Shown: positions 1 through 50,956 of the stretch, one piece after another
Position numbering within the stretch: position 1 is the first letter of the stretch
How the letters are laid out: every line of letters begins with the position of its first letter
From: Draconibacterium sp.
Lineage (GTDB): Bacteria; Bacteroidota; Bacteroidia; Bacteroidales; Prolixibacteraceae
Length of the DNA stretch: 50,956 bases
Direction of reading: 5' to 3'
Assembly (NCBI GenBank): GCA_011620585.1
Contig: WOYV01000083.1
Location: 1 to 50,956 of the forward strand
Notes under the pieces: generated by a model
Told to the model about the DNA's origin: nothing
Database searches by the model: none
The model's input: the letters and a program-made list of their open reading frames with translations, nothing else
Translations under genes and position numbers: made by a program

Positions 1-162
1 GTATTTCAGGTAGTACGAAAAATTGAAATAGCTTTTTAGCGCATCGCCCGATTTGGAATACAGAATAGAATTTGGGTGTTGAAATACTGGTTTCATATTG
101 ATAAATAAAACCGTTGTTACAACGATCATTAGAAATATAATGAGGAGTCCATTTTTTTTCAT
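1..162 (-). CDS. N-terminus of a membrane protein, cut by window edge
   Basis: An open frame begins with ATG at 162 on the minus strand and runs off the left edge (54 codons visible). The start is MKKNGLL followed by a hydrophobic stretch (about residues 5-22), which is a signal anchor or first membrane helix. Then comes a polar segment with the residues YSKSGDALKSYF. This resembles the first extracytoplasmic loop of large Bacteroidota GT-C-like membrane proteins, but the family cannot be fixed from 54 residues. It is divergent from the broken gene at 331-1503. The function is unknown. Confidence 0.6.
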   Translation of the reverse strand, partial: MKKNGLLIIFLMIVVTTVLFINMKPVFQHPNSILYSKSGDALKSYFNFSYYLKY

Positions 163-330
163 TGTGGGTGTGATTTATTCACTCGGTTCAAAATTAATGA
201 AATTATATTGTTTAATTTTAACGATTTATTCTTGAAAAATTGTGAGAAGAAACAAGCAGTTTTAATTTTCCAGACATATTAATTTAATATTTTCAGAAGT
301 AATATTTCTAACTACATACTTATCCAACAA

Positions 331-1503
331 ATGAAACAGCAAGTAGTTAACAGAAGTTTTTTCTTACGAACTAAAGAACTGGTCTTACAATCGGATGGTA
401 TTGCTTATTTATTCTTCGTCGTTTTTGGTATTATGGTGATTCAGGACGCGCAGGCACGTATTCTTATCACGCACCCTGCATATTATCTTTTTAACATCAT
501 TAATAAATCCGATTTTTTTATTTCTGGACCGGGGTAAATGGAAAATCTTAACTCAAATAATCGGAACAGCACTATTTGTGGTATTTGGATACTATTCTCA
601 TCCAATTGCGTTGTTCTCTCTGGTATTTGTAGTTATGTATTTTTCGTTCTCAGAAAGGAAATTTAAAACACTTTATCCATATGTTGCTGTATTGCTGATA
701 TTATTGATGTTTATGGGGAAGTTGTTGCTCGGTGGAAATAATAGTCAGCATCATGATAGTTTATATGGGAATTTGTTTCATTCTCCGATTTTTATTTTGA
801 AGGAGTTGCATACCTATTATCCGTACAAATTTTTCGATGGTCACTTTAAACAATTGTACCGGATTTTAATATTACTTCTTATTTGTTCTGTCTTGTTATT
901 TCAAATCAAAAAAGGAAAACGAGTAGCCGGACTGTTCGTGTTGGTATACAGTTTTATATATTTTGTAGTAGCATGTACCTCTTTTAGAAAGGTGACGCCA
1001 ATATGCAAATGGAAAAGATATTTATACCTCTTGTGTTTTTCGCTGCAGTTGGCTTTTCGGATGGAGTTGCAAATGTATTTATTCAAAAGAAAATCATTTT
1101 GAATATTGTTATGATTTTGATCGTATTTTTTGGAATACATCGAATTGTAAAAACACGTCCTTTATATCGGGGAAGAATTGACTATTTAAACGAAATTATT
1201 GCAGAGGCAAAAAAAGAAGACAGTAGGAAGCTATTGATAAAATCGGAGCAGACAGCAAGAAAGTTACAGTTTACCTGGGCAATGGGGATAGAAACATTGA
1301 TGTTAACTTCAATGGAAGATGATAAAGAATCACTTACGGTTTATTGTATTCAGCACAATGAAAATCTGGATGGGAAGAAGGATAAATCCGATAATTTTAT
1401 TGCTTCGCATTTCCGTACAAGTTATTCTTATTCGCAAATGAATGCAAATTACTTTCAGTTCCCGGAGGGTGTTTATCAGGTTTGGACAAAGGATTTAAAG
1501 TAA
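331..1503 (+). pseudogene. Polytopic membrane protein gene broken by two frameshifts
   Basis: Three consecutive frames together spell one protein of about 390 residues. Frame 1 (from ATG 331) runs to about 515, frame 2 from about 512 to 985, and frame 1 again from about 986 to 1503. The first shift lies at the T7 run 513-519: after it, frame 2 reads on without a stop as FLDRGKWKIL into hydrophobic helices. The second lies at the AGAAAGG run near 986-992, where frame 1 resumes as FRKGDANMQMEKI. The shifts are +1 and then -1, so they cancel. The middle is strongly hydrophobic, and the C-terminal ~120 residues are soluble (containing SYSQMNANYFQFPEG). The function is not recognised. The gene may be truly inactive, or these may be homopolymer errors in the assembly. 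Confidence 0.65.
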
Positions 1504-1506
1504 CAA

Positions 1507-3396
1507 CTACTTTTTCATTATGATCTGGAGATCATCAAAATAAATGGAGTCCTTTCCACTATTCCAGAGATGAATAAAAAATTCGTCATTATTTTTTGTT
1601 GGGGCCCAGAACTTGATTTCGATCTTATTCCAATCTTTACTGTCTTTTTCAACCACAAGGTTACTTTTATAGTTTTTGCCATTTCCTAATTTAACGTTGA
1701 TATATGCATTAGCAATGTCCCCCCAGGCCCATACACTCGCTTCAATGTATTTTATTTTATTTGATTCGTCGAATTTTATTGCATCCCCATACCTTTCTGT
1801 ATTCGTTAAAAGCAAACTGTTTGTGCCTGATTTTGCCTGATGAATGCTAACTTTTTTAGCGACATCTGCTTTTTCCCCTGAATCAAACAATACAAATCGC
1901 CCCTCAGAATTAATTCTTTCAAAATCACATGAGATGGTGTCATTTTGGAAAATACTTTGTTCGGGAATTGAAATTTCTGAAGAAGATATGTTCGTTTTTT
2001 TCAGCAGGAATACGGGAAATTCGGTGGCAATTATTTCCCATTCCGGACTATCTAAATATCGATTTCTGATCTTTTCATTTTCCATGTGCGACATTCTGAA
2101 ATAATCGTCGAAAACGGAGAAAATAATATATTCGGCGTCGTTAACTTCAGGGAAAAAGTAAATATGAAAACGTTGTGCTAAATGTGCAAAGAAATCTTGT
2201 GACGCACTTACTTTAGCATCTTTGGGTATTTGTTTTAGTAATTTATGGGTTGCTTTTAAATTGTAATCTGACTGGTAGAATCGTTTATAATAGACCTTCT
2301 CTTTTTCGGGGCGAAAGGCGTTGGGAAGAACTCTGTGTGAGCGATCCATTTTATAAATAGTCATTGAAATAGTAACTACACAAACAACCACGGTCAGTAA
2401 ATTCTGTAGTTTTATTGGTTTCATGGAAGAAATAGCCAGAAAAACCGAGATAGGTAATAGTGTAACTACTTCAATGGAATAATAAGTTAGAATTCCCCAT
2501 CGAATTGGCGCGTCGTTCAATACTTTTTGAGCAACAATCGGAATAAACCAAATGAGATATTTTGGACGTGTTAAAAGAATAAATCCTCCTGAAATTAGAT
2601 AAACCTGGTAAAACTCAATTTTGATCCATTTATAACTCGGGTTTTCAAGATGATTTACAAAAAACAATTTGATGGTTTCCAAGGGGTGCATTATCACATA
2701 TTTTAATGCCGATCCTGGGTCGGGACCTAGTGCTGCGTAATTAAAGAGTGTGAACTGTTTTTCATCGTTTTCAACCCCGGGAATTAAAACTTTAAATAGC
2801 AAAATAAAATAAAGTACTGAAATTATGATGCCAGCTATACTTAAACGGACAGCTTTTTTATCGTCCCAATGTTCAATAATCAGCACGATAAAAATGAAGA
2901 TGAACCAGATTGGAATATTTTCCCGGGAAAAAAGAGAAAGAATAAATATTATTGAGGCAATCAGATACTTTCTGAGTTCGAAATAATAGATAAAAATGGG
3001 AATAAAACATGCCGACATTACCGCCAGATTGGTATCGCAGGCAAAGGTGGAATATCGCCCCAGTAATAAAAAGTAGTACAATAAAACGCCAATTTCAAGA
3101 TATAGATTTTGCGATTTTAGCCGTATAAGTTTATACGAATACCAGGCTGCAATTACGATCAGAGCATTTTGTATAATTATTAAGGTGTATGTTCCTGTTA
3201 ACCAATTTAAGAGCCAGTAAACAGGGATGAAATAGAACAATAAATAAGAGTAATGATCCTGAAGAAAGTTCCCCGGATAAGTTGGCATCGAACTGATCCG
3301 GAAATGTGAATAATCCCAAAAGGCAAAATTATAGTTCCCGTAATCGAAAACAAAAGTTCTGAAATAGTAATGGTTCATGATACCCATGAAAAACAT
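1507..3396 (-). CDS. DUF2079-like polytopic membrane protein with C-terminal beta domain
   Basis: At least 629 residues. The N-terminal ~350 residues are a GT-C-like multi-helix region beginning with FDYGNYNFAFWDYSHF, similar to the conserved first loop of DUF2079 membrane proteins (family knowledge; exact family inferred). Residues about 360-480 are a soluble extracytoplasmic segment. The last ~130 residues look like a jelly-roll, carbohydrate-binding-type domain ending in IYFDDLQI. A complete membrane helix (KILLIIFGSLMFFMGIM) can be read in frame with its first half upstream of the first ATG at 3396. The true start may therefore be a non-ATG codon up to about 3490, overlapping the GT2 gene. 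The likely role is in cell-surface glycan transfer; the substrate is unknown. Confidence 0.6.
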   Translation of the reverse strand: MFFMGIMNHYYFRTFVFDYGNYNFAFWDYSHFRISSMPTYPGNFLQDHYSYLLFYFIPVYWLLNWLTGTYTLIIIQNALIVIAAWYSYKLIRLKSQNLYLEIGVLLYYFLLLGRYSTFACDTNLAVMSACFIPIFIYYFELRKYLIASIIFILSLFSRENIPIWFIFIFIVLIIEHWDDKKAVRLSIAGIIISVLYFILLFKVLIPGVENDEKQFTLFNYAALGPDPGSALKYVIMHPLETIKLFFVNHLENPSYKWIKIEFYQVYLISGGFILLTRPKYLIWFIPIVAQKVLNDAPIRWGILTYYSIEVVTLLPISVFLAISSMKPIKLQNLLTVVVCVVTISMTIYKMDRSHRVLPNAFRPEKEKVYYKRFYQSDYNLKATHKLLKQIPKDAKVSASQDFFAHLAQRFHIYFFPEVNDAEYIIFSVFDDYFRMSHMENEKIRNRYLDSPEWEIIATEFPVFLLKKTNISSSEISIPEQSIFQNDTISCDFERINSEGRFVLFDSGEKADVAKKVSIHQAKSGTNSLLLTNTERYGDAIKFDESNKIKYIEASVWAWGDIANAYINVKLGNGKNYKSNLVVEKDSKDWNKIEIKFWAPTKNNDEFFIHLWNSGKDSIYFDDLQIIMKK

Positions 3397-3463
3397 TAAT
3401 GAACCAAATATTATAAGTAATATTTTTGGGATATTTTGTTTGATGGCTTTGACGTTTAATTTA

Positions 3464-4210
3464 TTATTTTCCTTTAAAAATTTTGTTTTTAATCAACCCC
3501 CACTTTTGCATTCTAAACTGCACCGAAGTGCGTAAAACCCCAAGTGCATAAATTGTACTGTTTTTCAGGTTAATGCTCGAAGCATCGTCGAAATATTTAG
3601 TGGGGCAGGTAATTTCTGCAATTTCGTAGCCGGCGTACCAGATTTGGGCCAGCATCTGGTTGTCGAAAACAAAATTATCGGAGTTGGCATTGTAATCTAC
3701 TTTTTCGAGCACCTCGCGGGTAAAGGCGCGGTAACCGGTGTGGTATTCCGAAAGTTTGGCGCCCAACAAAAGATTTTGGATAAAGGTAAGTCCACGGTTT
3801 GAAATGTATTTAATTAATGGCATGCCTCCCTTTAGCGCGCCTTTTCCTAAAATGCGCGATCCTAAAACAACATGATACAATCCGCTTCCAAGCAGGTTGG
3901 CCATAGCCGGAATTAGTTTGGGAGTGTACTGGTAATCGGGGTGGAGCATAATTACGATATCGCCGCCGATTTCGAGCGCTTTGTTGTAACACGATTTCTG
4001 GTTGCCGCCGTAACCTTTGTTCTGCTCGTGAACAACAATGTGTTTGATGCCTAGTTTTTTCCCCACTTCAACGGTGTCGTCTTTGCTCAGGTCGTCCACA
4101 AGAATTACGTCGTCCACAATTTCGAAATCTATTTCTCTATAAGTAATTTCAAGTGTTTTCGAGGCATTGTAAGCCGGAAGTACAACTACAACTTTTTTCC
4201 CGTTGATCAT
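3464..4210 (-). CDS. Glycosyltransferase family 2, DPM1-like
   Basis: 248 residues, the size of a soluble polyprenyl-phosphate sugar transferase without the C-terminal membrane anchors. It has the GT-A fold signatures: VVVLPAYNA at residues 6-14, ILVDDLSKDDT in the nucleotide-sugar binding part, and NKGYGGNQK. The metal-site region is HPDYQYTP in place of the usual DADLQHPP, and GYRAFTREVL follows. It would load a sugar onto a lipid carrier, probably for the GT-C-like neighbour just downstream on the same strand. The start at 4210 (MINGKKVVVV) is the natural one because the first beta strand follows at once. Confidence 0.85.
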   Translation of the reverse strand: MINGKKVVVVLPAYNASKTLEITYREIDFEIVDDVILVDDLSKDDTVEVGKKLGIKHIVVHEQNKGYGGNQKSCYNKALEIGGDIVIMLHPDYQYTPKLIPAMANLLGSGLYHVVLGSRILGKGALKGGMPLIKYISNRGLTFIQNLLLGAKLSEYHTGYRAFTREVLEKVDYNANSDNFVFDNQMLAQIWYAGYEIAEITCPTKYFDDASSINLKNSTIYALGVLRTSVQFRMQKWGLIKNKIFKGK

Positions 4211-4256
4211 TTACAATTGATTTTGGAGGATAAAAATAGCAAGAAAACAAAAGCTT

Positions 4257-4284
4257 AAAAGAAAACCCGGCAGAATTTACCGGG
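4257..4284 (-). terminator. Rho-independent terminator of the cyd operon
   Basis: On the minus strand a CCCGG/CCGGG stem (4280-4284 pairing with 4266-4270) is followed by a T-rich tail TTTTCTTTT (4257-4265). It starts 10 bases after the stop of the 41-codon ORF, so the ORF would be inside the cyd transcript. Confidence 0.6.
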
Positions 4285-4294
4285 CCCTACTTTT

Positions 4295-4420
4295 TTATTT
4301 TGATTCTTCGTTGGATTCAAGCCTCTCTTCATATTTCTTTACAGCCAACTTAACAAGTTGATAGGATACTATTATTAATATCGGCCAGCTTAACATCCAT
4401 AATATTGGTGTGGTGTACAT
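4295..4420 (-). CDS. 41-residue single-helix membrane protein after cydB
   Basis: ATG at 4420 opens a 41-codon frame ending with TAA at 4295-4297. The protein starts MYTTPILWMLSWPILI, forms one membrane helix (about residues 5-26), and ends in a charged tail KKYEERLESNEESK. It lies 55 bases downstream of cydB on the same strand and directly before a terminator. Small one-helix subunits (CydX, CydH, CydS types) are known partners of cytochrome bd. Position, size and topology fit such a role, but I see no clear sequence match, so the function is inference. Confidence 0.6.
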   Translation of the reverse strand: MYTTPILWMLSWPILIIVSYQLVKLAVKKYEERLESNEESK

Positions 4421-4475
4421 AATTTTTACAATTAAAGATTAGAAATAAAAAATTTACAATTTTTCATTGAGAATA

Positions 4476-5606
4476 TTAGTAAACATGCGATTCTTCCTGC
4501 ATTTCTTCCTCGGTAATTTTCCTGCGGTTCATGGCGCGCCAGAAATACACGATGTAAGCCAGAACGAAAGGGATCAATAATGAGACATAACTCATGGTTG
4601 CAAGTGTGAATTTACTGGATGAGGCATTTTGTATGGTCAACGACGACTGCAAATCGTAAATTGACGGGTAAAATGCCGTATTGTTAAAGCCGGCAAGCAG
4701 CAACAGGGCAAAAATGGTAAAAACTGTCCCGGTTCCGGCAAACCAAAAACCTTTTGTCCTATTCATAAAAACAGTTGAAAGGATCCCCCAGAGAACGCCA
4801 ACTATTCCAACAAGTAAAATAACCGTGTTTACCGGCATTTGCAGGGCATTGTGGAGATATTTGTATTTTTCCATAAATACTTCGCCCGTATCAGGGTCAA
4901 CTGCAAACCCTTCTTTTAAAAGCAACCGGGTTAAAAAGTAAAGAAAAAATACCAAAAACGGGATAGCATTATAGAGTACCTGTTTTTTCGCGCGGGCCAC
5001 AATAGCTTCATGGTTGACTGTAAAAATCAGGTAAAGTGCACCCAAAACCCGCGACAGGAAAAACGCTGTCAGCCCAAACGCAACATTGTGGAAAGTTAAC
5101 ACTGCTTCCAATCCGCGATAAGGGGTTTGCCAGTCAACCTGGTTCATATCGTTCAACGAAAACATAGCCCCGTTAAAAAAGGTGCCTACGGCGGTCCCAA
5201 ATAAAATTGTCCCGAGCAACCCATTCAATACAAGAAATATTTCGTAGGTCTTGGCCCCCAGAAAGTTTGCTGGTTTTTTACGGTATTCATATGAAATTGC
5301 CTGAATTACAAATGCAGCCAAAATAGCCAGCCAAACCCAATAGGCGCCCCCAAAACTTGTGGCATAGAAAAGGGGGAACGAGGCAAAAAATGCACCCCCG
5401 AAAGTAACGAGTGTTGTAAAAGTAAATTCCCATTTCCGTCCCAGTGTATTTAAAATAATGGTTTTTTCCCCTTCTGTTTTTCCAACCGAATAAAGAAGTG
5501 TTTGGCCCCCCTGGACAAAAGTAAGGAAAATAAAAAGCGCTCCGAGCAGGGATATCAGTGCCCACCAGTATTGCTGTAAAGCTAAATATGATAAATTTTC
5601 AAACAT
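4476..5606 (-). CDS. cydB: Cytochrome bd ubiquinol oxidase subunit II
   Basis: 376 residues, the usual CydB length, with about eight to nine hydrophobic helices and no haem ligands expected. The start MFENLSYLALQQYWW matches the family pattern in which the first helix begins with LQ-x-WW. It lies 14 bases downstream of cydA. With CydA it forms the inner-membrane bd oxidase, which oxidises menaquinol and reduces oxygen with high affinity. Confidence 0.93.
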   Translation of the reverse strand: MFENLSYLALQQYWWALISLLGALFIFLTFVQGGQTLLYSVGKTEGEKTIILNTLGRKWEFTFTTLVTFGGAFFASFPLFYATSFGGAYWVWLAILAAFVIQAISYEYRKKPANFLGAKTYEIFLVLNGLLGTILFGTAVGTFFNGAMFSLNDMNQVDWQTPYRGLEAVLTFHNVAFGLTAFFLSRVLGALYLIFTVNHEAIVARAKKQVLYNAIPFLVFFLYFLTRLLLKEGFAVDPDTGEVFMEKYKYLHNALQMPVNTVILLVGIVGVLWGILSTVFMNRTKGFWFAGTGTVFTIFALLLLAGFNNTAFYPSIYDLQSSLTIQNASSSKFTLATMSYVSLLIPFVLAYIVYFWRAMNRRKITEEEMQEESHVY

Positions 5607-5620
5607 GATTTTTCCTCCTT

Positions 5621-7177
5621 TTAATGTTTAGGCCCGATTTTAATTTGACGGAACATGATTTTTAGCTCTGCAATTAACAGAATAGTAAAGAGTATGGCAA
5701 ACAACCAGAAGGTGGTTTGCACCGACCCCGCACTGATGCGGGTAACTGCAGCTACATTGGGCATTAAATCCTGAACGACCCAGGGTTGTCGGCCAACCTC
5801 TGCAACAATCCAGCCCGCCTGGCTGGCGATGTAAGCAAGTGGAATCGAAATTATGGCAAGGCGCATTAACCAGCGTTTTTTTTCGAAAGTCCCTTTTAGT
5901 AAGAAAACCAGCGAGAAAATAAATAACAGGATGAAGTAGAACCCGAGCCCAACCATGGTATGAAAACTGTAAAAGGTGAGCGGGATATTTGGGACCAGGT
6001 CTCCCGGATCATCAAAATAACCGTACCCGAAATATTTAAAATAATTGTTCTGAAAATCATCACTGGTTAACTCTGTTTTCAAAGATGCTGCCAGCTCTTT
6101 ATTCCCGGCTTTCTGAGCCTCCTTAAACTCTGTAAGTTTAGCAATTGCAACTTTCCCCCTTTCAATGCGGTCGTAATACGACATGATTCCGTATTTCCCG
6201 TTCCCGTTAATCAGGTCGTTAACCCCTGGAACAAAAGCGTTCCAATCCAGAAATGCCATATACGAAAGGATATTCGGAATCTCAATTTTAAGGTTGAAAT
6301 CTTTTAGGTTTTCGTTGTTTGGGTCAGATGAATTATCGGAGAAAAAACCAAATGCAACCAGTCCGGCACCCTCGCTTCCATTATACAATCCTTCAAGCGC
6401 AGCAAATTTCATATTCTGGTCGTTGGCAATGGTACGTGTAGAGTTATCGCCTGTTATTACCAGGTAAATGGATGAAACCAGGCCAAAAATAGCCGCTACC
6501 AAAATACTTTTCTTTGCGAGTTGAATTTCGCGTTTTTTGAGCAGGTACCAGGCCGAGATCCCGATAACAAATACCGAAGCCAGCACAAAACCTGATGAAG
6601 TGGCATGCAACCATTTATCGACAGCAGTTTGCGAGAACAGAACTTCCCAGAAATTATCCATCTCATTCCGGGCTGTTTCAGGGTTAAATTTCATTCCCAC
6701 CGGGTGTTGCATCCAGCCGTTGGCCACCAGAATCCACAATGCCGAAAGATTAGCGCCAATTGCGGTAAGCCAGGTAGCCAGCAGGTGGGTTTTCCTGCTC
6801 ACTTTGTTCCACCCAAAAAACATGATGGCAATAAAAGTCGATTCCATAAAAAAGGCGAGAATCCCTTCAATGGCCAAAGGCGCACCAAAAATATCGCCAA
6901 CAAACCAGGAGTAGTTCGACCAGTTTGTGCCGAATTCAAATTCGAGGATGATGCCGGTAGCTACTCCAATCGCAAAGTTTATCCCAAAAAGGGTCATCCA
7001 AAACATGGTAATTTTTTTCCACTCTTCGTTCCCGGTTTTTACATAAAGGGTTTCCATAAAAGCCACAATAAATGTAATCCCGAGTGTAAGCGGAACAAAA
7101 ATCCAGTGGTACATGGCCGTTAGCGCAAATTGCGCCCTCGACCAGTCAACTAACGAAACATCAGCAATTTCAATCAT
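5621..7177 (-). CDS. cydA: Cytochrome bd ubiquinol oxidase subunit I
   Basis: 518 residues. His24 (in AMYHWIFVPL) fits the haem b595 ligand. A second His in DKWLHATSSGF fits a b558 ligand, and the FHTMVGLGF stretch carries the Met ligand region. The quinol loop follows GDNSTRTIAN and DQNMKFAALEG, and the conserved GRQPW sits near residue 455. The length and position of the loop resemble the long-loop type. The gene belongs to the operon DUF4492-cydA-cydB-small ORF. Confidence 0.95.
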   Translation of the reverse strand: MIEIADVSLVDWSRAQFALTAMYHWIFVPLTLGITFIVAFMETLYVKTGNEEWKKITMFWMTLFGINFAIGVATGIILEFEFGTNWSNYSWFVGDIFGAPLAIEGILAFFMESTFIAIMFFGWNKVSRKTHLLATWLTAIGANLSALWILVANGWMQHPVGMKFNPETARNEMDNFWEVLFSQTAVDKWLHATSSGFVLASVFVIGISAWYLLKKREIQLAKKSILVAAIFGLVSSIYLVITGDNSTRTIANDQNMKFAALEGLYNGSEGAGLVAFGFFSDNSSDPNNENLKDFNLKIEIPNILSYMAFLDWNAFVPGVNDLINGNGKYGIMSYYDRIERGKVAIAKLTEFKEAQKAGNKELAASLKTELTSDDFQNNYFKYFGYGYFDDPGDLVPNIPLTFYSFHTMVGLGFYFILLFIFSLVFLLKGTFEKKRWLMRLAIISIPLAYIASQAGWIVAEVGRQPWVVQDLMPNVAAVTRISAGSVQTTFWLFAILFTILLIAELKIMFRQIKIGPKH

Positions 7178-7183
7178 TCTTAC

Positions 7184-7408
7184 TTATTTTGATTTAGTTA
7201 ATACTTCCAGAACGTGTTCACTCCGTTGTTTGTCGTTATCAAAAGTTTTTTTCAGAAAATCGGGGAAGAAAAAGATCTTCAGGATAACAAACATGATAAA
7301 TAACTTAACAAGAATTACAATCCAAACCTGACGGCTCCAGGTGCCCATGTTTTTGAATCCGTTGAAATAGAAATACCAGACTCGCAAAAAGATGTTTTGA
7401 CGCTTCAT
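7184..7408 (-). CDS. DUF4492 small membrane protein
   Basis: 74 residues, starting MKRQNIFLRVWYFYFNGFKNM, with one membrane helix at about residues 28-50 (VWIVILVKLFIMFVILKIFFF) and a charged tail. DUF4492 proteins are known from Bacteroidota directly ahead of cydA, as here (6 bases). A role in bd oxidase assembly or as an extra subunit is inferred from this context. Confidence 0.8.
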   Translation of the reverse strand: MKRQNIFLRVWYFYFNGFKNMGTWSRQVWIVILVKLFIMFVILKIFFFPDFLKKTFDNDKQRSEHVLEVLTKSK

Positions 7409-7450
7409 TTTGGTTTTTTCTAAGTTTTAAATATAGCTGATATAAATTAT

Positions 7451-7473
7451 ATATCGGGGACAAATCCCGATAT
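7451..7473. repeat. 8-bp inverted repeat ahead of the cyd operon
   Basis: The arms ATATCGGG (7451-7458) and CCCGATAT (7466-7473) are separated by 7 bases, in the 155-bp gap between ccoI and the DUF4492 gene. It could be a regulator operator for the cyd operon or the 3' end hairpin of the ccoI transcript. The tail after it on the minus strand is not a T-run, so a terminator is less likely. Confidence 0.45.
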
Positions 7474-7563
7474 TACTAAACATATGTTCGGCAAAAAAAG
7501 TTTTTGGAATCGTTCTAAATTAGCTTGGTTCCTGATTTTTTTGAACTTTCTTAATTTGTTGTG

Positions 7564-9951
7564 TTATAATTTCCATTTCCCAACAAAACGTGTAACGAAA
7601 GTGGCAAATGCCACCACCGAAACCGAAGAGATGGGCATTAGAATAGCCGCAACCACTGGTGACAGATTCCCGCTGATGGCAAAAGCGATACCAATTATGT
7701 TGTAGAAAAATGAGATGGTAAACGAAAGTTTCACAATGTTGAGAGAGGTGTGTGTAAACCTAATAAAACCGGCCAGGCGATGGAATTGCGCTGCCTCGAG
7801 CACAGCATCGCTGGCCGGGGAGAAGTGGTAGGCTTTGTCGGCAATGGTAAGCGCTACATCGCTTTGCATCAAGGCGCCGGCATCGTTTAATCCATCGCCG
7901 GTCATTAACACGGTGCTTCCTTTTTCCTGAAGATTTTTGATAAAATCGGCTTTGTCGCCAGGTTTCTGATTAAAAAGCAGGTGCCCGCGATCGAAGTAAT
8001 TCGAAAGTCGTTCGGCTTCCGCATCATTGTCGCCCGAAATTAAAAACAGTTTAAACTGGTTTCGAAGCGATAGAAGTACCTCGTTAAATCCTTCACGGTA
8101 CCGGTTGCTGATGGTGAAATGTCCTTTTACCAAGTTATTGACCGAAACATAAACCACCGACGAGTTTTTTGCCTTATTCGATTCCACCTTGCAAACATAT
8201 TCTTCCGAGCCAATGCGCACTTCCATCCCTTTTACTTTCCCAAATATTCCACGTCCGGCAACTTCTACAAAGTGCCCGGGCGATGTGTATTCCGTTCCTG
8301 TAAAAAACTGGCTTAAGGCGTGGCTCAATGGATGTGTCGATTGTTTGGCGATGGAATAAATAGCCTGTTTTTCATTGTCTTTTAATTCATTCCCTTCGTA
8401 ATCCACTTTGTTCTGGTTGGGTTGGGTGAGGGTTCCGGTTTTATCAAAAACAATGGTGTCGATGTGCGAAAGTTTTTCAATTACATCGGTGTTTTTGATG
8501 TACAATCCTTTACGGCCAAAAATACGCATGGTATTCCCGAAAGTAAATGGGATGGAAAGCGCCAGCGCACAAGGGCAGGCTACAATCAGTACAGCGGTAA
8601 ATACAAAAATTGCGGTGTGTGTTTCGCCTTTCAACATCCAAAAAATAAAACCGCCAATTGCAATTGCAATTACTATTAAGGTGAAATATTTGCTGATTTG
8701 ATCGGACAATGATTTTAACGACTCACTGGGTTTTTCGTAGGTTTTGTCCTGGTTCCAAAGTTTGGTCAGGTGGCTTTGGTTTACCTCTTTTTTTACTTTT
8801 ATTTGAATGATACCGCCCATCTGCCGGCCACCGGCGTAAATAAAATCGCCTTTGTTTTTTACCACGGGAGCAGATTCGCCCGTAACAAAACTGTAATCAA
8901 TCCGGGCATCGCCTTCCACCAGTTCCGAGTCGGCCGGAATCAGTTCCTTATTGCGAATAATCAGTACATCGTCAACTTCAATTTTTTCGAGCAGAATGCT
9001 TTCTTCAATTTGTTTGTTGATTTTGGTGACCGCGATTGGGAAGTACGATTTGTAGTTGCGTTCGAACGACAGCGCTTCGTAGGTTTTACTTTGGTACCAC
9101 TTTCCGACCAACAGGAAAAAGATCAATCCCGAAAGGCTGTCGCTGTAACCCGGTCCGGAGCCGGAAATTACATCGTAACTGGTAACCGCAAACAATACAA
9201 TAATTCCCAGAGCTATCGGCAAATCGATAATGATGTTTTTTTTGAGCAGATTTTTGAAAGCAGAAATGTAATAGTCGCTACCGCTGTAAAAGGCTACCGG
9301 TATTACCAGGATATAGCTCAGGATGCTGAACAGCGATTGTAATTTATCGCTGAGTGGTTCGCCGTTGAAATAGGCCGGCAAACTGTAGGTCATTACATTC
9401 ACAAAAACAAAACCTGCCACCCCAATTTTATACAAAAGCTTTTTGTATGATTTGTCGTCTTTTTTATCCGAAAGACTTTGCGAAAGATCGGGAATATAAT
9501 GAATGGACGCGAGCAATTCAACCAACTGGCGTAGCGTAATTTTGCTTTCGTCGAAAGTAACATCCACTTCTTTTTTAGTAAAATTAACAAACGAATACCG
9601 GATTCCGGGATGTAGTTTCTGAAGATGCTCGAGCAACCAGATGCACGATGCACAGTGAATAACAGGAATATAAAAACGCACTTTCGAAATGCTGCCCTCG
9701 GTAAATGAGATGAGCTTTTGTTTTACTTCTTCGTTGTCGAGAAAAGCATATTTATTTCCGAACTCGGTGGTTTCAACTTTTATTCCCGGGTTGTTCTCAA
9801 GTTGATAATAATTGTAAAGTTTGTTTTCGTTGAGCAGTTGATAAACGGTTAAACAGCCATTGCAGCAAAAATTCAACTGGTTCCAAACCACAGGTTCTTT
9901 TCCGCAATCGGCTCCGCAATGAACACATATATTCTCTTGTTGCTTATTCAT
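7564..9951 (-). CDS. ccoI: Copper-transporting P1B-type ATPase of the cbb3 assembly type
   Basis: 795 residues. The N-terminus has a cysteine-rich metal domain (CVHCGADC and FCCNGC, residues ~9-35), then an HMA domain with HCASC (~residue 139). Eight membrane helices follow, with CPCALALS as the metal site, FDKTGTLT as the phosphorylation site and GDGLNDAGAL in the hinge. The two N-terminal metal domains and the nearby ccoNOQPGH genes mark it as CcoI/FixI, which exports Cu for the haem-copper centre of the cbb3 oxidase. It is separated from ccoH and the TauE-like gene by a GIY-YIG pseudogene and a palindromic repeat. Confidence 0.9.
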   Translation of the reverse strand: MNKQQENICVHCGADCGKEPVVWNQLNFCCNGCLTVYQLLNENKLYNYYQLENNPGIKVETTEFGNKYAFLDNEEVKQKLISFTEGSISKVRFYIPVIHCASCIWLLEHLQKLHPGIRYSFVNFTKKEVDVTFDESKITLRQLVELLASIHYIPDLSQSLSDKKDDKSYKKLLYKIGVAGFVFVNVMTYSLPAYFNGEPLSDKLQSLFSILSYILVIPVAFYSGSDYYISAFKNLLKKNIIIDLPIALGIIVLFAVTSYDVISGSGPGYSDSLSGLIFFLLVGKWYQSKTYEALSFERNYKSYFPIAVTKINKQIEESILLEKIEVDDVLIIRNKELIPADSELVEGDARIDYSFVTGESAPVVKNKGDFIYAGGRQMGGIIQIKVKKEVNQSHLTKLWNQDKTYEKPSESLKSLSDQISKYFTLIVIAIAIGGFIFWMLKGETHTAIFVFTAVLIVACPCALALSIPFTFGNTMRIFGRKGLYIKNTDVIEKLSHIDTIVFDKTGTLTQPNQNKVDYEGNELKDNEKQAIYSIAKQSTHPLSHALSQFFTGTEYTSPGHFVEVAGRGIFGKVKGMEVRIGSEEYVCKVESNKAKNSSVVYVSVNNLVKGHFTISNRYREGFNEVLLSLRNQFKLFLISGDNDAEAERLSNYFDRGHLLFNQKPGDKADFIKNLQEKGSTVLMTGDGLNDAGALMQSDVALTIADKAYHFSPASDAVLEAAQFHRLAGFIRFTHTSLNIVKLSFTISFFYNIIGIAFAISGNLSPVVAAILMPISSVSVVAFATFVTRFVGKWKL

Positions 9952-9980
9952 GTAATTATAGGTTCGAATCTAATTATTTG

Positions 9981-10122
9981 AACAGATTGCTTCGCTTTTG
10001 GCTCGCAATGACCTTAAAAATTATAAGGAGGGTAAGGCAGGCTGGCGGCTTTGCCGCCAGCCTGCCTTACTTGATTTTGCCTTAGATTGTCATTGCGAGG
10101 CGGAACGACGAAGCAATCTGTT
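9981..10122. repeat. Composite palindromic repeat (outer 30-32 bp arms, inner 17-bp hairpin)
   Basis: The outer arms at 9983-10012 and 10089-10120 are inverted copies. They share CAGATTGCTTCG and CTCGCAATGAC exactly, with a variable middle. Between them lies a perfect 17-bp hairpin (10032-10048 with 10054-10070, loop CTTTG) that is GC-rich. This fits a REP/MITE-like dispersed element. It sits next to a GIY-YIG pseudogene, inside the cco locus. Confidence 0.8.
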
Positions 10123-10138
10123 TTTAATAAGGTTCATC

Positions 10139-10368
10139 TCAATAATATTCTTTTGACAAATCTTTCCATTCCAAATTCTTTCGTTCAATCAACTCAACTT
10201 TCTTCTTTCGCGAACCAGCTTATTTACATGATAACGGCTTGTAAATGCATTTTTGAATACACTGGTACGATGTTGATGCAGCCTTTGTGCGAGGTTCCTG
10301 GTTACTCCAACATATAATACTGTATTGGATTGATTGGTCAAAATATAAACATATCCTGGTTTAGCCAT
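10139..10368 (-). pseudogene. GIY-YIG nuclease-family gene with internal deletion
   Basis: ATG at 10368 opens a 59-codon frame starting MAKPGYVYILTN and then VLYVGVTRNL, the classic GIY-YIG N-terminal half (the family has GYVYIL...YIGVT). It continues to YHVNKLV and ends at TGA 10189-10191. In the next frame the family's C-terminus continues without a gap in DNA: RKKKVELIERKNLEWKDL and a stop at 10139. About 25 residues that normally lie between the two parts, including the conserved Glu region, are missing, and the frame is shifted. The gene therefore lost its catalytic core through an internal deletion. The start overlaps the stop of the TauE/SafE-like gene by 8 bases. Confidence 0.8.
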
Positions 10369-11149
10369 TAACTTTTAAATACAAGTACTCGTTTTTTCCA
10401 GTTAATTTCCCATTTGTTTTAAGTAATAATTCGGCAGAATTCGATTTCAGGCTGTTTTCAAATTTCTTTTCAATCTTTTGTTTTGGCGGGCTAAGATATG
10501 GAATTCCAAGACTCAAGCCGCGAAGGATGAAAAGCAACCCAACGATCACCACCAAAACAGGAATTAGCTTGTTGATCTTATTTCGAACAGTTAAACTTAG
10601 AACATTGCCGGCGAGTGAAATTCCCAGCAACATCGGAATGGTTCCCAATCCAAAAAGGATCATATACAACGAGCCTTCCACAACTCCGCCAGTTCCGATT
10701 GCACCTGCAATAGCCATGTAAACCAGCCCACAAGGGAGAAGGCCGTTTAGCATTCCTATAAAAAACAAGCTTTGAAAAGAACGGATGGCAAATAGTTGAC
10801 CGATCGTCTTTTTGAGTTTTCCGACTATCGAAAACCAGCTTTTTTCCATGCTGTACTGGTTTTTAAATAAAGCGGGGAAAATTACCGAAACGATCATGAT
10901 GACACCCATCACAACCGATATTTTTTGCTGAAACCCGAGCAGATGCAGGCCTTGTCCGAGTAAGCCAAAGATGGCGCCCATTATTCCATAGGTAAGCGTG
11001 CGCCCGAGATTATAGAGCGCTCCACCAAATATTTTTTGCGGGACTGTATTTCCGTGCAGAGGAAGTGCAATGGCAATTGGGCCACACATTCCGGCACAGT
11101 GGAAACTTCCCATTAGCCCAAGTACAAGTGCAGAAAAAAGAATAGCCAT
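10361..11149 (-). CDS. Sulfite exporter TauE/SafE-like membrane protein (COG2836 type)
   Basis: 262 residues, with six to seven helices. The signature GSFHCAGMCGPIAIAL lies at residues 15-30, with two Cys and a His in the first helix, and a second half begins GLLPCGLVYMA. This duplicated CxMC/PCG pattern is typical of the COG2836 group, which often accompanies ccoNOQP-GHIS in Bacteroidota. A role in metal or thiol handling during cbb3 biogenesis is inferred from context. It is the last intact gene in the ccoS-to-ccoH run. Confidence 0.8.
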   Translation of the reverse strand: MAILFSALVLGLMGSFHCAGMCGPIAIALPLHGNTVPQKIFGGALYNLGRTLTYGIMGAIFGLLGQGLHLLGFQQKISVVMGVIMIVSVIFPALFKNQYSMEKSWFSIVGKLKKTIGQLFAIRSFQSLFFIGMLNGLLPCGLVYMAIAGAIGTGGVVEGSLYMILFGLGTIPMLLGISLAGNVLSLTVRNKINKLIPVLVVIVGLLFILRGLSLGIPYLSPPKQKIEKKFENSLKSNSAELLLKTNGKLTGKNEYLYLKVNG

Positions 11150-11179
11150 GGCGATTTATTTTTGAGAGTTGGTTTTTGT

Positions 11180-11620
11180 TTATTGAATGTTGACCGGACG
11201 ATTCACCTGGTACCTCAAACCCTCTGAATACCAGGTAAATTTTAAAATATAACGGCCGTTTATCAGTTTGCTTTTTTCGAATTGAACGTGGTTATTCGCT
11301 GAGTTTACCGGAAGGGTAATGTCGTTTTTGCTGTTCGAAGGACGATACATGTACATCCTCCCCGAATCAAGTTTTGCCACCAGCGCTGAATCGATAAGCA
11401 CCTTGAAAAAGTCGTTCTCGTTGATCAGTGTAAGCGATTGGGCGAATGACTTCGAGCGTTCATCAACTTTCATCTGCTCCGAATAATCCACTCCCTTTTC
11501 GTAATAATCTTTATGAACCAGGTTTACCTGCTGGCGTGTAGCGAAGACAATAAATACCGCACAAGCTGCAAGAAACAACACCAGAAAAAGAAAAATTCCT
11601 GTACCCCACGTAAACTTCAT
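11180..11620 (-). CDS. ccoH: FixH/CcoH family cbb3 assembly protein
   Basis: 146 residues. There is one N-terminal helix (about 7-28) and then VHKDYYEKGVDYSEQM, the FixH hallmark (DYYEKGLDY-like). A periplasmic beta-rich domain follows. It stabilises or assembles the cbb3 oxidase (family knowledge). It lies downstream of ccoG on the same strand. Confidence 0.88.
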   Translation of the reverse strand: MKFTWGTGIFLFLVLFLAACAVFIVFATRQQVNLVHKDYYEKGVDYSEQMKVDERSKSFAQSLTLINENDFFKVLIDSALVAKLDSGRMYMYRPSNSKNDITLPVNSANNHVQFEKSKLINGRYILKFTWYSEGLRYQVNRPVNIQ

Positions 11621-11642
11621 ATCTTGCTCTTAAATGTTTTAT

Positions 11643-11682
11643 CCTGGCAAATTAAGAAAGGTTTTCCTGATTTGCCGGGTTT
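11643..11682 (+). terminator. Hairpin with T-run between ccoG and ccoH, plus-strand sense
   Basis: CCTGGCAAAT (11643-11652) pairs with ATTTGCCGGG (11670-11679), allowing one T-G pair, and is followed by TTTTTT on the plus strand. Read on the minus strand the T-G pair becomes a C-A mismatch and there is no T-run, so the plus strand is the better terminator. No plus-strand gene is known to read into it. Confidence 0.4.
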
Positions 11683-11701
11683 TTTACGAAATTACAAAAT
11701 G

Positions 11702-13063
11702 CTACGGCCCGACAAAAGTGGTTTGATAAGTTTCTATCAGTTTATTTTCACTAAAGATTCCGAATTTTACCCCGGTTTTGTCGCTCCTGATTTCGTTTTT
11801 AGGAATATACAAAATGAAAGTCGATTCGAACTTCGACTGATCCATGATCGTCATATCGCTGCTGGCCATTTGTATTTTCCCGTTGTGCGAAAGAACTCTT
11901 AATTCCAGGGGTATTTCATCGTGAGTTTTGTTTACGATTTTGATGTTGTAGACATTCGAAAAAGTCGAATCCTGTTCCTGGTAGATCAAGCCCGGAGTGC
12001 GTAAAATAGTCGTTTCAATTTCGGGACGGGTTACCAGGGTGTAGATAAAGAATGAAAAAATAATCAGCAACACCACCGAGTAGGCACGGTTGCGGGCATT
12101 CCAAACTTTTGAATGGCCTCCTTTGATCGAAGCTTCAGAAGCGTATCGAATTAAACCTGGCGCTTTTCCAACTGATTTCATTACATGGTTACACTGGTCG
12201 ATACAAGCGGTGCAGTTCACACATTCAAGCTGGGTTCCGTTTCGGATATCTATTCCGGTTGGGCAAACCGAAAGGCATTGTTTGCAGTCGATACAATCGC
12301 CTTTGCTTTTTGGCCCACGCGGTTCGCCCCTTACATAATCGTAGGCTACCATAATTGTTTTCGAATCGAGCAGAACCCCCTGCATCCTTCCGTACGGACA
12401 AACCATGGTGCAAATCTGTTCGCGGAAAAACGAATATATCCAGTAAAATACTGCCGATACTAAAATCATGGCTAAAAACCCGGAGAAATGATCTCTAACT
12501 GGCTCTTGTATCCTTGTCAACCAACGGTCGCTGCCGATAAACCACATCAGGAAAACATTGGTCATTGCCATGGCAATCAGTATGAAAATACTGTGTTTTA
12601 GTGTTTTCTTGAATATTTTATTCGCGGTCCACGGACTGTTATCCAGTTTAAGCCGTTCGCGGTAGTCTCCTTCTACCAGGTATTCTATTCGCCTGAAAAC
12701 CATTTCGAGAAAAATGGTCTGCGGACAGGTCCAGCCACACCATAAACGCCCGAAAGTAACCGTAAACAATACCACAAATAGCACGAACGATAACATCAGT
12801 AATGCCAGGATAAAGGTGTCCTGTGCCCAGAATATGGCTCCGAAAATAATAAATTTACGGCTTGCAATATCAATTAGAATCAGTGGGTTCCCGTTTATAC
12901 GGATAAAGGGAACAGCCACCAGAAAAGCTAATAACAAGTAGGCTACGATCGAACGGCGTGCCCACCATTTCCCTGTTGGTTTTTTTGCATACACCCATTT
13001 TCTTCCTCCACGTTCGTTCAGGTTGATGGGCTTATCCCTGAATGTCAAATGCTGTCCTGGCAT
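11702..13063 (-). CDS. ccoG: Cytochrome c oxidase accessory protein CcoG
   Basis: 453 residues. Helices with GRLWCGWTCPQTIF (about residue 105-118) carry the conserved membrane Cys pair. A di-cluster ferredoxin part follows, with CIDCKQCLSVCP and CVNCTACIDQCN. The C-terminus is an Ig-like periplasmic domain. CcoG/RdxA acts as a Cu(II) reductase in cbb3 assembly (family knowledge). A hairpin with a T-run separates it from ccoP upstream. Confidence 0.93.
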   Translation of the reverse strand: MPGQHLTFRDKPINLNERGGRKWVYAKKPTGKWWARRSIVAYLLLAFLVAVPFIRINGNPLILIDIASRKFIIFGAIFWAQDTFILALLMLSFVLFVVLFTVTFGRLWCGWTCPQTIFLEMVFRRIEYLVEGDYRERLKLDNSPWTANKIFKKTLKHSIFILIAMAMTNVFLMWFIGSDRWLTRIQEPVRDHFSGFLAMILVSAVFYWIYSFFREQICTMVCPYGRMQGVLLDSKTIMVAYDYVRGEPRGPKSKGDCIDCKQCLSVCPTGIDIRNGTQLECVNCTACIDQCNHVMKSVGKAPGLIRYASEASIKGGHSKVWNARNRAYSVVLLIIFSFFIYTLVTRPEIETTILRTPGLIYQEQDSTFSNVYNIKIVNKTHDEIPLELRVLSHNGKIQMASSDMTIMDQSKFESTFILYIPKNEIRSDKTGVKFGIFSENKLIETYQTTFVGP

Positions 13064-13080
13064 ATGTTCATATTGGCAAT

Positions 13081-13109
13081 AAAAAAGGGGGAAGATTCCC
13101 CGCTTTTTT
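13081..13109 (-). terminator. Terminator/attenuator between ccoP and ccoG
   Basis: On the minus strand GGGGA-ATCT-TCCCC is flanked by A6 on the 5' side and T6 on the 3' side (13081-13109), overlapping the ccoP stop codon. It is a strong intrinsic terminator that would lower expression of ccoG, ccoH and the genes after them relative to the oxidase subunits. Confidence 0.7.
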
Positions 13110-13692
13110 ATGAATTACTTTCTTCTTTACATTCTTCTCCCTGCGGAGCTTTGGCATTTGCCGGATTGGTTCCGACCAAACTCAAAACATAACTTGCCAC
13201 TTTCTGGATTTTTTCGTCGCTCAACTGGCTCTTAAAAGGTGTCATCCCTTTTGCCGGAACACCGTTTTTGACCACGTTGAATACATCTTTGATGTTGCAC
13301 CCGTTTATCCAGTAATTATCGGTTAAGTTTGGCCCAATCGCATTTCCTTCACCGTTTAATCCGTGGCAGGCCATGCAACCCATTGCGGTGAAAACTTCTT
13401 TCCCTTCGGTTAGGGCAGCTTCATCTGTAAACGCTACCATATCATCTGTCGAGAGCGCGGTAATATGGTATTTCTCATCGTGTTGCGCCGATTTTTTGAC
13501 GTATTCAGCATCCTGGTGGTCGCCTTGTTTTAGCCAAAAAAAGTATGCCCCGTAAAGAATCGACCACCCAATGGTTATATAAAAAAGCAACATGATCCAT
13601 CGTGGAGGCGGATTATCCAACTCCTTGATCCCGTCGTATTCGTGATCCGTGACCGGATCGTGTTCCGTTACTTTGTTTTTTTCTTCTGACAT
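13108..13692 (-). CDS. ccoP: cbb3 oxidase subunit III, mono-haem CcoP
   Basis: 194 residues. The N-terminal soluble segment is followed by one helix (about 31-55, starting PPPRWIMLLFY, the typical CcoP anchor). There is a single class I cytochrome c domain with CMACH (Cys106, Cys109, His110) and the distal Met in AKGMTPF. Classical CcoP has two CxxCH motifs; this one has one, while the CcoNO fusion has an extra one. It passes electrons to CcoO/CcoN. Confidence 0.9.
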   Translation of the reverse strand: MSEEKNKVTEHDPVTDHEYDGIKELDNPPPRWIMLLFYITIGWSILYGAYFFWLKQGDHQDAEYVKKSAQHDEKYHITALSTDDMVAFTDEAALTEGKEVFTAMGCMACHGLNGEGNAIGPNLTDNYWINGCNIKDVFNVVKNGVPAKGMTPFKSQLSDEKIQKVASYVLSLVGTNPANAKAPQGEECKEESNS

Positions 13693-13703
13693 AGCTTTAC
13701 AAT

Positions 13704-13898
13704 TTAATTTGAAGTTATGATGTCGTCGGATTCTCCATCCGTCAGTATCGAATTTTTGATGTCTTCCATATCGCTGTTTTTTAAACGCATGGTACGGATA
13801 AAAAGAACAATAAAGAGGATCACAAAAATGAGCAATCCAATAATGTAAAACACCTGGATTCCTTCTATACTGGTTAACAGATCACTTACTATTTTCAT
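13704..13898 (-). CDS. ccoQ: CcoQ-like small membrane subunit
   Basis: 64 residues, one helix (about 15-36) followed by the charged tail RTMRLKNSDMEDIKN. It overlaps the end of ccoNO by 17 bases and precedes ccoP by 11, the position of ccoQ/cbb3 subunit IV. Similarity in this small subunit is weak, so the call rests mostly on place and topology. Confidence 0.7.
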   Translation of the reverse strand: MKIVSDLLTSIEGIQVFYIIGLLIFVILFIVLFIRTMRLKNSDMEDIKNSILTDGESDDIITSN

Positions 13899-16365
13899 TT
13901 GGAAGTTCAGTTAATACATAGCTTGCAAGCTGTGTAATTTGTTTCTCGGAGAACATGGTTTTGTATGGAACCATACCTTTTGCGATGTTTCCTTCCGAAA
14001 TGGAATGGAACACTTGTGAAGGTGAGTTTCCTTTTATCCATTCATTATCAACCAGGTTTGGAAATGCAGGTGGAATACCGGTTCCATCAGCTTTATGGCA
14101 TACCACGCAAGTGGCCTGGAAGAGTTTTTTCCCAGCTGCCAAATCTTCTGCATTAGTAAGCAAAGTAACTTGTTTCAACCCGGTTGTGTCGCTTACGGTT
14201 GTCGTCGGTTCGGCTGCTGTGGCATCAGCAGGATCAACTCCGGCCGAAATATCACGACCCAGTTTGTGCATGTAGGCAATCAATGCCACCATCTGTTTTT
14301 GTGGCTCAATTTCAATACCTGCAGTTTTCAGTTCATCCGAAATTTTTTGTCCCTGTGCCATCAGGTCGTCCACCGCTTTCGCATCATATCCGTCTTCATA
14401 CGGAACATCCAGCGTTTGCATGGCACGAATTTTCTTTGGTGTCTGGCCCAGGTTTACATTTTTAACTGCAAGCCATGCGTAATTTGGCATGATCGATTGT
14501 TCGTTCATTTTTTGCGGATCCATAAAATGGTTGTAATGCCAGGCCGCATTTTTATACATTGGCCCGCCAATAACTCCGGCCCGGCCCAAATCCGGCCCTG
14601 TCCTGCGCGAACCCCACTGGAAAGGATGGTCGTAAACAAATTCGCCAATTTTGGAATATTCTCCATAACGATCAGTTTCCCAGCGGAATGGACGAACCAT
14701 CTGTGAGTGGCAGAGATAGCATCCTTCTGAAATATAAATATCGCGACCTTCCAACTCAAGCGGAGTGTAAGGAGTAACCGTTTCGATGGTGGGTACATTC
14801 GATTTGATAAAGATCATCGGAATAATCTCGACCGCTCCGCCAATTGACAGTGCAATGAAAACCAGGATCGAGAAGCGAACAGCTTTTCTTTCCAGCCAAC
14901 GGTGAATAGTTTCAGCCACCGCGTTACGTTTGCCTTCGAGAACCAGCGCAGGCGCTTCCGAAGCCTCGTTATTTACAAAACTTCCGGCTCCCATGGTTTT
15001 AGCAAGGTTGAACAGCATTATTACAAATCCACCAAGAAATAATACTCCACTAAATACTCTCACAGTGTACATTGGTACAATTTGGGTGAGTGTTTCAAGG
15101 AAATTCGGGTAAGCCAGAAATCCTTCAGGAGTATATTCGCGCCACATCAACCATTGTGTTACAGCAGCCCAGTAAAGTGGAATAGCGTAAACCAGGATAG
15201 CTAAAGTCGACATCCAGAAGTGGATATTGGCAAGTTTTTCAGAGAATAATTTTGTTTTGAAAAGTTGTGGAACCAACCAGTATAACATACCGAATACGAT
15301 ACCTCCGTTCCAGCCCATACCGCCAATGTGAACGTGGGCAATGGTCCAATCGGTAAAGTGGGTAATCTGGTTGATCGATTTCACCGACATCATCGGGCCT
15401 TCGAAGGTAGACATACCATAAGCAGTAACCGCAACAACCAGGAATTTCAAGGAGGCGCTGTCGCGCACTCTGTCCCAGGCTCCCCGAAGTGTCAGCAAGC
15501 CATTGATCATACCTCCCCAGCTTGGCGCAATCAGCATGATCGAAAAAGTAACGCCGAGCGCTTGTGCCCATTCAGGCAATGCCTGGTACAACAAATGGTG
15601 AGGACCGGCCCACATATAAAGGAAAATGAGCGACCAAAAGTGAATGATCGAAAGTTTGTATGAATAAATAGGCCGGTTTGCCGCTTTTGGCAGGTAATAG
15701 TACATCAAACCCAGGAAGGGTGTAGTAAGAAAAAATGCCACTGCATTGTGACCGTACCACCATTGTACCACAGCATCTTGTGCCCCGGCATAAATTGAAT
15801 AGCTTTTGAAAAGCGAAATCGGCAATTCAAAAGAATTGACCACGTGCAAAATGGCAATACCCAGAAAAGTGGCCAGGTACCACCAAATGGCGGCATAAAT
15901 ATGTTGCACCCGGCGAACTATCAAAGTCCCGATCATGTTCCAGCCAAAAGCTATCCAAACCAAAGCAAGAAGGATATCAATAGGCCATTCCAACTCGGCG
16001 TATTCTTTCCCGGTTGTTAATCCGGCCAGCAACGAAACGGCTGCCAATACAATAACGGTTTGCCAGCCCCAGAAATGGAACTTGCTCAATCTATCGCTGA
16101 ACATACGGGTTTTTAACAGTTTTTGCATCGAGTAGTAAACCCCGGCAAAAATGGCATTCCCCACAAAAGCAAAAATAATGGCGTTGGTGTGCACGGGACG
16201 AACCCTTCCGAATGTAGTAAACTCCAATCCGAAGTTAAATACAGGGAAAGCCAGCTGCAGCGCCGCCACTAGTCCTACAAGGATGCCGACAACACCCCAA
16301 ACCATCGTAGCCAGAATAAACAGCTTGACGATTTTATTGTCGTAATAGAATTTTTGATTTTCCAT
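13882..16365 (-). CDS. ccoNO: Fused cbb3 oxidase subunits I and II with an added cytochrome c domain
   Basis: 827 residues in three parts. Residues 1-~465 are CcoN, with His59 (low-spin haem b), His206, His256 and His257 (CuB), and His344 and His346 (haems). Residues ~495-700 are CcoO, with a membrane anchor, CYLCH (549-553) and the family motif QMVRPFRWETDRYGEYS. Residues ~735-827 are a further class I cytochrome c domain with CVVCH (753-757) and Met in KGMVPY. It pumps protons and reduces oxygen at low tension. The third part resembles the domain missing from the mono-haem CcoP next door. Confidence 0.95.
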   Translation of the reverse strand: MENQKFYYDNKIVKLFILATMVWGVVGILVGLVAALQLAFPVFNFGLEFTTFGRVRPVHTNAIIFAFVGNAIFAGVYYSMQKLLKTRMFSDRLSKFHFWGWQTVIVLAAVSLLAGLTTGKEYAELEWPIDILLALVWIAFGWNMIGTLIVRRVQHIYAAIWWYLATFLGIAILHVVNSFELPISLFKSYSIYAGAQDAVVQWWYGHNAVAFFLTTPFLGLMYYYLPKAANRPIYSYKLSIIHFWSLIFLYMWAGPHHLLYQALPEWAQALGVTFSIMLIAPSWGGMINGLLTLRGAWDRVRDSASLKFLVVAVTAYGMSTFEGPMMSVKSINQITHFTDWTIAHVHIGGMGWNGGIVFGMLYWLVPQLFKTKLFSEKLANIHFWMSTLAILVYAIPLYWAAVTQWLMWREYTPEGFLAYPNFLETLTQIVPMYTVRVFSGVLFLGGFVIMLFNLAKTMGAGSFVNNEASEAPALVLEGKRNAVAETIHRWLERKAVRFSILVFIALSIGGAVEIIPMIFIKSNVPTIETVTPYTPLELEGRDIYISEGCYLCHSQMVRPFRWETDRYGEYSKIGEFVYDHPFQWGSRRTGPDLGRAGVIGGPMYKNAAWHYNHFMDPQKMNEQSIMPNYAWLAVKNVNLGQTPKKIRAMQTLDVPYEDGYDAKAVDDLMAQGQKISDELKTAGIEIEPQKQMVALIAYMHKLGRDISAGVDPADATAAEPTTTVSDTTGLKQVTLLTNAEDLAAGKKLFQATCVVCHKADGTGIPPAFPNLVDNEWIKGNSPSQVFHSISEGNIAKGMVPYKTMFSEKQITQLASYVLTELPNENSK

Positions 16366-16377
16366 AGTATGGATAAG

Positions 16378-16560
16378 TTATGTCGTTTTTTTTTCTTCGT
16401 TATTGATCTCAGTATCGGTATTATCATCGTCGAATAATATCCTGATCGAGGGAGTTTCGTTATCGTCGAATTGTCCGCTTTTTACCGCCCAGATAAAGGC
16501 CCCCAAAAAAATGAGAGCGGCCAGTAAACTTACTCCTATCAACAGGTAAAAGATATTCAT
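16378..16560 (-). CDS. ccoS: cbb3 assembly protein CcoS
   Basis: 60 residues. The start MNIFYLLIGVSLLAALIFL gives one helix, followed by FIWAVKSGQFDD, the CcoS hallmark (W-x3-SGQFDD), and an acidic tail. It lies 12 bases ahead of ccoNO. CcoS is needed to insert cofactors into CcoN (family knowledge). Confidence 0.93.
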   Translation of the reverse strand: MNIFYLLIGVSLLAALIFLGAFIWAVKSGQFDDNETPSIRILFDDDNTDTEINNEEKKTT

Positions 16561-16603
16561 CTTATTAGAATTGTTTATTCAACAATGTATAATACGGAAC
16601 TCG

Positions 16604-16619
16604 TCCCGATACATCGGGA
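16604..16619. repeat. TCCCGAT-AC-ATCGGGA palindrome ahead of ccoS
   Basis: Seven-base arms 16604-16610 and 16613-16619 lie in the 75-bp gap between the cytochrome c gene and ccoS. A closely related palindrome occurs at 50831-50848. It could be an operator or an mRNA hairpin; its tail has no T-run. Confidence 0.5.
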
Positions 16620-16635
16620 TTTGTTTCATCCGATC

Positions 16636-17514
16636 TTATTCTTTTCCAAGTTTCCAGATCTTGAAAATTTGAAATATTACATAGCCAATGGCCAGCCAGG
16701 CTGCACCAACTGCGCCCAGGTACGATAACAATAACCAGGTTTGAACATTGTCGTTGGTCGACCATAAAACCTGTTTGCGTATCAGTTTGGGAGTTGGTTT
16801 TGGCTGACCAACTTTGGCCGCATCCAGCACGACTTTGTCGGTTATAAATCCTTCGCCAAGTTCAACTACAATATTTACCAAACCATTTTCATCTCCGATC
16901 AGCGTTTCAGGAATTACATATTCTCCACGTCCGTCGGCATTTGTCAGTATATCGCCTATCGGGATATTGCCAAAAGCTTTTTTTGCTGAAATTTTCACCT
17001 CAGTATCCGGAAGTTTTATGTAAGCCCCGTTTTTATCTTCCACTTCGGCAAAAACCTCCACTCTCTTTTCCACTTCGTTTACCGATGCCAGCAACTTGGC
17101 TTTCTTTGGCGGGGCTTCAACCAATAATGGCCGGTTGGCTTTATTAAAATTTCTGATAAAGTTGATCAGGCGCCAACGGTCGTCAACCGAAATCGTTTTT
17201 TCGAACTGGGGCATTCCTCCACGTCCGTGCGAGATTTTATAAAATAATTCTCCATCGGTGTTATTCTGCATGAGGTCGGAAATCAAATCCGGCGGAGGCG
17301 GAACCAAAGGCAACCCATTGTGTTTCCCCGGATCGCCATGACACGATTTACAATTCACCAGGTACAGGTTTTTCCCTGCTTTCACGTTTTCGAGCGTGTA
17401 CCCCGAAGGATTCTTTATATTCTTCTGGTCATCGGGGACCAACCACTCCTGAGACATTCCCTGTTTGGCTACAAACAGGGCAAGCGTTAGTAACAAATAT
17501 ATTTTCCTCATCAT
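16636..17514 (-). CDS. Membrane-anchored class I cytochrome c of an NrfD-type reductase
   Basis: 292 residues. A signal peptide covers about 1-21 (cut after GMSQ). The cytochrome c domain has CKSCH (Cys55, Cys58, His59) and the likely Met ligand in GRGGMPQF. A middle beta-rich domain (about 140-235) looks like a carboxypeptidase-regulatory/Ig fold. One C-terminal helix (about 258-285) anchors it. It overlaps the NrfD-like gene by 4 bases, so the two are translationally coupled. It should accept electrons from the Fe-S/NrfD pair and pass them to a cytochrome c oxidase, possibly the cbb3 oxidase encoded just downstream (inference). Confidence 0.8.
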   Translation of the reverse strand: MMRKIYLLLTLALFVAKQGMSQEWLVPDDQKNIKNPSGYTLENVKAGKNLYLVNCKSCHGDPGKHNGLPLVPPPPDLISDLMQNNTDGELFYKISHGRGGMPQFEKTISVDDRWRLINFIRNFNKANRPLLVEAPPKKAKLLASVNEVEKRVEVFAEVEDKNGAYIKLPDTEVKISAKKAFGNIPIGDILTNADGRGEYVIPETLIGDENGLVNIVVELGEGFITDKVVLDAAKVGQPKPTPKLIRKQVLWSTNDNVQTWLLLSYLGAVGAAWLAIGYVIFQIFKIWKLGKE

Positions 17515-18878
17515 GGTGTTTGGTTTTTAGGTTCCGAAATAATTTCACGGTCAATTCCTTTCTCTTCGGCATATTCCCAAATGGTAATTACCGGGAACAT
17601 TTTTGCCAGGACAGTCACAACTAAAAAGGCCGCCATAAAAGAGAACAGCGTAATCATGATCTCGATGCTTGTTGGCGTGTAGTGCTGGAAATTGGCTGGT
17701 ACATTTTGTACCGGAAGAAATGGATGTTCCAAGGTTGGGATTACAATCAGGTACCTTTTAAACCACGACGCGATCAGCACAAAAACTGAAATAATAGTGA
17801 TAGGTACCGGTTTCCTGAAGAATCTGTTCACCATTAGCAGAATAGGAAGAATCAGTCCAAAAAGCTGGGCCGACCAGAAAAGACCGGCATATTTTCCTGT
17901 AAACAGGTTGGTAAGATGGATACTTTCTGCGGTTTTCATTTTGTAGCCCGGCACCCAAAATTCGTTGATATTGAAATACAGGTACACCAAACAAACAAAA
18001 ACAAAGAGTTTCCCCATCATGTTAAAATGATAGTCCTGGAAATAATCCTTTAATCCGTAACGCACACGATAAATGTACATCACTATAATAACCGCAGCTA
18101 CGCCGGCAACAAACGCACCGGCAACGAAATACGGGCCAAAAATGGTGGTATCCCAGCCCGAACGCAAAGTAGCGGCAAATAACCAGGAGGTTACGGTATG
18201 AATTGACAAACCTACCGGGATGATCAAAATCATCAGTACACGCATGGCATGGTAAACCAGTTTGTATTGTTCAGCATTCCCTTTCCAACCCAGGGCAAGT
18301 ACTTTATATATTTTCATTTTCCACTTTGGGATATCGTCCGGGCTTTTGTCCCTCAACAAGGCGAGATCGGGTATTAATGGAAGATAAAACAGCAGAACGG
18401 AAATAGCGAGGTAAGTTATTACAACCGTTACATCCCAAATAATTGGGGATGCAAAACGTCCGTGCAGAAATACGTTCAAAAACCGATCGGGGCGCCCCAT
18501 GTCGTTAATGATGATGATTCCTGCCAGCGCAACGGCGGCAATGGCAACTTGTTCGGCTACCCTCGAAATAGGTTTCGACCAGTTGATTTTTAGCAGGTGA
18601 AGTGTCGAACTGATCAGAAACCCGATCAAACTTACCGCCACAAAAAAAACAAAGTTGGCAATGTACATTCCCCACGAAACATAATCGCGCATGCCGGAAA
18701 CACCCAATCCATCACGGATCTGGATTCCCCAGCCCCACAGGCCCACCAGCGCGAACATAATGAGCAGGAAATACCAGAAATTGGTCAGCTCATCGCGTTT
18801 TACGATCGAACGTGTCAGGTCGAAGGTGATCTTATCCAATAACTTCCGGGATTCTTCCGGTGATTTTATTTTCTCCAT
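17511..18878 (-). CDS. NrfD/PsrC/ActC-type quinol-binding membrane protein
   Basis: 455 residues with about ten hydrophobic helices, longer than eight-helix NrfD and in the range of ActC/PsrC-like subunits. The start includes FWYFLLIMFALVGLWGWG and then YVSWGMYIANFVFFVAVSL, typical of the PF03916 family (G-x2-WGMYI). It would oxidise menaquinol and send electrons to the Fe-S protein encoded 18 bases upstream. No molybdopterin subunit is present in the window. Confidence 0.85.
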   Translation of the reverse strand: MEKIKSPEESRKLLDKITFDLTRSIVKRDELTNFWYFLLIMFALVGLWGWGIQIRDGLGVSGMRDYVSWGMYIANFVFFVAVSLIGFLISSTLHLLKINWSKPISRVAEQVAIAAVALAGIIIINDMGRPDRFLNVFLHGRFASPIIWDVTVVITYLAISVLLFYLPLIPDLALLRDKSPDDIPKWKMKIYKVLALGWKGNAEQYKLVYHAMRVLMILIIPVGLSIHTVTSWLFAATLRSGWDTTIFGPYFVAGAFVAGVAAVIIVMYIYRVRYGLKDYFQDYHFNMMGKLFVFVCLVYLYFNINEFWVPGYKMKTAESIHLTNLFTGKYAGLFWSAQLFGLILPILLMVNRFFRKPVPITIISVFVLIASWFKRYLIVIPTLEHPFLPVQNVPANFQHYTPTSIEIMITLFSFMAAFLVVTVLAKMFPVITIWEYAEEKGIDREIISEPKNQTP

Positions 18879-18896
18879 CGTTTAGAATTTTGTCAG

Positions 18897-19814
18897 TTAT
18901 GAATGATTTTCTTCAATGGTTCCCTGAAATGGAAATGCCCTGTCTTTAGGAGGCAGATAATAAACCCGGGGTTTTGTGCCCAGTTCTTCCATTAAGGTAT
19001 AACCGGCATTTTCTTCAATGATCTTGCTGAAACTGGTCGTTTCGTGTGTAGTTCCATTGGTTACCGCATCTTCGTTCTGATCGCCAAACCAGTACACTCC
19101 ATTCGGGCAGGCCGAAACGCACGAAGGGAGTTTCCCGTCACGTAAGCGGTCGGCGCTGAACAAACATTTCGAGATAGTCCCTTTTTTCTGAGGTACGTTG
19201 GCTTCGATGTTATATACAACCCCTTTGTACTTTTCTGCATCACGTGGTTCGAACCAGTTAAATACCCTTGCAGAATAAGGGCAGGCAGCAATACAAAACC
19301 TGCACCCAATGCAACGTTCGTTATCGATTAGTACAATTCCGTCTTCACGTTTAAAAGTAGCGTTCACCGGACAAACCTTGGTACACGGCGGGTTGTCGCA
19401 ATGCTGACAAGGTTTTGGCATGTAATAAGGCGCCGTGTGATCGGCGTCCTGCATTTGTAACACATTAATGTGATGTTGCTCGGGTCTTAACTGGTGATGG
19501 TTCTGGCATGCTTTCATACACTGGCGTGCATTCCGGCATTTCGATAAATCGATGACCATAACCCACTTTCTTCCTGGCAATCCCTCTCTTCCACGTTTCT
19601 GATTTTCGGTAAGAGTTGGCATATCAGCTGGTTTGAGCGCTGATTTTTGCACTTCCACCAACTCGCCGCTGGAGGTTAACAACTTGATTGTATCGCCACT
19701 TGTTGTTTCTACCCTGCTACACGAACTCAAAATTGTGGAACTTCCCATAACGCCTGCGGCACCAATTGATACCCCAAGTGCTTTCATGAAGTTTCTTCGC
19801 GATTTTTTTTCCAT
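18897..19814 (-). CDS. Tat-exported four-motif ferredoxin of an NrfD-type reductase
   Basis: 305 residues. The N-terminus SRRNFMKAL is a Tat motif and LSSC (Cys32) is a possible lipobox. The Cys motifs are: I, Cys93, Ala96, Cys99, Cys103; II, Cys136, 139, 144, 148; III, Cys168, 171, 174, 178; IV, Cys217, Ser220, Cys232, Cys236. In motifs I and IV the second Cys of the usual pattern is replaced (Ala, Ser). The fold is that of the DmsB/PsrB/ActB ferredoxin family. The loss suggests [3Fe-4S] or altered clusters. First gene of the minus-strand run. Confidence 0.85.
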   Translation of the reverse strand: MEKKSRRNFMKALGVSIGAAGVMGSSTILSSCSRVETTSGDTIKLLTSSGELVEVQKSALKPADMPTLTENQKRGREGLPGRKWVMVIDLSKCRNARQCMKACQNHHQLRPEQHHINVLQMQDADHTAPYYMPKPCQHCDNPPCTKVCPVNATFKREDGIVLIDNERCIGCRFCIAACPYSARVFNWFEPRDAEKYKGVVYNIEANVPQKKGTISKCLFSADRLRDGKLPSCVSACPNGVYWFGDQNEDAVTNGTTHETTSFSKIIEENAGYTLMEELGTKPRVYYLPPKDRAFPFQGTIEENHS

Positions 19815-20491
19815 AAAAAGACAATTTTTTCAACTTAAGTTTGGCAAAGTCTTGTTCCAATACTGACGAATTTATAAAATAAGGCCTAAGCTACAAACAG
19901 TACACTGATAAAATATTTTAAAAAGATAAAAGTGTCTTATATTCTCTAAGTGAATGAGTTACGTCTTCCTTTCCGGGTTTTTAAAATGTTGGGTTTTGAT
20001 AATTTGCTGATTAAAACGTCAATATATAGGGAAGCCCAATTTTTTTCTAATTTTTGTTGAACAAAGTTAAAATCACGGTGTTTAACTATGTTTTTCTGTT
20101 TACGGCGCAGATTCAATTTTGTGATGTAAGTCTCATAAAAATATGCTGTATAACATTTTATAAATAAGATGAGGCAATAAATAATCCATCACAACCACCA
20201 CTTCTTTTCAGAATAATTCTTCCTAAATTAACAAAATCACTTCAAGTTATAAAATCAGGATAATGAGCAAATGGTTATAATTGATTTTGATTTTTTATAA
20301 GATTTTGTTTTCTGAACAAGAAAGATGTATTTTCTCTAAACATTCGTGGCTCTTTTGGGTTTTATTACTGATAAAATACAAAAATATCGTTTATTTAGTC
20401 AGTGTTTATTAGGTTCTTAGCCAAAATAAGTTTTAAAACGGTCTTGATTAGTCAAGTCGGATTAATATGGCTGGCAAAACCGGTTATAAAA
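19815..20491. promoter_or_regulatory. Divergent AT-rich control region between the reductase/cbb3 and caa3 loci
   Basis: About 680 bp without a credible gene, very rich in A and T, between the minus-strand Fe-S gene and the plus-strand SCO gene. It must hold both promoters. I could not identify a clean TAnnTTTG box with a correctly spaced upstream TTTG, nor a convincing FNR/CRP palindrome. Confidence 0.5.
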
Positions 20492-21310
20492 ATGAAAAAT
20501 CAACTGTTTATCAAAATTGTTCTGGTTTTTGTATTGCTGAATGCCTTCTTTTTTGAGGTACAGGCGCAGGCTGTAATTAATCCGGCGGCAACCGATGCAG
20601 ATGTTGAAATTGGCATTGTTGAGCATCTCGACGAATTCCTGCCCGACAGCATTTCATTGACCGATGAAGAAGGCAAGAAGGTTTGGCTCTCAGATCTGAT
20701 CGACAAACCTACCATCATTAATTTTGTTTATTTCCGCTGCCCGGGAATTTGCAGCCCACTTATGGAAGGAGTTGCCGACGTAATGGACCGATCGGATTTG
20801 GTGCCCGGCAAAGATTACCAGGTACTCACCATTAGTTTTGATCCGTCGGAAACTATCGACCTGGGAATTCGGAAAAAAACAAATTATCTGAATTTAATGA
20901 ACAATCAGGCAAAGGTGGATGAAGCTAAAACCGGTTGGAAATTCTTTGTTTCGGATAGTGCGAGCATTGTTCGGGCAACTCATGCTACAGGATTTAAATA
21001 CAAAAAAGCCGGCAACGATTTTCTGCATGCTGCCTCGCTGACAGTTGTAAGTCCCGATGGAAAGATAACGCGTTATTTAAATGGTCTTACTTTTTTACCA
21101 TTTGAATGGAAAATGGCGATCGTGGAAGCTTCAAAAGGTCAATCGGGGCCAACTATCAACAAAGTATTGCGTTTTTGTTTTTCGTATGACCCGGTTGGAC
21201 AAACTTATGTGTTTAACGTTACTAAAATTAGTGCAACACTGATCATATTTTTTGCATTGACATTACTGATTTATTTAATACTAAAACCTAAGAAATCAAA
21301 AGCAATTTAA
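20492..21310 (+). CDS. SCO1/SenC family copper chaperone
   Basis: 272 residues from ATG 20492. A longer frame opens at GTG 20402, but the ATG start puts a normal signal anchor or signal peptide (KNQLFIKIVLVFVLL) at the N-terminus. The CPGIC motif is at Cys83-Cys87 and the conserved His is in NDFLHAASL. A C-terminal membrane helix follows (about 240-262), an unusual addition also known from some Bacteroidota SCO proteins. It supplies Cu for the CuA site of CoxB, encoded four genes downstream. Confidence 0.88.
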   Translation: MKNQLFIKIVLVFVLLNAFFFEVQAQAVINPAATDADVEIGIVEHLDEFLPDSISLTDEEGKKVWLSDLIDKPTIINFVYFRCPGICSPLMEGVADVMDRSDLVPGKDYQVLTISFDPSETIDLGIRKKTNYLNLMNNQAKVDEAKTGWKFFVSDSASIVRATHATGFKYKKAGNDFLHAASLTVVSPDGKITRYLNGLTFLPFEWKMAIVEASKGQSGPTINKVLRFCFSYDPVGQTYVFNVTKISATLIIFFALTLLIYLILKPKKSKAI

Positions 21311-21320
21311 ACAAAACTAT

Positions 21321-22934
21321 ATGCAAACAACAAGCGCTGTAAACGGAGCAAATTATCTAACCTATCAGGGGAAATACAAAGGTTTGCTCGGATGGATTTT
21401 CTCGACAGACCACAAACGAATTGGTCTGCTTTATTTGTATTCAATTGCTACCATGTTTACCACGGGTGTTTTGCTGGGGCTCGCCATGAAATTTGAGTTG
21501 CTCGCACCTGGAAAAACAATTATGGAGGCACAAACTTACAACGCCACTTTTACGGTACACGGTGTAATCATGATATTCATGGTAGTTATACCGGGTCTGC
21601 CGGCTGTTTTCGGAAACATATTGATGCCTATTATGATTGGGGCAAAAGATGTGGCTTTCCCAAAACTTAATTTACTGTCGTGGTGGTTGTATGTGTTAGG
21701 GGTAATGCTGGTTTTGGCAGCCTTACTCTTCGGAAACGGGTCGCCCGATACTGGCTGGACTTTTTATGCACCTTACAGTTTTAAAACCGGGACGAATATG
21801 CTTCCGGCAATTTTTGGAGCTTTCGTGCTTGGATTCTCCTCGATTCTTACCGGCTTAAACTTTTTGGTAACGATTCACCGATTGCGTTGCCCGGGGATGA
21901 AATGGACCAAACTTCCGCTTTTTGTGTGGACATTATACGGAACCGCCTGGATCCAGTTACTGGCCACTCCGGTAGTGGGAATTACCTTGGTTCTTGTAGC
22001 GCTCGAACGCATATTTGGAGTGGGTATTTTTGACCCTGCACTGGGAGGCGATCCAATTTTATACCAACACTTGTTTTGGATCTACTCACATCCGGCAGTG
22101 TATATCATGATTCTTCCGGCAATGGGAGCGATTTCTGAAATAATACCGACCTTTTCGCAAAAACATATTTTTGGTTATAAAGCTATTATTGCGTCAACCA
22201 TGGCAATTGCATTTGTGGGTTACCTGGTTTGGGGACACCACATGTACACCGCCGGAATGAGCGGGCCCGCACAATATTATTTTTCGCTACTAACATTTAT
22301 TGTAGCTATTCCAAGCGCGATCAAGGTTTTTAACTGGATATCAACCATGTATAAGGGATCCATAAACGTACAGACACCCTTTTACTGGGCGATTTCATTC
22401 ATATTTGTTTTTATGATAGGAGGGTTGAGTGGCCTCGTTCTTGGCTCGCTTGCTACCGATGTACACGTGCACGATACTGCCTTCGTTGTTGCCCACTTTC
22501 ACTACATCGTTTTTGGCGGAACAGGTTTTGCTTTTTTTGCAGCCCTACATTACTGGTTTCCAAAAATATTTGGAAGAATGTACGACAAAGCATGGGCAAA
22601 TACCGGATGGCTGGTATTCTTTATCGGGTTCCTCGCACTTTACACCCCGATGTTTTATCTGGGTTTGATGGGGATGCCCCGACGTTATTACGATTACCTC
22701 GAAGAATTTCACAGCGGTAACATTCTCAGCACCTTTGGTTCGTGGGTAATGGTAACCGGTTTTGTAATCATTATTGTAAACCTGATCCGTTCAGCACGAA
22801 AAGGTGCTCCGGCCGAAGCCAATCCATGGCACGGGAAAACACTGGAGTGGACCATTCCATCGCCACCGCCGGTTTTAAACTTCGAAACCGAGCCGGTAAT
22901 CGGGGAGAACGACGGGCCTTACAATTACGAATAA
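21321..22934 (+). CDS. coxA: caa3-type cytochrome c oxidase subunit I, A2 subfamily
   Basis: 537 residues, 12 helices. Ligands: His80 (haem a), His257 with Tyr261 in YSHPAVY (CuB and cross-linked Tyr), His306 and His307 (CuB), His392 (haem a3) and His394 (haem a). The YSHPxV form in place of GHPEV means the proton-channel Glu is replaced by Tyr-Ser, which defines the A2 subfamily (as in Rhodothermus marinus caa3). First oxidase gene after SCO. Confidence 0.95.
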   Translation: MQTTSAVNGANYLTYQGKYKGLLGWIFSTDHKRIGLLYLYSIATMFTTGVLLGLAMKFELLAPGKTIMEAQTYNATFTVHGVIMIFMVVIPGLPAVFGNILMPIMIGAKDVAFPKLNLLSWWLYVLGVMLVLAALLFGNGSPDTGWTFYAPYSFKTGTNMLPAIFGAFVLGFSSILTGLNFLVTIHRLRCPGMKWTKLPLFVWTLYGTAWIQLLATPVVGITLVLVALERIFGVGIFDPALGGDPILYQHLFWIYSHPAVYIMILPAMGAISEIIPTFSQKHIFGYKAIIASTMAIAFVGYLVWGHHMYTAGMSGPAQYYFSLLTFIVAIPSAIKVFNWISTMYKGSINVQTPFYWAISFIFVFMIGGLSGLVLGSLATDVHVHDTAFVVAHFHYIVFGGTGFAFFAALHYWFPKIFGRMYDKAWANTGWLVFFIGFLALYTPMFYLGLMGMPRRYYDYLEEFHSGNILSTFGSWVMVTGFVIIIVNLIRSARKGAPAEANPWHGKTLEWTIPSPPPVLNFETEPVIGENDGPYNYE

Positions 22935-22959
22935 ATAAAACTTTACTAAACAAACTTTT

Positions 22960-23583
22960 ATGGAACATGCACATCATGTAGAACATCCAGACATGTACGA
23001 TGAGGAATCGTCGAAAATAGGCATGTGGTTGTTTATTTTTACTGAACTCCTTCTGTTTGGTGGACTGTTCATTGTTTATTCTATTTACCGGTACTTGAAT
23101 CCCGAAGCCTTTCACCTGGCAGGAGAGGAACTTAACCGAACAATCGGAACCATCAACACGGTTATATTACTGATAAGTAGTATGACAATTGCCATGTCGA
23201 CCACTGCCTTGCGTAAAGGACATAAAAAAGTTGCCATTGCTTTGGTGGTTGTTTCTTTTGTAATCGGATTCGCGTTTTTGGTAAACAAATATTTTGAATG
23301 GGGAGTAAAGTTTTCGCACGGAATCTGGCCGGGTTCGGAGCAAATGCTTGCTGAGATGAGCCAGGGTGAAATACTGTTTTTCGGCTTGTATTTTGTGATG
23401 ACAGGATTGCACGCCTTGCACATTATCATTGGGATGATTATTATGCTCTTTACGATCAGGGGACTTGCAATAGGAAAAGTCACGATAAAGCGCCCTTCGA
23501 TGCTCGATAACTGTGGCTTGTACTGGCACCTTGTCGATCTGATCTGGATTTTCCTTTTCCCTTTGTTTTACTTAATCCATTAA
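22960..23583 (+). CDS. coxC: Cytochrome c oxidase subunit III
   Basis: 207 residues with five hydrophobic helices, the bacterial short form. GMWLFIFTELLLFGGLF near the start carries the conserved Glu of subunit III, and GLHALHIIIGM and the terminal LYWHLVDLIWIFLFPLFYL are family hallmarks. 25 bases after coxA. Confidence 0.93.
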   Translation: MEHAHHVEHPDMYDEESSKIGMWLFIFTELLLFGGLFIVYSIYRYLNPEAFHLAGEELNRTIGTINTVILLISSMTIAMSTTALRKGHKKVAIALVVVSFVIGFAFLVNKYFEWGVKFSHGIWPGSEQMLAEMSQGEILFFGLYFVMTGLHALHIIIGMIIMLFTIRGLAIGKVTIKRPSMLDNCGLYWHLVDLIWIFLFPLFYLIH

Positions 23584-23593
23584 AACCAAAACT

Positions 23594-23884
23594 ATGTCTG
23601 AAGAAAAGCACCAGCACGTTGTACCATACCGGGTTTATGTCATTATACTCATAGCATTGTTAATTCTGACTTTTTCATCGGTCGGGATAACAAGCATCGA
23701 ATTAGGCGAATATACCGTTGCAGCTGCACTTATATTTGCGGTTATAAAGTCTTTCCTGGTACTTACTTATTTCATGCACCTGAAATACGATAAGCTTTAT
23801 ATACGGGTAATGGTAGGCTTTGTATTTGCCCTCTTTTTGGTAGTGATTATCATAACCTTTTTAGATTACCTATTTAGAACCTAA
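23594..23884 (+). CDS. coxD: Cytochrome c oxidase subunit IV
   Basis: 96 residues, three helices, with VIKSFLVLTYFMHLKYD (about residue 49-65), the signature of prokaryotic subunit IV (COX4_pro). It sits between coxC (10 bases) and coxB (3 bases). Confidence 0.9.
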   Translation: MSEEKHQHVVPYRVYVIILIALLILTFSSVGITSIELGEYTVAAALIFAVIKSFLVLTYFMHLKYDKLYIRVMVGFVFALFLVVIIITFLDYLFRT

Positions 23885-23887
23885 GTT

Positions 23888-24835
23888 ATGTACAACGAAG
23901 TAAACAATGCCTCAAATTTTGTACAGGGAGTAGACAAAGCTTTCCTGATCACTATTGGAATATCCTTTTTATTCCTGATCGGGCTTACTGTTGTAATGCT
24001 TGTTTTTGTGTACAAATACAATAAAAAGCGTCATCCAAAAGCAACACAGATCGAAGGAAGTACCCGGCTGGAGATTATCTGGACCGTGATTCCTTTTCTG
24101 ATCACCATGTTCATGTTCTATTATGGGTGGGCAGGATGGCACCCCATGCACAAACCGCCGAAGGACGCTATGGAAATCACAGTATATGGTCGCATGTGGA
24201 ATTTTAGTTTTGAATACGATAATGGCAGACGAACCGATACACTTTTCCTTCCAGTAAATCAACCTGTAAAACTCAACCTTGTGGCCATGGATGTGATTCA
24301 CAGTTTGTATATTCCCGCTTTCAGGGTAAAACAGGATATGGTCCCGGGGAAGAAAGATAATTTCATGTGGTTCGAACCGCAAAGGGAAGGAACTTATGAA
24401 TTGTTTTGTGCTGAATACTGCGGGTTACAACACTCGTATATGTACACTTATGTTGAAGTGATGAAAGACTCCGCTTTTCAAGCCTGGATTACAGATACCG
24501 CCAGTGTGGCAGCCTCGGTGGCTACTGTGGAATCGCCGGCCGCTACCGGAAAGCGGATCATGCAGAATATTGGATGTTTTGCCTGTCATACACTCGATGG
24601 CACCAAATTGGTTGGCCCCAGCTTTAAAGGTATCTGGGAAGAAACCCAAACCGTTACTACCGGAAAAGAGAAAAGACAGGTTAAGATAGATGAAGAATAC
24701 ATCAAACGTTCGATCTATGATCCGAACGCCGATATAGTTGACGGATTTCAGAAAGGGTTGATGTTGTCGTATGAAGGACAGCTTTCCGACGAAGATGTGA
24801 ACCACATTATAGAGTATCTGAAAACTGTAAAATAA
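23888..24835 (+). CDS. coxB: Cytochrome c oxidase subunit II with fused cytochrome c (caa3)
   Basis: 315 residues. There are two N-terminal helices, then a cupredoxin domain with the CuA ligands His138, Cys174, Glu176, Cys178, His182 and Met185. A cytochrome c domain follows, with CFACH (Cys230, Cys233, His234) and the likely Met ligand in KGLMLSYEGQLSDED. The fusion makes this a caa3 oxidase. Placing coxB last in the cluster (I-III-IV-II) is not the commonest order. Confidence 0.95.
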   Translation: MYNEVNNASNFVQGVDKAFLITIGISFLFLIGLTVVMLVFVYKYNKKRHPKATQIEGSTRLEIIWTVIPFLITMFMFYYGWAGWHPMHKPPKDAMEITVYGRMWNFSFEYDNGRRTDTLFLPVNQPVKLNLVAMDVIHSLYIPAFRVKQDMVPGKKDNFMWFEPQREGTYELFCAEYCGLQHSYMYTYVEVMKDSAFQAWITDTASVAASVATVESPAATGKRIMQNIGCFACHTLDGTKLVGPSFKGIWEETQTVTTGKEKRQVKIDEEYIKRSIYDPNADIVDGFQKGLMLSYEGQLSDEDVNHIIEYLKTVK

Positions 24836-24851
24836 AGTACCAGGATTACAA

Positions 24852-25712
24852 TTGAAACAGCAAATTAAAATAATTTACGAGCTGGGTAAGGTGAGAATAT
24901 CCTTGCCCATTGCTCTTTCTGCTTTAACCGGTTACGCACTTTTCCGACAGGGAATCGATGCCCAGGGCTACTTGCTTGCCTTGGGAGTATTTTTTATGTC
25001 GTGTAGTTCGAGTGTGTTGAATCACTGGCAGGAACGCAACATTGACGCACAAATGGCCCGTACAAAAAACCGGCCGATTCCTTCGGGAAAGATTAGTGCA
25101 AACAATGCGCTCCTGGCCGCTATTTTATTCGCGGTAGCCGGTTCATTGGTTTTGTATTTTACCAATCCTTTGCTTTCGCTGGGGTTGAGCTGGCTTACCT
25201 TGTTTTTCTACAACGGGGTTTATACTCCACTTAAAAAGGTCACTGCTTTTGCCGTGATACCGGGTTCGATGGTTGGAGCGCTGCCGCCAATGATTGGTTG
25301 GGCAGGCGCCGGAGGTTATCCTTTTTCGGAAATGATCCTACTGGTTGCTGCTTTCTTTTTTATCGGGCAGATTCCGCACTTTTGGTTACTCCTGCTTATG
25401 TTTGGCGAACAATATCAACACGCCAATTTACCCAGTTTGAACCAGATTTTCGATGCCACCCAAATTAAACGGGTAACTTATGCCTGGGTGATTACCACAG
25501 TTGCATCCGCCTTCCTGGTAATCTTTTTTGTAATTGGCAACCGAATAATAATGTTTCTACTGTTGTTCTATATTTTCTACCTGATGTCGTCGCTCACCAT
25601 ATCGGTTTTTGCTGAAAAAGAATTCAGGGTGAGGCCATCTTTTTATAAGCTAAATTTTCTCTACCTTTTTATGATGATCTTTTTGATTATCGACAGTTTG
25701 GTTAAGAGTTGA
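24852..25712 (+). CDS. ctaB: Protoheme IX farnesyltransferase (UbiA family)
   Basis: 286 residues starting at TTG 24852 (KQQIKIIYELGKVRIS follows, as expected for CtaB). The prenyl-diphosphate site is NHWQERNIDAQMARTKNRP (about 58-76). Seven to nine helices. It makes haem O for CoxA. I see no ctaA (haem A synthase) in the window. 16 bases after coxB. Confidence 0.88.
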   Translation: MKQQIKIIYELGKVRISLPIALSALTGYALFRQGIDAQGYLLALGVFFMSCSSSVLNHWQERNIDAQMARTKNRPIPSGKISANNALLAAILFAVAGSLVLYFTNPLLSLGLSWLTLFFYNGVYTPLKKVTAFAVIPGSMVGALPPMIGWAGAGGYPFSEMILLVAAFFFIGQIPHFWLLLLMFGEQYQHANLPSLNQIFDATQIKRVTYAWVITTVASAFLVIFFVIGNRIIMFLLLFYIFYLMSSLTISVFAEKEFRVRPSFYKLNFLYLFMMIFLIIDSLVKS

Positions 25713-25719
25713 ATTGGGA

Positions 25720-25752
25720 TTGAATCGATTGCCACCAAAATAGTTACCTTTG
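25720..25752 (+). promoter_or_regulatory. Likely Bacteroidota promoter of the DEAD-box helicase gene
   Basis: TACCTTTG at 25745-25752 matches the -7 consensus TAnnTTTG. A TTG at 25720-25722 lies 22 bases upstream, slightly longer than the usual 19-21. ATG follows at 25776. Confidence 0.5.
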
Positions 25753-25775
25753 CGCAATATAAGTAGTACAAAAAC

Positions 25776-27029
25776 ATGCAATTTTCTGAATTTGGTATCC
25801 ACGACGATCTTCTTGAGTCGATTCATTACATGGGCTTTAAAGAAGCAACTCCCATACAGGAGCAAGCCATACCGATAATACTTGAAGGACACGACCTGAT
25901 CGCCTGTGCACAAACCGGTACCGGTAAAACTGCTGCCTTTCTGCTTCCCATCCTCGATATAATTGCTGATATGCCAGGTGGGGAAACCTCGACTTTGATA
26001 TTGGTTCCCACACGGGAACTGGCCATGCAGATCGACCAGCAGGTGCAGGGAATTGCCTATACCATGGGGATTCACTCAATTGCATTATATGGCGGGGGCG
26101 ACGGCGATGAGTGGGGCCAGCAAAAAACCGCGCTCACAAAAGGAGCCGATATTATTGTGGCTACACCGGGGAAATTAATTTCGCACCTTAACCTCGGTTA
26201 CGTTAAGTTCGACAAACTCGAATTCCTGATTCTTGACGAAGCCGACCGGATGCTCGATATCGGGTTTTACGACGACATTATCAAAATTATTTCCTTCTTG
26301 CCAAAAGACAGGCAGACCCTGATGTTCAGCGCTACCATGGCATCTAAAATCCGTAAGCTGGCATCGCAGATTTTGATCGACCCTAAAGAAATTAATATTT
26401 CGATGTCGAAACCTGCGGAAGGAGTGCTGCAAGCAGCATACCTTACTTATGATAAACAAAAAAACGAACTGGTTTCGCACCTGATTTCCGATAACCCGGA
26501 ATACAACAGCATCCTTATTTTTTGTTCGACTAAAAGGGCTACTACCGAACTGGCCAGAACTTTGAAACGATATAAATTCGACGCAGAGGCTATTTCTTCC
26601 GATCTTGAACAATCAGAACGTGAAAGTGTGCTGAATGGTTTCCGTTCCCGGCGAATCCGCATTCTGGTGGCTACCGACGTGATGAGCCGTGGAATCGATA
26701 TCAAAGACATTAATTTGGTAATCAACTACGACGTGCCAAACGATGCCGAGGATTATGTACACCGGGTGGGAAGAACCGCACGCGCCGACTCAACAGGGGT
26801 GGCGCTTACCCTCGTAAATGAGTACGATATGTACAAATTCCAACAGATTGAAGAATTGATCGAGCGCGAAGTTTTTAAAATTCCAATGCCGGCACATTTA
26901 GGAGCTGGTCCCGAGTGGAGAGTGTCTGGCAAAGGAAGACCGAACAGAAAAGGACAATTTCACAAATACAAAAAGCAAGGTGGCGGTCAGCCACATCGTC
27001 AGGTTTATCAAAAGAAAAAGAAACAATAG
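25776..27029 (+). CDS. DEAD-box ATP-dependent RNA helicase
   Basis: 417 residues. Q motif FSEFGIHDDLLESI with PIQEQAIP; AQTGTGKT (45-52); PTRELAMQ; TPGKLISHL; DEAD; SATMASK; HRVGRTARA. The tail (from about 375) is basic and Gly/Lys-rich, like RhlE or CsdA relatives. It unwinds RNA duplexes in ribosome assembly or RNA decay. Which paralogue this is cannot be told. Confidence 0.93.
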   Translation: MQFSEFGIHDDLLESIHYMGFKEATPIQEQAIPIILEGHDLIACAQTGTGKTAAFLLPILDIIADMPGGETSTLILVPTRELAMQIDQQVQGIAYTMGIHSIALYGGGDGDEWGQQKTALTKGADIIVATPGKLISHLNLGYVKFDKLEFLILDEADRMLDIGFYDDIIKIISFLPKDRQTLMFSATMASKIRKLASQILIDPKEINISMSKPAEGVLQAAYLTYDKQKNELVSHLISDNPEYNSILIFCSTKRATTELARTLKRYKFDAEAISSDLEQSERESVLNGFRSRRIRILVATDVMSRGIDIKDINLVINYDVPNDAEDYVHRVGRTARADSTGVALTLVNEYDMYKFQQIEELIEREVFKIPMPAHLGAGPEWRVSGKGRPNRKGQFHKYKKQGGGQPHRQVYQKKKKQ

Positions 27030-27246
27030 TCTTTGGTTGTGTTTAATCGAAACAAATACTACCTACAACCCAATAGAATAAATGCGATAAATCCTATTGT
27101 AAAGGTTCTTTTTATTTAGAAACGCTATACATTAATAGACATTCGGGAAATTGATTGTGAAGTGCTGCGTGCTGCGTGTTTCAAACTTTTTATAGCGACC
27201 TTTCAAAGGAGTGAAATTTCTATCCGTTGCATTTTTCAGGACTGTT

Positions 27247-27278
27247 TTTGACAATTGGCTTTTATCTTTCTACTTTTG
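27247..27278 (+). promoter_or_regulatory. Promoter of mnmA (TTTG-N20-TAnnTTTG)
   Basis: TTTG at 27247-27250 and TACTTTTG at 27271-27278 are 20 bases apart, an exact fit to the Bacteroidota housekeeping promoter. The start codon is at 27283, only 4 bases after the -7 box, so the mRNA would be leaderless or nearly so. Confidence 0.7.
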
Positions 27279-27282
27279 CGCC

Positions 27283-28461
27283 ATGGCACGAGTAGTAGTA
27301 GGATTATCGGGTGGAGTAGATTCCAGCGTAGCTGCTTATCTTTTGAAAGAACAAGGCCACGATGTACTGGCATTGTTTATGATAAATTATCATGAGCGAG
27401 AAGGTGTGCTTACCAGCTCATGTACCTGGGAGGAAGATGCTCTGATTGCCCGGATGGTGGCCAAAAAACTGGACATTCCATTTCATATTGTCGACCTGAG
27501 CAAAGACTACAAAAAGCGGGTAATAGATTATATGTTTGCCGAATACCAGGCCGGACACACACCCAATCCCGATGTGCTTTGCAACCGCGAAATCAAGTTC
27601 GATACTTTTATGGAAGAAGCCCTGAAGTTTGATGCCGATTTTGTGGCTACCGGGCATTATTGCCGGAAAGGTGAGCTGGAAGTGAACGGAAAAGCTCTCC
27701 ATCGCCTTCTTGCCGGAAAAGACCCAAACAAAGATCAGAGTTATTTTTTGTGCCAGTTAAACCAGGATCAGCTTTCGAAGGCGATGTTCCCGATTGGAGA
27801 TCTTTTGAAACCTGAAGTGCGTAAAATTGCAAAAGAACAAAACCTGCCTACAGCCGAACGTAAAGATTCGCAGGGGATTTGCTTTGTTGGGAAGGTTGAT
27901 TTGCCAACCTTTTTGCAACAACAGCTCGAACCTAAAACCGGCAATGTGATTGAGATACCGGCCGATTTTATTGAAAAGAAAAAGCGCTTGGAGATCATCG
28001 AAGAAAATTACCGGAAGTTATGCCTGCAGTTTCCGTATAAACCCTGGAATGGTGCGGTAATAGGTGAGCACGAAGGAGCTCATTTTTATACCATCGGGCA
28101 GCGAAAAGGATTAAATATTGGCGGACGGAAGGACCCACTGTTTGTGATTGCCACCGATGTAAAACGCAACATTGTGTATGTGGGCGAAGGCGCCGACCAT
28201 CCCGGGTTGTACAGGAAGGGCTTGTTTGTAGCATCCGAAGATATGCACTGGATCAGAACCGATCTGGAAATGAAAGTGGGAGAGAAGCTCGACTTTGATA
28301 TTCGAATCCGATATCGGCAACCGCTTGAAAAAGGGAGCATTCATTTACGCGATGACGGCGCCTGGTTTCTGTTTGAAAACGAACAGCGGGGAATTACTTC
28401 GGGGCAATTTGCGGCCTGGTACATCGACGATGAATTGATCGGTTCGGGCGTGATTCAATAA
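27283..28461 (+). CDS. mnmA: tRNA-specific 2-thiouridylase MnmA
   Basis: 392 residues from ATG 27283. An upstream in-frame ATG (27211) is rejected because it lies before the promoter and adds an unrelated 24-residue tail. PP-loop SGGVDSS at 9-15, the catalytic Cys pair in NPDVLCNREIKF and DSQGICFVG, and GHYCR and DQSYFLCQL. It thiolates U34 of tRNA Lys, Glu and Gln. The insert of ~25 residues after the second Cys (about 205-240) is typical of the Bacteroidota form. Confidence 0.93.
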   Translation: MARVVVGLSGGVDSSVAAYLLKEQGHDVLALFMINYHEREGVLTSSCTWEEDALIARMVAKKLDIPFHIVDLSKDYKKRVIDYMFAEYQAGHTPNPDVLCNREIKFDTFMEEALKFDADFVATGHYCRKGELEVNGKALHRLLAGKDPNKDQSYFLCQLNQDQLSKAMFPIGDLLKPEVRKIAKEQNLPTAERKDSQGICFVGKVDLPTFLQQQLEPKTGNVIEIPADFIEKKKRLEIIEENYRKLCLQFPYKPWNGAVIGEHEGAHFYTIGQRKGLNIGGRKDPLFVIATDVKRNIVYVGEGADHPGLYRKGLFVASEDMHWIRTDLEMKVGEKLDFDIRIRYRQPLEKGSIHLRDDGAWFLFENEQRGITSGQFAAWYIDDELIGSGVIQ

Positions 28462-28577
28462 ATTGAAGGTTTGAGGGATTGATTTATTGTTTAATCTGGC
28501 AACGGGCATCCATAATAGAATATCCAGCCGACTGTTATTGCAGACTTTATACTAAATTTAGAACAAAATTATTCAAT

Positions 28578-29453
28578 ATGATAAAATCGATGACCGGCTA
28601 CGGAAAAGCCGAAATGGAGGTAAACAACAAGAAAATTACCATCGAGATCAAGTCGCTTAACAGCAAGCAGATCGATATAAACACCCGGACACCGGCACTT
28701 TATCGCGAAAAAGATATCGAGATACGGAAAGCGCTTTCGGATAAATTAATCCGCGGGAAGGTGGATTTTAATATTTATGTCGAAAACCTGGGTGAAGAGT
28801 CCAATTCAAGGATCAACGAACCTATTCTGAAAAGCTATTATCACGATCTGGAAAAGATTAGTCGCGAACTGGGCTTGCCGGTCGATCAAAGTACTTTACA
28901 AGCGGTAATGCGCCTGCCCGATGTAGTAAAAACCGAATACGAAACACTCGACGAACAGGAATGGGAAAATATCTATGCCAATATTCTTTCGGCGCTTAAC
29001 GATATTGAAGCGTTTCGAATTAAAGAAGGACTGGCGCTGGAAGCCGACATTTTGAGCAATGTTAGAAGTATTCATACCTTGTTAAGGGAAGTTGAACCCT
29101 TTGAAAAGCAACGTATCGAAACCTTGAAAACCAGGTTCTCAGACAATCTTGAAACCTTGAGAACCAATGGAAATGTGGATGAAAACCGTTTTGAACAGGA
29201 ACTGATTTTTTATCTCGAAAAACTCGATATTAATGAAGAGAAGGTCAGGCTCACCAATCATTGCGAATATTTCTACGAAACAGTTGCACTGCCAGAATCA
29301 TCGGGGAAAAAACTGGGATTTATTTCGCAGGAAATTGGTCGTGAGATCAATACCATCGGTTCGAAAGCCAACGAAAGCAACATCCAGCGAATTGTAGTGC
29401 AAATGAAAGACCATTTGGAACGCGTGAAAGAACAATTGTTGAATGTATTATAA
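28578..29453 (+). CDS. yicC: YicC family endoribonuclease-like protein
   Basis: 291 residues from ATG 28578, which begins MIKSMTGYGKAEM, the diagnostic N-terminus of YicC. A longer upstream start (28479) is rejected because it adds 33 unrelated residues. C-terminal DUF1732 with GKKLGFISQEIGREINTIGSKAN. Usually next to gmk; here a four-helix-bundle gene lies between. Confidence 0.92.
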   Translation: MIKSMTGYGKAEMEVNNKKITIEIKSLNSKQIDINTRTPALYREKDIEIRKALSDKLIRGKVDFNIYVENLGEESNSRINEPILKSYYHDLEKISRELGLPVDQSTLQAVMRLPDVVKTEYETLDEQEWENIYANILSALNDIEAFRIKEGLALEADILSNVRSIHTLLREVEPFEKQRIETLKTRFSDNLETLRTNGNVDENRFEQELIFYLEKLDINEEKVRLTNHCEYFYETVALPESSGKKLGFISQEIGREINTIGSKANESNIQRIVVQMKDHLERVKEQLLNVL

Positions 29454-29454
29454 A

Positions 29455-29486
29455 AAGCTCAAAGCAAAAGTATAAAGGCAAAAACT
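29455..29486. repeat. Left copy of a degenerate inverted repeat flanking the four-helix-bundle gene
   Basis: The stretch is rich in GCAAAAG and GGCAAAAA words. Its reverse complement resembles the TTTTGCC-rich tract at 29911-29963 on the other side of the gene. The match is loose because both are low complexity. Confidence 0.4.
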
Positions 29487-29542
29487 AGGGATCGATAACA
29501 AAGGAAGTCCAAAATAACCTTCAAATAAGAATCTTTGGTTTT

Positions 29543-29869
29543 GTGGTTGAGGTAATTCTATTTCTCCGTACGCTGCCAGATACTCAAGAAATTAAAATTG
29601 TTAAAAACCAACTTATTAAAACTTCTTCCTCAACAGGAGCCAATTATGAAGAGGAACAAGGGGCATCTTCGAAGGCTGATTTTATTTACAAGACTGAGAT
29701 CTCATTAAAAGAAATGAGAGAAAGCAATTATTGGTTAAGGTTGATCAAAGCAATTAGTGAAGGCATAAGTGTGGATAAAGAAAAGTTGGAAAATTTGATA
29801 AAGGAATCTGCTGAATTGAAGTTGATTCTTGGAAGCATCGTATCAACGTCAAAAAGGAATAAACAATGA
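29543..29869 (+). CDS. Four-helix-bundle protein of the 23S rRNA intervening-sequence (S23) type
   Basis: 108 residues from GTG 29543. The family core is clear: NQLIKTSSSTGANYEE, then SSKADFIYKTEISLKEMRES and NYWLRLIKAI. Homologues usually carry about 15 more residues before VVEVILFLRTLP. An open frame supplies them (QNNLQIRIFGF), but the codon where ATG is expected reads ATA (29495-29497). So the gene either uses GTG 29543, uses a rare ATA start, or has lost its start. The function of the family is unknown. It interrupts the usual yicC-gmk-nadD order. Confidence 0.8.
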   Translation: MVEVILFLRTLPDTQEIKIVKNQLIKTSSSTGANYEEEQGASSKADFIYKTEISLKEMRESNYWLRLIKAISEGISVDKEKLENLIKESAELKLILGSIVSTSKRNKQ

Positions 29870-29910
29870 TAGGTTTTTTCTTCATCGAAAATTACAAGTA
29901 AAATAGATTA

Positions 29911-29963
29911 CTTTTGCCTTTTGCCTTTTGACTTTTTACTTTTGCCTTTTTATTTTTGCCTTG
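29911..29963. repeat. TTTTGCC-type short tandem tract ahead of gmk
   Basis: Several imperfect 7-mer units (TTTTGCC, TTTTGAC, TTTTTAC) in a row. The tract contains both promoter elements of gmk, so unit number could change promoter spacing. Confidence 0.6.
29927..29958 (+). promoter_or_regulatory. Promoter of gmk (TTTG-N20-TAnnTTTG)
   Basis: TTTG at 29927-29930 and TATTTTTG at 29951-29958 have 20 bases between them. ATG 29968 is only 9 bases after the -7 box, leaving almost no leader. The elements are built from the TTTTGCC tract. Confidence 0.65.
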
Positions 29964-29967
29964 CGTT

Positions 29968-30534
29968 ATGAAAGGAAAACTTATTATATTTTCTGCACCG
30001 TCGGGAGCTGGTAAAACCACTATCGTCAGACATTTGTTACAAAAGGGATTCGACCTGGAGTTTTCGGTTTCGGCAACCAGCCGCGAACCACGGCCCAACG
30101 AAAAACACGGGAAAGATTATTATTTTCTTTCGGCTGAAGAATTCAAGAAAAGAGTTGAGGCCAACGAATTTCTGGAGTGGGAAGAAGTGTACAAAGGGAC
30201 CAGCTACGGGACTTTAAAAAGCGAAGTGGAACGAATTCGTAACGAGGGTAAAAATGTAATTTTTGACGTGGATGTGGTTGGAGGCCTCAATATTAAAAAG
30301 TATTATGGGGACGATGCACTTGCCGTTTTTGTTCAGCCACCGTCGGTCGAGGAGCTCCGCAAGCGTTTAACCGTACGTTCTACCGAGACGGAAGAGAAAA
30401 TTGCGATGCGTATCGCGAAAGCCGAGCATGAATTACGTTTTGCTTCGCAGTTCGATGTTGTACTTGTAAACGAAGATCTGGGAAAAGCGTTTATTGAGGC
30501 TGAAAAGATAATCTCGGAATTCTTATCCACTTAA
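29968..30534 (+). CDS. gmk: Guanylate kinase
   Basis: 188 residues from ATG 29968. A TTG start 12 bases earlier would lie inside the promoter. P-loop SAPSGAGKTT (9-18), GMP-binding SREPRPNEKHGKDYYF and FLEWEEVYKGTSYGT, then DVDVVGGLNIKK. It phosphorylates GMP to GDP. Confidence 0.95.
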   Translation: MKGKLIIFSAPSGAGKTTIVRHLLQKGFDLEFSVSATSREPRPNEKHGKDYYFLSAEEFKKRVEANEFLEWEEVYKGTSYGTLKSEVERIRNEGKNVIFDVDVVGGLNIKKYYGDDALAVFVQPPSVEELRKRLTVRSTETEEKIAMRIAKAEHELRFASQFDVVLVNEDLGKAFIEAEKIISEFLST

Positions 30535-30630
30535 ATATCCAATGATCAATATTCAATGCAAAAGTCCCAAATAATGGGCTAAATTTGGATATTGATTATT
30601 GAACATTCATCAATGGGACTTTAAAAACTG

Positions 30631-31254
30631 ATGAGCAACTTTGTTACCGATATACTTGCACCTAAAACCAACCTGAAATTGAAGATTGGCCTTTATTTCG
30701 GAACCTACAACCCGATCCATATCGGGCATATGGCGATTGCCAATTACATGGTTGAATTTACCGACATCGACCAGCTTTGGTTTGTGGTATCGCCGCAAAA
30801 TCCGCACAAAGTAAAAGCGAATCTCCTCGACGATTATCAGCGCCTCGAGATGGTACACCGCGCTGTGGATGGCGACGACCGGATGCGGGCCTCCAACATC
30901 GAATTTAACCTGCCAAAACCAAGTTACACTGTTGATACACTAGCCTATTTAAAAGATCAGTATCCGAATTATGAATTTGTGATCTTGCTTGGGTCTGATA
31001 ATCTCGAAAGCTTTCATAAATGGAAAAACTTCGAAACTATACTTGAAAGCCATGGCCTGATCATTTATCCACGTCCGGGGTTTGATCCCTCGAAAGTACA
31101 AGTTGATAGGAATATAATAATTGCCAAAGATGCTCCGCTAATGGAAATTTCAGCTTCGTTTATTCGTAATGCTATTCACAACGGAAAAGACGTGCGGCAC
31201 TTTCTTCCGGCCAAAGTTTGGGAATACCTTGATGAGATGAATTTTTACAGGTAG
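30631..31254 (+). CDS. nadD: Nicotinate-nucleotide adenylyltransferase
   Basis: 207 residues. GTYNPIHIGH (24-33) is the nucleotidyltransferase T/HxGH site and MEISASFIRNAI carries the ISSTxIR-like motif. It has an N-terminal extension of about 17 residues compared with the usual start just before KIGLYFG; no nearer ATG exists. Upstream, AAAGTCCC (30561-30568) and GGGACTTT (30615-30622) can pair around the leader. Confidence 0.93.
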   Translation: MSNFVTDILAPKTNLKLKIGLYFGTYNPIHIGHMAIANYMVEFTDIDQLWFVVSPQNPHKVKANLLDDYQRLEMVHRAVDGDDRMRASNIEFNLPKPSYTVDTLAYLKDQYPNYEFVILLGSDNLESFHKWKNFETILESHGLIIYPRPGFDPSKVQVDRNIIIAKDAPLMEISASFIRNAIHNGKDVRHFLPAKVWEYLDEMNFYR

Positions 31255-31257
31255 CTC

Positions 31258-32127
31258 CTATTGTCTGGTCCTGGTCATATCTTTATCCACACAAATTGTG
31301 AAATCGGCTTTGCCCTTATTTTCATCCTGCAAATCTGCTACATCTTCCTGAGAAACAGTAGTTAGAGTAACAATTTTCAAATCAGGGTTTGCTTTTTCCA
31401 GGTACCAGTATATACTCTCAAAATTCTCGGAATGGTACGAACCATGGTAATGAAGCAATGTTTTCTCAGGCGACCAGTTTTTTAGAATAAAGTATGCCAT
31501 GGTTGCATCTTTAATAGCTTGTGCTTTAGGAAAGTTCGGCGTAATATGCGGTCCCATACCCGGCATTTCCATCATACTTTTGTAGCAGTTTAATTCCGGA
31601 TCATAATCAATTGGAAGGGGCGGCAAGAATGATTTTGCCTCGTCGGAAAGTTCTTCCAATCCTTCAAAACCTTTTTTATTGACCAACGAAGCGTACCGGC
31701 GCGGAACATTGGTTGCAATAAATTTCAACCTGTTTTTATTGGCAAATTCAACCAGCGGCTTGTAATCGGTTTTATAGTTGGGCCAAAGTCGGGCTTCCGA
31801 TTCAAAACTACTTTGTGTAATCATACTGTCCAGGTATTCATTCAAAATTACCTGGTTGTCGCTTTCAAACATTTCGGCGCCAAGTACAAGGTTTCCCTTT
31901 TTTATTTCAAATAAATCTTTTGTTAATTCCAGTTGCAACCAATGTGAAATCGGGTTGTCATGACTCTCGCCAAACAAGACAATATCGGCATCTTCAATTT
32001 GTTTCAGCATTTTTTCGTATTTCACGTCTTTTCCATCTTTATCGAAAAGTGTATACGCAGGCTTATCAGCTTTAAAGGCGCTGAACACAAAAAATAGCGC
32101 GATCAGAAAAATATAAGTCTTATTCAT
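31258..32127 (-). CDS. ChaN-like haem-binding protein family
   Basis: 289 residues. Hydrophobic signal peptide (about 1-19) without a lipobox Cys, unlike many ChaN lipoproteins. ADIVLFGESHDNPISHWLQ is the family hallmark, followed by VLGAEMFESD and LLHYHGSYHSENFESI near the C-terminus. The family binds haem and may serve iron uptake (family knowledge). It converges with nadD, with 3 bases between the stops. Confidence 0.8.
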   Translation of the reverse strand: MNKTYIFLIALFFVFSAFKADKPAYTLFDKDGKDVKYEKMLKQIEDADIVLFGESHDNPISHWLQLELTKDLFEIKKGNLVLGAEMFESDNQVILNEYLDSMITQSSFESEARLWPNYKTDYKPLVEFANKNRLKFIATNVPRRYASLVNKKGFEGLEELSDEAKSFLPPLPIDYDPELNCYKSMMEMPGMGPHITPNFPKAQAIKDATMAYFILKNWSPEKTLLHYHGSYHSENFESIYWYLEKANPDLKIVTLTTVSQEDVADLQDENKGKADFTICVDKDMTRTRQ

Positions 32128-32410
32128 TATTTCAAGTTTTTATTTACGAACAACAAAGAAAACCTTCAGTAGTTTAAATAAACAGGATGAATGTCACGAA
32201 GCTTCCTGATTTTATAGGTGTTTTTGATTAAACAACAAAAGACAAAGCGTTGGATTCGCTGGTTAAAATTAACAATATTAACACTTGCTAAATCTATTTA
32301 ACTATAATTTAGGTTGCTTAAGTCGAGTTAACAAAAATCTGAAATACATTTGAAGAACAATTCAAAGTTAAGCTATGTGCTCATAAGGCACTGTTCAAAA
32401 AACGTCAGAC
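32128..32410. other. Gene-free stretch upstream of the ChaN-like gene
   Basis: AT-rich with stops in all frames. CAAAGTTA at 32363-32370 is a minus-strand TAACTTTG (-7 type) box about 230 bases before the ChaN-like gene, but no well-spaced TTTG box is seen. Otherwise nothing recognisable. Confidence 0.4.
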
Positions 32411-32441
32411 AAAAAAAAGGAGCTTTCTTAATCGGGGCTCC
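32411..32441 (-). terminator. Terminator after the glycerophosphodiesterase gene
   Basis: On the minus strand GGAGC (32437-32441) pairs with GCTCC (32419-32423) across a 13-base loop, followed by a run of eight T. It begins 18 bases past the stop. Confidence 0.75.
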
Positions 32442-32458
32442 TTTTAAATTTTTAAAAG

Positions 32459-33238
32459 CTAATTCAATTTCTGCATTTCTTCCTTTAACCATTTGGGGCG
32501 GTTGGTAGTAAGCCCTTTTACGCCAAGGTCTGTTAGTCGTTTGGCTTCCTGTGGATCGTCCACGGTCCATGTTAATACTTCCAAATTATGTTTTTGGGCA
32601 TCCGTCATTAATTCCTTGTCGATGGCAGCGTCACGGACATTTATTCCTGTCAGGCCTGCATCGGCCACTTCCTTTAACTTGTTGTTGTTGGGTTTTGTGG
32701 AGCTCAGCCAGTAGCATTTATTTTTTGGAAACGTTTCGTGAGCTTTTACTATGGTGGCAAAATCAAATCCGATAAAAATAATCTGATCAGCTTTGCCCTT
32801 TTTTTCAATGGCGCGTTGGAGTTCAGGAAGAACTTCGGGGCCACATTTTATTTCGATAACGAGTTTTTTCCCTTCGGGTACTGTTTCTATTATTTCTTCG
32901 ATAAATGGAATTTTCTCACCTTTAAATTCCGGCCCTTTCCAACTTCCTGCATCAAGGTCGCGCAGTACCATCGAAGGTGTTTTGCTTATATCTAAAGCTT
33001 TTTTACCGTTGCAGGTTCGTCGTGTGGATTTGTCGTGTATAACCATTACACGGTTGTCTTTTGAGAGGTAAACATCGCACTCTACAGCATCTGCTCCCAG
33101 TTCCCAGGCCAGTTTAGCAGAAGCTACTGTATTTTCCGGGGCGAGGTAAGAGGCTCCGCGATGAGCAATAAACATATTCTGAGCCATTGTATTTAATCCT
33201 AATAGCATAAAGGCGAAGAGCAATATTCTTGTTTTCAT
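32459..33238 (-). CDS. Glycerophosphodiester phosphodiesterase, exported
   Basis: 259 residues from ATG 33238; the ATG at 33337 would add 33 residues ahead of the signal peptide. Signal peptide about 1-19 (cut at TMAQ-NM). Active-site residues His26-Arg27 in AHRGAS, Glu35-Asn36, ADAVECDVYLSKD and MVIHDKSTRRT. It cleaves glycerophosphodiesters to glycerol-3-phosphate plus alcohol in the periplasm. Confidence 0.92.
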   Translation of the reverse strand: MKTRILLFAFMLLGLNTMAQNMFIAHRGASYLAPENTVASAKLAWELGADAVECDVYLSKDNRVMVIHDKSTRRTCNGKKALDISKTPSMVLRDLDAGSWKGPEFKGEKIPFIEEIIETVPEGKKLVIEIKCGPEVLPELQRAIEKKGKADQIIFIGFDFATIVKAHETFPKNKCYWLSSTKPNNNKLKEVADAGLTGINVRDAAIDKELMTDAQKHNLEVLTWTVDDPQEAKRLTDLGVKGLTTNRPKWLKEEMQKLN

Positions 33239-33375
33239 GTTCCTGTTTTGAATCGAATATAAACATATTTTGGTCGGGATTAAATGATAAGATGTAGTTT
33301 TAAGATTACTTTTATGCTTTTTTAATACGCACTGCAAAACAGCAAAGGGAATTTTAAGGAAGTATAATCAACAGG

Positions 33376-34287
33376 ATGGAAAATAAAATGTCGTTTCGTA
33401 CAATCAATCAGAAATTTGTGGTGCTTTTGCTCAGAGCATTATCGCACTTTCCGTTTTGGGTACTCTATTTGAAATCGGATTTTTTATCTTTTCTCATCGA
33501 ATATGTAGTTCGGTATCGCCGGACAGTAATCGATGAAAATTTGCGGTACGCTTTTCCTGAGAAAAGTAAAAAGGAACTGGAGACGATCCGTAAAAAATAC
33601 TACCGACACTTAAGCGATCTGGCTGTTGAAACACTAAAACTCCATAGTATCAAGGGAAAGAAGATTGAGCATCGAATTTTGTTTAAAAACACTGATTTAC
33701 TAACAAAATATATTACCAAAGAAAAAGGAGTAATTGTTTTAGCGATGCACCAAAATAACTGGGAATGGGGTAGTTATATGCAAACAAAAACGGATGCCAA
33801 AATTCTTGAGGTTTATAATAAAATGCGGGATAATGTGCCTTTTGATAACTTTTTGCTTAAGGCCCGTGGAAAATGGGGGGGCGAAGGAGTAGTGATGAGC
33901 AGTGCAGCCCGAACAGCTTTCAATTATAGTGCCATGAAGAAACCCGTTATCCTTTGGTTGGCAGCCGATCAAAGTGCACCACAAAACTCGCCGTTTTGGA
34001 CTCTTTTTATGAATCGGGAGGCAGCTTTTTTTTCCGGTCCGGTAAAAATATCGCAAAAGCTTAATCAGCCACTTTTTTTTCAAAGAACCCGAAAAGTTGC
34101 GAGGGGTATTTACGAGATTGAGTTTGAACTGTTATTTGAAGAACCTGCTAAAGTTTCATCCGAAGAGATTCTGAAGGCTTATGTAAGAAAAATGGAAAAA
34201 GTGATCAGGGAAGAACCGGAGTATTATCTGTGGTCGCACAGGCGTTGGAAACATACACGCCCTGAAGGGACTAAACTTATATCATAA
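33376..34287 (+). CDS. LpxL/HtrB-like lipid A or lysophospholipid acyltransferase
   Basis: 303 residues. N-terminal helix, then VIDENLRYAFPEKSKKE, typical of the family, and catalytic His125-x4-Glu130 in AMHQNNWEWG. Later LAADQSAP, and EEPEYYLWSHRRWK near the end. It adds acyl chains to lipid A precursors or to aminolipids in the inner membrane; which one is not clear. Divergent from the glycerophosphodiesterase gene. Confidence 0.88.
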   Translation: MENKMSFRTINQKFVVLLLRALSHFPFWVLYLKSDFLSFLIEYVVRYRRTVIDENLRYAFPEKSKKELETIRKKYYRHLSDLAVETLKLHSIKGKKIEHRILFKNTDLLTKYITKEKGVIVLAMHQNNWEWGSYMQTKTDAKILEVYNKMRDNVPFDNFLLKARGKWGGEGVVMSSAARTAFNYSAMKKPVILWLAADQSAPQNSPFWTLFMNREAAFFSGPVKISQKLNQPLFFQRTRKVARGIYEIEFELLFEEPAKVSSEEILKAYVRKMEKVIREEPEYYLWSHRRWKHTRPEGTKLIS

Positions 34288-34305
34288 AACGAAACATAAG
34301 GCCAT

Positions 34306-34389
34306 AAAAAAAGGAGGAACCGATAAGTATCACAACCTGGTCAAGGGAAAGTGATTAGTCCTGGAAATATCCTTCGTCCGGCTCCTCCT
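34306..34389 (-). ncRNA. Structured 3' element after gltD (large-loop terminator or small RNA)
   Basis: On the minus strand AGGAGGAGCCG (34389-34379) pairs with CGGTTCCTCCT (34322-34312) as 11 pairs with one G-U, closing a 56-base loop, and is followed by T6-7 (34312-34306). On the plus strand the G-U becomes an A-C mismatch and there is no T-run, so the element belongs to the minus strand, 53 bases after gltD. Inner pairing such as ATCAC/GTGAT is possible. Confidence 0.5.
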
Positions 34390-34442
34390 GAAAAAACTGC
34401 ACTATAATTGTTAATCCAAAGTTAGTTTAAATCGTTTATGGT

Positions 34443-35867
34443 TTATTTGTTTCTGAGGTGGGCATCAACATTTTGGGCTACCACTTTTCCGGCCTGAATG
34501 GCATGTACCACCAGGCTGGCTCCTCTTTCCACATCGCCGGCAGCAAAAATTTTATCTACCGACGTTTGTTTTTGTTCGTTTACTTTTACGTTACCGCGTT
34601 GGTCGAAATCGACCCCGAGGCTTTCGAGCAACCCGGTATGAACAGGTTGCGTGAATCCCATCGATAGCAATACCAAATCCACATTCATAATTTCGGCAGA
34701 ACCTTCCACTTCGTTCATCAACCAGCGGCCGTTGGCATCTTTTGTCCATTCAACCTGCACCAGTTCCACTTGTTTCAGAACTCCGTTCTCGCCAATGAAA
34801 CGCTTGGTATTCATGTTCCAGCGACGTGTACACCCTTCCTGGTGCGAACTCGAAGTCCGCAATGTATTCGGCCAGTAAGGCCACGGATTATTATCTTCTC
34901 TTTTTTCTGGCGGTTTAGGAAGAATCTCGATTTGAGTAACCGAGTTTGCTTTTTGACGGACCGATGTTCCCACACAGTCCGATCCGGTGTCGCCACCTCC
35001 AATTACCAATACATTTTTCCCTTCTGCCAGAATACGTTCTCCTTCCGGAATCTCTTGTCCTGCCACTACTTTGTTTTGTTGCTTCAGAAATTCCATGGCA
35101 TAATAAACGCCTTTCAGGTCACGGCCTTCAACTTCAAGGTTACGTGCATTTTCGGCTCCCATGGCAAGCACAACCGCATCAAAATCGTTTAAAAGCTTCT
35201 TTTTATCGATATCGACACCCACATTAACATTGGGTTTAAACTCAATGCCTTCGTCGACAAACAAGGCCAAACGACGATCAATCACTCTTTTATTGAGTTT
35301 AAAATCAGGGATTCCATAACGGAGTAGGCCACCAATAGCATCGTTTTTCTCGAAAACGGTTACTGAATGACCGGCACGGTTAAGCAGATCGGCTGCCGAA
35401 AGTCCGGCAGGGCCTGAGCCAATTACAGCCACTTTTTTCCCCGTTCGCGTAAGCGGAGGGTTTGCTTTAATAAAACCCGCTTCGAAAGCCTGTTCAACCG
35501 TTGCACATTCGTTTTCGCGAATGGTCACCGCTTCTTCATGGATAGCCAGCACACACGATTTTTCGCAAGGTGCCGGGCAAATTCTACCGGTAATTTCCGG
35601 GAAACTGTTGGTTGAATGTAAAATATAATAGGCTTCTTCCTTATTCCCGCGATACACCGCATCCTGCCATTCCGGAATTTTACTTCCAACGGGGCATCCC
35701 CAGTGACAGAATGGTATTCCACAATCCATACAGCGTGAAGCCTGCAATTTGCGATCGTTCTCGTTCAGTGTTTGTTCCACCTCGCCATAGTCGAAAATTC
35801 TTTCTTCCCTGGGCCGGTAACCGGCATCGAGGCGGCGAACTGTTATAAATCCTCTCGGGTCTCCCAT
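34443..35867 (-). CDS. gltD: Glutamate synthase small subunit
   Basis: 474 residues. N-terminal Fe-S segment with CMDCGIPFCHWGCP (about 42-55) and CPAPCEKSC, then FAD (GSGPAGLSAADLL) and NADPH (VIGGGDTGSDC) dinucleotide folds and the final FAD motif IFAAGDVERGASL. It supplies electrons to GltB. The start lies 39 bases after gltB. Confidence 0.95.
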   Translation of the reverse strand: MGDPRGFITVRRLDAGYRPREERIFDYGEVEQTLNENDRKLQASRCMDCGIPFCHWGCPVGSKIPEWQDAVYRGNKEEAYYILHSTNSFPEITGRICPAPCEKSCVLAIHEEAVTIRENECATVEQAFEAGFIKANPPLTRTGKKVAVIGSGPAGLSAADLLNRAGHSVTVFEKNDAIGGLLRYGIPDFKLNKRVIDRRLALFVDEGIEFKPNVNVGVDIDKKKLLNDFDAVVLAMGAENARNLEVEGRDLKGVYYAMEFLKQQNKVVAGQEIPEGERILAEGKNVLVIGGGDTGSDCVGTSVRQKANSVTQIEILPKPPEKREDNNPWPYWPNTLRTSSSHQEGCTRRWNMNTKRFIGENGVLKQVELVQVEWTKDANGRWLMNEVEGSAEIMNVDLVLLSMGFTQPVHTGLLESLGVDFDQRGNVKVNEQKQTSVDKIFAAGDVERGASLVVHAIQAGKVVAQNVDAHLRNK

Positions 35868-35906
35868 ATCTTGTTTTCTTTTTATCGATTAATAAACTTC
35901 TGAATA

Positions 35907-38900
35907 CTACTCGTGACGCGAAGGATCGTCTTCGGTCAGTTGTAATTTCTTCTGCAACTCTTTCAGTTTTTGTTCCTGCAGAACTTTTTTGTATTCAAAC
36001 GGAATCACTTTCACAAACTTAGGAAGATACGCTTCCCAGTTGGTCAGTATTTTCGATGCCACTGCACTTTGTGTATAAGTGAGGTGTTTACTGATCATCT
36101 CCTGCAATTCCTTGATATCTGACTTATCTTCTACCGGTGAAAGTTCCACCAGCCCCTGGTTGCAATAGTAATCGAAGTTTCCGGTTTCGTCGAGCACATA
36201 AGCGATACCGCCGCTCATCCCCGCGGCAAAGTTCCTTCCTGTTTTTCCTAAAACTACCACCCTGCCACCTGTCATGTATTCACAACAATGGTCGCCGGTA
36301 CCTTCAATAACTGCTTTTGCCCCTGAATTACGGACGCAGAAACGCTCGCCCGCTACGCCTCGGAAATAGGCTTCACCACTGGTAGCGCCATAAAGCGAAG
36401 TGTTTCCGATCAGTATATTTTCTTCGGGTTTAAACGTTGATCCGAGTGGCGGTACAACTACAATTTTACCACCCGAAAGACCTTTCCCGATGTAGTCGTT
36501 TGAATCGCCTTCCAAACGGAAAGAAACGCCTTTTACAAGGAAAGCGCCGAAACTTTGACCTGCGGTTCCGTGGAAAGTGCAGTTAATAGTATCTTCAGGC
36601 AAGCCCGATTCGCCGTATCGTTTTGAGATTTCTCCGGAAAGCATGGCTCCAATGGTTCGGTCAATGTTCACGATGCCACGATCGATCCAAACTTTTTCGG
36701 CTCCGTTCAGTGCCTTTTTCGAATCCCTGATCAGAATATGATCCATGTGCCCCGACATGTCGCGGCTGTTCGGATGTGTATTGTGGATATCCACTTCTTC
36801 GGCCTGTTTTGGCAGATACAGAAGTTTTGAGAAATCCACAGTCTTCATTTTCCAGTTTGTAACTTCCTTGTTCACCTCCAGCAAATCTGTACGGCCCACA
36901 ATTTCGCTGAATTTGCGGAATCCCATTTCGGCCAGGTACTCGCGAACTTCCTGGGCAATAAAGCGGAAGAAATTGATCGTATATTCTGATCTTCCGATAA
37001 AGCGTTTCCTGAGTTCTTTATCCTGGGTGGCAATTCCGGCAGGGCACGTATTCATGTGGCATTTACGCATCATGATACAACCTAACACGATAAGTGCAGA
37101 AGTGGAGAACCCAAATTCTTCACCACCCAAACAAGCCAGCAGCACCACGTCACGACCGGTTTTTAACTGACCATCGACCTGGAGTTTAACCCTGCCACGC
37201 AAATTGTTCAACACCAGTGTTTGTTGTGTTTCGGCAATACCCAATTCAACAGGTAGGCCGGCATGTTTTATCGAGCTGGCCGGACTTGCGCCGGTACCGC
37301 CGTCGGCACCGGCAATGATAATAATATCGGATGATGCCTTGGCAACACCCGCGGCAATTGTACCAACACCATCTTCAGAAACCAGTTTCACCGAAACTCT
37401 CGCCCGGGGGTTGGTTATTTTTAAGTCGTAGATCAGCTGTGCCAAATCCTCGATTGAATAAATGTCGTGGTGAGGTGGCGGCGAAATCAAAGTGATGCCT
37501 GGCGTGGAGTTACGTGTTTTTGCAATGATCTTGTTCACTTTATAACCAGGCAGCTGTCCGCCTTCTCCCGGTTTAGCGCCTTGTGCTATTTTAATCTGCA
37601 ATTCGTCGGCATTGGTGATGTAATTGTTGGTAACGCCAAAACGGCCTGAGGCGACTTGTTTGATTTTGCTGTTTTTCAGAGTGCCAAAACGTGCCGGGTC
37701 TTCACCGCCTTCGCCGGTGTTACTGCGTCCACCAATCGTATTCATAGTAACTGCCAGCGCTTCGTGTGCTTCTTTACTAATCGAACCATACGACATGGCG
37801 CCCGTTACAAACCGTTTCATAATTTCCCCGATCGGCTCAACTTCCGCGATCGGAATTGGTTTGCGTTTGTAATTCAGGCAACCGCGAATAAAGGCCGGTT
37901 TCTGGTTCTGTTTGTCGACCAGTGTACTGTATTCTTTGTATTTACCGTAATCGTTTGTTCGTGTCGCCCATTGTAACAAGCCAATTGTTTCCGGATTCCA
38001 TGCATGATGTTCACCATATTTTCGCCAGGCATAATTACCTGAGTGTTCGAAAAGGAATGGTTCAGGAGTATTGTCAACTTTGTAAGCTTCTTCATGAAAC
38101 ATAGTTGATTCCTTGCAGATTTCTTCGAACCCTACTCCGCCTATTTTACTGGTGGTTCCGGTAAAATAATTTTTGATGATTTCGTCGCCAACTCCTATGG
38201 CTTCAAAAATTTGGGCCCCGTGATAGCTGCGAAGCGTTGAGATACCCATTTTAGAGAACACTTTCAACAAGCCTTTGCCAACCGATTTGATATAGTTTTT
38301 ACGTGCTTCGCTGTATTCAAGGTTGATCTTACCTTCTTTCACCATGTGGTCGATGGCAGCAAATGCAAGATAAGGATTGATTACACTGGCGCCATATCCC
38401 AGTAATAAGGCAAAATGGTTCACCTCACGGGCTTCGGCGGTTTCCACAATAATACCTACCTGCATTCTTTTCTGACTGCGGATGAGGTGATGATGCACAG
38501 CAGCAACCGCCAGCAAGGATGGGATGGGGGCAAAATCTTGCGAAATATTACGGTCGGTAAGGATAATATAGTTTTTCTGATCATCAACCGCTTTTTCGGC
38601 GGCAGAGAGCATTTCGTTAAAGGCTTTTTTAAATCCGCTTACCCCTTCTTTTACCGGGAAAACCATCGGAATGGTTTGATGAGAGAACATCTCATCTTTC
38701 AGGTCTTTGATTTTTCCGAGGTCGGTGTTGGTAAGCAGTGGCTCGTCGAATTTGATCAGCTTGCAATGCTCCGGGTTTTCATCCAGGATATTGGAATGCA
38801 ACGAGCCGATATAGTTGGTCAGGGCCATAACCAAGCCTTCGCGGATCGGGTCGATTGGCGGGTTGGTAACCTGCGCAAACATTTGTTTGAAATATTCAAA

Positions 38901-40430
38901 GAAACGCTTGGGTTTATCCGAGAATACTGCCGGAGGAGCATCATTTCCCATCGAACTGGTGGGTTCGGCCCCCGACGTACTCATGGTATAAATCAACTCG
39001 TACATATCTTCTTTGGTGTACCCAAATACTTTCGAGTAGGTTTCAAAATTCTCGATCGATGAAGGCACACGCTGTTTTACGGCAATGTCTTTCATCATCA
39101 TTCGGTTTTCCTTCAACCACATCTGATATGGATTCCGACGGCTCAGTTGATCTTTTACTTCCTCATCGGGGATAATAATTCCGAGCTGAGTATCGACCAA
39201 CAATATTTTCCCGGGACGCAAACGTCCTTTTTCTTTGATTTCATCAGCGGGGAAAGTTTGGACTCCCACCTCTGACCCCATAACAATAAGATCGTTTTTT
39301 GTGATCACATAACGTGACGGACGCAACCCGTTACGGTCGAGCGTGCCACCAATGTAACGGCCATCGGAGAATACCATTGAAGCTGGACCGTCCCATGGTT
39401 CCATTATTGTTGAATGATATTCGTAAAATGCTTTTAAGCTGTCAGGAATCGGGTTTTTCTGGTTAAACGATTCGGGGATCATCATACACAACGAATGTGG
39501 CAGTGTGCGGCCGGTCATGTGCAAAAATTCGAGTACGTTGTCGAACGAGGCCGAATCCGATTTCCCGGGTTCAATAACCGGAAGGAGTTTTTTAAGGTCG
39601 TCGCCAAAAACTTCCGATTTCATCAGCGCTTCGCGTGCCTGCATCCACAAACGGTTTCCTTTTACTGTATTAATCTCGCCGTTGTGAGCAACAATACGGA
39701 ACGGCTGGGCCAAATCCCAGGTAGGGAAGGTATTGGTGCTAAAACGAGAGTGTACCAGGGCAATGGCACTTTTAAATTTCTCGTGTTTGAAATCGAGATA
39801 ATACGCCTTTAGCTGGTCGGGGGTGAACATCCCCTTGTACACAATGATTTTTGCCGAAAAACTAGGCTGATAAAAGCTTTTTTTGAACTTGAGTTTGGTT
39901 TCTCTGACTTCTTTTTCTGCCAGTTTTCGTACGATGTATAATTTACGTTCAAGCGCATCTTTTTCCAGGTCGGCTTTCACAAAAACCTGTTTAATAGAAG
40001 GTTCGGTGCTTTGGGCGATTTCTCCCGTAGCTGTGTGGTCCACCGGGACGTCGCGGTAGCCAAGCAGCGTTAATCCTTCTGCTTCAATATGTTTTGTAAG
40101 AATATCGAGACAGGTTTTTGCTTCCAGTTCATCTTTTGGTAAAAAAACAAGACCGGTCCCGTATTTACCCGGCTGGCCTACATTTACTTTTAAAACTTCG
40201 GTAATAAATTCATGAGGAATTTGCATCAACAACCCTGCTCCATCGCCGGTTGAATTATCGGCGCTGGTAGCACCCCGGTGGTCCATGTTCTGAAGAACCT
40301 CCAACCCACGTTCTATAATGTTGTGCGAAGCTTTTCCTTTGATGTGGGCTACAAATCCGATCCCACAATTCTCGTGTTCGTTTGCCGGGCTGTACAAACC
40401 CTGTGCATCCGGTATAATCTGTTGCATCAT
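35907..40430 (-). CDS. gltB: Glutamate synthase large subunit
   Basis: 1507 residues, full length. Short propeptide then the Ntn catalytic Cys22 in ENCGIGFVAH. Amidotransferase 22-~430 with GLRPSRY, central and FMN domains (~470-1250) with SVKLVSEDGVG and GADGGTGASP, 3Fe-4S Cys cluster near CIMMRKCHMNTCPAG, and the GXGXG beta-helix at the end (GTAGQSFGAFL, GLSGGKI, MTGGRVVVLG). It makes two glutamates from glutamine and 2-oxoglutarate. Confidence 0.96.
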   Translation of the reverse strand: MMQQIIPDAQGLYSPANEHENCGIGFVAHIKGKASHNIIERGLEVLQNMDHRGATSADNSTGDGAGLLMQIPHEFITEVLKVNVGQPGKYGTGLVFLPKDELEAKTCLDILTKHIEAEGLTLLGYRDVPVDHTATGEIAQSTEPSIKQVFVKADLEKDALERKLYIVRKLAEKEVRETKLKFKKSFYQPSFSAKIIVYKGMFTPDQLKAYYLDFKHEKFKSAIALVHSRFSTNTFPTWDLAQPFRIVAHNGEINTVKGNRLWMQAREALMKSEVFGDDLKKLLPVIEPGKSDSASFDNVLEFLHMTGRTLPHSLCMMIPESFNQKNPIPDSLKAFYEYHSTIMEPWDGPASMVFSDGRYIGGTLDRNGLRPSRYVITKNDLIVMGSEVGVQTFPADEIKEKGRLRPGKILLVDTQLGIIIPDEEVKDQLSRRNPYQMWLKENRMMMKDIAVKQRVPSSIENFETYSKVFGYTKEDMYELIYTMSTSGAEPTSSMGNDAPPAVFSDKPKRFFEYFKQMFAQVTNPPIDPIREGLVMALTNYIGSLHSNILDENPEHCKLIKFDEPLLTNTDLGKIKDLKDEMFSHQTIPMVFPVKEGVSGFKKAFNEMLSAAEKAVDDQKNYIILTDRNISQDFAPIPSLLAVAAVHHHLIRSQKRMQVGIIVETAEAREVNHFALLLGYGASVINPYLAFAAIDHMVKEGKINLEYSEARKNYIKSVGKGLLKVFSKMGISTLRSYHGAQIFEAIGVGDEIIKNYFTGTTSKIGGVGFEEICKESTMFHEEAYKVDNTPEPFLFEHSGNYAWRKYGEHHAWNPETIGLLQWATRTNDYGKYKEYSTLVDKQNQKPAFIRGCLNYKRKPIPIAEVEPIGEIMKRFVTGAMSYGSISKEAHEALAVTMNTIGGRSNTGEGGEDPARFGTLKNSKIKQVASGRFGVTNNYITNADELQIKIAQGAKPGEGGQLPGYKVNKIIAKTRNSTPGITLISPPPHHDIYSIEDLAQLIYDLKITNPRARVSVKLVSEDGVGTIAAGVAKASSDIIIIAGADGGTGASPASSIKHAGLPVELGIAETQQTLVLNNLRGRVKLQVDGQLKTGRDVVLLACLGGEEFGFSTSALIVLGCIMMRKCHMNTCPAGIATQDKELRKRFIGRSEYTINFFRFIAQEVREYLAEMGFRKFSEIVGRTDLLEVNKEVTNWKMKTVDFSKLLYLPKQAEEVDIHNTHPNSRDMSGHMDHILIRDSKKALNGAEKVWIDRGIVNIDRTIGAMLSGEISKRYGESGLPEDTINCTFHGTAGQSFGAFLVKGVSFRLEGDSNDYIGKGLSGGKIVVVPPLGSTFKPEENILIGNTSLYGATSGEAYFRGVAGERFCVRNSGAKAVIEGTGDHCCEYMTGGRVVVLGKTGRNFAAGMSGGIAYVLDETGNFDYYCNQGLVELSPVEDKSDIKELQEMISKHLTYTQSAVASKILTNWEAYLPKFVKVIPFEYKKVLQEQKLKELQKKLQLTEDDPSRHE

Positions 40431-40687
40431 GTTCTCTCTGTTTTAAAATTCTCTTAAAAGCATTAACCGACTGCTGTCTGAAAAATCGATTGATGCAAAA
40501 ATGTAAGCTAAAATCAAATTTTACTTACGAAGTGAAATCAAAAATAAACAAAGACCTTAAAAACTACAATCAAAATGTGCTATTTGAGTGTTAAATAACA
40601 TACAATTAACCTAGGTTTTTAAGTGAAAAGCTTTATTGTTAAAAAGGGTAAAACTGGCTAACATACAGATATCAATAAATCAATAGG

Positions 40688-42028
40688 TTATAACTTTCCG
40701 GTTAGTAACCTTTGCTTTGCTTCTTTTATTTGCTCAAAATCGAACTGACTGACAGCATTTTGCTTCTTTATACGGATTTCATCCAGGCAAAGGTTTCCGA
40801 TGCTTCCTTCGTGTGTGTGTTGTATGTTTTTGTCAGGGATGAATTCACCTTTTTCAATTTTTTCACCAACAATTTTATAGGCTTCACGGAACGGGATTCC
40901 CTTTAATACCAATGCATTCACTTCCTCAACACTAAAGAGGAAGTCGTATCTTGCATCATCCAGAATATTTTTATTTACCGACATGTTTTTCAGCGCCAGG
41001 CCAGCAATTTGGAGACAGTCGTTTACCTCTTTGAAAAGTGGCAGGAACACTTCTTTTACCATTTGCAGGTCGCGAAAATATCCGCTGGGAAGATTGTTGA
41101 TGATATGGATAATCTGAGCTGGAACCCCCTGGATTTTATTGCAGCGTGCCCTGAGCAATTCAAAAACATCGGGGTTTTTCTTGTGCGGCATAATGCTCGA
41201 GCCCGTAGTAAATTCGGTTGGCAAGCTCACAAAATTAAAGTTCTGGCTCATAAACAGACAAACGTCGTAGGCCAGTTTCGATAGTGTTGATGCCACGTTG
41301 GAAAGCGCAAACGAAACTATCTTTTCCACCTTTCCACGGCCCATTTGCGCATAAACCACATTGTAGTTCATATTGCTAAACCCCAGAAGTTCGGTTGTCA
41401 TTTGTCGGTTTAGCGGGAAAGACGAACCATAGCCGGCAGCAGAACCCAGTGGATTTTGGTTGGTAATTTTAAAAGCCGAACAGAGCAACCCAAGGTCGTC
41501 TGTTAAGCTTTCGGCATAGGCGCTAAACCAAAGTCCGAAAGAAGAGGGCATGGCAACCTGCAGGTGTGTGTAACCCGGGAGAAGAACATCTTTTTCTTCT
41601 TCAGCACGAGACAGTAAGATATCGATCAGGTCAGAAGCGCTGTCAACAACTTCGTGGATGGCATCACGTGTAAAAAGTTTGAGGTCGAGCAGGACCTGGT
41701 CGTTTCGCGAACGTCCGCTGTGAATTTTTTTCCCAAGATCTCCCAGTTTTTGCGTCAGCAGAAATTCAACCTGTGAATGGATATCTTCAACCCCTTCTTC
41801 AATAACAAGCTCGCCTTTTTCGGCAAGTCGATGCAATTCGCGTAAAGCATTCAGTAATACAGGAAGCTCTTTTTCTTCGAGTAAGCCTACCGAAGCCAGC
41901 ATTGTAACATGGGCCATCGAACCCAGGATGTCGTGAGTAGCCAGGTGTAAATCGAGTTCCCGGTCTTTCCCGATCGTAAATTCTTCGATGGCCTTATTTA
42001 CAGGTGTTCCTTTGTCCCAAAGTTTCAT
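40688..42028 (-). CDS. argH: Argininosuccinate lyase
   Basis: 446 residues. Starts MKLWDKGTPVNKAIEEFT. GRSRNDQV (His-Ser-Gly region HSGRSRND), YTHLQVAMPSSF, and the fumarase/aspartase signature GSSIMPHKKNPD. Last step of arginine synthesis. 257 bases of AT-rich DNA separate it from gltB upstream. Confidence 0.95.
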   Translation of the reverse strand: MKLWDKGTPVNKAIEEFTIGKDRELDLHLATHDILGSMAHVTMLASVGLLEEKELPVLLNALRELHRLAEKGELVIEEGVEDIHSQVEFLLTQKLGDLGKKIHSGRSRNDQVLLDLKLFTRDAIHEVVDSASDLIDILLSRAEEEKDVLLPGYTHLQVAMPSSFGLWFSAYAESLTDDLGLLCSAFKITNQNPLGSAAGYGSSFPLNRQMTTELLGFSNMNYNVVYAQMGRGKVEKIVSFALSNVASTLSKLAYDVCLFMSQNFNFVSLPTEFTTGSSIMPHKKNPDVFELLRARCNKIQGVPAQIIHIINNLPSGYFRDLQMVKEVFLPLFKEVNDCLQIAGLALKNMSVNKNILDDARYDFLFSVEEVNALVLKGIPFREAYKIVGEKIEKGEFIPDKNIQHTHEGSIGNLCLDEIRIKKQNAVSQFDFEQIKEAKQRLLTGKL

Positions 42029-42334
42029 ACATAAAATTTTTTAATACCTGAAAGAATGCGGATACCCGGCTTGCAGGGTGTGTTCCCTGTTTCAGGTTAC
42101 ACAAAGATAGAATTTACATTTTAAAATATTTCGCCGTTTGTGCTATTGCCTGCATTGGAAAAACAATTAAGGCAGACTTATGTACAAACCGGGGTATTGA
42201 TTGGCAGATGTTGTTTATTTGAAGCCATTGTTAAGCCAATGTCAACGGAATATTATTAAATTTGCAGCTGCCATTTGCATAGAAGCATCCTGATGACAGA
42301 ATGGTTTTGCCTTTACAAAAAATAACAACAGAGC
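42029..42334. promoter_or_regulatory. Divergent region between argH and the 221-residue membrane protein
   Basis: TATCTTTG on the minus strand (42102-42109) is a -7 box for argH, with a 73-base leader containing a CAGGG/CCCTG hairpin. TAAATTTG (42257-42264) on the plus strand is a -7 box for the downstream gene. Neither has a well-spaced -33 TTTG, so these are partial matches. Confidence 0.45.
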
Positions 42335-43000
42335 ATGGAAAGAATTATTAAGATTGTAGTTTACATTTTACTGGGTAGCGCCATATTTGGTGCTTTATCA
42401 TATTATTTTGCCGATGATTTTTACCACGGTCTTGTGGCTGAAGACGGCGTATTTGAAGATGTCACTGCACTTGTCTTGCTCGCAATATCAATACTTTTCC
42501 TGTTCCGGTTCTTTAAGCAACGAAAGCAAAGAAACAAATGGTGGGCGATTCTGAATATCGTGATTATTATTGGCGCCTTTTTTGGTTTTGGTGAAGAAAT
42601 CTCGTGGGGGCAACGCATTTTTTCGATCGAATCGGGCGAGTTTTTTACCCACAATAACATCCAGGGCGAAACCAATTTGCACAACCTTAAAGTAGGGGGA
42701 GTAAACATTAACAAACTTATTTTCTCGCAGGGACTGGTAATCATATTCGGATTTTATTTCCTGTTTTCGCAAGTGCTTTTTCGGAAATGGGATAAATTCA
42801 GGAAGCTTATTGAATTCTTTGGTTTACAAATACCAAAAATAAAACACTCGGTTGCAATGATTTTTTGCACAGGACTGATACTCCTGGTCCCGGATATTCG
42901 GATATGGGAATTGTGGGAAGCCATGTTTGTTATTATTCTTTTGTGGGTATTTCTTGAGCCGTATAACGAGAACGAGAAATTACTGAGAAGCGCAATATAA
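42335..43000 (+). CDS. Conserved membrane protein with GEEISWGQR motif, function unknown
   Basis: 221 residues, five to six helices. Conserved acidic and polar motifs face the same side: EDGVFEDVTAL, GFGEEISWGQRIF and NNIQGETNLHNL. I know this motif set as a widespread but unassigned membrane family. The paired Glu and the His suggest a membrane-embedded metal or hydrolase site, but that is speculation. It lies 14 bases before a GT-C gene, so the two are likely cotranscribed and may act on a lipid-linked sugar. Confidence 0.7.
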   Translation: MERIIKIVVYILLGSAIFGALSYYFADDFYHGLVAEDGVFEDVTALVLLAISILFLFRFFKQRKQRNKWWAILNIVIIIGAFFGFGEEISWGQRIFSIESGEFFTHNNIQGETNLHNLKVGGVNINKLIFSQGLVIIFGFYFLFSQVLFRKWDKFRKLIEFFGLQIPKIKHSVAMIFCTGLILLVPDIRIWELWEAMFVIILLWVFLEPYNENEKLLRSAI

Positions 43001-43014
43001 GAGCTATATTAGGG

Positions 43015-44652
43015 ATGAAAGAGAACCGGTCTTTTTATATAAGCATTCTTTTCCTTGTTTTATTTGTTATGGCATCGTCGCTTAAAGTGCCTTTAGTTGT
43101 AAATGCTGCTAAATATGCAGAGGTAAGCCGCGAGATTCTATTGAATAAAGACTGGATTAATTTGACCATTGCCGGCGATGCTTATGATCAGAAACCACCA
43201 ATGCTTTTCTGGATAGGCGCTTTGAGTTACTCGATTTTCGGGTTTTCTATTATTGCGTATAAAATTGCTGTTATAATTTTTTCATTACTGGGCTTCTTCT
43301 CTATTTATCGCTTGGGGAAATTGTTGTACAACGAGAAGACAGCAGGGTTGGCTATGGTTTTGTGGGGGACATCGCTGGCTTACCTTCATTTCAATAACGA
43401 TATTCATACCGATACCCTACTGGCTTCGATCGTGGTTTTTTCGGTTTGGCAGTTTTTGGCCTTCATAAAGTTTAAAAAATGGCACCAGTTTGTGTTGGGA
43501 AGTGTTGGTATTGGATTGTCGATGCTTACCAAGGGGCCGGTTGGAGCTTTAATTCCTGTTGCTGTTGTTGGTACGGAACTGCTGGTACAGCGTAAATGGA
43601 AAGATATTTTTCACTATCGTTGGTTGCTGGCATTATTGATTGTGGGTGTGGTAATCTCCCCGGCACTGATCGGATTGCTGAACCAGTTCGGGCTCGAAGG
43701 AATCAAGTTTTATTTCTGGACCAATAATGTTGGAAGGGTAACCGGATCATATCATGGAAGTAGCGCCGATTATACTTTTTACCTCCATACTTCATTGTAT
43801 CTTTTATTGCCATGGTCAATTTTTATGGTGGTTGCCCTGTTTAAAGAAATCCAACAACTATTCCGTACCAAATTTAGGGAAGGTGAAAAAAGCGATGTTG
43901 CAATTTTAGCCGGAATTCTTTTTTTTGTAGCGATCCTGAGCGTGGCCAAACAACAAAACCCACACTACATATTAAGTGCCGTTCCATTACTATTTATAGT
44001 AACCGCTAAGTGGACGGTTATTTTATTTGAGAAACAAGGCAACATCACCCTGCAGAAAACACTTGCTGTTATTCATAAATTCATAGCAGTTATTCTGGTC
44101 TCCTTTTTATTGCTGATAACACTGTATGTTTATCCCGAAAAGCGATTTTTATATTGGCTGGTATATGGTTTATTTGTTTTGGGCGTATTGTATTTTGTTT
44201 TTCAGCGCCTCGATTTGAAAAAGCAGATATTAATGCTTGTACTGGCTGCATCATCCATTTTGTTTACCATTAACGTAAGCATGTACCCGGGTATGATACA
44301 ATACCATACTTCTTACGATGCGGCAAAAGTTTTTAACCACGAAGCCCCAGAGAGGGTTACTCTTAGTATTTATGGTGAAAGTGCACGTTATTGGAATTTG
44401 TTCCTCTATTCTAAATCTCCGGGGAAATACTTGCTTACGCAGGATGATTTAAAAGACTTTGCCTCAAACCACGGAAGCTGGATCTACACTTCGGAAGAAG
44501 GTTATAATGAGATACAACAGGCTGGAATTGAAACGGAGGTCGTTAAGGTTTACCCCGAACATCGCTCCCTTACTCGCCAATCATTGCGTTTTCTTAATCC
44601 TAAAACCCGGGCAAGCCGCTTCGGGAAAATGTATCTTCTTGTTTTAAAATAG
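43015..44652 (+). CDS. ArnT/PMT-like GT-C glycosyltransferase
   Basis: 545 residues, ~12 helices, then a soluble C-terminal domain (~440-545). First-loop motif NAAKYAEVSREIL and YDQKPPMLFWI, typical of ArnT-like PMT_2 proteins (EKPPL region), then IHTDTLLAS and LTKGPVG. The usual Asp-Glu of the DExRYAE motif reads Asn-Ala here. It probably moves a sugar from a polyprenyl carrier onto a surface glycolipid. Confidence 0.82.
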   Translation: MKENRSFYISILFLVLFVMASSLKVPLVVNAAKYAEVSREILLNKDWINLTIAGDAYDQKPPMLFWIGALSYSIFGFSIIAYKIAVIIFSLLGFFSIYRLGKLLYNEKTAGLAMVLWGTSLAYLHFNNDIHTDTLLASIVVFSVWQFLAFIKFKKWHQFVLGSVGIGLSMLTKGPVGALIPVAVVGTELLVQRKWKDIFHYRWLLALLIVGVVISPALIGLLNQFGLEGIKFYFWTNNVGRVTGSYHGSSADYTFYLHTSLYLLLPWSIFMVVALFKEIQQLFRTKFREGEKSDVAILAGILFFVAILSVAKQQNPHYILSAVPLLFIVTAKWTVILFEKQGNITLQKTLAVIHKFIAVILVSFLLLITLYVYPEKRFLYWLVYGLFVLGVLYFVFQRLDLKKQILMLVLAASSILFTINVSMYPGMIQYHTSYDAAKVFNHEAPERVTLSIYGESARYWNLFLYSKSPGKYLLTQDDLKDFASNHGSWIYTSEEGYNEIQQAGIETEVVKVYPEHRSLTRQSLRFLNPKTRASRFGKMYLLVLK

Positions 44653-45118
44653 TGTTCCTGTTATTCCGGGGGATTTATTTTTTACCACATTCATTGAGTC
44701 CTAAAATCATTCAGGGCGCCATACAATCACCTACATATTTCATTTTGTGTTTTATCTGTACGAAGATGGAGACAACTGTGCTGTCTTAACTTCTGATATT
44801 CTGTTTATTGTATTTTGCAATAAGGCTTTGTAAATGATAAATGTGATATATAAAAGACATTATATCCATCAAAAAATATCAAAATGTGCAAAAAACAATT
44901 CAGATATTAATAATTTGTTAAGTACTCATGGAGAAGGGGTAAAAAAAGTACGATCATTGGATAAAAATACATTTTTTTGAATCGTTAATAAAAAATCATG
45001 GGGTATAATACTTAAAAACATATTAAAAATAGAAATGACCCTATAAAAAATAGGGGTGTAAGAAAAATTAAAATAAAACGATAAAATAAAAGCAGTTTAA
45101 CTATTAAAAATTACGATT
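44653..45118. promoter_or_regulatory. AT-rich leader region of the ammonium operon
   Basis: No gene. It holds a short hairpin CCCTAT/ATAGGG (45039-45055) about 60 bases before the porin gene. No sigma-54 GG-N10-GC element is seen. Confidence 0.4.
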
Positions 45119-45817
45119 ATGAAAAAAAAACTACCGATTACCGCAAGCATGTTTCTATTGCTAAGTTTGTTTACTCCAATTGCCAAAGCGCAGGAATGGA
45201 ATGCTAGTTTGGATATTTATTCAAGCTACATCTGGAGGGGGTTGAAATTTGGATCAGGCCCGGCATTTCAACCCGGCGTTGAATTTAGTTCTGGCGGATT
45301 TGCTATTGGAGGCTGGGGTTCTGTTAGCTCTTCCGACATTGAAGCTTTTGAAGCCGACCTTTATGCAGGTTATTCTTTCGACCTGAGCGAAACAGCTACA
45401 CTCGGCATTACTGTTACTGATTATTATTTCGGTGGCGATTGGACAGATGGCGCTTCTCATTATTTCGAACCAATGGTAAGCCTTGGACTTGGTGGTTTCT
45501 CTTTAACAGGCGCATACATGTTTATGCCTGATGGTTCTGTTTCGGCAGACGGTTCTGATAATAGTGGTGATATGTACCTGGAAGCCAGCTATGGTTTCGA
45601 AAAATTCAGTATTGGTTTGGGCGCCGGTGAGGGGCAGTACACAATTCATGAAACCGATGGTGGCCACATTAAAGACGATTTCGGAATTTGTAATATCAAC
45701 ATCGGAACATCAAAAGAACTCAAACTTACCGAAAGTTTCTCGCTGCCCGTTTCAGGCGCTGTAATCCTAAATCCGACAACCGGTGGTTTTTACATAACTG
45801 CAGGTATTTCTCTGTAA
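45119..45817 (+). CDS. TorF-family-like outer-membrane beta-barrel
   Basis: 232 residues. Signal peptide 1-24 (cut at AKAQ-EW). Start of mature protein NASLDIYSSYIWRGL, the family pattern with YxWRG, then alternating beta strands and a C-terminal aromatic/hydrophobic strand (FYITAGISL). In Bacteroidota such a porin often precedes glnK-amtB, so it may pass ammonium or nitrogen solutes (context inference). Confidence 0.75.
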   Translation: MKKKLPITASMFLLLSLFTPIAKAQEWNASLDIYSSYIWRGLKFGSGPAFQPGVEFSSGGFAIGGWGSVSSSDIEAFEADLYAGYSFDLSETATLGITVTDYYFGGDWTDGASHYFEPMVSLGLGGFSLTGAYMFMPDGSVSADGSDNSGDMYLEASYGFEKFSIGLGAGEGQYTIHETDGGHIKDDFGICNINIGTSKELKLTESFSLPVSGAVILNPTTGGFYITAGISL

Positions 45818-45832
45818 ATTAATTAAGGTGCG

Positions 45833-45876
45833 GGAAAGTGCAATGTGAGCGAGGGGGTAAGTTGCACTTTCCTTTT
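45833..45876 (+). terminator. Terminator/attenuator between porin and glnK
   Basis: GGAAAGTGCAA (45833-45843) pairs perfectly with TTGCACTTTCC (45862-45872), followed by TTTT. It would reduce glnK-amtB relative to the porin. Confidence 0.75.
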
Positions 45877-45899
45877 AAATCATAAAACAAAAAAGAAAG

Positions 45900-46256
45900 A
45901 TGAAAAAAATTGAAGCCATTATACGGAAATCAAAATTCGAAGAGGTAAAAGAAGCTCTCTCCGAAGCCGGCATCGAATTCTTTTCCTTCTGGGACGTGAG
46001 GGGGGTAGGACAGGCCCGTGAAGGCCGTGTTTACCGCGGTGTTGTTTACGATACCAGTTCTATCGAGCGTACTAAACTCGAAATTATTGTACGCGATAAA
46101 AACATTGGCAAAACAGTACAGGCCATTCTGGGTTCGGCACGAACGGGCGAAATTGGAGACGGCAAAATCTTTATTCTGCCGATTGAAGAATCGTACCGGA
46201 TCAGGACCGGTGAATCGGGTGACGAGTCGCTTTACATTAAAGGAAAAGAAGTGTAA
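45900..46256 (+). CDS. glnK: P-II family nitrogen regulator
   Basis: 118 residues. Start MKKIEAIIRKSKFEEVKEAL; T-loop REGRVYRGVVY with Tyr50 at the modification site; B-loop GSARTGEIGDGKIFILPIEE. The usual GHTE start of the T-loop is absent and YRGAEY reads YRGVVY. It binds ATP/ADP and 2-oxoglutarate and blocks AmtB, encoded 24 bases downstream. Confidence 0.93.
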   Translation: MKKIEAIIRKSKFEEVKEALSEAGIEFFSFWDVRGVGQAREGRVYRGVVYDTSSIERTKLEIIVRDKNIGKTVQAILGSARTGEIGDGKIFILPIEESYRIRTGESGDESLYIKGKEV

Positions 46257-46280
46257 TAACCGTAAAAATATTAGATTATC

Positions 46281-47513
46281 ATGGAAGAAACTATACAAGG
46301 CCTGCAAATAGGTATCGACAATATGTGGTTATTAATCGCCGGATTTCTGGTGATGTTCATGCAACCTGGATTTGCCCTGGTGGAAGCAGGTTTTACCCGC
46401 TCGAAAAACACCGCAAACATTCTGATGAAAAACCTGATGGACTTCGCCGTCGGTTCATTACTTTACTGGATTATCGGTTTCACACTGATGTATGGAGACT
46501 CGATCGGCGGGTTTGTAGGGATGCCCGACCTGTTCTTTATGAGCGATGGTTTTGGCGACAACTACTCGGATTATGCCGACCTGTTTTTCCAAACAGTATT
46601 TGCCGCAACCGCAGCAACTATTGTTTCGGGAGCCATGGCTGAAAGAACTGAATTCAAAGCTTATCTTATTTTCAGTATAGTAATTACTGTGCTGATTTAC
46701 CCGGTTTCGGGTCACTGGACCTGGGGCGGTGGCTGGTTGAGCCAGCTTGGGTTCCACGATTTCGCCGGTTCGTCAATCGTTCACTCGGTTGGTGCATGGG
46801 TAGGTCTGGCAGGTGCTGCCATGATTGGTCCCCGTTTAGGTAAATACAAAGCGAATGGAACTCCCACTGCGATTCCTGGTCATAACCTGGCTTACGGTGC
46901 GTTGGGTGTATTCATCCTGTGGTTTGGATGGTTCGGATTTAACCCGGGTTCGCAGCTTGCCGCTGCCGGAACCGAAAATGCTGTGGCCATTGGTCACATC
47001 GCCGTAACAACTAACCTTGCTGCTGCAGCCGGTGCAGTTACTGCAATGATGGTAGCATGGTTCCGTTATAAACGTCCTTCACTATCTATTTCGTTGAACG
47101 GCGCTTTGGCAGGTTTGGTAGCCATTACAGCCGGTTGCGATGCTGTTGATCCGATGGGAGCGGTTGCCATTGGTATTATTGCCGGATTCATCCTTCCGTT
47201 TGCTGTAGAATTTATTGATAAGGTATTGAAAGTAGACGATCCGGTTGGCGCCGTTTCTGTTCACGGGGTGAGTGGCGCACTGGGTACACTGATGGTTGGT
47301 ATTTTCTCAACTTCAGAAGGGTTGCTCTATGGTGGTGGCGCTAAATTACTGGGTATCCAGGCAATTGGTGTATTAGTTTTCTTCGCCTGGGCATTTGGTA
47401 CTGGTTTGATTTTATTCTTCATCCTGAAGAAAGCAAATATTCTGCGCGTTTCTAAGCGCATTGAAGAAGAAGGCCTCGATGTTTATGAACATGGAGAAAG
47501 CGCCTATAACTAA
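46281..47513 (+). CDS. amtB: Ammonium transporter AmtB
   Basis: 410 residues, 11 helices. VEAGFTRSKNTANILMKN near the start, twin pore His in SSIVHSVGAWVGLAGA and VSVHGVSGALGTL, and WFGWFGFNPGSQ. No cleaved signal peptide is evident. Last gene of the porin-glnK-amtB operon. Confidence 0.95.
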   Translation: MEETIQGLQIGIDNMWLLIAGFLVMFMQPGFALVEAGFTRSKNTANILMKNLMDFAVGSLLYWIIGFTLMYGDSIGGFVGMPDLFFMSDGFGDNYSDYADLFFQTVFAATAATIVSGAMAERTEFKAYLIFSIVITVLIYPVSGHWTWGGGWLSQLGFHDFAGSSIVHSVGAWVGLAGAAMIGPRLGKYKANGTPTAIPGHNLAYGALGVFILWFGWFGFNPGSQLAAAGTENAVAIGHIAVTTNLAAAAGAVTAMMVAWFRYKRPSLSISLNGALAGLVAITAGCDAVDPMGAVAIGIIAGFILPFAVEFIDKVLKVDDPVGAVSVHGVSGALGTLMVGIFSTSEGLLYGGGAKLLGIQAIGVLVFFAWAFGTGLILFFILKKANILRVSKRIEEEGLDVYEHGESAYN

Positions 47514-47551
47514 TCTTCTTCAGCTTTTAAGTCTGTAGCTGTCTGTTTTAT

Positions 47552-47573
47552 GGCCCCGTCGCTGGACGGGGCC
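47552..47573 (+). terminator. Terminator of the ammonium operon
   Basis: GGCCCCGTC (47552-47560) and GACGGGGCC (47565-47573) form a 9-bp stem with loop GCTG. The following T-run is short (TTT). Confidence 0.8.
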
Positions 47574-47677
47574 TTTACTCTCAACTTCAGCAAAAATTGA
47601 AAAAACAACTACAAAATAAGTGTTCAATTAAGGTCAAGGGTAGTTTATAGTTAGTTTAGTTAGATTAGATGAACGGA

Positions 47678-47705
47678 AACCGGTTGCCAGTGGCGCCGGT
47701 TTTTT
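47678..47705 (+). terminator. Second hairpin with T-run before DUF4494
   Basis: AACCGG (47678-47683) and CCGGTT (47696-47701) with a 12-base loop, then T6. It could terminate a short transcript or readthrough from amtB, or work as an attenuator for DUF4494 if a promoter lies upstream. Confidence 0.6.
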
Positions 47706-47783
47706 GTTGAAAACTATCCCCGGTTTTTTCTTATTGACAAAAAGGGATCGTTATTTTTGCTGACCTAAAAAATCTGAAAGATT

Positions 47784-48341
47784 ATGATGCAGACCTGGTT
47801 CGAAAGCAAAGTAAAATACATGAAGGTTTCACAAAGCGGAAAGGAACAGTTGGTAAACGAGAATTTCCTGCTCGACGCTGTTTCGTACACCGATGCTGAA
47901 ACACGTATTATCCGGAATATGCAGCAGATGGTGCGCGGCGGTGAGTTTACGATAGTTGATATCAAAAAATCAAAGATTGCCGAAGTATTTCCTTTCGACG
48001 ATGGCGAACTGTGGTTCCGCGCTACCATCAACCTGGTTACGGTAGATGAGGAAGCCGGACGTGAAAAAAAGCTGCGGACCTATTATCTTGTGATGGCCGA
48101 CGATATTCACGAAGCGCTGAAACGCCTGGACGAGAGCCTGGGATATTTGGTGATTCCTTATGTAATTTCGTCGATGGCAGTGAGTACGATTGTGGATGTG
48201 TTTCCTTACGACCCCTCAGAATCGGCAGTTCCGCAGGGCTATGTTCCGCTTGATAAGGAAAGCCGCGCAAACAACCCCATTTTTACCGACGGGGTAAATC
48301 CGTTTGAAGAACCAGGCGGTGAACCCGGGGAACAGGATTAA
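47784..48341 (+). CDS. DUF4494 family protein
   Basis: 185 residues. TWFESKVKYMKVSQSGKEQLVNENFL at the start and AVSYTDAE are typical of DUF4494, found in Bacteroidota with unknown function. Soluble, acidic C-terminal tail (PGGEPGEQD). TATTTTTG at 47752-47759 is a possible -7 box 24 bases before the ATG. The stop overlaps the end of the DUF4143 remnant on the opposite strand. Confidence 0.85.
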   Translation: MMQTWFESKVKYMKVSQSGKEQLVNENFLLDAVSYTDAETRIIRNMQQMVRGGEFTIVDIKKSKIAEVFPFDDGELWFRATINLVTVDEEAGREKKLRTYYLVMADDIHEALKRLDESLGYLVIPYVISSMAVSTIVDVFPYDPSESAVPQGYVPLDKESRANNPIFTDGVNPFEEPGGEPGEQD

Positions 48342-48589
48342 TTTACCAACAAACAGGGATTTTGAGCAGAACACCCGATATCGGCAACAGCTAATAACCT
48401 CAAAAATACCTGAAGCTTGAACAAAGATGAATGAAATCGATGGCCGGGATTGTTGGTTTTAAAATCACCAATAATTATATCTCGAATGTCATTATCATAA
48501 AAGTAAATTTTACGATTTTGCTTAATCTCATTTCTTAAGTTTCGGACAAAGCTATTCAGACGAAGAACGATGTAGGCTTTTCTAAAGAA
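48338..48589 (-). pseudogene. Remnant of a DUF4143-type AAA ATPase C-terminal region
   Basis: On the minus strand an open frame of 83 codons with no start codon begins after TGA 48590-48592. It reads KAYIVLRLNSFVRNLRNEIK and then KIYFYDNDIRDIIIGDF (48589-48461). This is the conserved DUF4143 segment (SxxRNLRxEIxxxKKIYFYDNGIRN) of ATPases common in Bacteroidota. After it the frame no longer looks like the family. The gene lost its N-terminal ATPase part and its end. Confidence 0.7.
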
Positions 48590-48610
48590 TCAATGTATTT
48601 CTGAAATGCA

Positions 48611-48690
48611 AGTTGTCGTTGCGGATCTCGAAGAGAAATCCTGTCAGACTCGCAGGACCGCTAAAACCCCGCCTGCATATACAATTGTTG
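48611..48690. repeat. Cassette-type repeat copy 1, at the 3' end of the first Fic gene
   Basis: It contains AGTTGTCGTTG (48611-48621), a TCCTG/CAGGA hairpin and the core CCCCGCCTGCATATACAATT plus GTTG (48667-48690). It lies 18 bases past the stop of the Fic gene. The core matches copy 2 with one inserted base, and the AGTTGTCGTTG part matches copy 3. Confidence 0.7.
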
Positions 48691-48708
48691 TAGCTCGTTC
48701 TTTTCATT

Positions 48709-49749
48709 TTAAAAATATGTATTCACTGCAAATTCAAATTGATTTATAAAAATCTCTTTGAACACAGATATATTATTCTGCTCATAAAACAGTAACATCG
48801 CTTTTTTATATTCCACAGAATCAACTGTTCTGAATGAAATCGGGCAATATTTGTTGTTCATCAGAATTGCATTACTTACAATTCTTGCAGTCCTTTTATT
48901 CCCGTCAACAAATGGTTGGATGTAAGAAATTAATACCAGTGTCAAAAGCGCTTTTTCGAAAACATTACTTTTGCTGCTTACCAAATCGCACATATTTACC
49001 AATGATTCCCTGATTTGAAATTCGTTGTCTAACGGACGATAATTTGTCCCTGAAATACCCACTCTTCTTTTTCGAATATTCCTGTCAATTGCCAGTTCTT
49101 TGATTAAGATACTATGAATGTCCTCAATTTTTGAAACGGTCAACGGAATTACATAATCAGGATTTTCAATGATAAAATCAATGGCATCTTTATGGTTTAA
49201 AAGCATCGTGGCTTCTTCTTTTGTTTTTCCTGAAGCAGTTTCTTTTTCCTTCAGCAATCTTTCCGTTTCGAGCAATGAATAGGTGTTTCCTTCAATTTGA
49301 GAAGATTTCCAGCTCAAATCGATTGCCAGTCGTTCCAGTTCTTTTTTGTATTCAAATTCTGAAAGTTGGGCAAGATTGTTTTCATAAGTTTTTTGAAGTT
49401 CTGATAATTTTAAAAGTTCATTTTCGGTAAAAAGTCGTGTGTTTAAAAGGGTTTCCGAAATTAGTTTTAAATTGAAATTTTCTTTGATTGTCCTTTCGTC
49501 AATCTCCTTTTTATAGTATTCATCAATATCAACAGGTTTAAGTAATTCGAAAGAAGGGGAGATGATATATTTTGTCGATTTCCCTTGTCCGACTTTTGAA
49601 ATCAGGTTCTCGGAAGTAAGATTTAATAAAATTCTTTTAACGGTTGCATAACTCAATGAAACTAAAATTCCTTCATGAATTTCTTTGGAAGAACATTCTT
49701 TATTTTTTAGAATGAAATTCAGTATTTCGGAGTTTCTTTTGTTTTTCAT
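48709..49749 (-). CDS. Fic family protein with winged-helix N-terminus and altered active site
   Basis: 346 residues. Residues 1-65 look like a winged-helix DNA-binding domain. The inhibitory helix is SSQIEG (149-154), matching [ST]xxxE[GN] of class II Fic. The Fic core is IQPFVDGNKRTAR (277-289): the catalytic His of HPFxDGNGR is Gln278 (codon CAA), and GNGR is GNKR. AMP transfer by the normal mechanism is therefore unlikely; another activity or a purely regulatory role is possible. AT-rich compared with the central genes. Confidence 0.88.
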   Translation of the reverse strand: MKNKRNSEILNFILKNKECSSKEIHEGILVSLSYATVKRILLNLTSENLISKVGQGKSTKYIISPSFELLKPVDIDEYYKKEIDERTIKENFNLKLISETLLNTRLFTENELLKLSELQKTYENNLAQLSEFEYKKELERLAIDLSWKSSQIEGNTYSLLETERLLKEKETASGKTKEEATMLLNHKDAIDFIIENPDYVIPLTVSKIEDIHSILIKELAIDRNIRKRRVGISGTNYRPLDNEFQIRESLVNMCDLVSSKSNVFEKALLTLVLISYIQPFVDGNKRTARIVSNAILMNNKYCPISFRTVDSVEYKKAMLLFYEQNNISVFKEIFINQFEFAVNTYF

Positions 49750-49838
49750 TGTTATTTTATTTAGCTCACTAAAGTATTAAATGCGGCTCAAATATGCAAT
49801 ATTGCTGAGCTGAATCTTTTTTCAAAATGAGCTACAAT

Positions 49839-49863
49839 CCCCGCCTGCCATATACAATTGTTG
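49839..49863. repeat. Cassette-type repeat copy 2, at the 3' end of the second Fic gene
   Basis: CCCCGCCTGCCATATACAAT plus TGTTG (49839-49863): 24 of 25 bases match copy 1, with one extra base. It lies 33 bases past the stop of the BRO-N/Fic gene. Confidence 0.7.
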
Positions 49864-49896
49864 GAGGTTCGTTGTTTTCTAAATTATCGATTTTTG

Positions 49897-50711
49897 TTAG
49901 TTATTTTCTTCATAGTAATATGAGTAATCAATCCCTTTCATAAACATTTCCCGGTCATTGATTTTAGTTGTAAGTGCATTTTCCAAGAGTGATTTTAGAA
50001 CTTTACTTTTGGTTGGACTTAGCATCATTGCGTTCATGTAATCCTGCTTGCTTATTTTACTCCAGTCAATGCATTTTTTAAGGCGTTTTTTAGTATTAAA
50101 TCCAACCATATTCTGGCGCTTCTCCCATTGCCTTCCATAAAAGGGTGCGCAATATTCATTTCTACATATTTATTTACGATTTCGTCAAATGTAGTTTCGG
50201 GCATCGCTTCTATTGGCTTTAAAGTGGGGCCTAAAAAGTGCGATACGGCAAATTGAAAGCCGCCTTTTGAAATATTTTTCTGCCTTATTTGTCCCGCAAA
50301 ATCATACAATCCGCCAAATAAATAGGCATGTATTTGCTGCAATCCTTTAGTTGTACCAACTTCATCGCTGAATGTAAACCATTCGATAAAACGGTTTGCT
50401 TTTTTGCTTGGAAACTCTTTGCTTAAATCAATAATTCCCTTGTAATCAAGCATGTCGGTTAAACGCTTTTTGCTGTCGGGTGCCATAATTTTCAACTGGG
50501 TAGTAGCACTAACCACTTGGTTTTTTTCTTTCTTTAATTTGGCTTTAAGGTATTTCCAATAGTTGCGGGTTTTCGAATAATCATCCTGGTCGGTAAGAAC
50601 AGCCACAATATCCAACACAGAAAACCACCATTTTGAATTCTCATCGTCCCAAATGGCACGTACTTCTCTGTCATCAAAAAAACGTATGGATATTTTTGAG
50701 TTACCCATCAT
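49897..50711 (-). pseudogene. BRO-N-like/Fic fusion gene with a -1 frameshift
   Basis: The first frame (219 codons from ATG 50711) holds a BRO-N-like domain (about 5-112, with [14 protein letters not shown]) and the Fic core [12 protein letters not shown] (189-200) with intact His189. It then stops early. The normal C-terminus follows in the next frame ([18 protein letters not shown]... to 49897). The shift is at the A6 run of TTAAAAAATGC, about 50085-50090, which fits loss of one A. Joined length is about 271 residues. The same bases form the slippery heptamer A AAA AAT in the 0-frame, so -1 frameshifting is a less likely alternative. Confidence 0.75.
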
Positions 50712-50817
50712 TTAATTTTGCACTATTTATATCCTTTAAATTTTCGGTTCAAAGTTAAGATAATATCTATCTTGAATTTGCTGTGCACTGTGCCTTGGTG
50801 TGTAACGGTCACCTGTC

Positions 50818-50940
50818 AGTTGTCGTTGTGTCCCGATAGTTATCGGGATTGGAGAGCGTTCCTGTCCTCGACCTGACGCTCAAGAAAGGAGCGGAGACAA
50901 AGCACCGCACGAACCCCGCCCTGCAATATGTACTGTGTGC
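50818..50940. repeat. Cassette-type repeat copy 3 with an inserted palindrome
   Basis: AGTTGTCGTTG (50818-50828) as in copy 1, then the palindrome TCCCGATA-GT-TATCGGGA (50831-50848), then CCCCGCCCTGCAATATGTACTG (50914-50935), related to the cores of copies 1 and 2. A minus-strand gene beyond the window edge would have this at its 3' end. Confidence 0.6.
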
Positions 50941-50956
50941 GTAGTATTTTAATTTT

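Follow-up and report, generated by a model that had tools for sequence, protein, structure and literature searches.

A three-gene NrfD, Fe-S protein and cytochrome c module beside cytochrome c oxidase operons in Bacteroidales, a probable menaquinol:cytochrome c oxidoreductase

The three-gene locus and its products

The window (the whole stretch analysed, positions 1 to 50,956 of contig WOYV01000083.1 from a Draconibacterium sp.) contains three tightly packed minus-strand open reading frames for an Fe-S protein, an NrfD-family membrane protein and a monohaem cytochrome c, here called the trio, which lie before ccoS-ccoNO-Q-P-G (Table 1). The Fe-S and NrfD genes are 18 nt apart, the NrfD and cytochrome c genes overlap by 4 nt, and a caa3 operon on the opposite strand diverges from the trio-cco cluster. 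A first-pass annotation had described NrfD, Fe-S and membrane cytochrome c genes ending 75 bp from ccoS on the same strand, with a caa3 oxidase adjoining on the other, and the coordinates and domain scores confirm this layout. It had also described the trio as lacking a molybdopterin-like part and other Act subunits, which holds for the trio-cco cluster: a Pfam scan found neither a molybdopterin or Rieske domain nor a cytochrome b in the three proteins, and the cluster encodes no pentahaem ActA, ActB with a molybdopterin-like domain, ActD or ActF. The neighbours of the trio in the window, scanned with Pfam and NCBIfam, are cco and caa3 genes. Subunits III and IV of the caa3 operon are presumed from position, and the labels ccoI, ccoH, UbiA, III and IV in relatives denote matches to window genes whose names we assumed in the same way.

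Table 1. Positions of the trio, its sequence motifs and the neighbouring oxidase genes in the window.
Feature	Positions	Strand	Details
Fe-S subunit, 305 aa	18897..19814	-	Fer4_11 78.4 bits (cut-off 26.2)
Cysteine motif I, C93-R-N-A-R-Q-C99-x3-C103	19506..19538	-	Ala in place of second Cys
Cysteine motif IV, KC217LFS...C232-x3-C236	19107..19166	-	Ser in place of second Cys
NrfD/PsrC-family quinol-binding membrane subunit, 455 aa	17511..18878	-	PF03916 (NrfD) 125.1 bits (cut-off 25.8)
Predicted quinol-site residues Asp126, Ser144, Asp149	18432..18503	-	places of ActC His139, Ser164, Asp169
Monohaem cytochrome c subunit, 292 aa	16636..17514	-	Cytochrome_CBB3 47.5 bits (cut-off 27)
Haem motif C55KSCH	17338..17352	-	C55, C58, H59 invariant, n=33 aligned sequences
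Met101	17212..17214	-	invariant, n=33 aligned sequences
Gap, trio to ccoS	16561..16635	-	75 nt; hairpin inside, its T-run on plus strand only
ccoS	16378..16560	-	TIGR00847 56.7 bits (cut-off 28.35)
ccoN-ccoO fusion with extra C-terminal monohaem c domain	13882..16365	-	ccoN 619.8 bits (cut-off 583.15), ccoO 225.6 (200.65)
ccoQ-like	13704..13898	-	PF05545 25.8 bits, under cut-off 29; no NCBIfam match
Short ccoP, one haem motif (CxxCH)	13108..13692	-	FixP_N 59.6 bits; TIGR00782 94.1, under cut-off 179.95
ccoG	11702..13063	-	TIGR02745 410.9 bits (cut-off 316.7)
caa3 operon: SCO1, CtaD, III, IV, II with haem c	20402..24835	+	divergent from trio; SCO1 33.3 bits (cut-off 22.8), CtaD 667.7 (just below 670.75); one haem motif in COX2 (subunit II)

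Scans of the window for RNA features returned no match at the gathering score among 4227 Rfam families and no tRNA. Between 16300 and 20450, predicted promoters were as frequent as in shuffled sequence (10 sites versus 9.7) and terminator-like sites numbered 9 versus 4.8; within the gap between the trio and ccoS, no terminator-like site had its T-run on the coding strand.

The N-terminus of the Fe-S subunit has a twin-arginine motif (SRRNFM) and a lipobox-like Cys32; of 95 N-termini from relatives, 77 contain RRxF[LIM] and 29 something resembling a lipobox. The subunit retains 14 of the 16 usual cluster cysteines, and the two substitutions recur across loci, with the motif I pattern C..A..C...C present in 101 and KCxxS of motif IV in 102 of 108 Fe-S proteins from distinct loci. 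Class B relatives, split relatives and the ActB and DsrO proteins compared have KCxxC in place of KCxxS. Motif III is intact in the trio proteins (CIGC..C...C in 105 of 108), whereas the ActB of this genome reads CVGTKYC at this motif, without the second Cys.

The NrfD subunit is modelled with 10 long helices, the model being unsure at residues 130-144. Four ActC chains were the top matches in a fold search (TM 0.80-0.81, 28-31% identity; E 9e-53 by sequence). The predicted quinol-site residues Asp126, Ser144 and Asp149 were kept in 97, 98 and 98, respectively, of 98 NrfD sequences 420-480 aa long, some identical pairs included. Relative to the ActC quinol-site residues given in PMC5928083 and PMC8076601, Asp169 is conserved in all 98, but His139 is replaced by Asp126 and Asp253 by Leu233 (97 of 98 each), and thus the quinol site of the trio differs from that of alternative complex III (ACIII). 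Ion-channel residues are also kept (Arg106, Glu109, Tyr156, Ser160, Asp171, His227, Tyr250, Glu306 and Arg375); the quinol-site residues and many channel residues were found in 94 to 98 of the 98 sequences.

The cytochrome c subunit consists of a signal peptide, a cytochrome c domain (~26-125) that resembles c552 and ActE, a beta-sandwich (~135-236) and a C-terminal helix (259-291; AF2 model, pLDDT 89.7) that is predicted to span the membrane. A single CxxCH was found in 110 of the 112 such proteins at distinct loci, and Met101 is likely, from the alignment, to be the second haem ligand.

Distribution of the trio across loci and genomes

We examined 133 loci (the window, L040-L139 and L149-L180) and dropped L059, for lack of an NrfD at 500 bits, as well as 15 loci whose NrfD duplicated one counted before, leaving 117 distinct loci. 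This set excludes class B loci (L181-L188) and a phylum sample (L189-L196), although L189-L194 hold a trio-class NrfD; in those six genomes from outside the order, ccoN and CtaD were absent downstream and the third gene was split, and where ActC rows were listed ACIII was also present. The order Fe-S, NrfD, cytochrome c occurred in 104 of the 117 loci, window included, which argues that the arrangement is not due to chance. Both partners adjoined NrfD in 105 loci, the Fe-S gene in 108 and the cytochrome c gene in 112. Where checked, partners that were not adjacent were encoded elsewhere in the genome, both for the Fe-S gene (9 loci; 5 of 5 genomes: G161, G104, G007, G052 and G028) and for the cytochrome c gene (5 loci; 3 of 3: G161, G104 and G126), and in G161 the two lie beside CtaD on contig C175.

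Downstream of the trio we found cbb3 genes in 35 loci, caa3 genes in 29, both in 4, nar in 3, nap in 2, act in 1, a maturation gene only in 5 and nothing recognised in 22; the remaining 16 were cut off, that is, the contig ended within 3 kb with no partner seen. Because this rule was applied only where a partner was lacking, partner counts are slightly favoured in the finding that an oxidase operon lay directly downstream in 68 of the 101 readable loci. ActB was encoded within 10 kb downstream in 1 of 117. In the order sample alone (34 loci in 33 genomes), an oxidase operon followed in 16, SCO, nar and act in 1 each and no partner in 10 of 29 readable loci, with 5 cut off. Among the 26 loci with ccoS first, the gap to ccoS, measured from match ends, fell between -3 and 16 nt in 23, compared with 75 nt in the window. 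The proposal that the module is wired to cbb3 thus describes the window and closely related loci; other relatives place the trio before caa3, nar or nap genes, or alone, which rules out a cbb3-specific trio.

A phylogenetic profile of the kind suggested in the first-pass annotation as a check showed that the trio tracks oxidases among 129 genomes of the order. Among the 45 genomes with ccoN or CtaD, 24 had only the trio, 17 only ActC, 4 both and none neither; the other 84 included 5 with the trio and none with ActC. The trio was therefore found in 28 of 45 oxidase genomes versus 5 of 84 others (Fisher p-value 6e-12; trio versus ActC within the 45, 5e-9), although these p-values overstate independence because the sampled genomes are related. 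ActC was called by score band, with neighbouring genes read, within the order sample, for this genome and G171 only. For CtaD, 22 of 37 matches fell under the curated cut-off and the model also matched 8 of 14 control genomes, E. coli included, so quinol oxidases may be among the count. Ordinary bc1 cytochrome b (PF00033 at 130 bits or more) was found in 0 of the 24 trio-only genomes; one of them, G074, has the cytochrome b/multihaem type.

This genome also contains a complete act operon (contig C132) and, on contig C80, a Rieske protein adjoining a fusion of cytochrome b with a domain that carries 11 CxxCH motifs. The reported absence of bc1 and full Act genes is consequently true inside the window but not genome-wide, and neither "no ACIII in this genome" nor "no bc-type genes at all" can stand. 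The first-pass annotation had named a complete act operon elsewhere combined with no cco co-occurrence as evidence against its reading; the operon exists, yet oxidase co-occurrence is strong, so the reductase idea survives, although with ACIII also present there is no need in this genome for the trio to be the only link.

Relation to known quinol-oxidising complexes

ACIII is regarded as the substitute for cytochrome bc1 in Bacteroidetes. Its genes were counted in 76% of Bacteroidetes species in PMC8076601, and in Flavobacterium johnsoniae the activity of cytochrome aa3 is lost when actA is missing (PMC8552683). The trio resembles ACIII (ActABCDEF; PDB 6f0k, 6btm, 6lod) in its ActC-like NrfD, in an Fe-S protein akin to the C-terminal portion of ActB (31% identity), in a monohaem cytochrome domain that resembles ActE (33% identity), and in its location beside oxidases with a predicted quinol:cytochrome c activity. 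However, its Fe-S subunit is a separate protein in which motifs I and IV, but not III, are short of one Cys, and two ActC quinol-site residues are replaced. Because the other Act subunits are absent and the cysteine pattern and quinol site differ, we rejected membership in ACIII. Its description as a stripped-down ACIII is likewise doubtful: the fold is ActC-like, but the ActB cysteine pattern is not shared and a quick tree, built with a very distant outgroup, placed the trio NrfD outside the single clade of ActC. The root of this tree, in which split and class B proteins formed no single clades, is unsure, and hence so is which of ActC and the trio NrfD came first.

The best NCBIfam matches of the Fe-S and NrfD subunits were DsrO (188.3 bits) and DsrP (133.5 bits), both below the curated cut-offs (200 and 350), and membership in DsrMKJOP was rejected on this basis. 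The spacing of the predicted quinol site, Asp-18-Ser-5-Asp, equals that of the DsrP1 residues in PMC8076601, but the trio cytochrome has one haem versus the three listed there for DsrJ, and motifs I and IV have four Cys in the DsrO proteins compared, which come from genomes of the Chlorobia type. Cytochrome bc1 would catalyse the same predicted reaction, but with the Rieske and cytochrome b domains that the trio lacks. Another close system is the dimeric quinone module of the NrfCD/PsrBC type, reportedly covered by Simon and Kern in 2008. The trio shares with it the Fe-S and NrfD pair and quinol handling at the periplasmic face, but has its own cytochrome c and accompanies cytochrome c oxidases. 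No description of the trio before oxidases was found in searches of open-access literature, a weak negative with most subscription papers outside the search.

Proposed function and alternatives

We propose, with a probability of roughly three in four, that the trio makes up a complete menaquinol:cytochrome c oxidoreductase of three subunits and fills the role of bc1 or ACIII for cytochrome c oxidases; on the best reading, it replaces them in many relatives. This proposal draws on gene content and order, conservation, co-occurrence, residue conservation and the predicted folds of two single chains, and the loci survey and genome co-occurrence support by inference the earlier suggestion of a quinol:cytochrome c reductase tied to oxidases. 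The three proteins presumably form one complex. NrfD would bind and oxidise menaquinol at the periplasmic face, at the Asp126/Ser144/Asp149 site; the exported Fe-S subunit would pick up the electrons at the NrfD surface and conduct them along its clusters; and the membrane-anchored cytochrome c would accept them and hand them on to the cytochrome c domains of an oxidase. The electron direction, the route and the partner oxidase are likewise deduced: the acceptor would be CcoO/CcoP here and, in loci with caa3 downstream, the haem c that subunit II carries, with the trio plugged in before cbb3 or caa3 and occasionally nar or nap. The kept channel residues of NrfD might also allow proton movement. 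Counting against the proposal are the ACIII of this genome, the 22 readable loci with no respiratory gene recognised downstream, the 5 of 33 trio genomes with no ccoN or CtaD match, the six genomes from outside the order, the altered quinol site, the two clusters short of one Cys each, and the cytochrome b/multihaem type in G074.

An explanation that overlaps with this proposal, and that we consider rather unlikely though worth serious weight, is a general quinol dehydrogenase with a NapC- or NrfCD-like role, feeding a periplasmic cytochrome pool for any reductase, with oxidase adjacency as one common use rather than the mark of a dedicated complex III. The nar and nap loci and the 22 without a partner among the 101 readable, the 5 of 33 trio genomes without a ccoN or CtaD match, and reports that NrfCD-type modules can function without a catalytic subunit (PMC3534657 and PMC6303296) fit this idea. 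The 68 loci with an oxidase operon directly downstream, the 24 of 45 oxidase genomes that carry the trio but lack ActC, and the predicted membrane helix of the cytochrome argue against it. That the trio is instead an incomplete CISM enzyme, with a molybdopterin or multihaem catalytic subunit encoded elsewhere and incidental cbb3 adjacency, is very unlikely: NrfD and Fe-S pairs commonly serve such enzymes, and several class B and split relatives adjoin multihaem cytochromes or DUF5777 barrels, but the cytochrome c gene is beside NrfD in 112 of 117 loci, nar or nap follows in just 5, and the oxidase association recurs across genomes.

Even less probable is that the trio is a degenerate or redundant copy of ACIII, retained here as a spare and without a separate function. 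Although a complete act operon is present and the trio NrfD is ActC-like, the conservation of its quinol-site and channel residues, its position outside the ActC clade and its occurrence without ActC in other oxidase genomes speak against decay. We give equally little credence to the reverse direction, in which a periplasmic cytochrome would supply the electrons for menaquinone reduction, as in Qrc. The Asp-Ser-Asp pattern does match that of DsrP1 and is near that of QrcD in PMC8076601, but the trio sits ahead of electron-consuming enzymes, namely oxidases and nitrate reductases.

If the trio is indeed a menaquinol:cytochrome c oxidoreductase, it would supply a simple missing piece in the annotated respiratory chains of the 24 genomes without ActC or ordinary bc1 cytochrome b. 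More tentatively, and at not quite even odds, it could constitute complex III of a third class, smaller than any other ion-translocating quinol:cytochrome c oxidoreductase known. Such an enzyme of three subunits would have one NrfD as its sole core in the membrane and two Fe-S clusters with three Cys each, tuned to a haem of high potential, and would be the sole link between menaquinone and cytochrome c oxidases in roughly half of the order's oxidase-bearing genomes (24 of 45 sampled). Should the trio work as proposed, three genes would suffice to test what the minimal NrfD-based energy-converting unit is, including whether one NrfD moves ions without ActF and ActD.

The trio and its neighbours in the window

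The first-pass annotation had placed three ORFs (hereafter the trio) on the minus strand, 75 nt before ccoS, and their coordinates, strand and spacing were all confirmed. The genes are separated by an 18-nt gap and then a 4-nt overlap, and are followed 3′ by ccoS, a ccoN-ccoO fusion, a weak ccoQ, a short ccoP and ccoG; the opposite strand carries SCO1, CtaD and COX2 (all by Pfam and NCBIfam). Within 13108-16365, the CcoN-CcoO fusion bears an additional C-terminal monohaem c domain and CcoP has a single haem motif, which would fit the shift of one haem domain from CcoP into the fusion.

Genes of the trio in the window
Product	Position	Strand	Support
Fe-S protein	18897-19814	minus	Pfam + NCBIfam
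NrfD protein	17511-18878	minus	Pfam + NCBIfam
Monohaem cytochrome c	16636-17514	minus	Pfam + NCBIfam

By sequence, the trio NrfD was closest to ActC chains (E 9e-53) of alternative complex III (ACIII, ActABCDEF), the Fe-S protein to an NrfC/PsrB-type chain (3e-30) and the cytochrome to c552 (4e-12) and ActE (1.5e-10). AF2 modelled the cytochrome (pLDDT 89.7) as a cytochrome c domain, which matched the folds of c552 and ActE, a beta-sandwich and a C-terminal helix. The NrfD model (pLDDT 77.6, with loops 130-144, 238-247 and others below 50) has 10 long helices, and its fold search returned ActC in the top four places and ActF next.

Quinol modules in the genome and the order

A picture of an organism without ACIII is wrong for this genome (3.94 Mb, 132 contigs) because contig C132 carries ActA (6 CxxCH motifs), ActB, C, D, E and F in that order, as named by homology and size. 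A PF03916 search identified four NrfD proteins: that of the trio, ActC, a PsrC-like protein on contig C80 and one on contig C20. At the C20 locus (L008:2726-10511), the Fe-S/NrfD pair is flanked by two proteins with lipoyl/GcvH-like stretches, with a sensor kinase and response regulator nearby (labels by eye, NrfD alone checked). PF00033 matched a single protein (38 bits), whose 903 aa combine a cytochrome b N-domain with a part carrying 11 CxxCH motifs; a 127-aa Rieske protein adjoins it (C80, L009:4187-7271). This is an unusual bc-like pair, and ~900-aa frames with a weak PF00033 match also occur in genomes G064, G074, G133, G139, G151 and G153.

The close kin of this genome are Maribellus and Draconibacterium. 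In a same-genus genome (G010), trio-cbb3 runs in one direction and caa3-UbiA-ActA-ActB in the other, a layout that reads as if each oxidase had a quinol:cytochrome c reductase of its own. Elsewhere (G171, L179:5426-17180), the trio lies immediately 5′ of a full ActABCDEF on the same strand.

Across 129 evenly drawn genomes of the window's order (judging by genome names, Bacteroidales in the GTDB sense; ≥95% complete), NrfD proteins of the trio class (≥517 bits) were present in 33 and ActC-like proteins (214-259 bits) in 21. We detected ccoN in 27 (26 above the cut-off and one fragment) and CtaD in 37 (15 above it); in 14 named control genomes, matches were obtained in 2 (ccoN), 8 (CtaD) and 8 (PF00033). 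The 45 genomes with ccoN or CtaD had the trio only (24), ActC only (17) or both (4), and none had neither; the trio occurred in 5 and ActC in 0 of the 84 genomes without these oxidase genes. PF00033 matched in 15 of the 129 genomes, 7 of them at ≥130 bits, and none of the 24 trio-only genomes reached that score; one of the 24, G074, carries a protein of the cytochrome b/multihaem type. The proposed phylogenetic profile thus bore out a link with oxidase genes: 28 of 45 oxidase genomes have the trio, 24 of them lacking ActC and none of these 24 having PF00033 at ≥130 bits.

Gene order and partners among relatives

A profile from 12 NrfD sequences retrieved at least 582 relatives from the contig collection, of which the best 80, biased towards close kin, were pooled with a family search (60 genomes) and the order sample to give 117 distinct loci carrying NrfD of the trio class, window included. 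The Fe-S gene was adjacent in 108, the cytochrome gene in 112 and both in 105, and the order FeS-NrfD-cytochrome was kept in 104. For NrfD loci lacking an adjacent partner, the missing gene was found elsewhere in the genome in every case tested. Three loci (L055, L056, L058) are NrfD-cytochrome pairs with the Fe-S gene elsewhere; the pair is adjoined in L055 and L058 by a divergent frame of ~975 aa that resembles FAD-linked oxidases (label by eye).

Downstream (same strand, ≤10 kb) we observed cbb3 at 35 loci, caa3 at 29 and both at 4, maturation genes alone at 5 (ccoI 4, SCO 1), and the non-oxidase partners nar (3), nap (2) and act (1), with nap and nar genes Pfam-checked at one locus each (L054, L052). 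No recognised partner lay within this range at 22 loci, and the contig ended within 3 kb at 16. The order sample by itself (34 loci, 33 genomes) gave an oxidase operon at 16, SCO, nar and act at one each, no partner at 10 and 5 cut off. In a tree built quickly from 67 NrfD rows, whose root is unsure, ActC (100) and DsrP (99) each formed a single clade, the window and five cbb3-linked members of its family formed one group (100), nap-linked rows stood beside caa3-linked ones (98) and nar-linked rows together (99). The group labels require 13 changes compared with a minimum of 11, and therefore partner type mostly tracks the tree.

In a phylum sample of 296 genomes, the trio class was found in 7, including this genome, among the matches listed; the others listed had ActC-like scores, except one at 382 bits. 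In place of a single third gene, the six genomes from outside the order have a haem-free ORF of 190-330 aa and a separate cytochrome of ~130-145 aa, and neither ccoN nor CtaD lay beside the NrfD gene. Frequent companions of these split modules (L189-L194) are a barrel-like protein, which in L189 was shown to be DUF5777, and a small protein of CxxCH type; L190 has a NorC/NorB-like pair downstream. A second NrfD/Fe-S class, class B (L059, L182, L184, L185, L187, L188; about 345-391 bits), includes several loci that combine 7-haem and 5-haem cytochromes with a b561 and a small c-type cytochrome; these may form a route to the outer membrane.

Cluster motifs, predicted quinol site and placement of the module

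The trio Fe-S protein has 14 cluster cysteines. The second Cys is missing from motif I (C..A..C...C in 101 of 108 proteins) and from motif IV (KCxxS in 102 of 108); motif III is intact in 105 of 108 and the motif II pattern matched in 90 of 95. Unlike the trio, ActB of this genome lacks the second Cys of motif III instead, and the DsrO and PsrB proteins read retain all motif cysteines, with a different motif I spacing in DsrO. Four class B or split proteins read lack the second motif I Cys (Ala in three, Glu in L189), and their motif IV is intact. In this family, the clusters that lie far from quinol are bound by motifs I and IV; in the trio they would face the cytochrome, and we infer that they are [3Fe-4S] or high-potential clusters.

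Counterparts of the ACIII residues described in the literature were taken from a phmmer alignment of the trio NrfD to 6f0k_C and scored in 98 NrfD sequences. ActC Asp169 and Ser164 are kept in all 98, while His139 is replaced by Asp126 and Asp253 by Leu233 (97 of 98 each); the DsrP1 residues listed in PMC8076601 show the same spacing as trio Asp126-Ser144-Asp149. Each of the ActC channel residues Arg119, Glu122, Tyr176, Ser180, Asp191, His247, Tyr270, Glu326 and Arg395 is retained by between 94 and 98 of the 98 sequences; the Ser103 position is Ser or Thr and the Glu338 position Glu or Asp, the Arg196 and Asp197 positions vary, and His97, Thr100, Arg114, Thr125, Tyr323 and Glu394 are replaced. 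On this residue pattern, the trio probably oxidises quinol on the periplasmic side and might move protons; the related system Qrc was demonstrated to be electrogenic without pumping (PMC6303296).

Membership of the trio in ACIII, Dsr or bc1 was rejected on the tested features. The trio is a variant of the NrfD/Fe-S quinol module that carries its own cytochrome. Because the loci outside the order lack an oxidase link, our confidence in its function is slightly lower (about 0.75), and if the functional inference, which is well supported, holds, the trio would act like ACIII.
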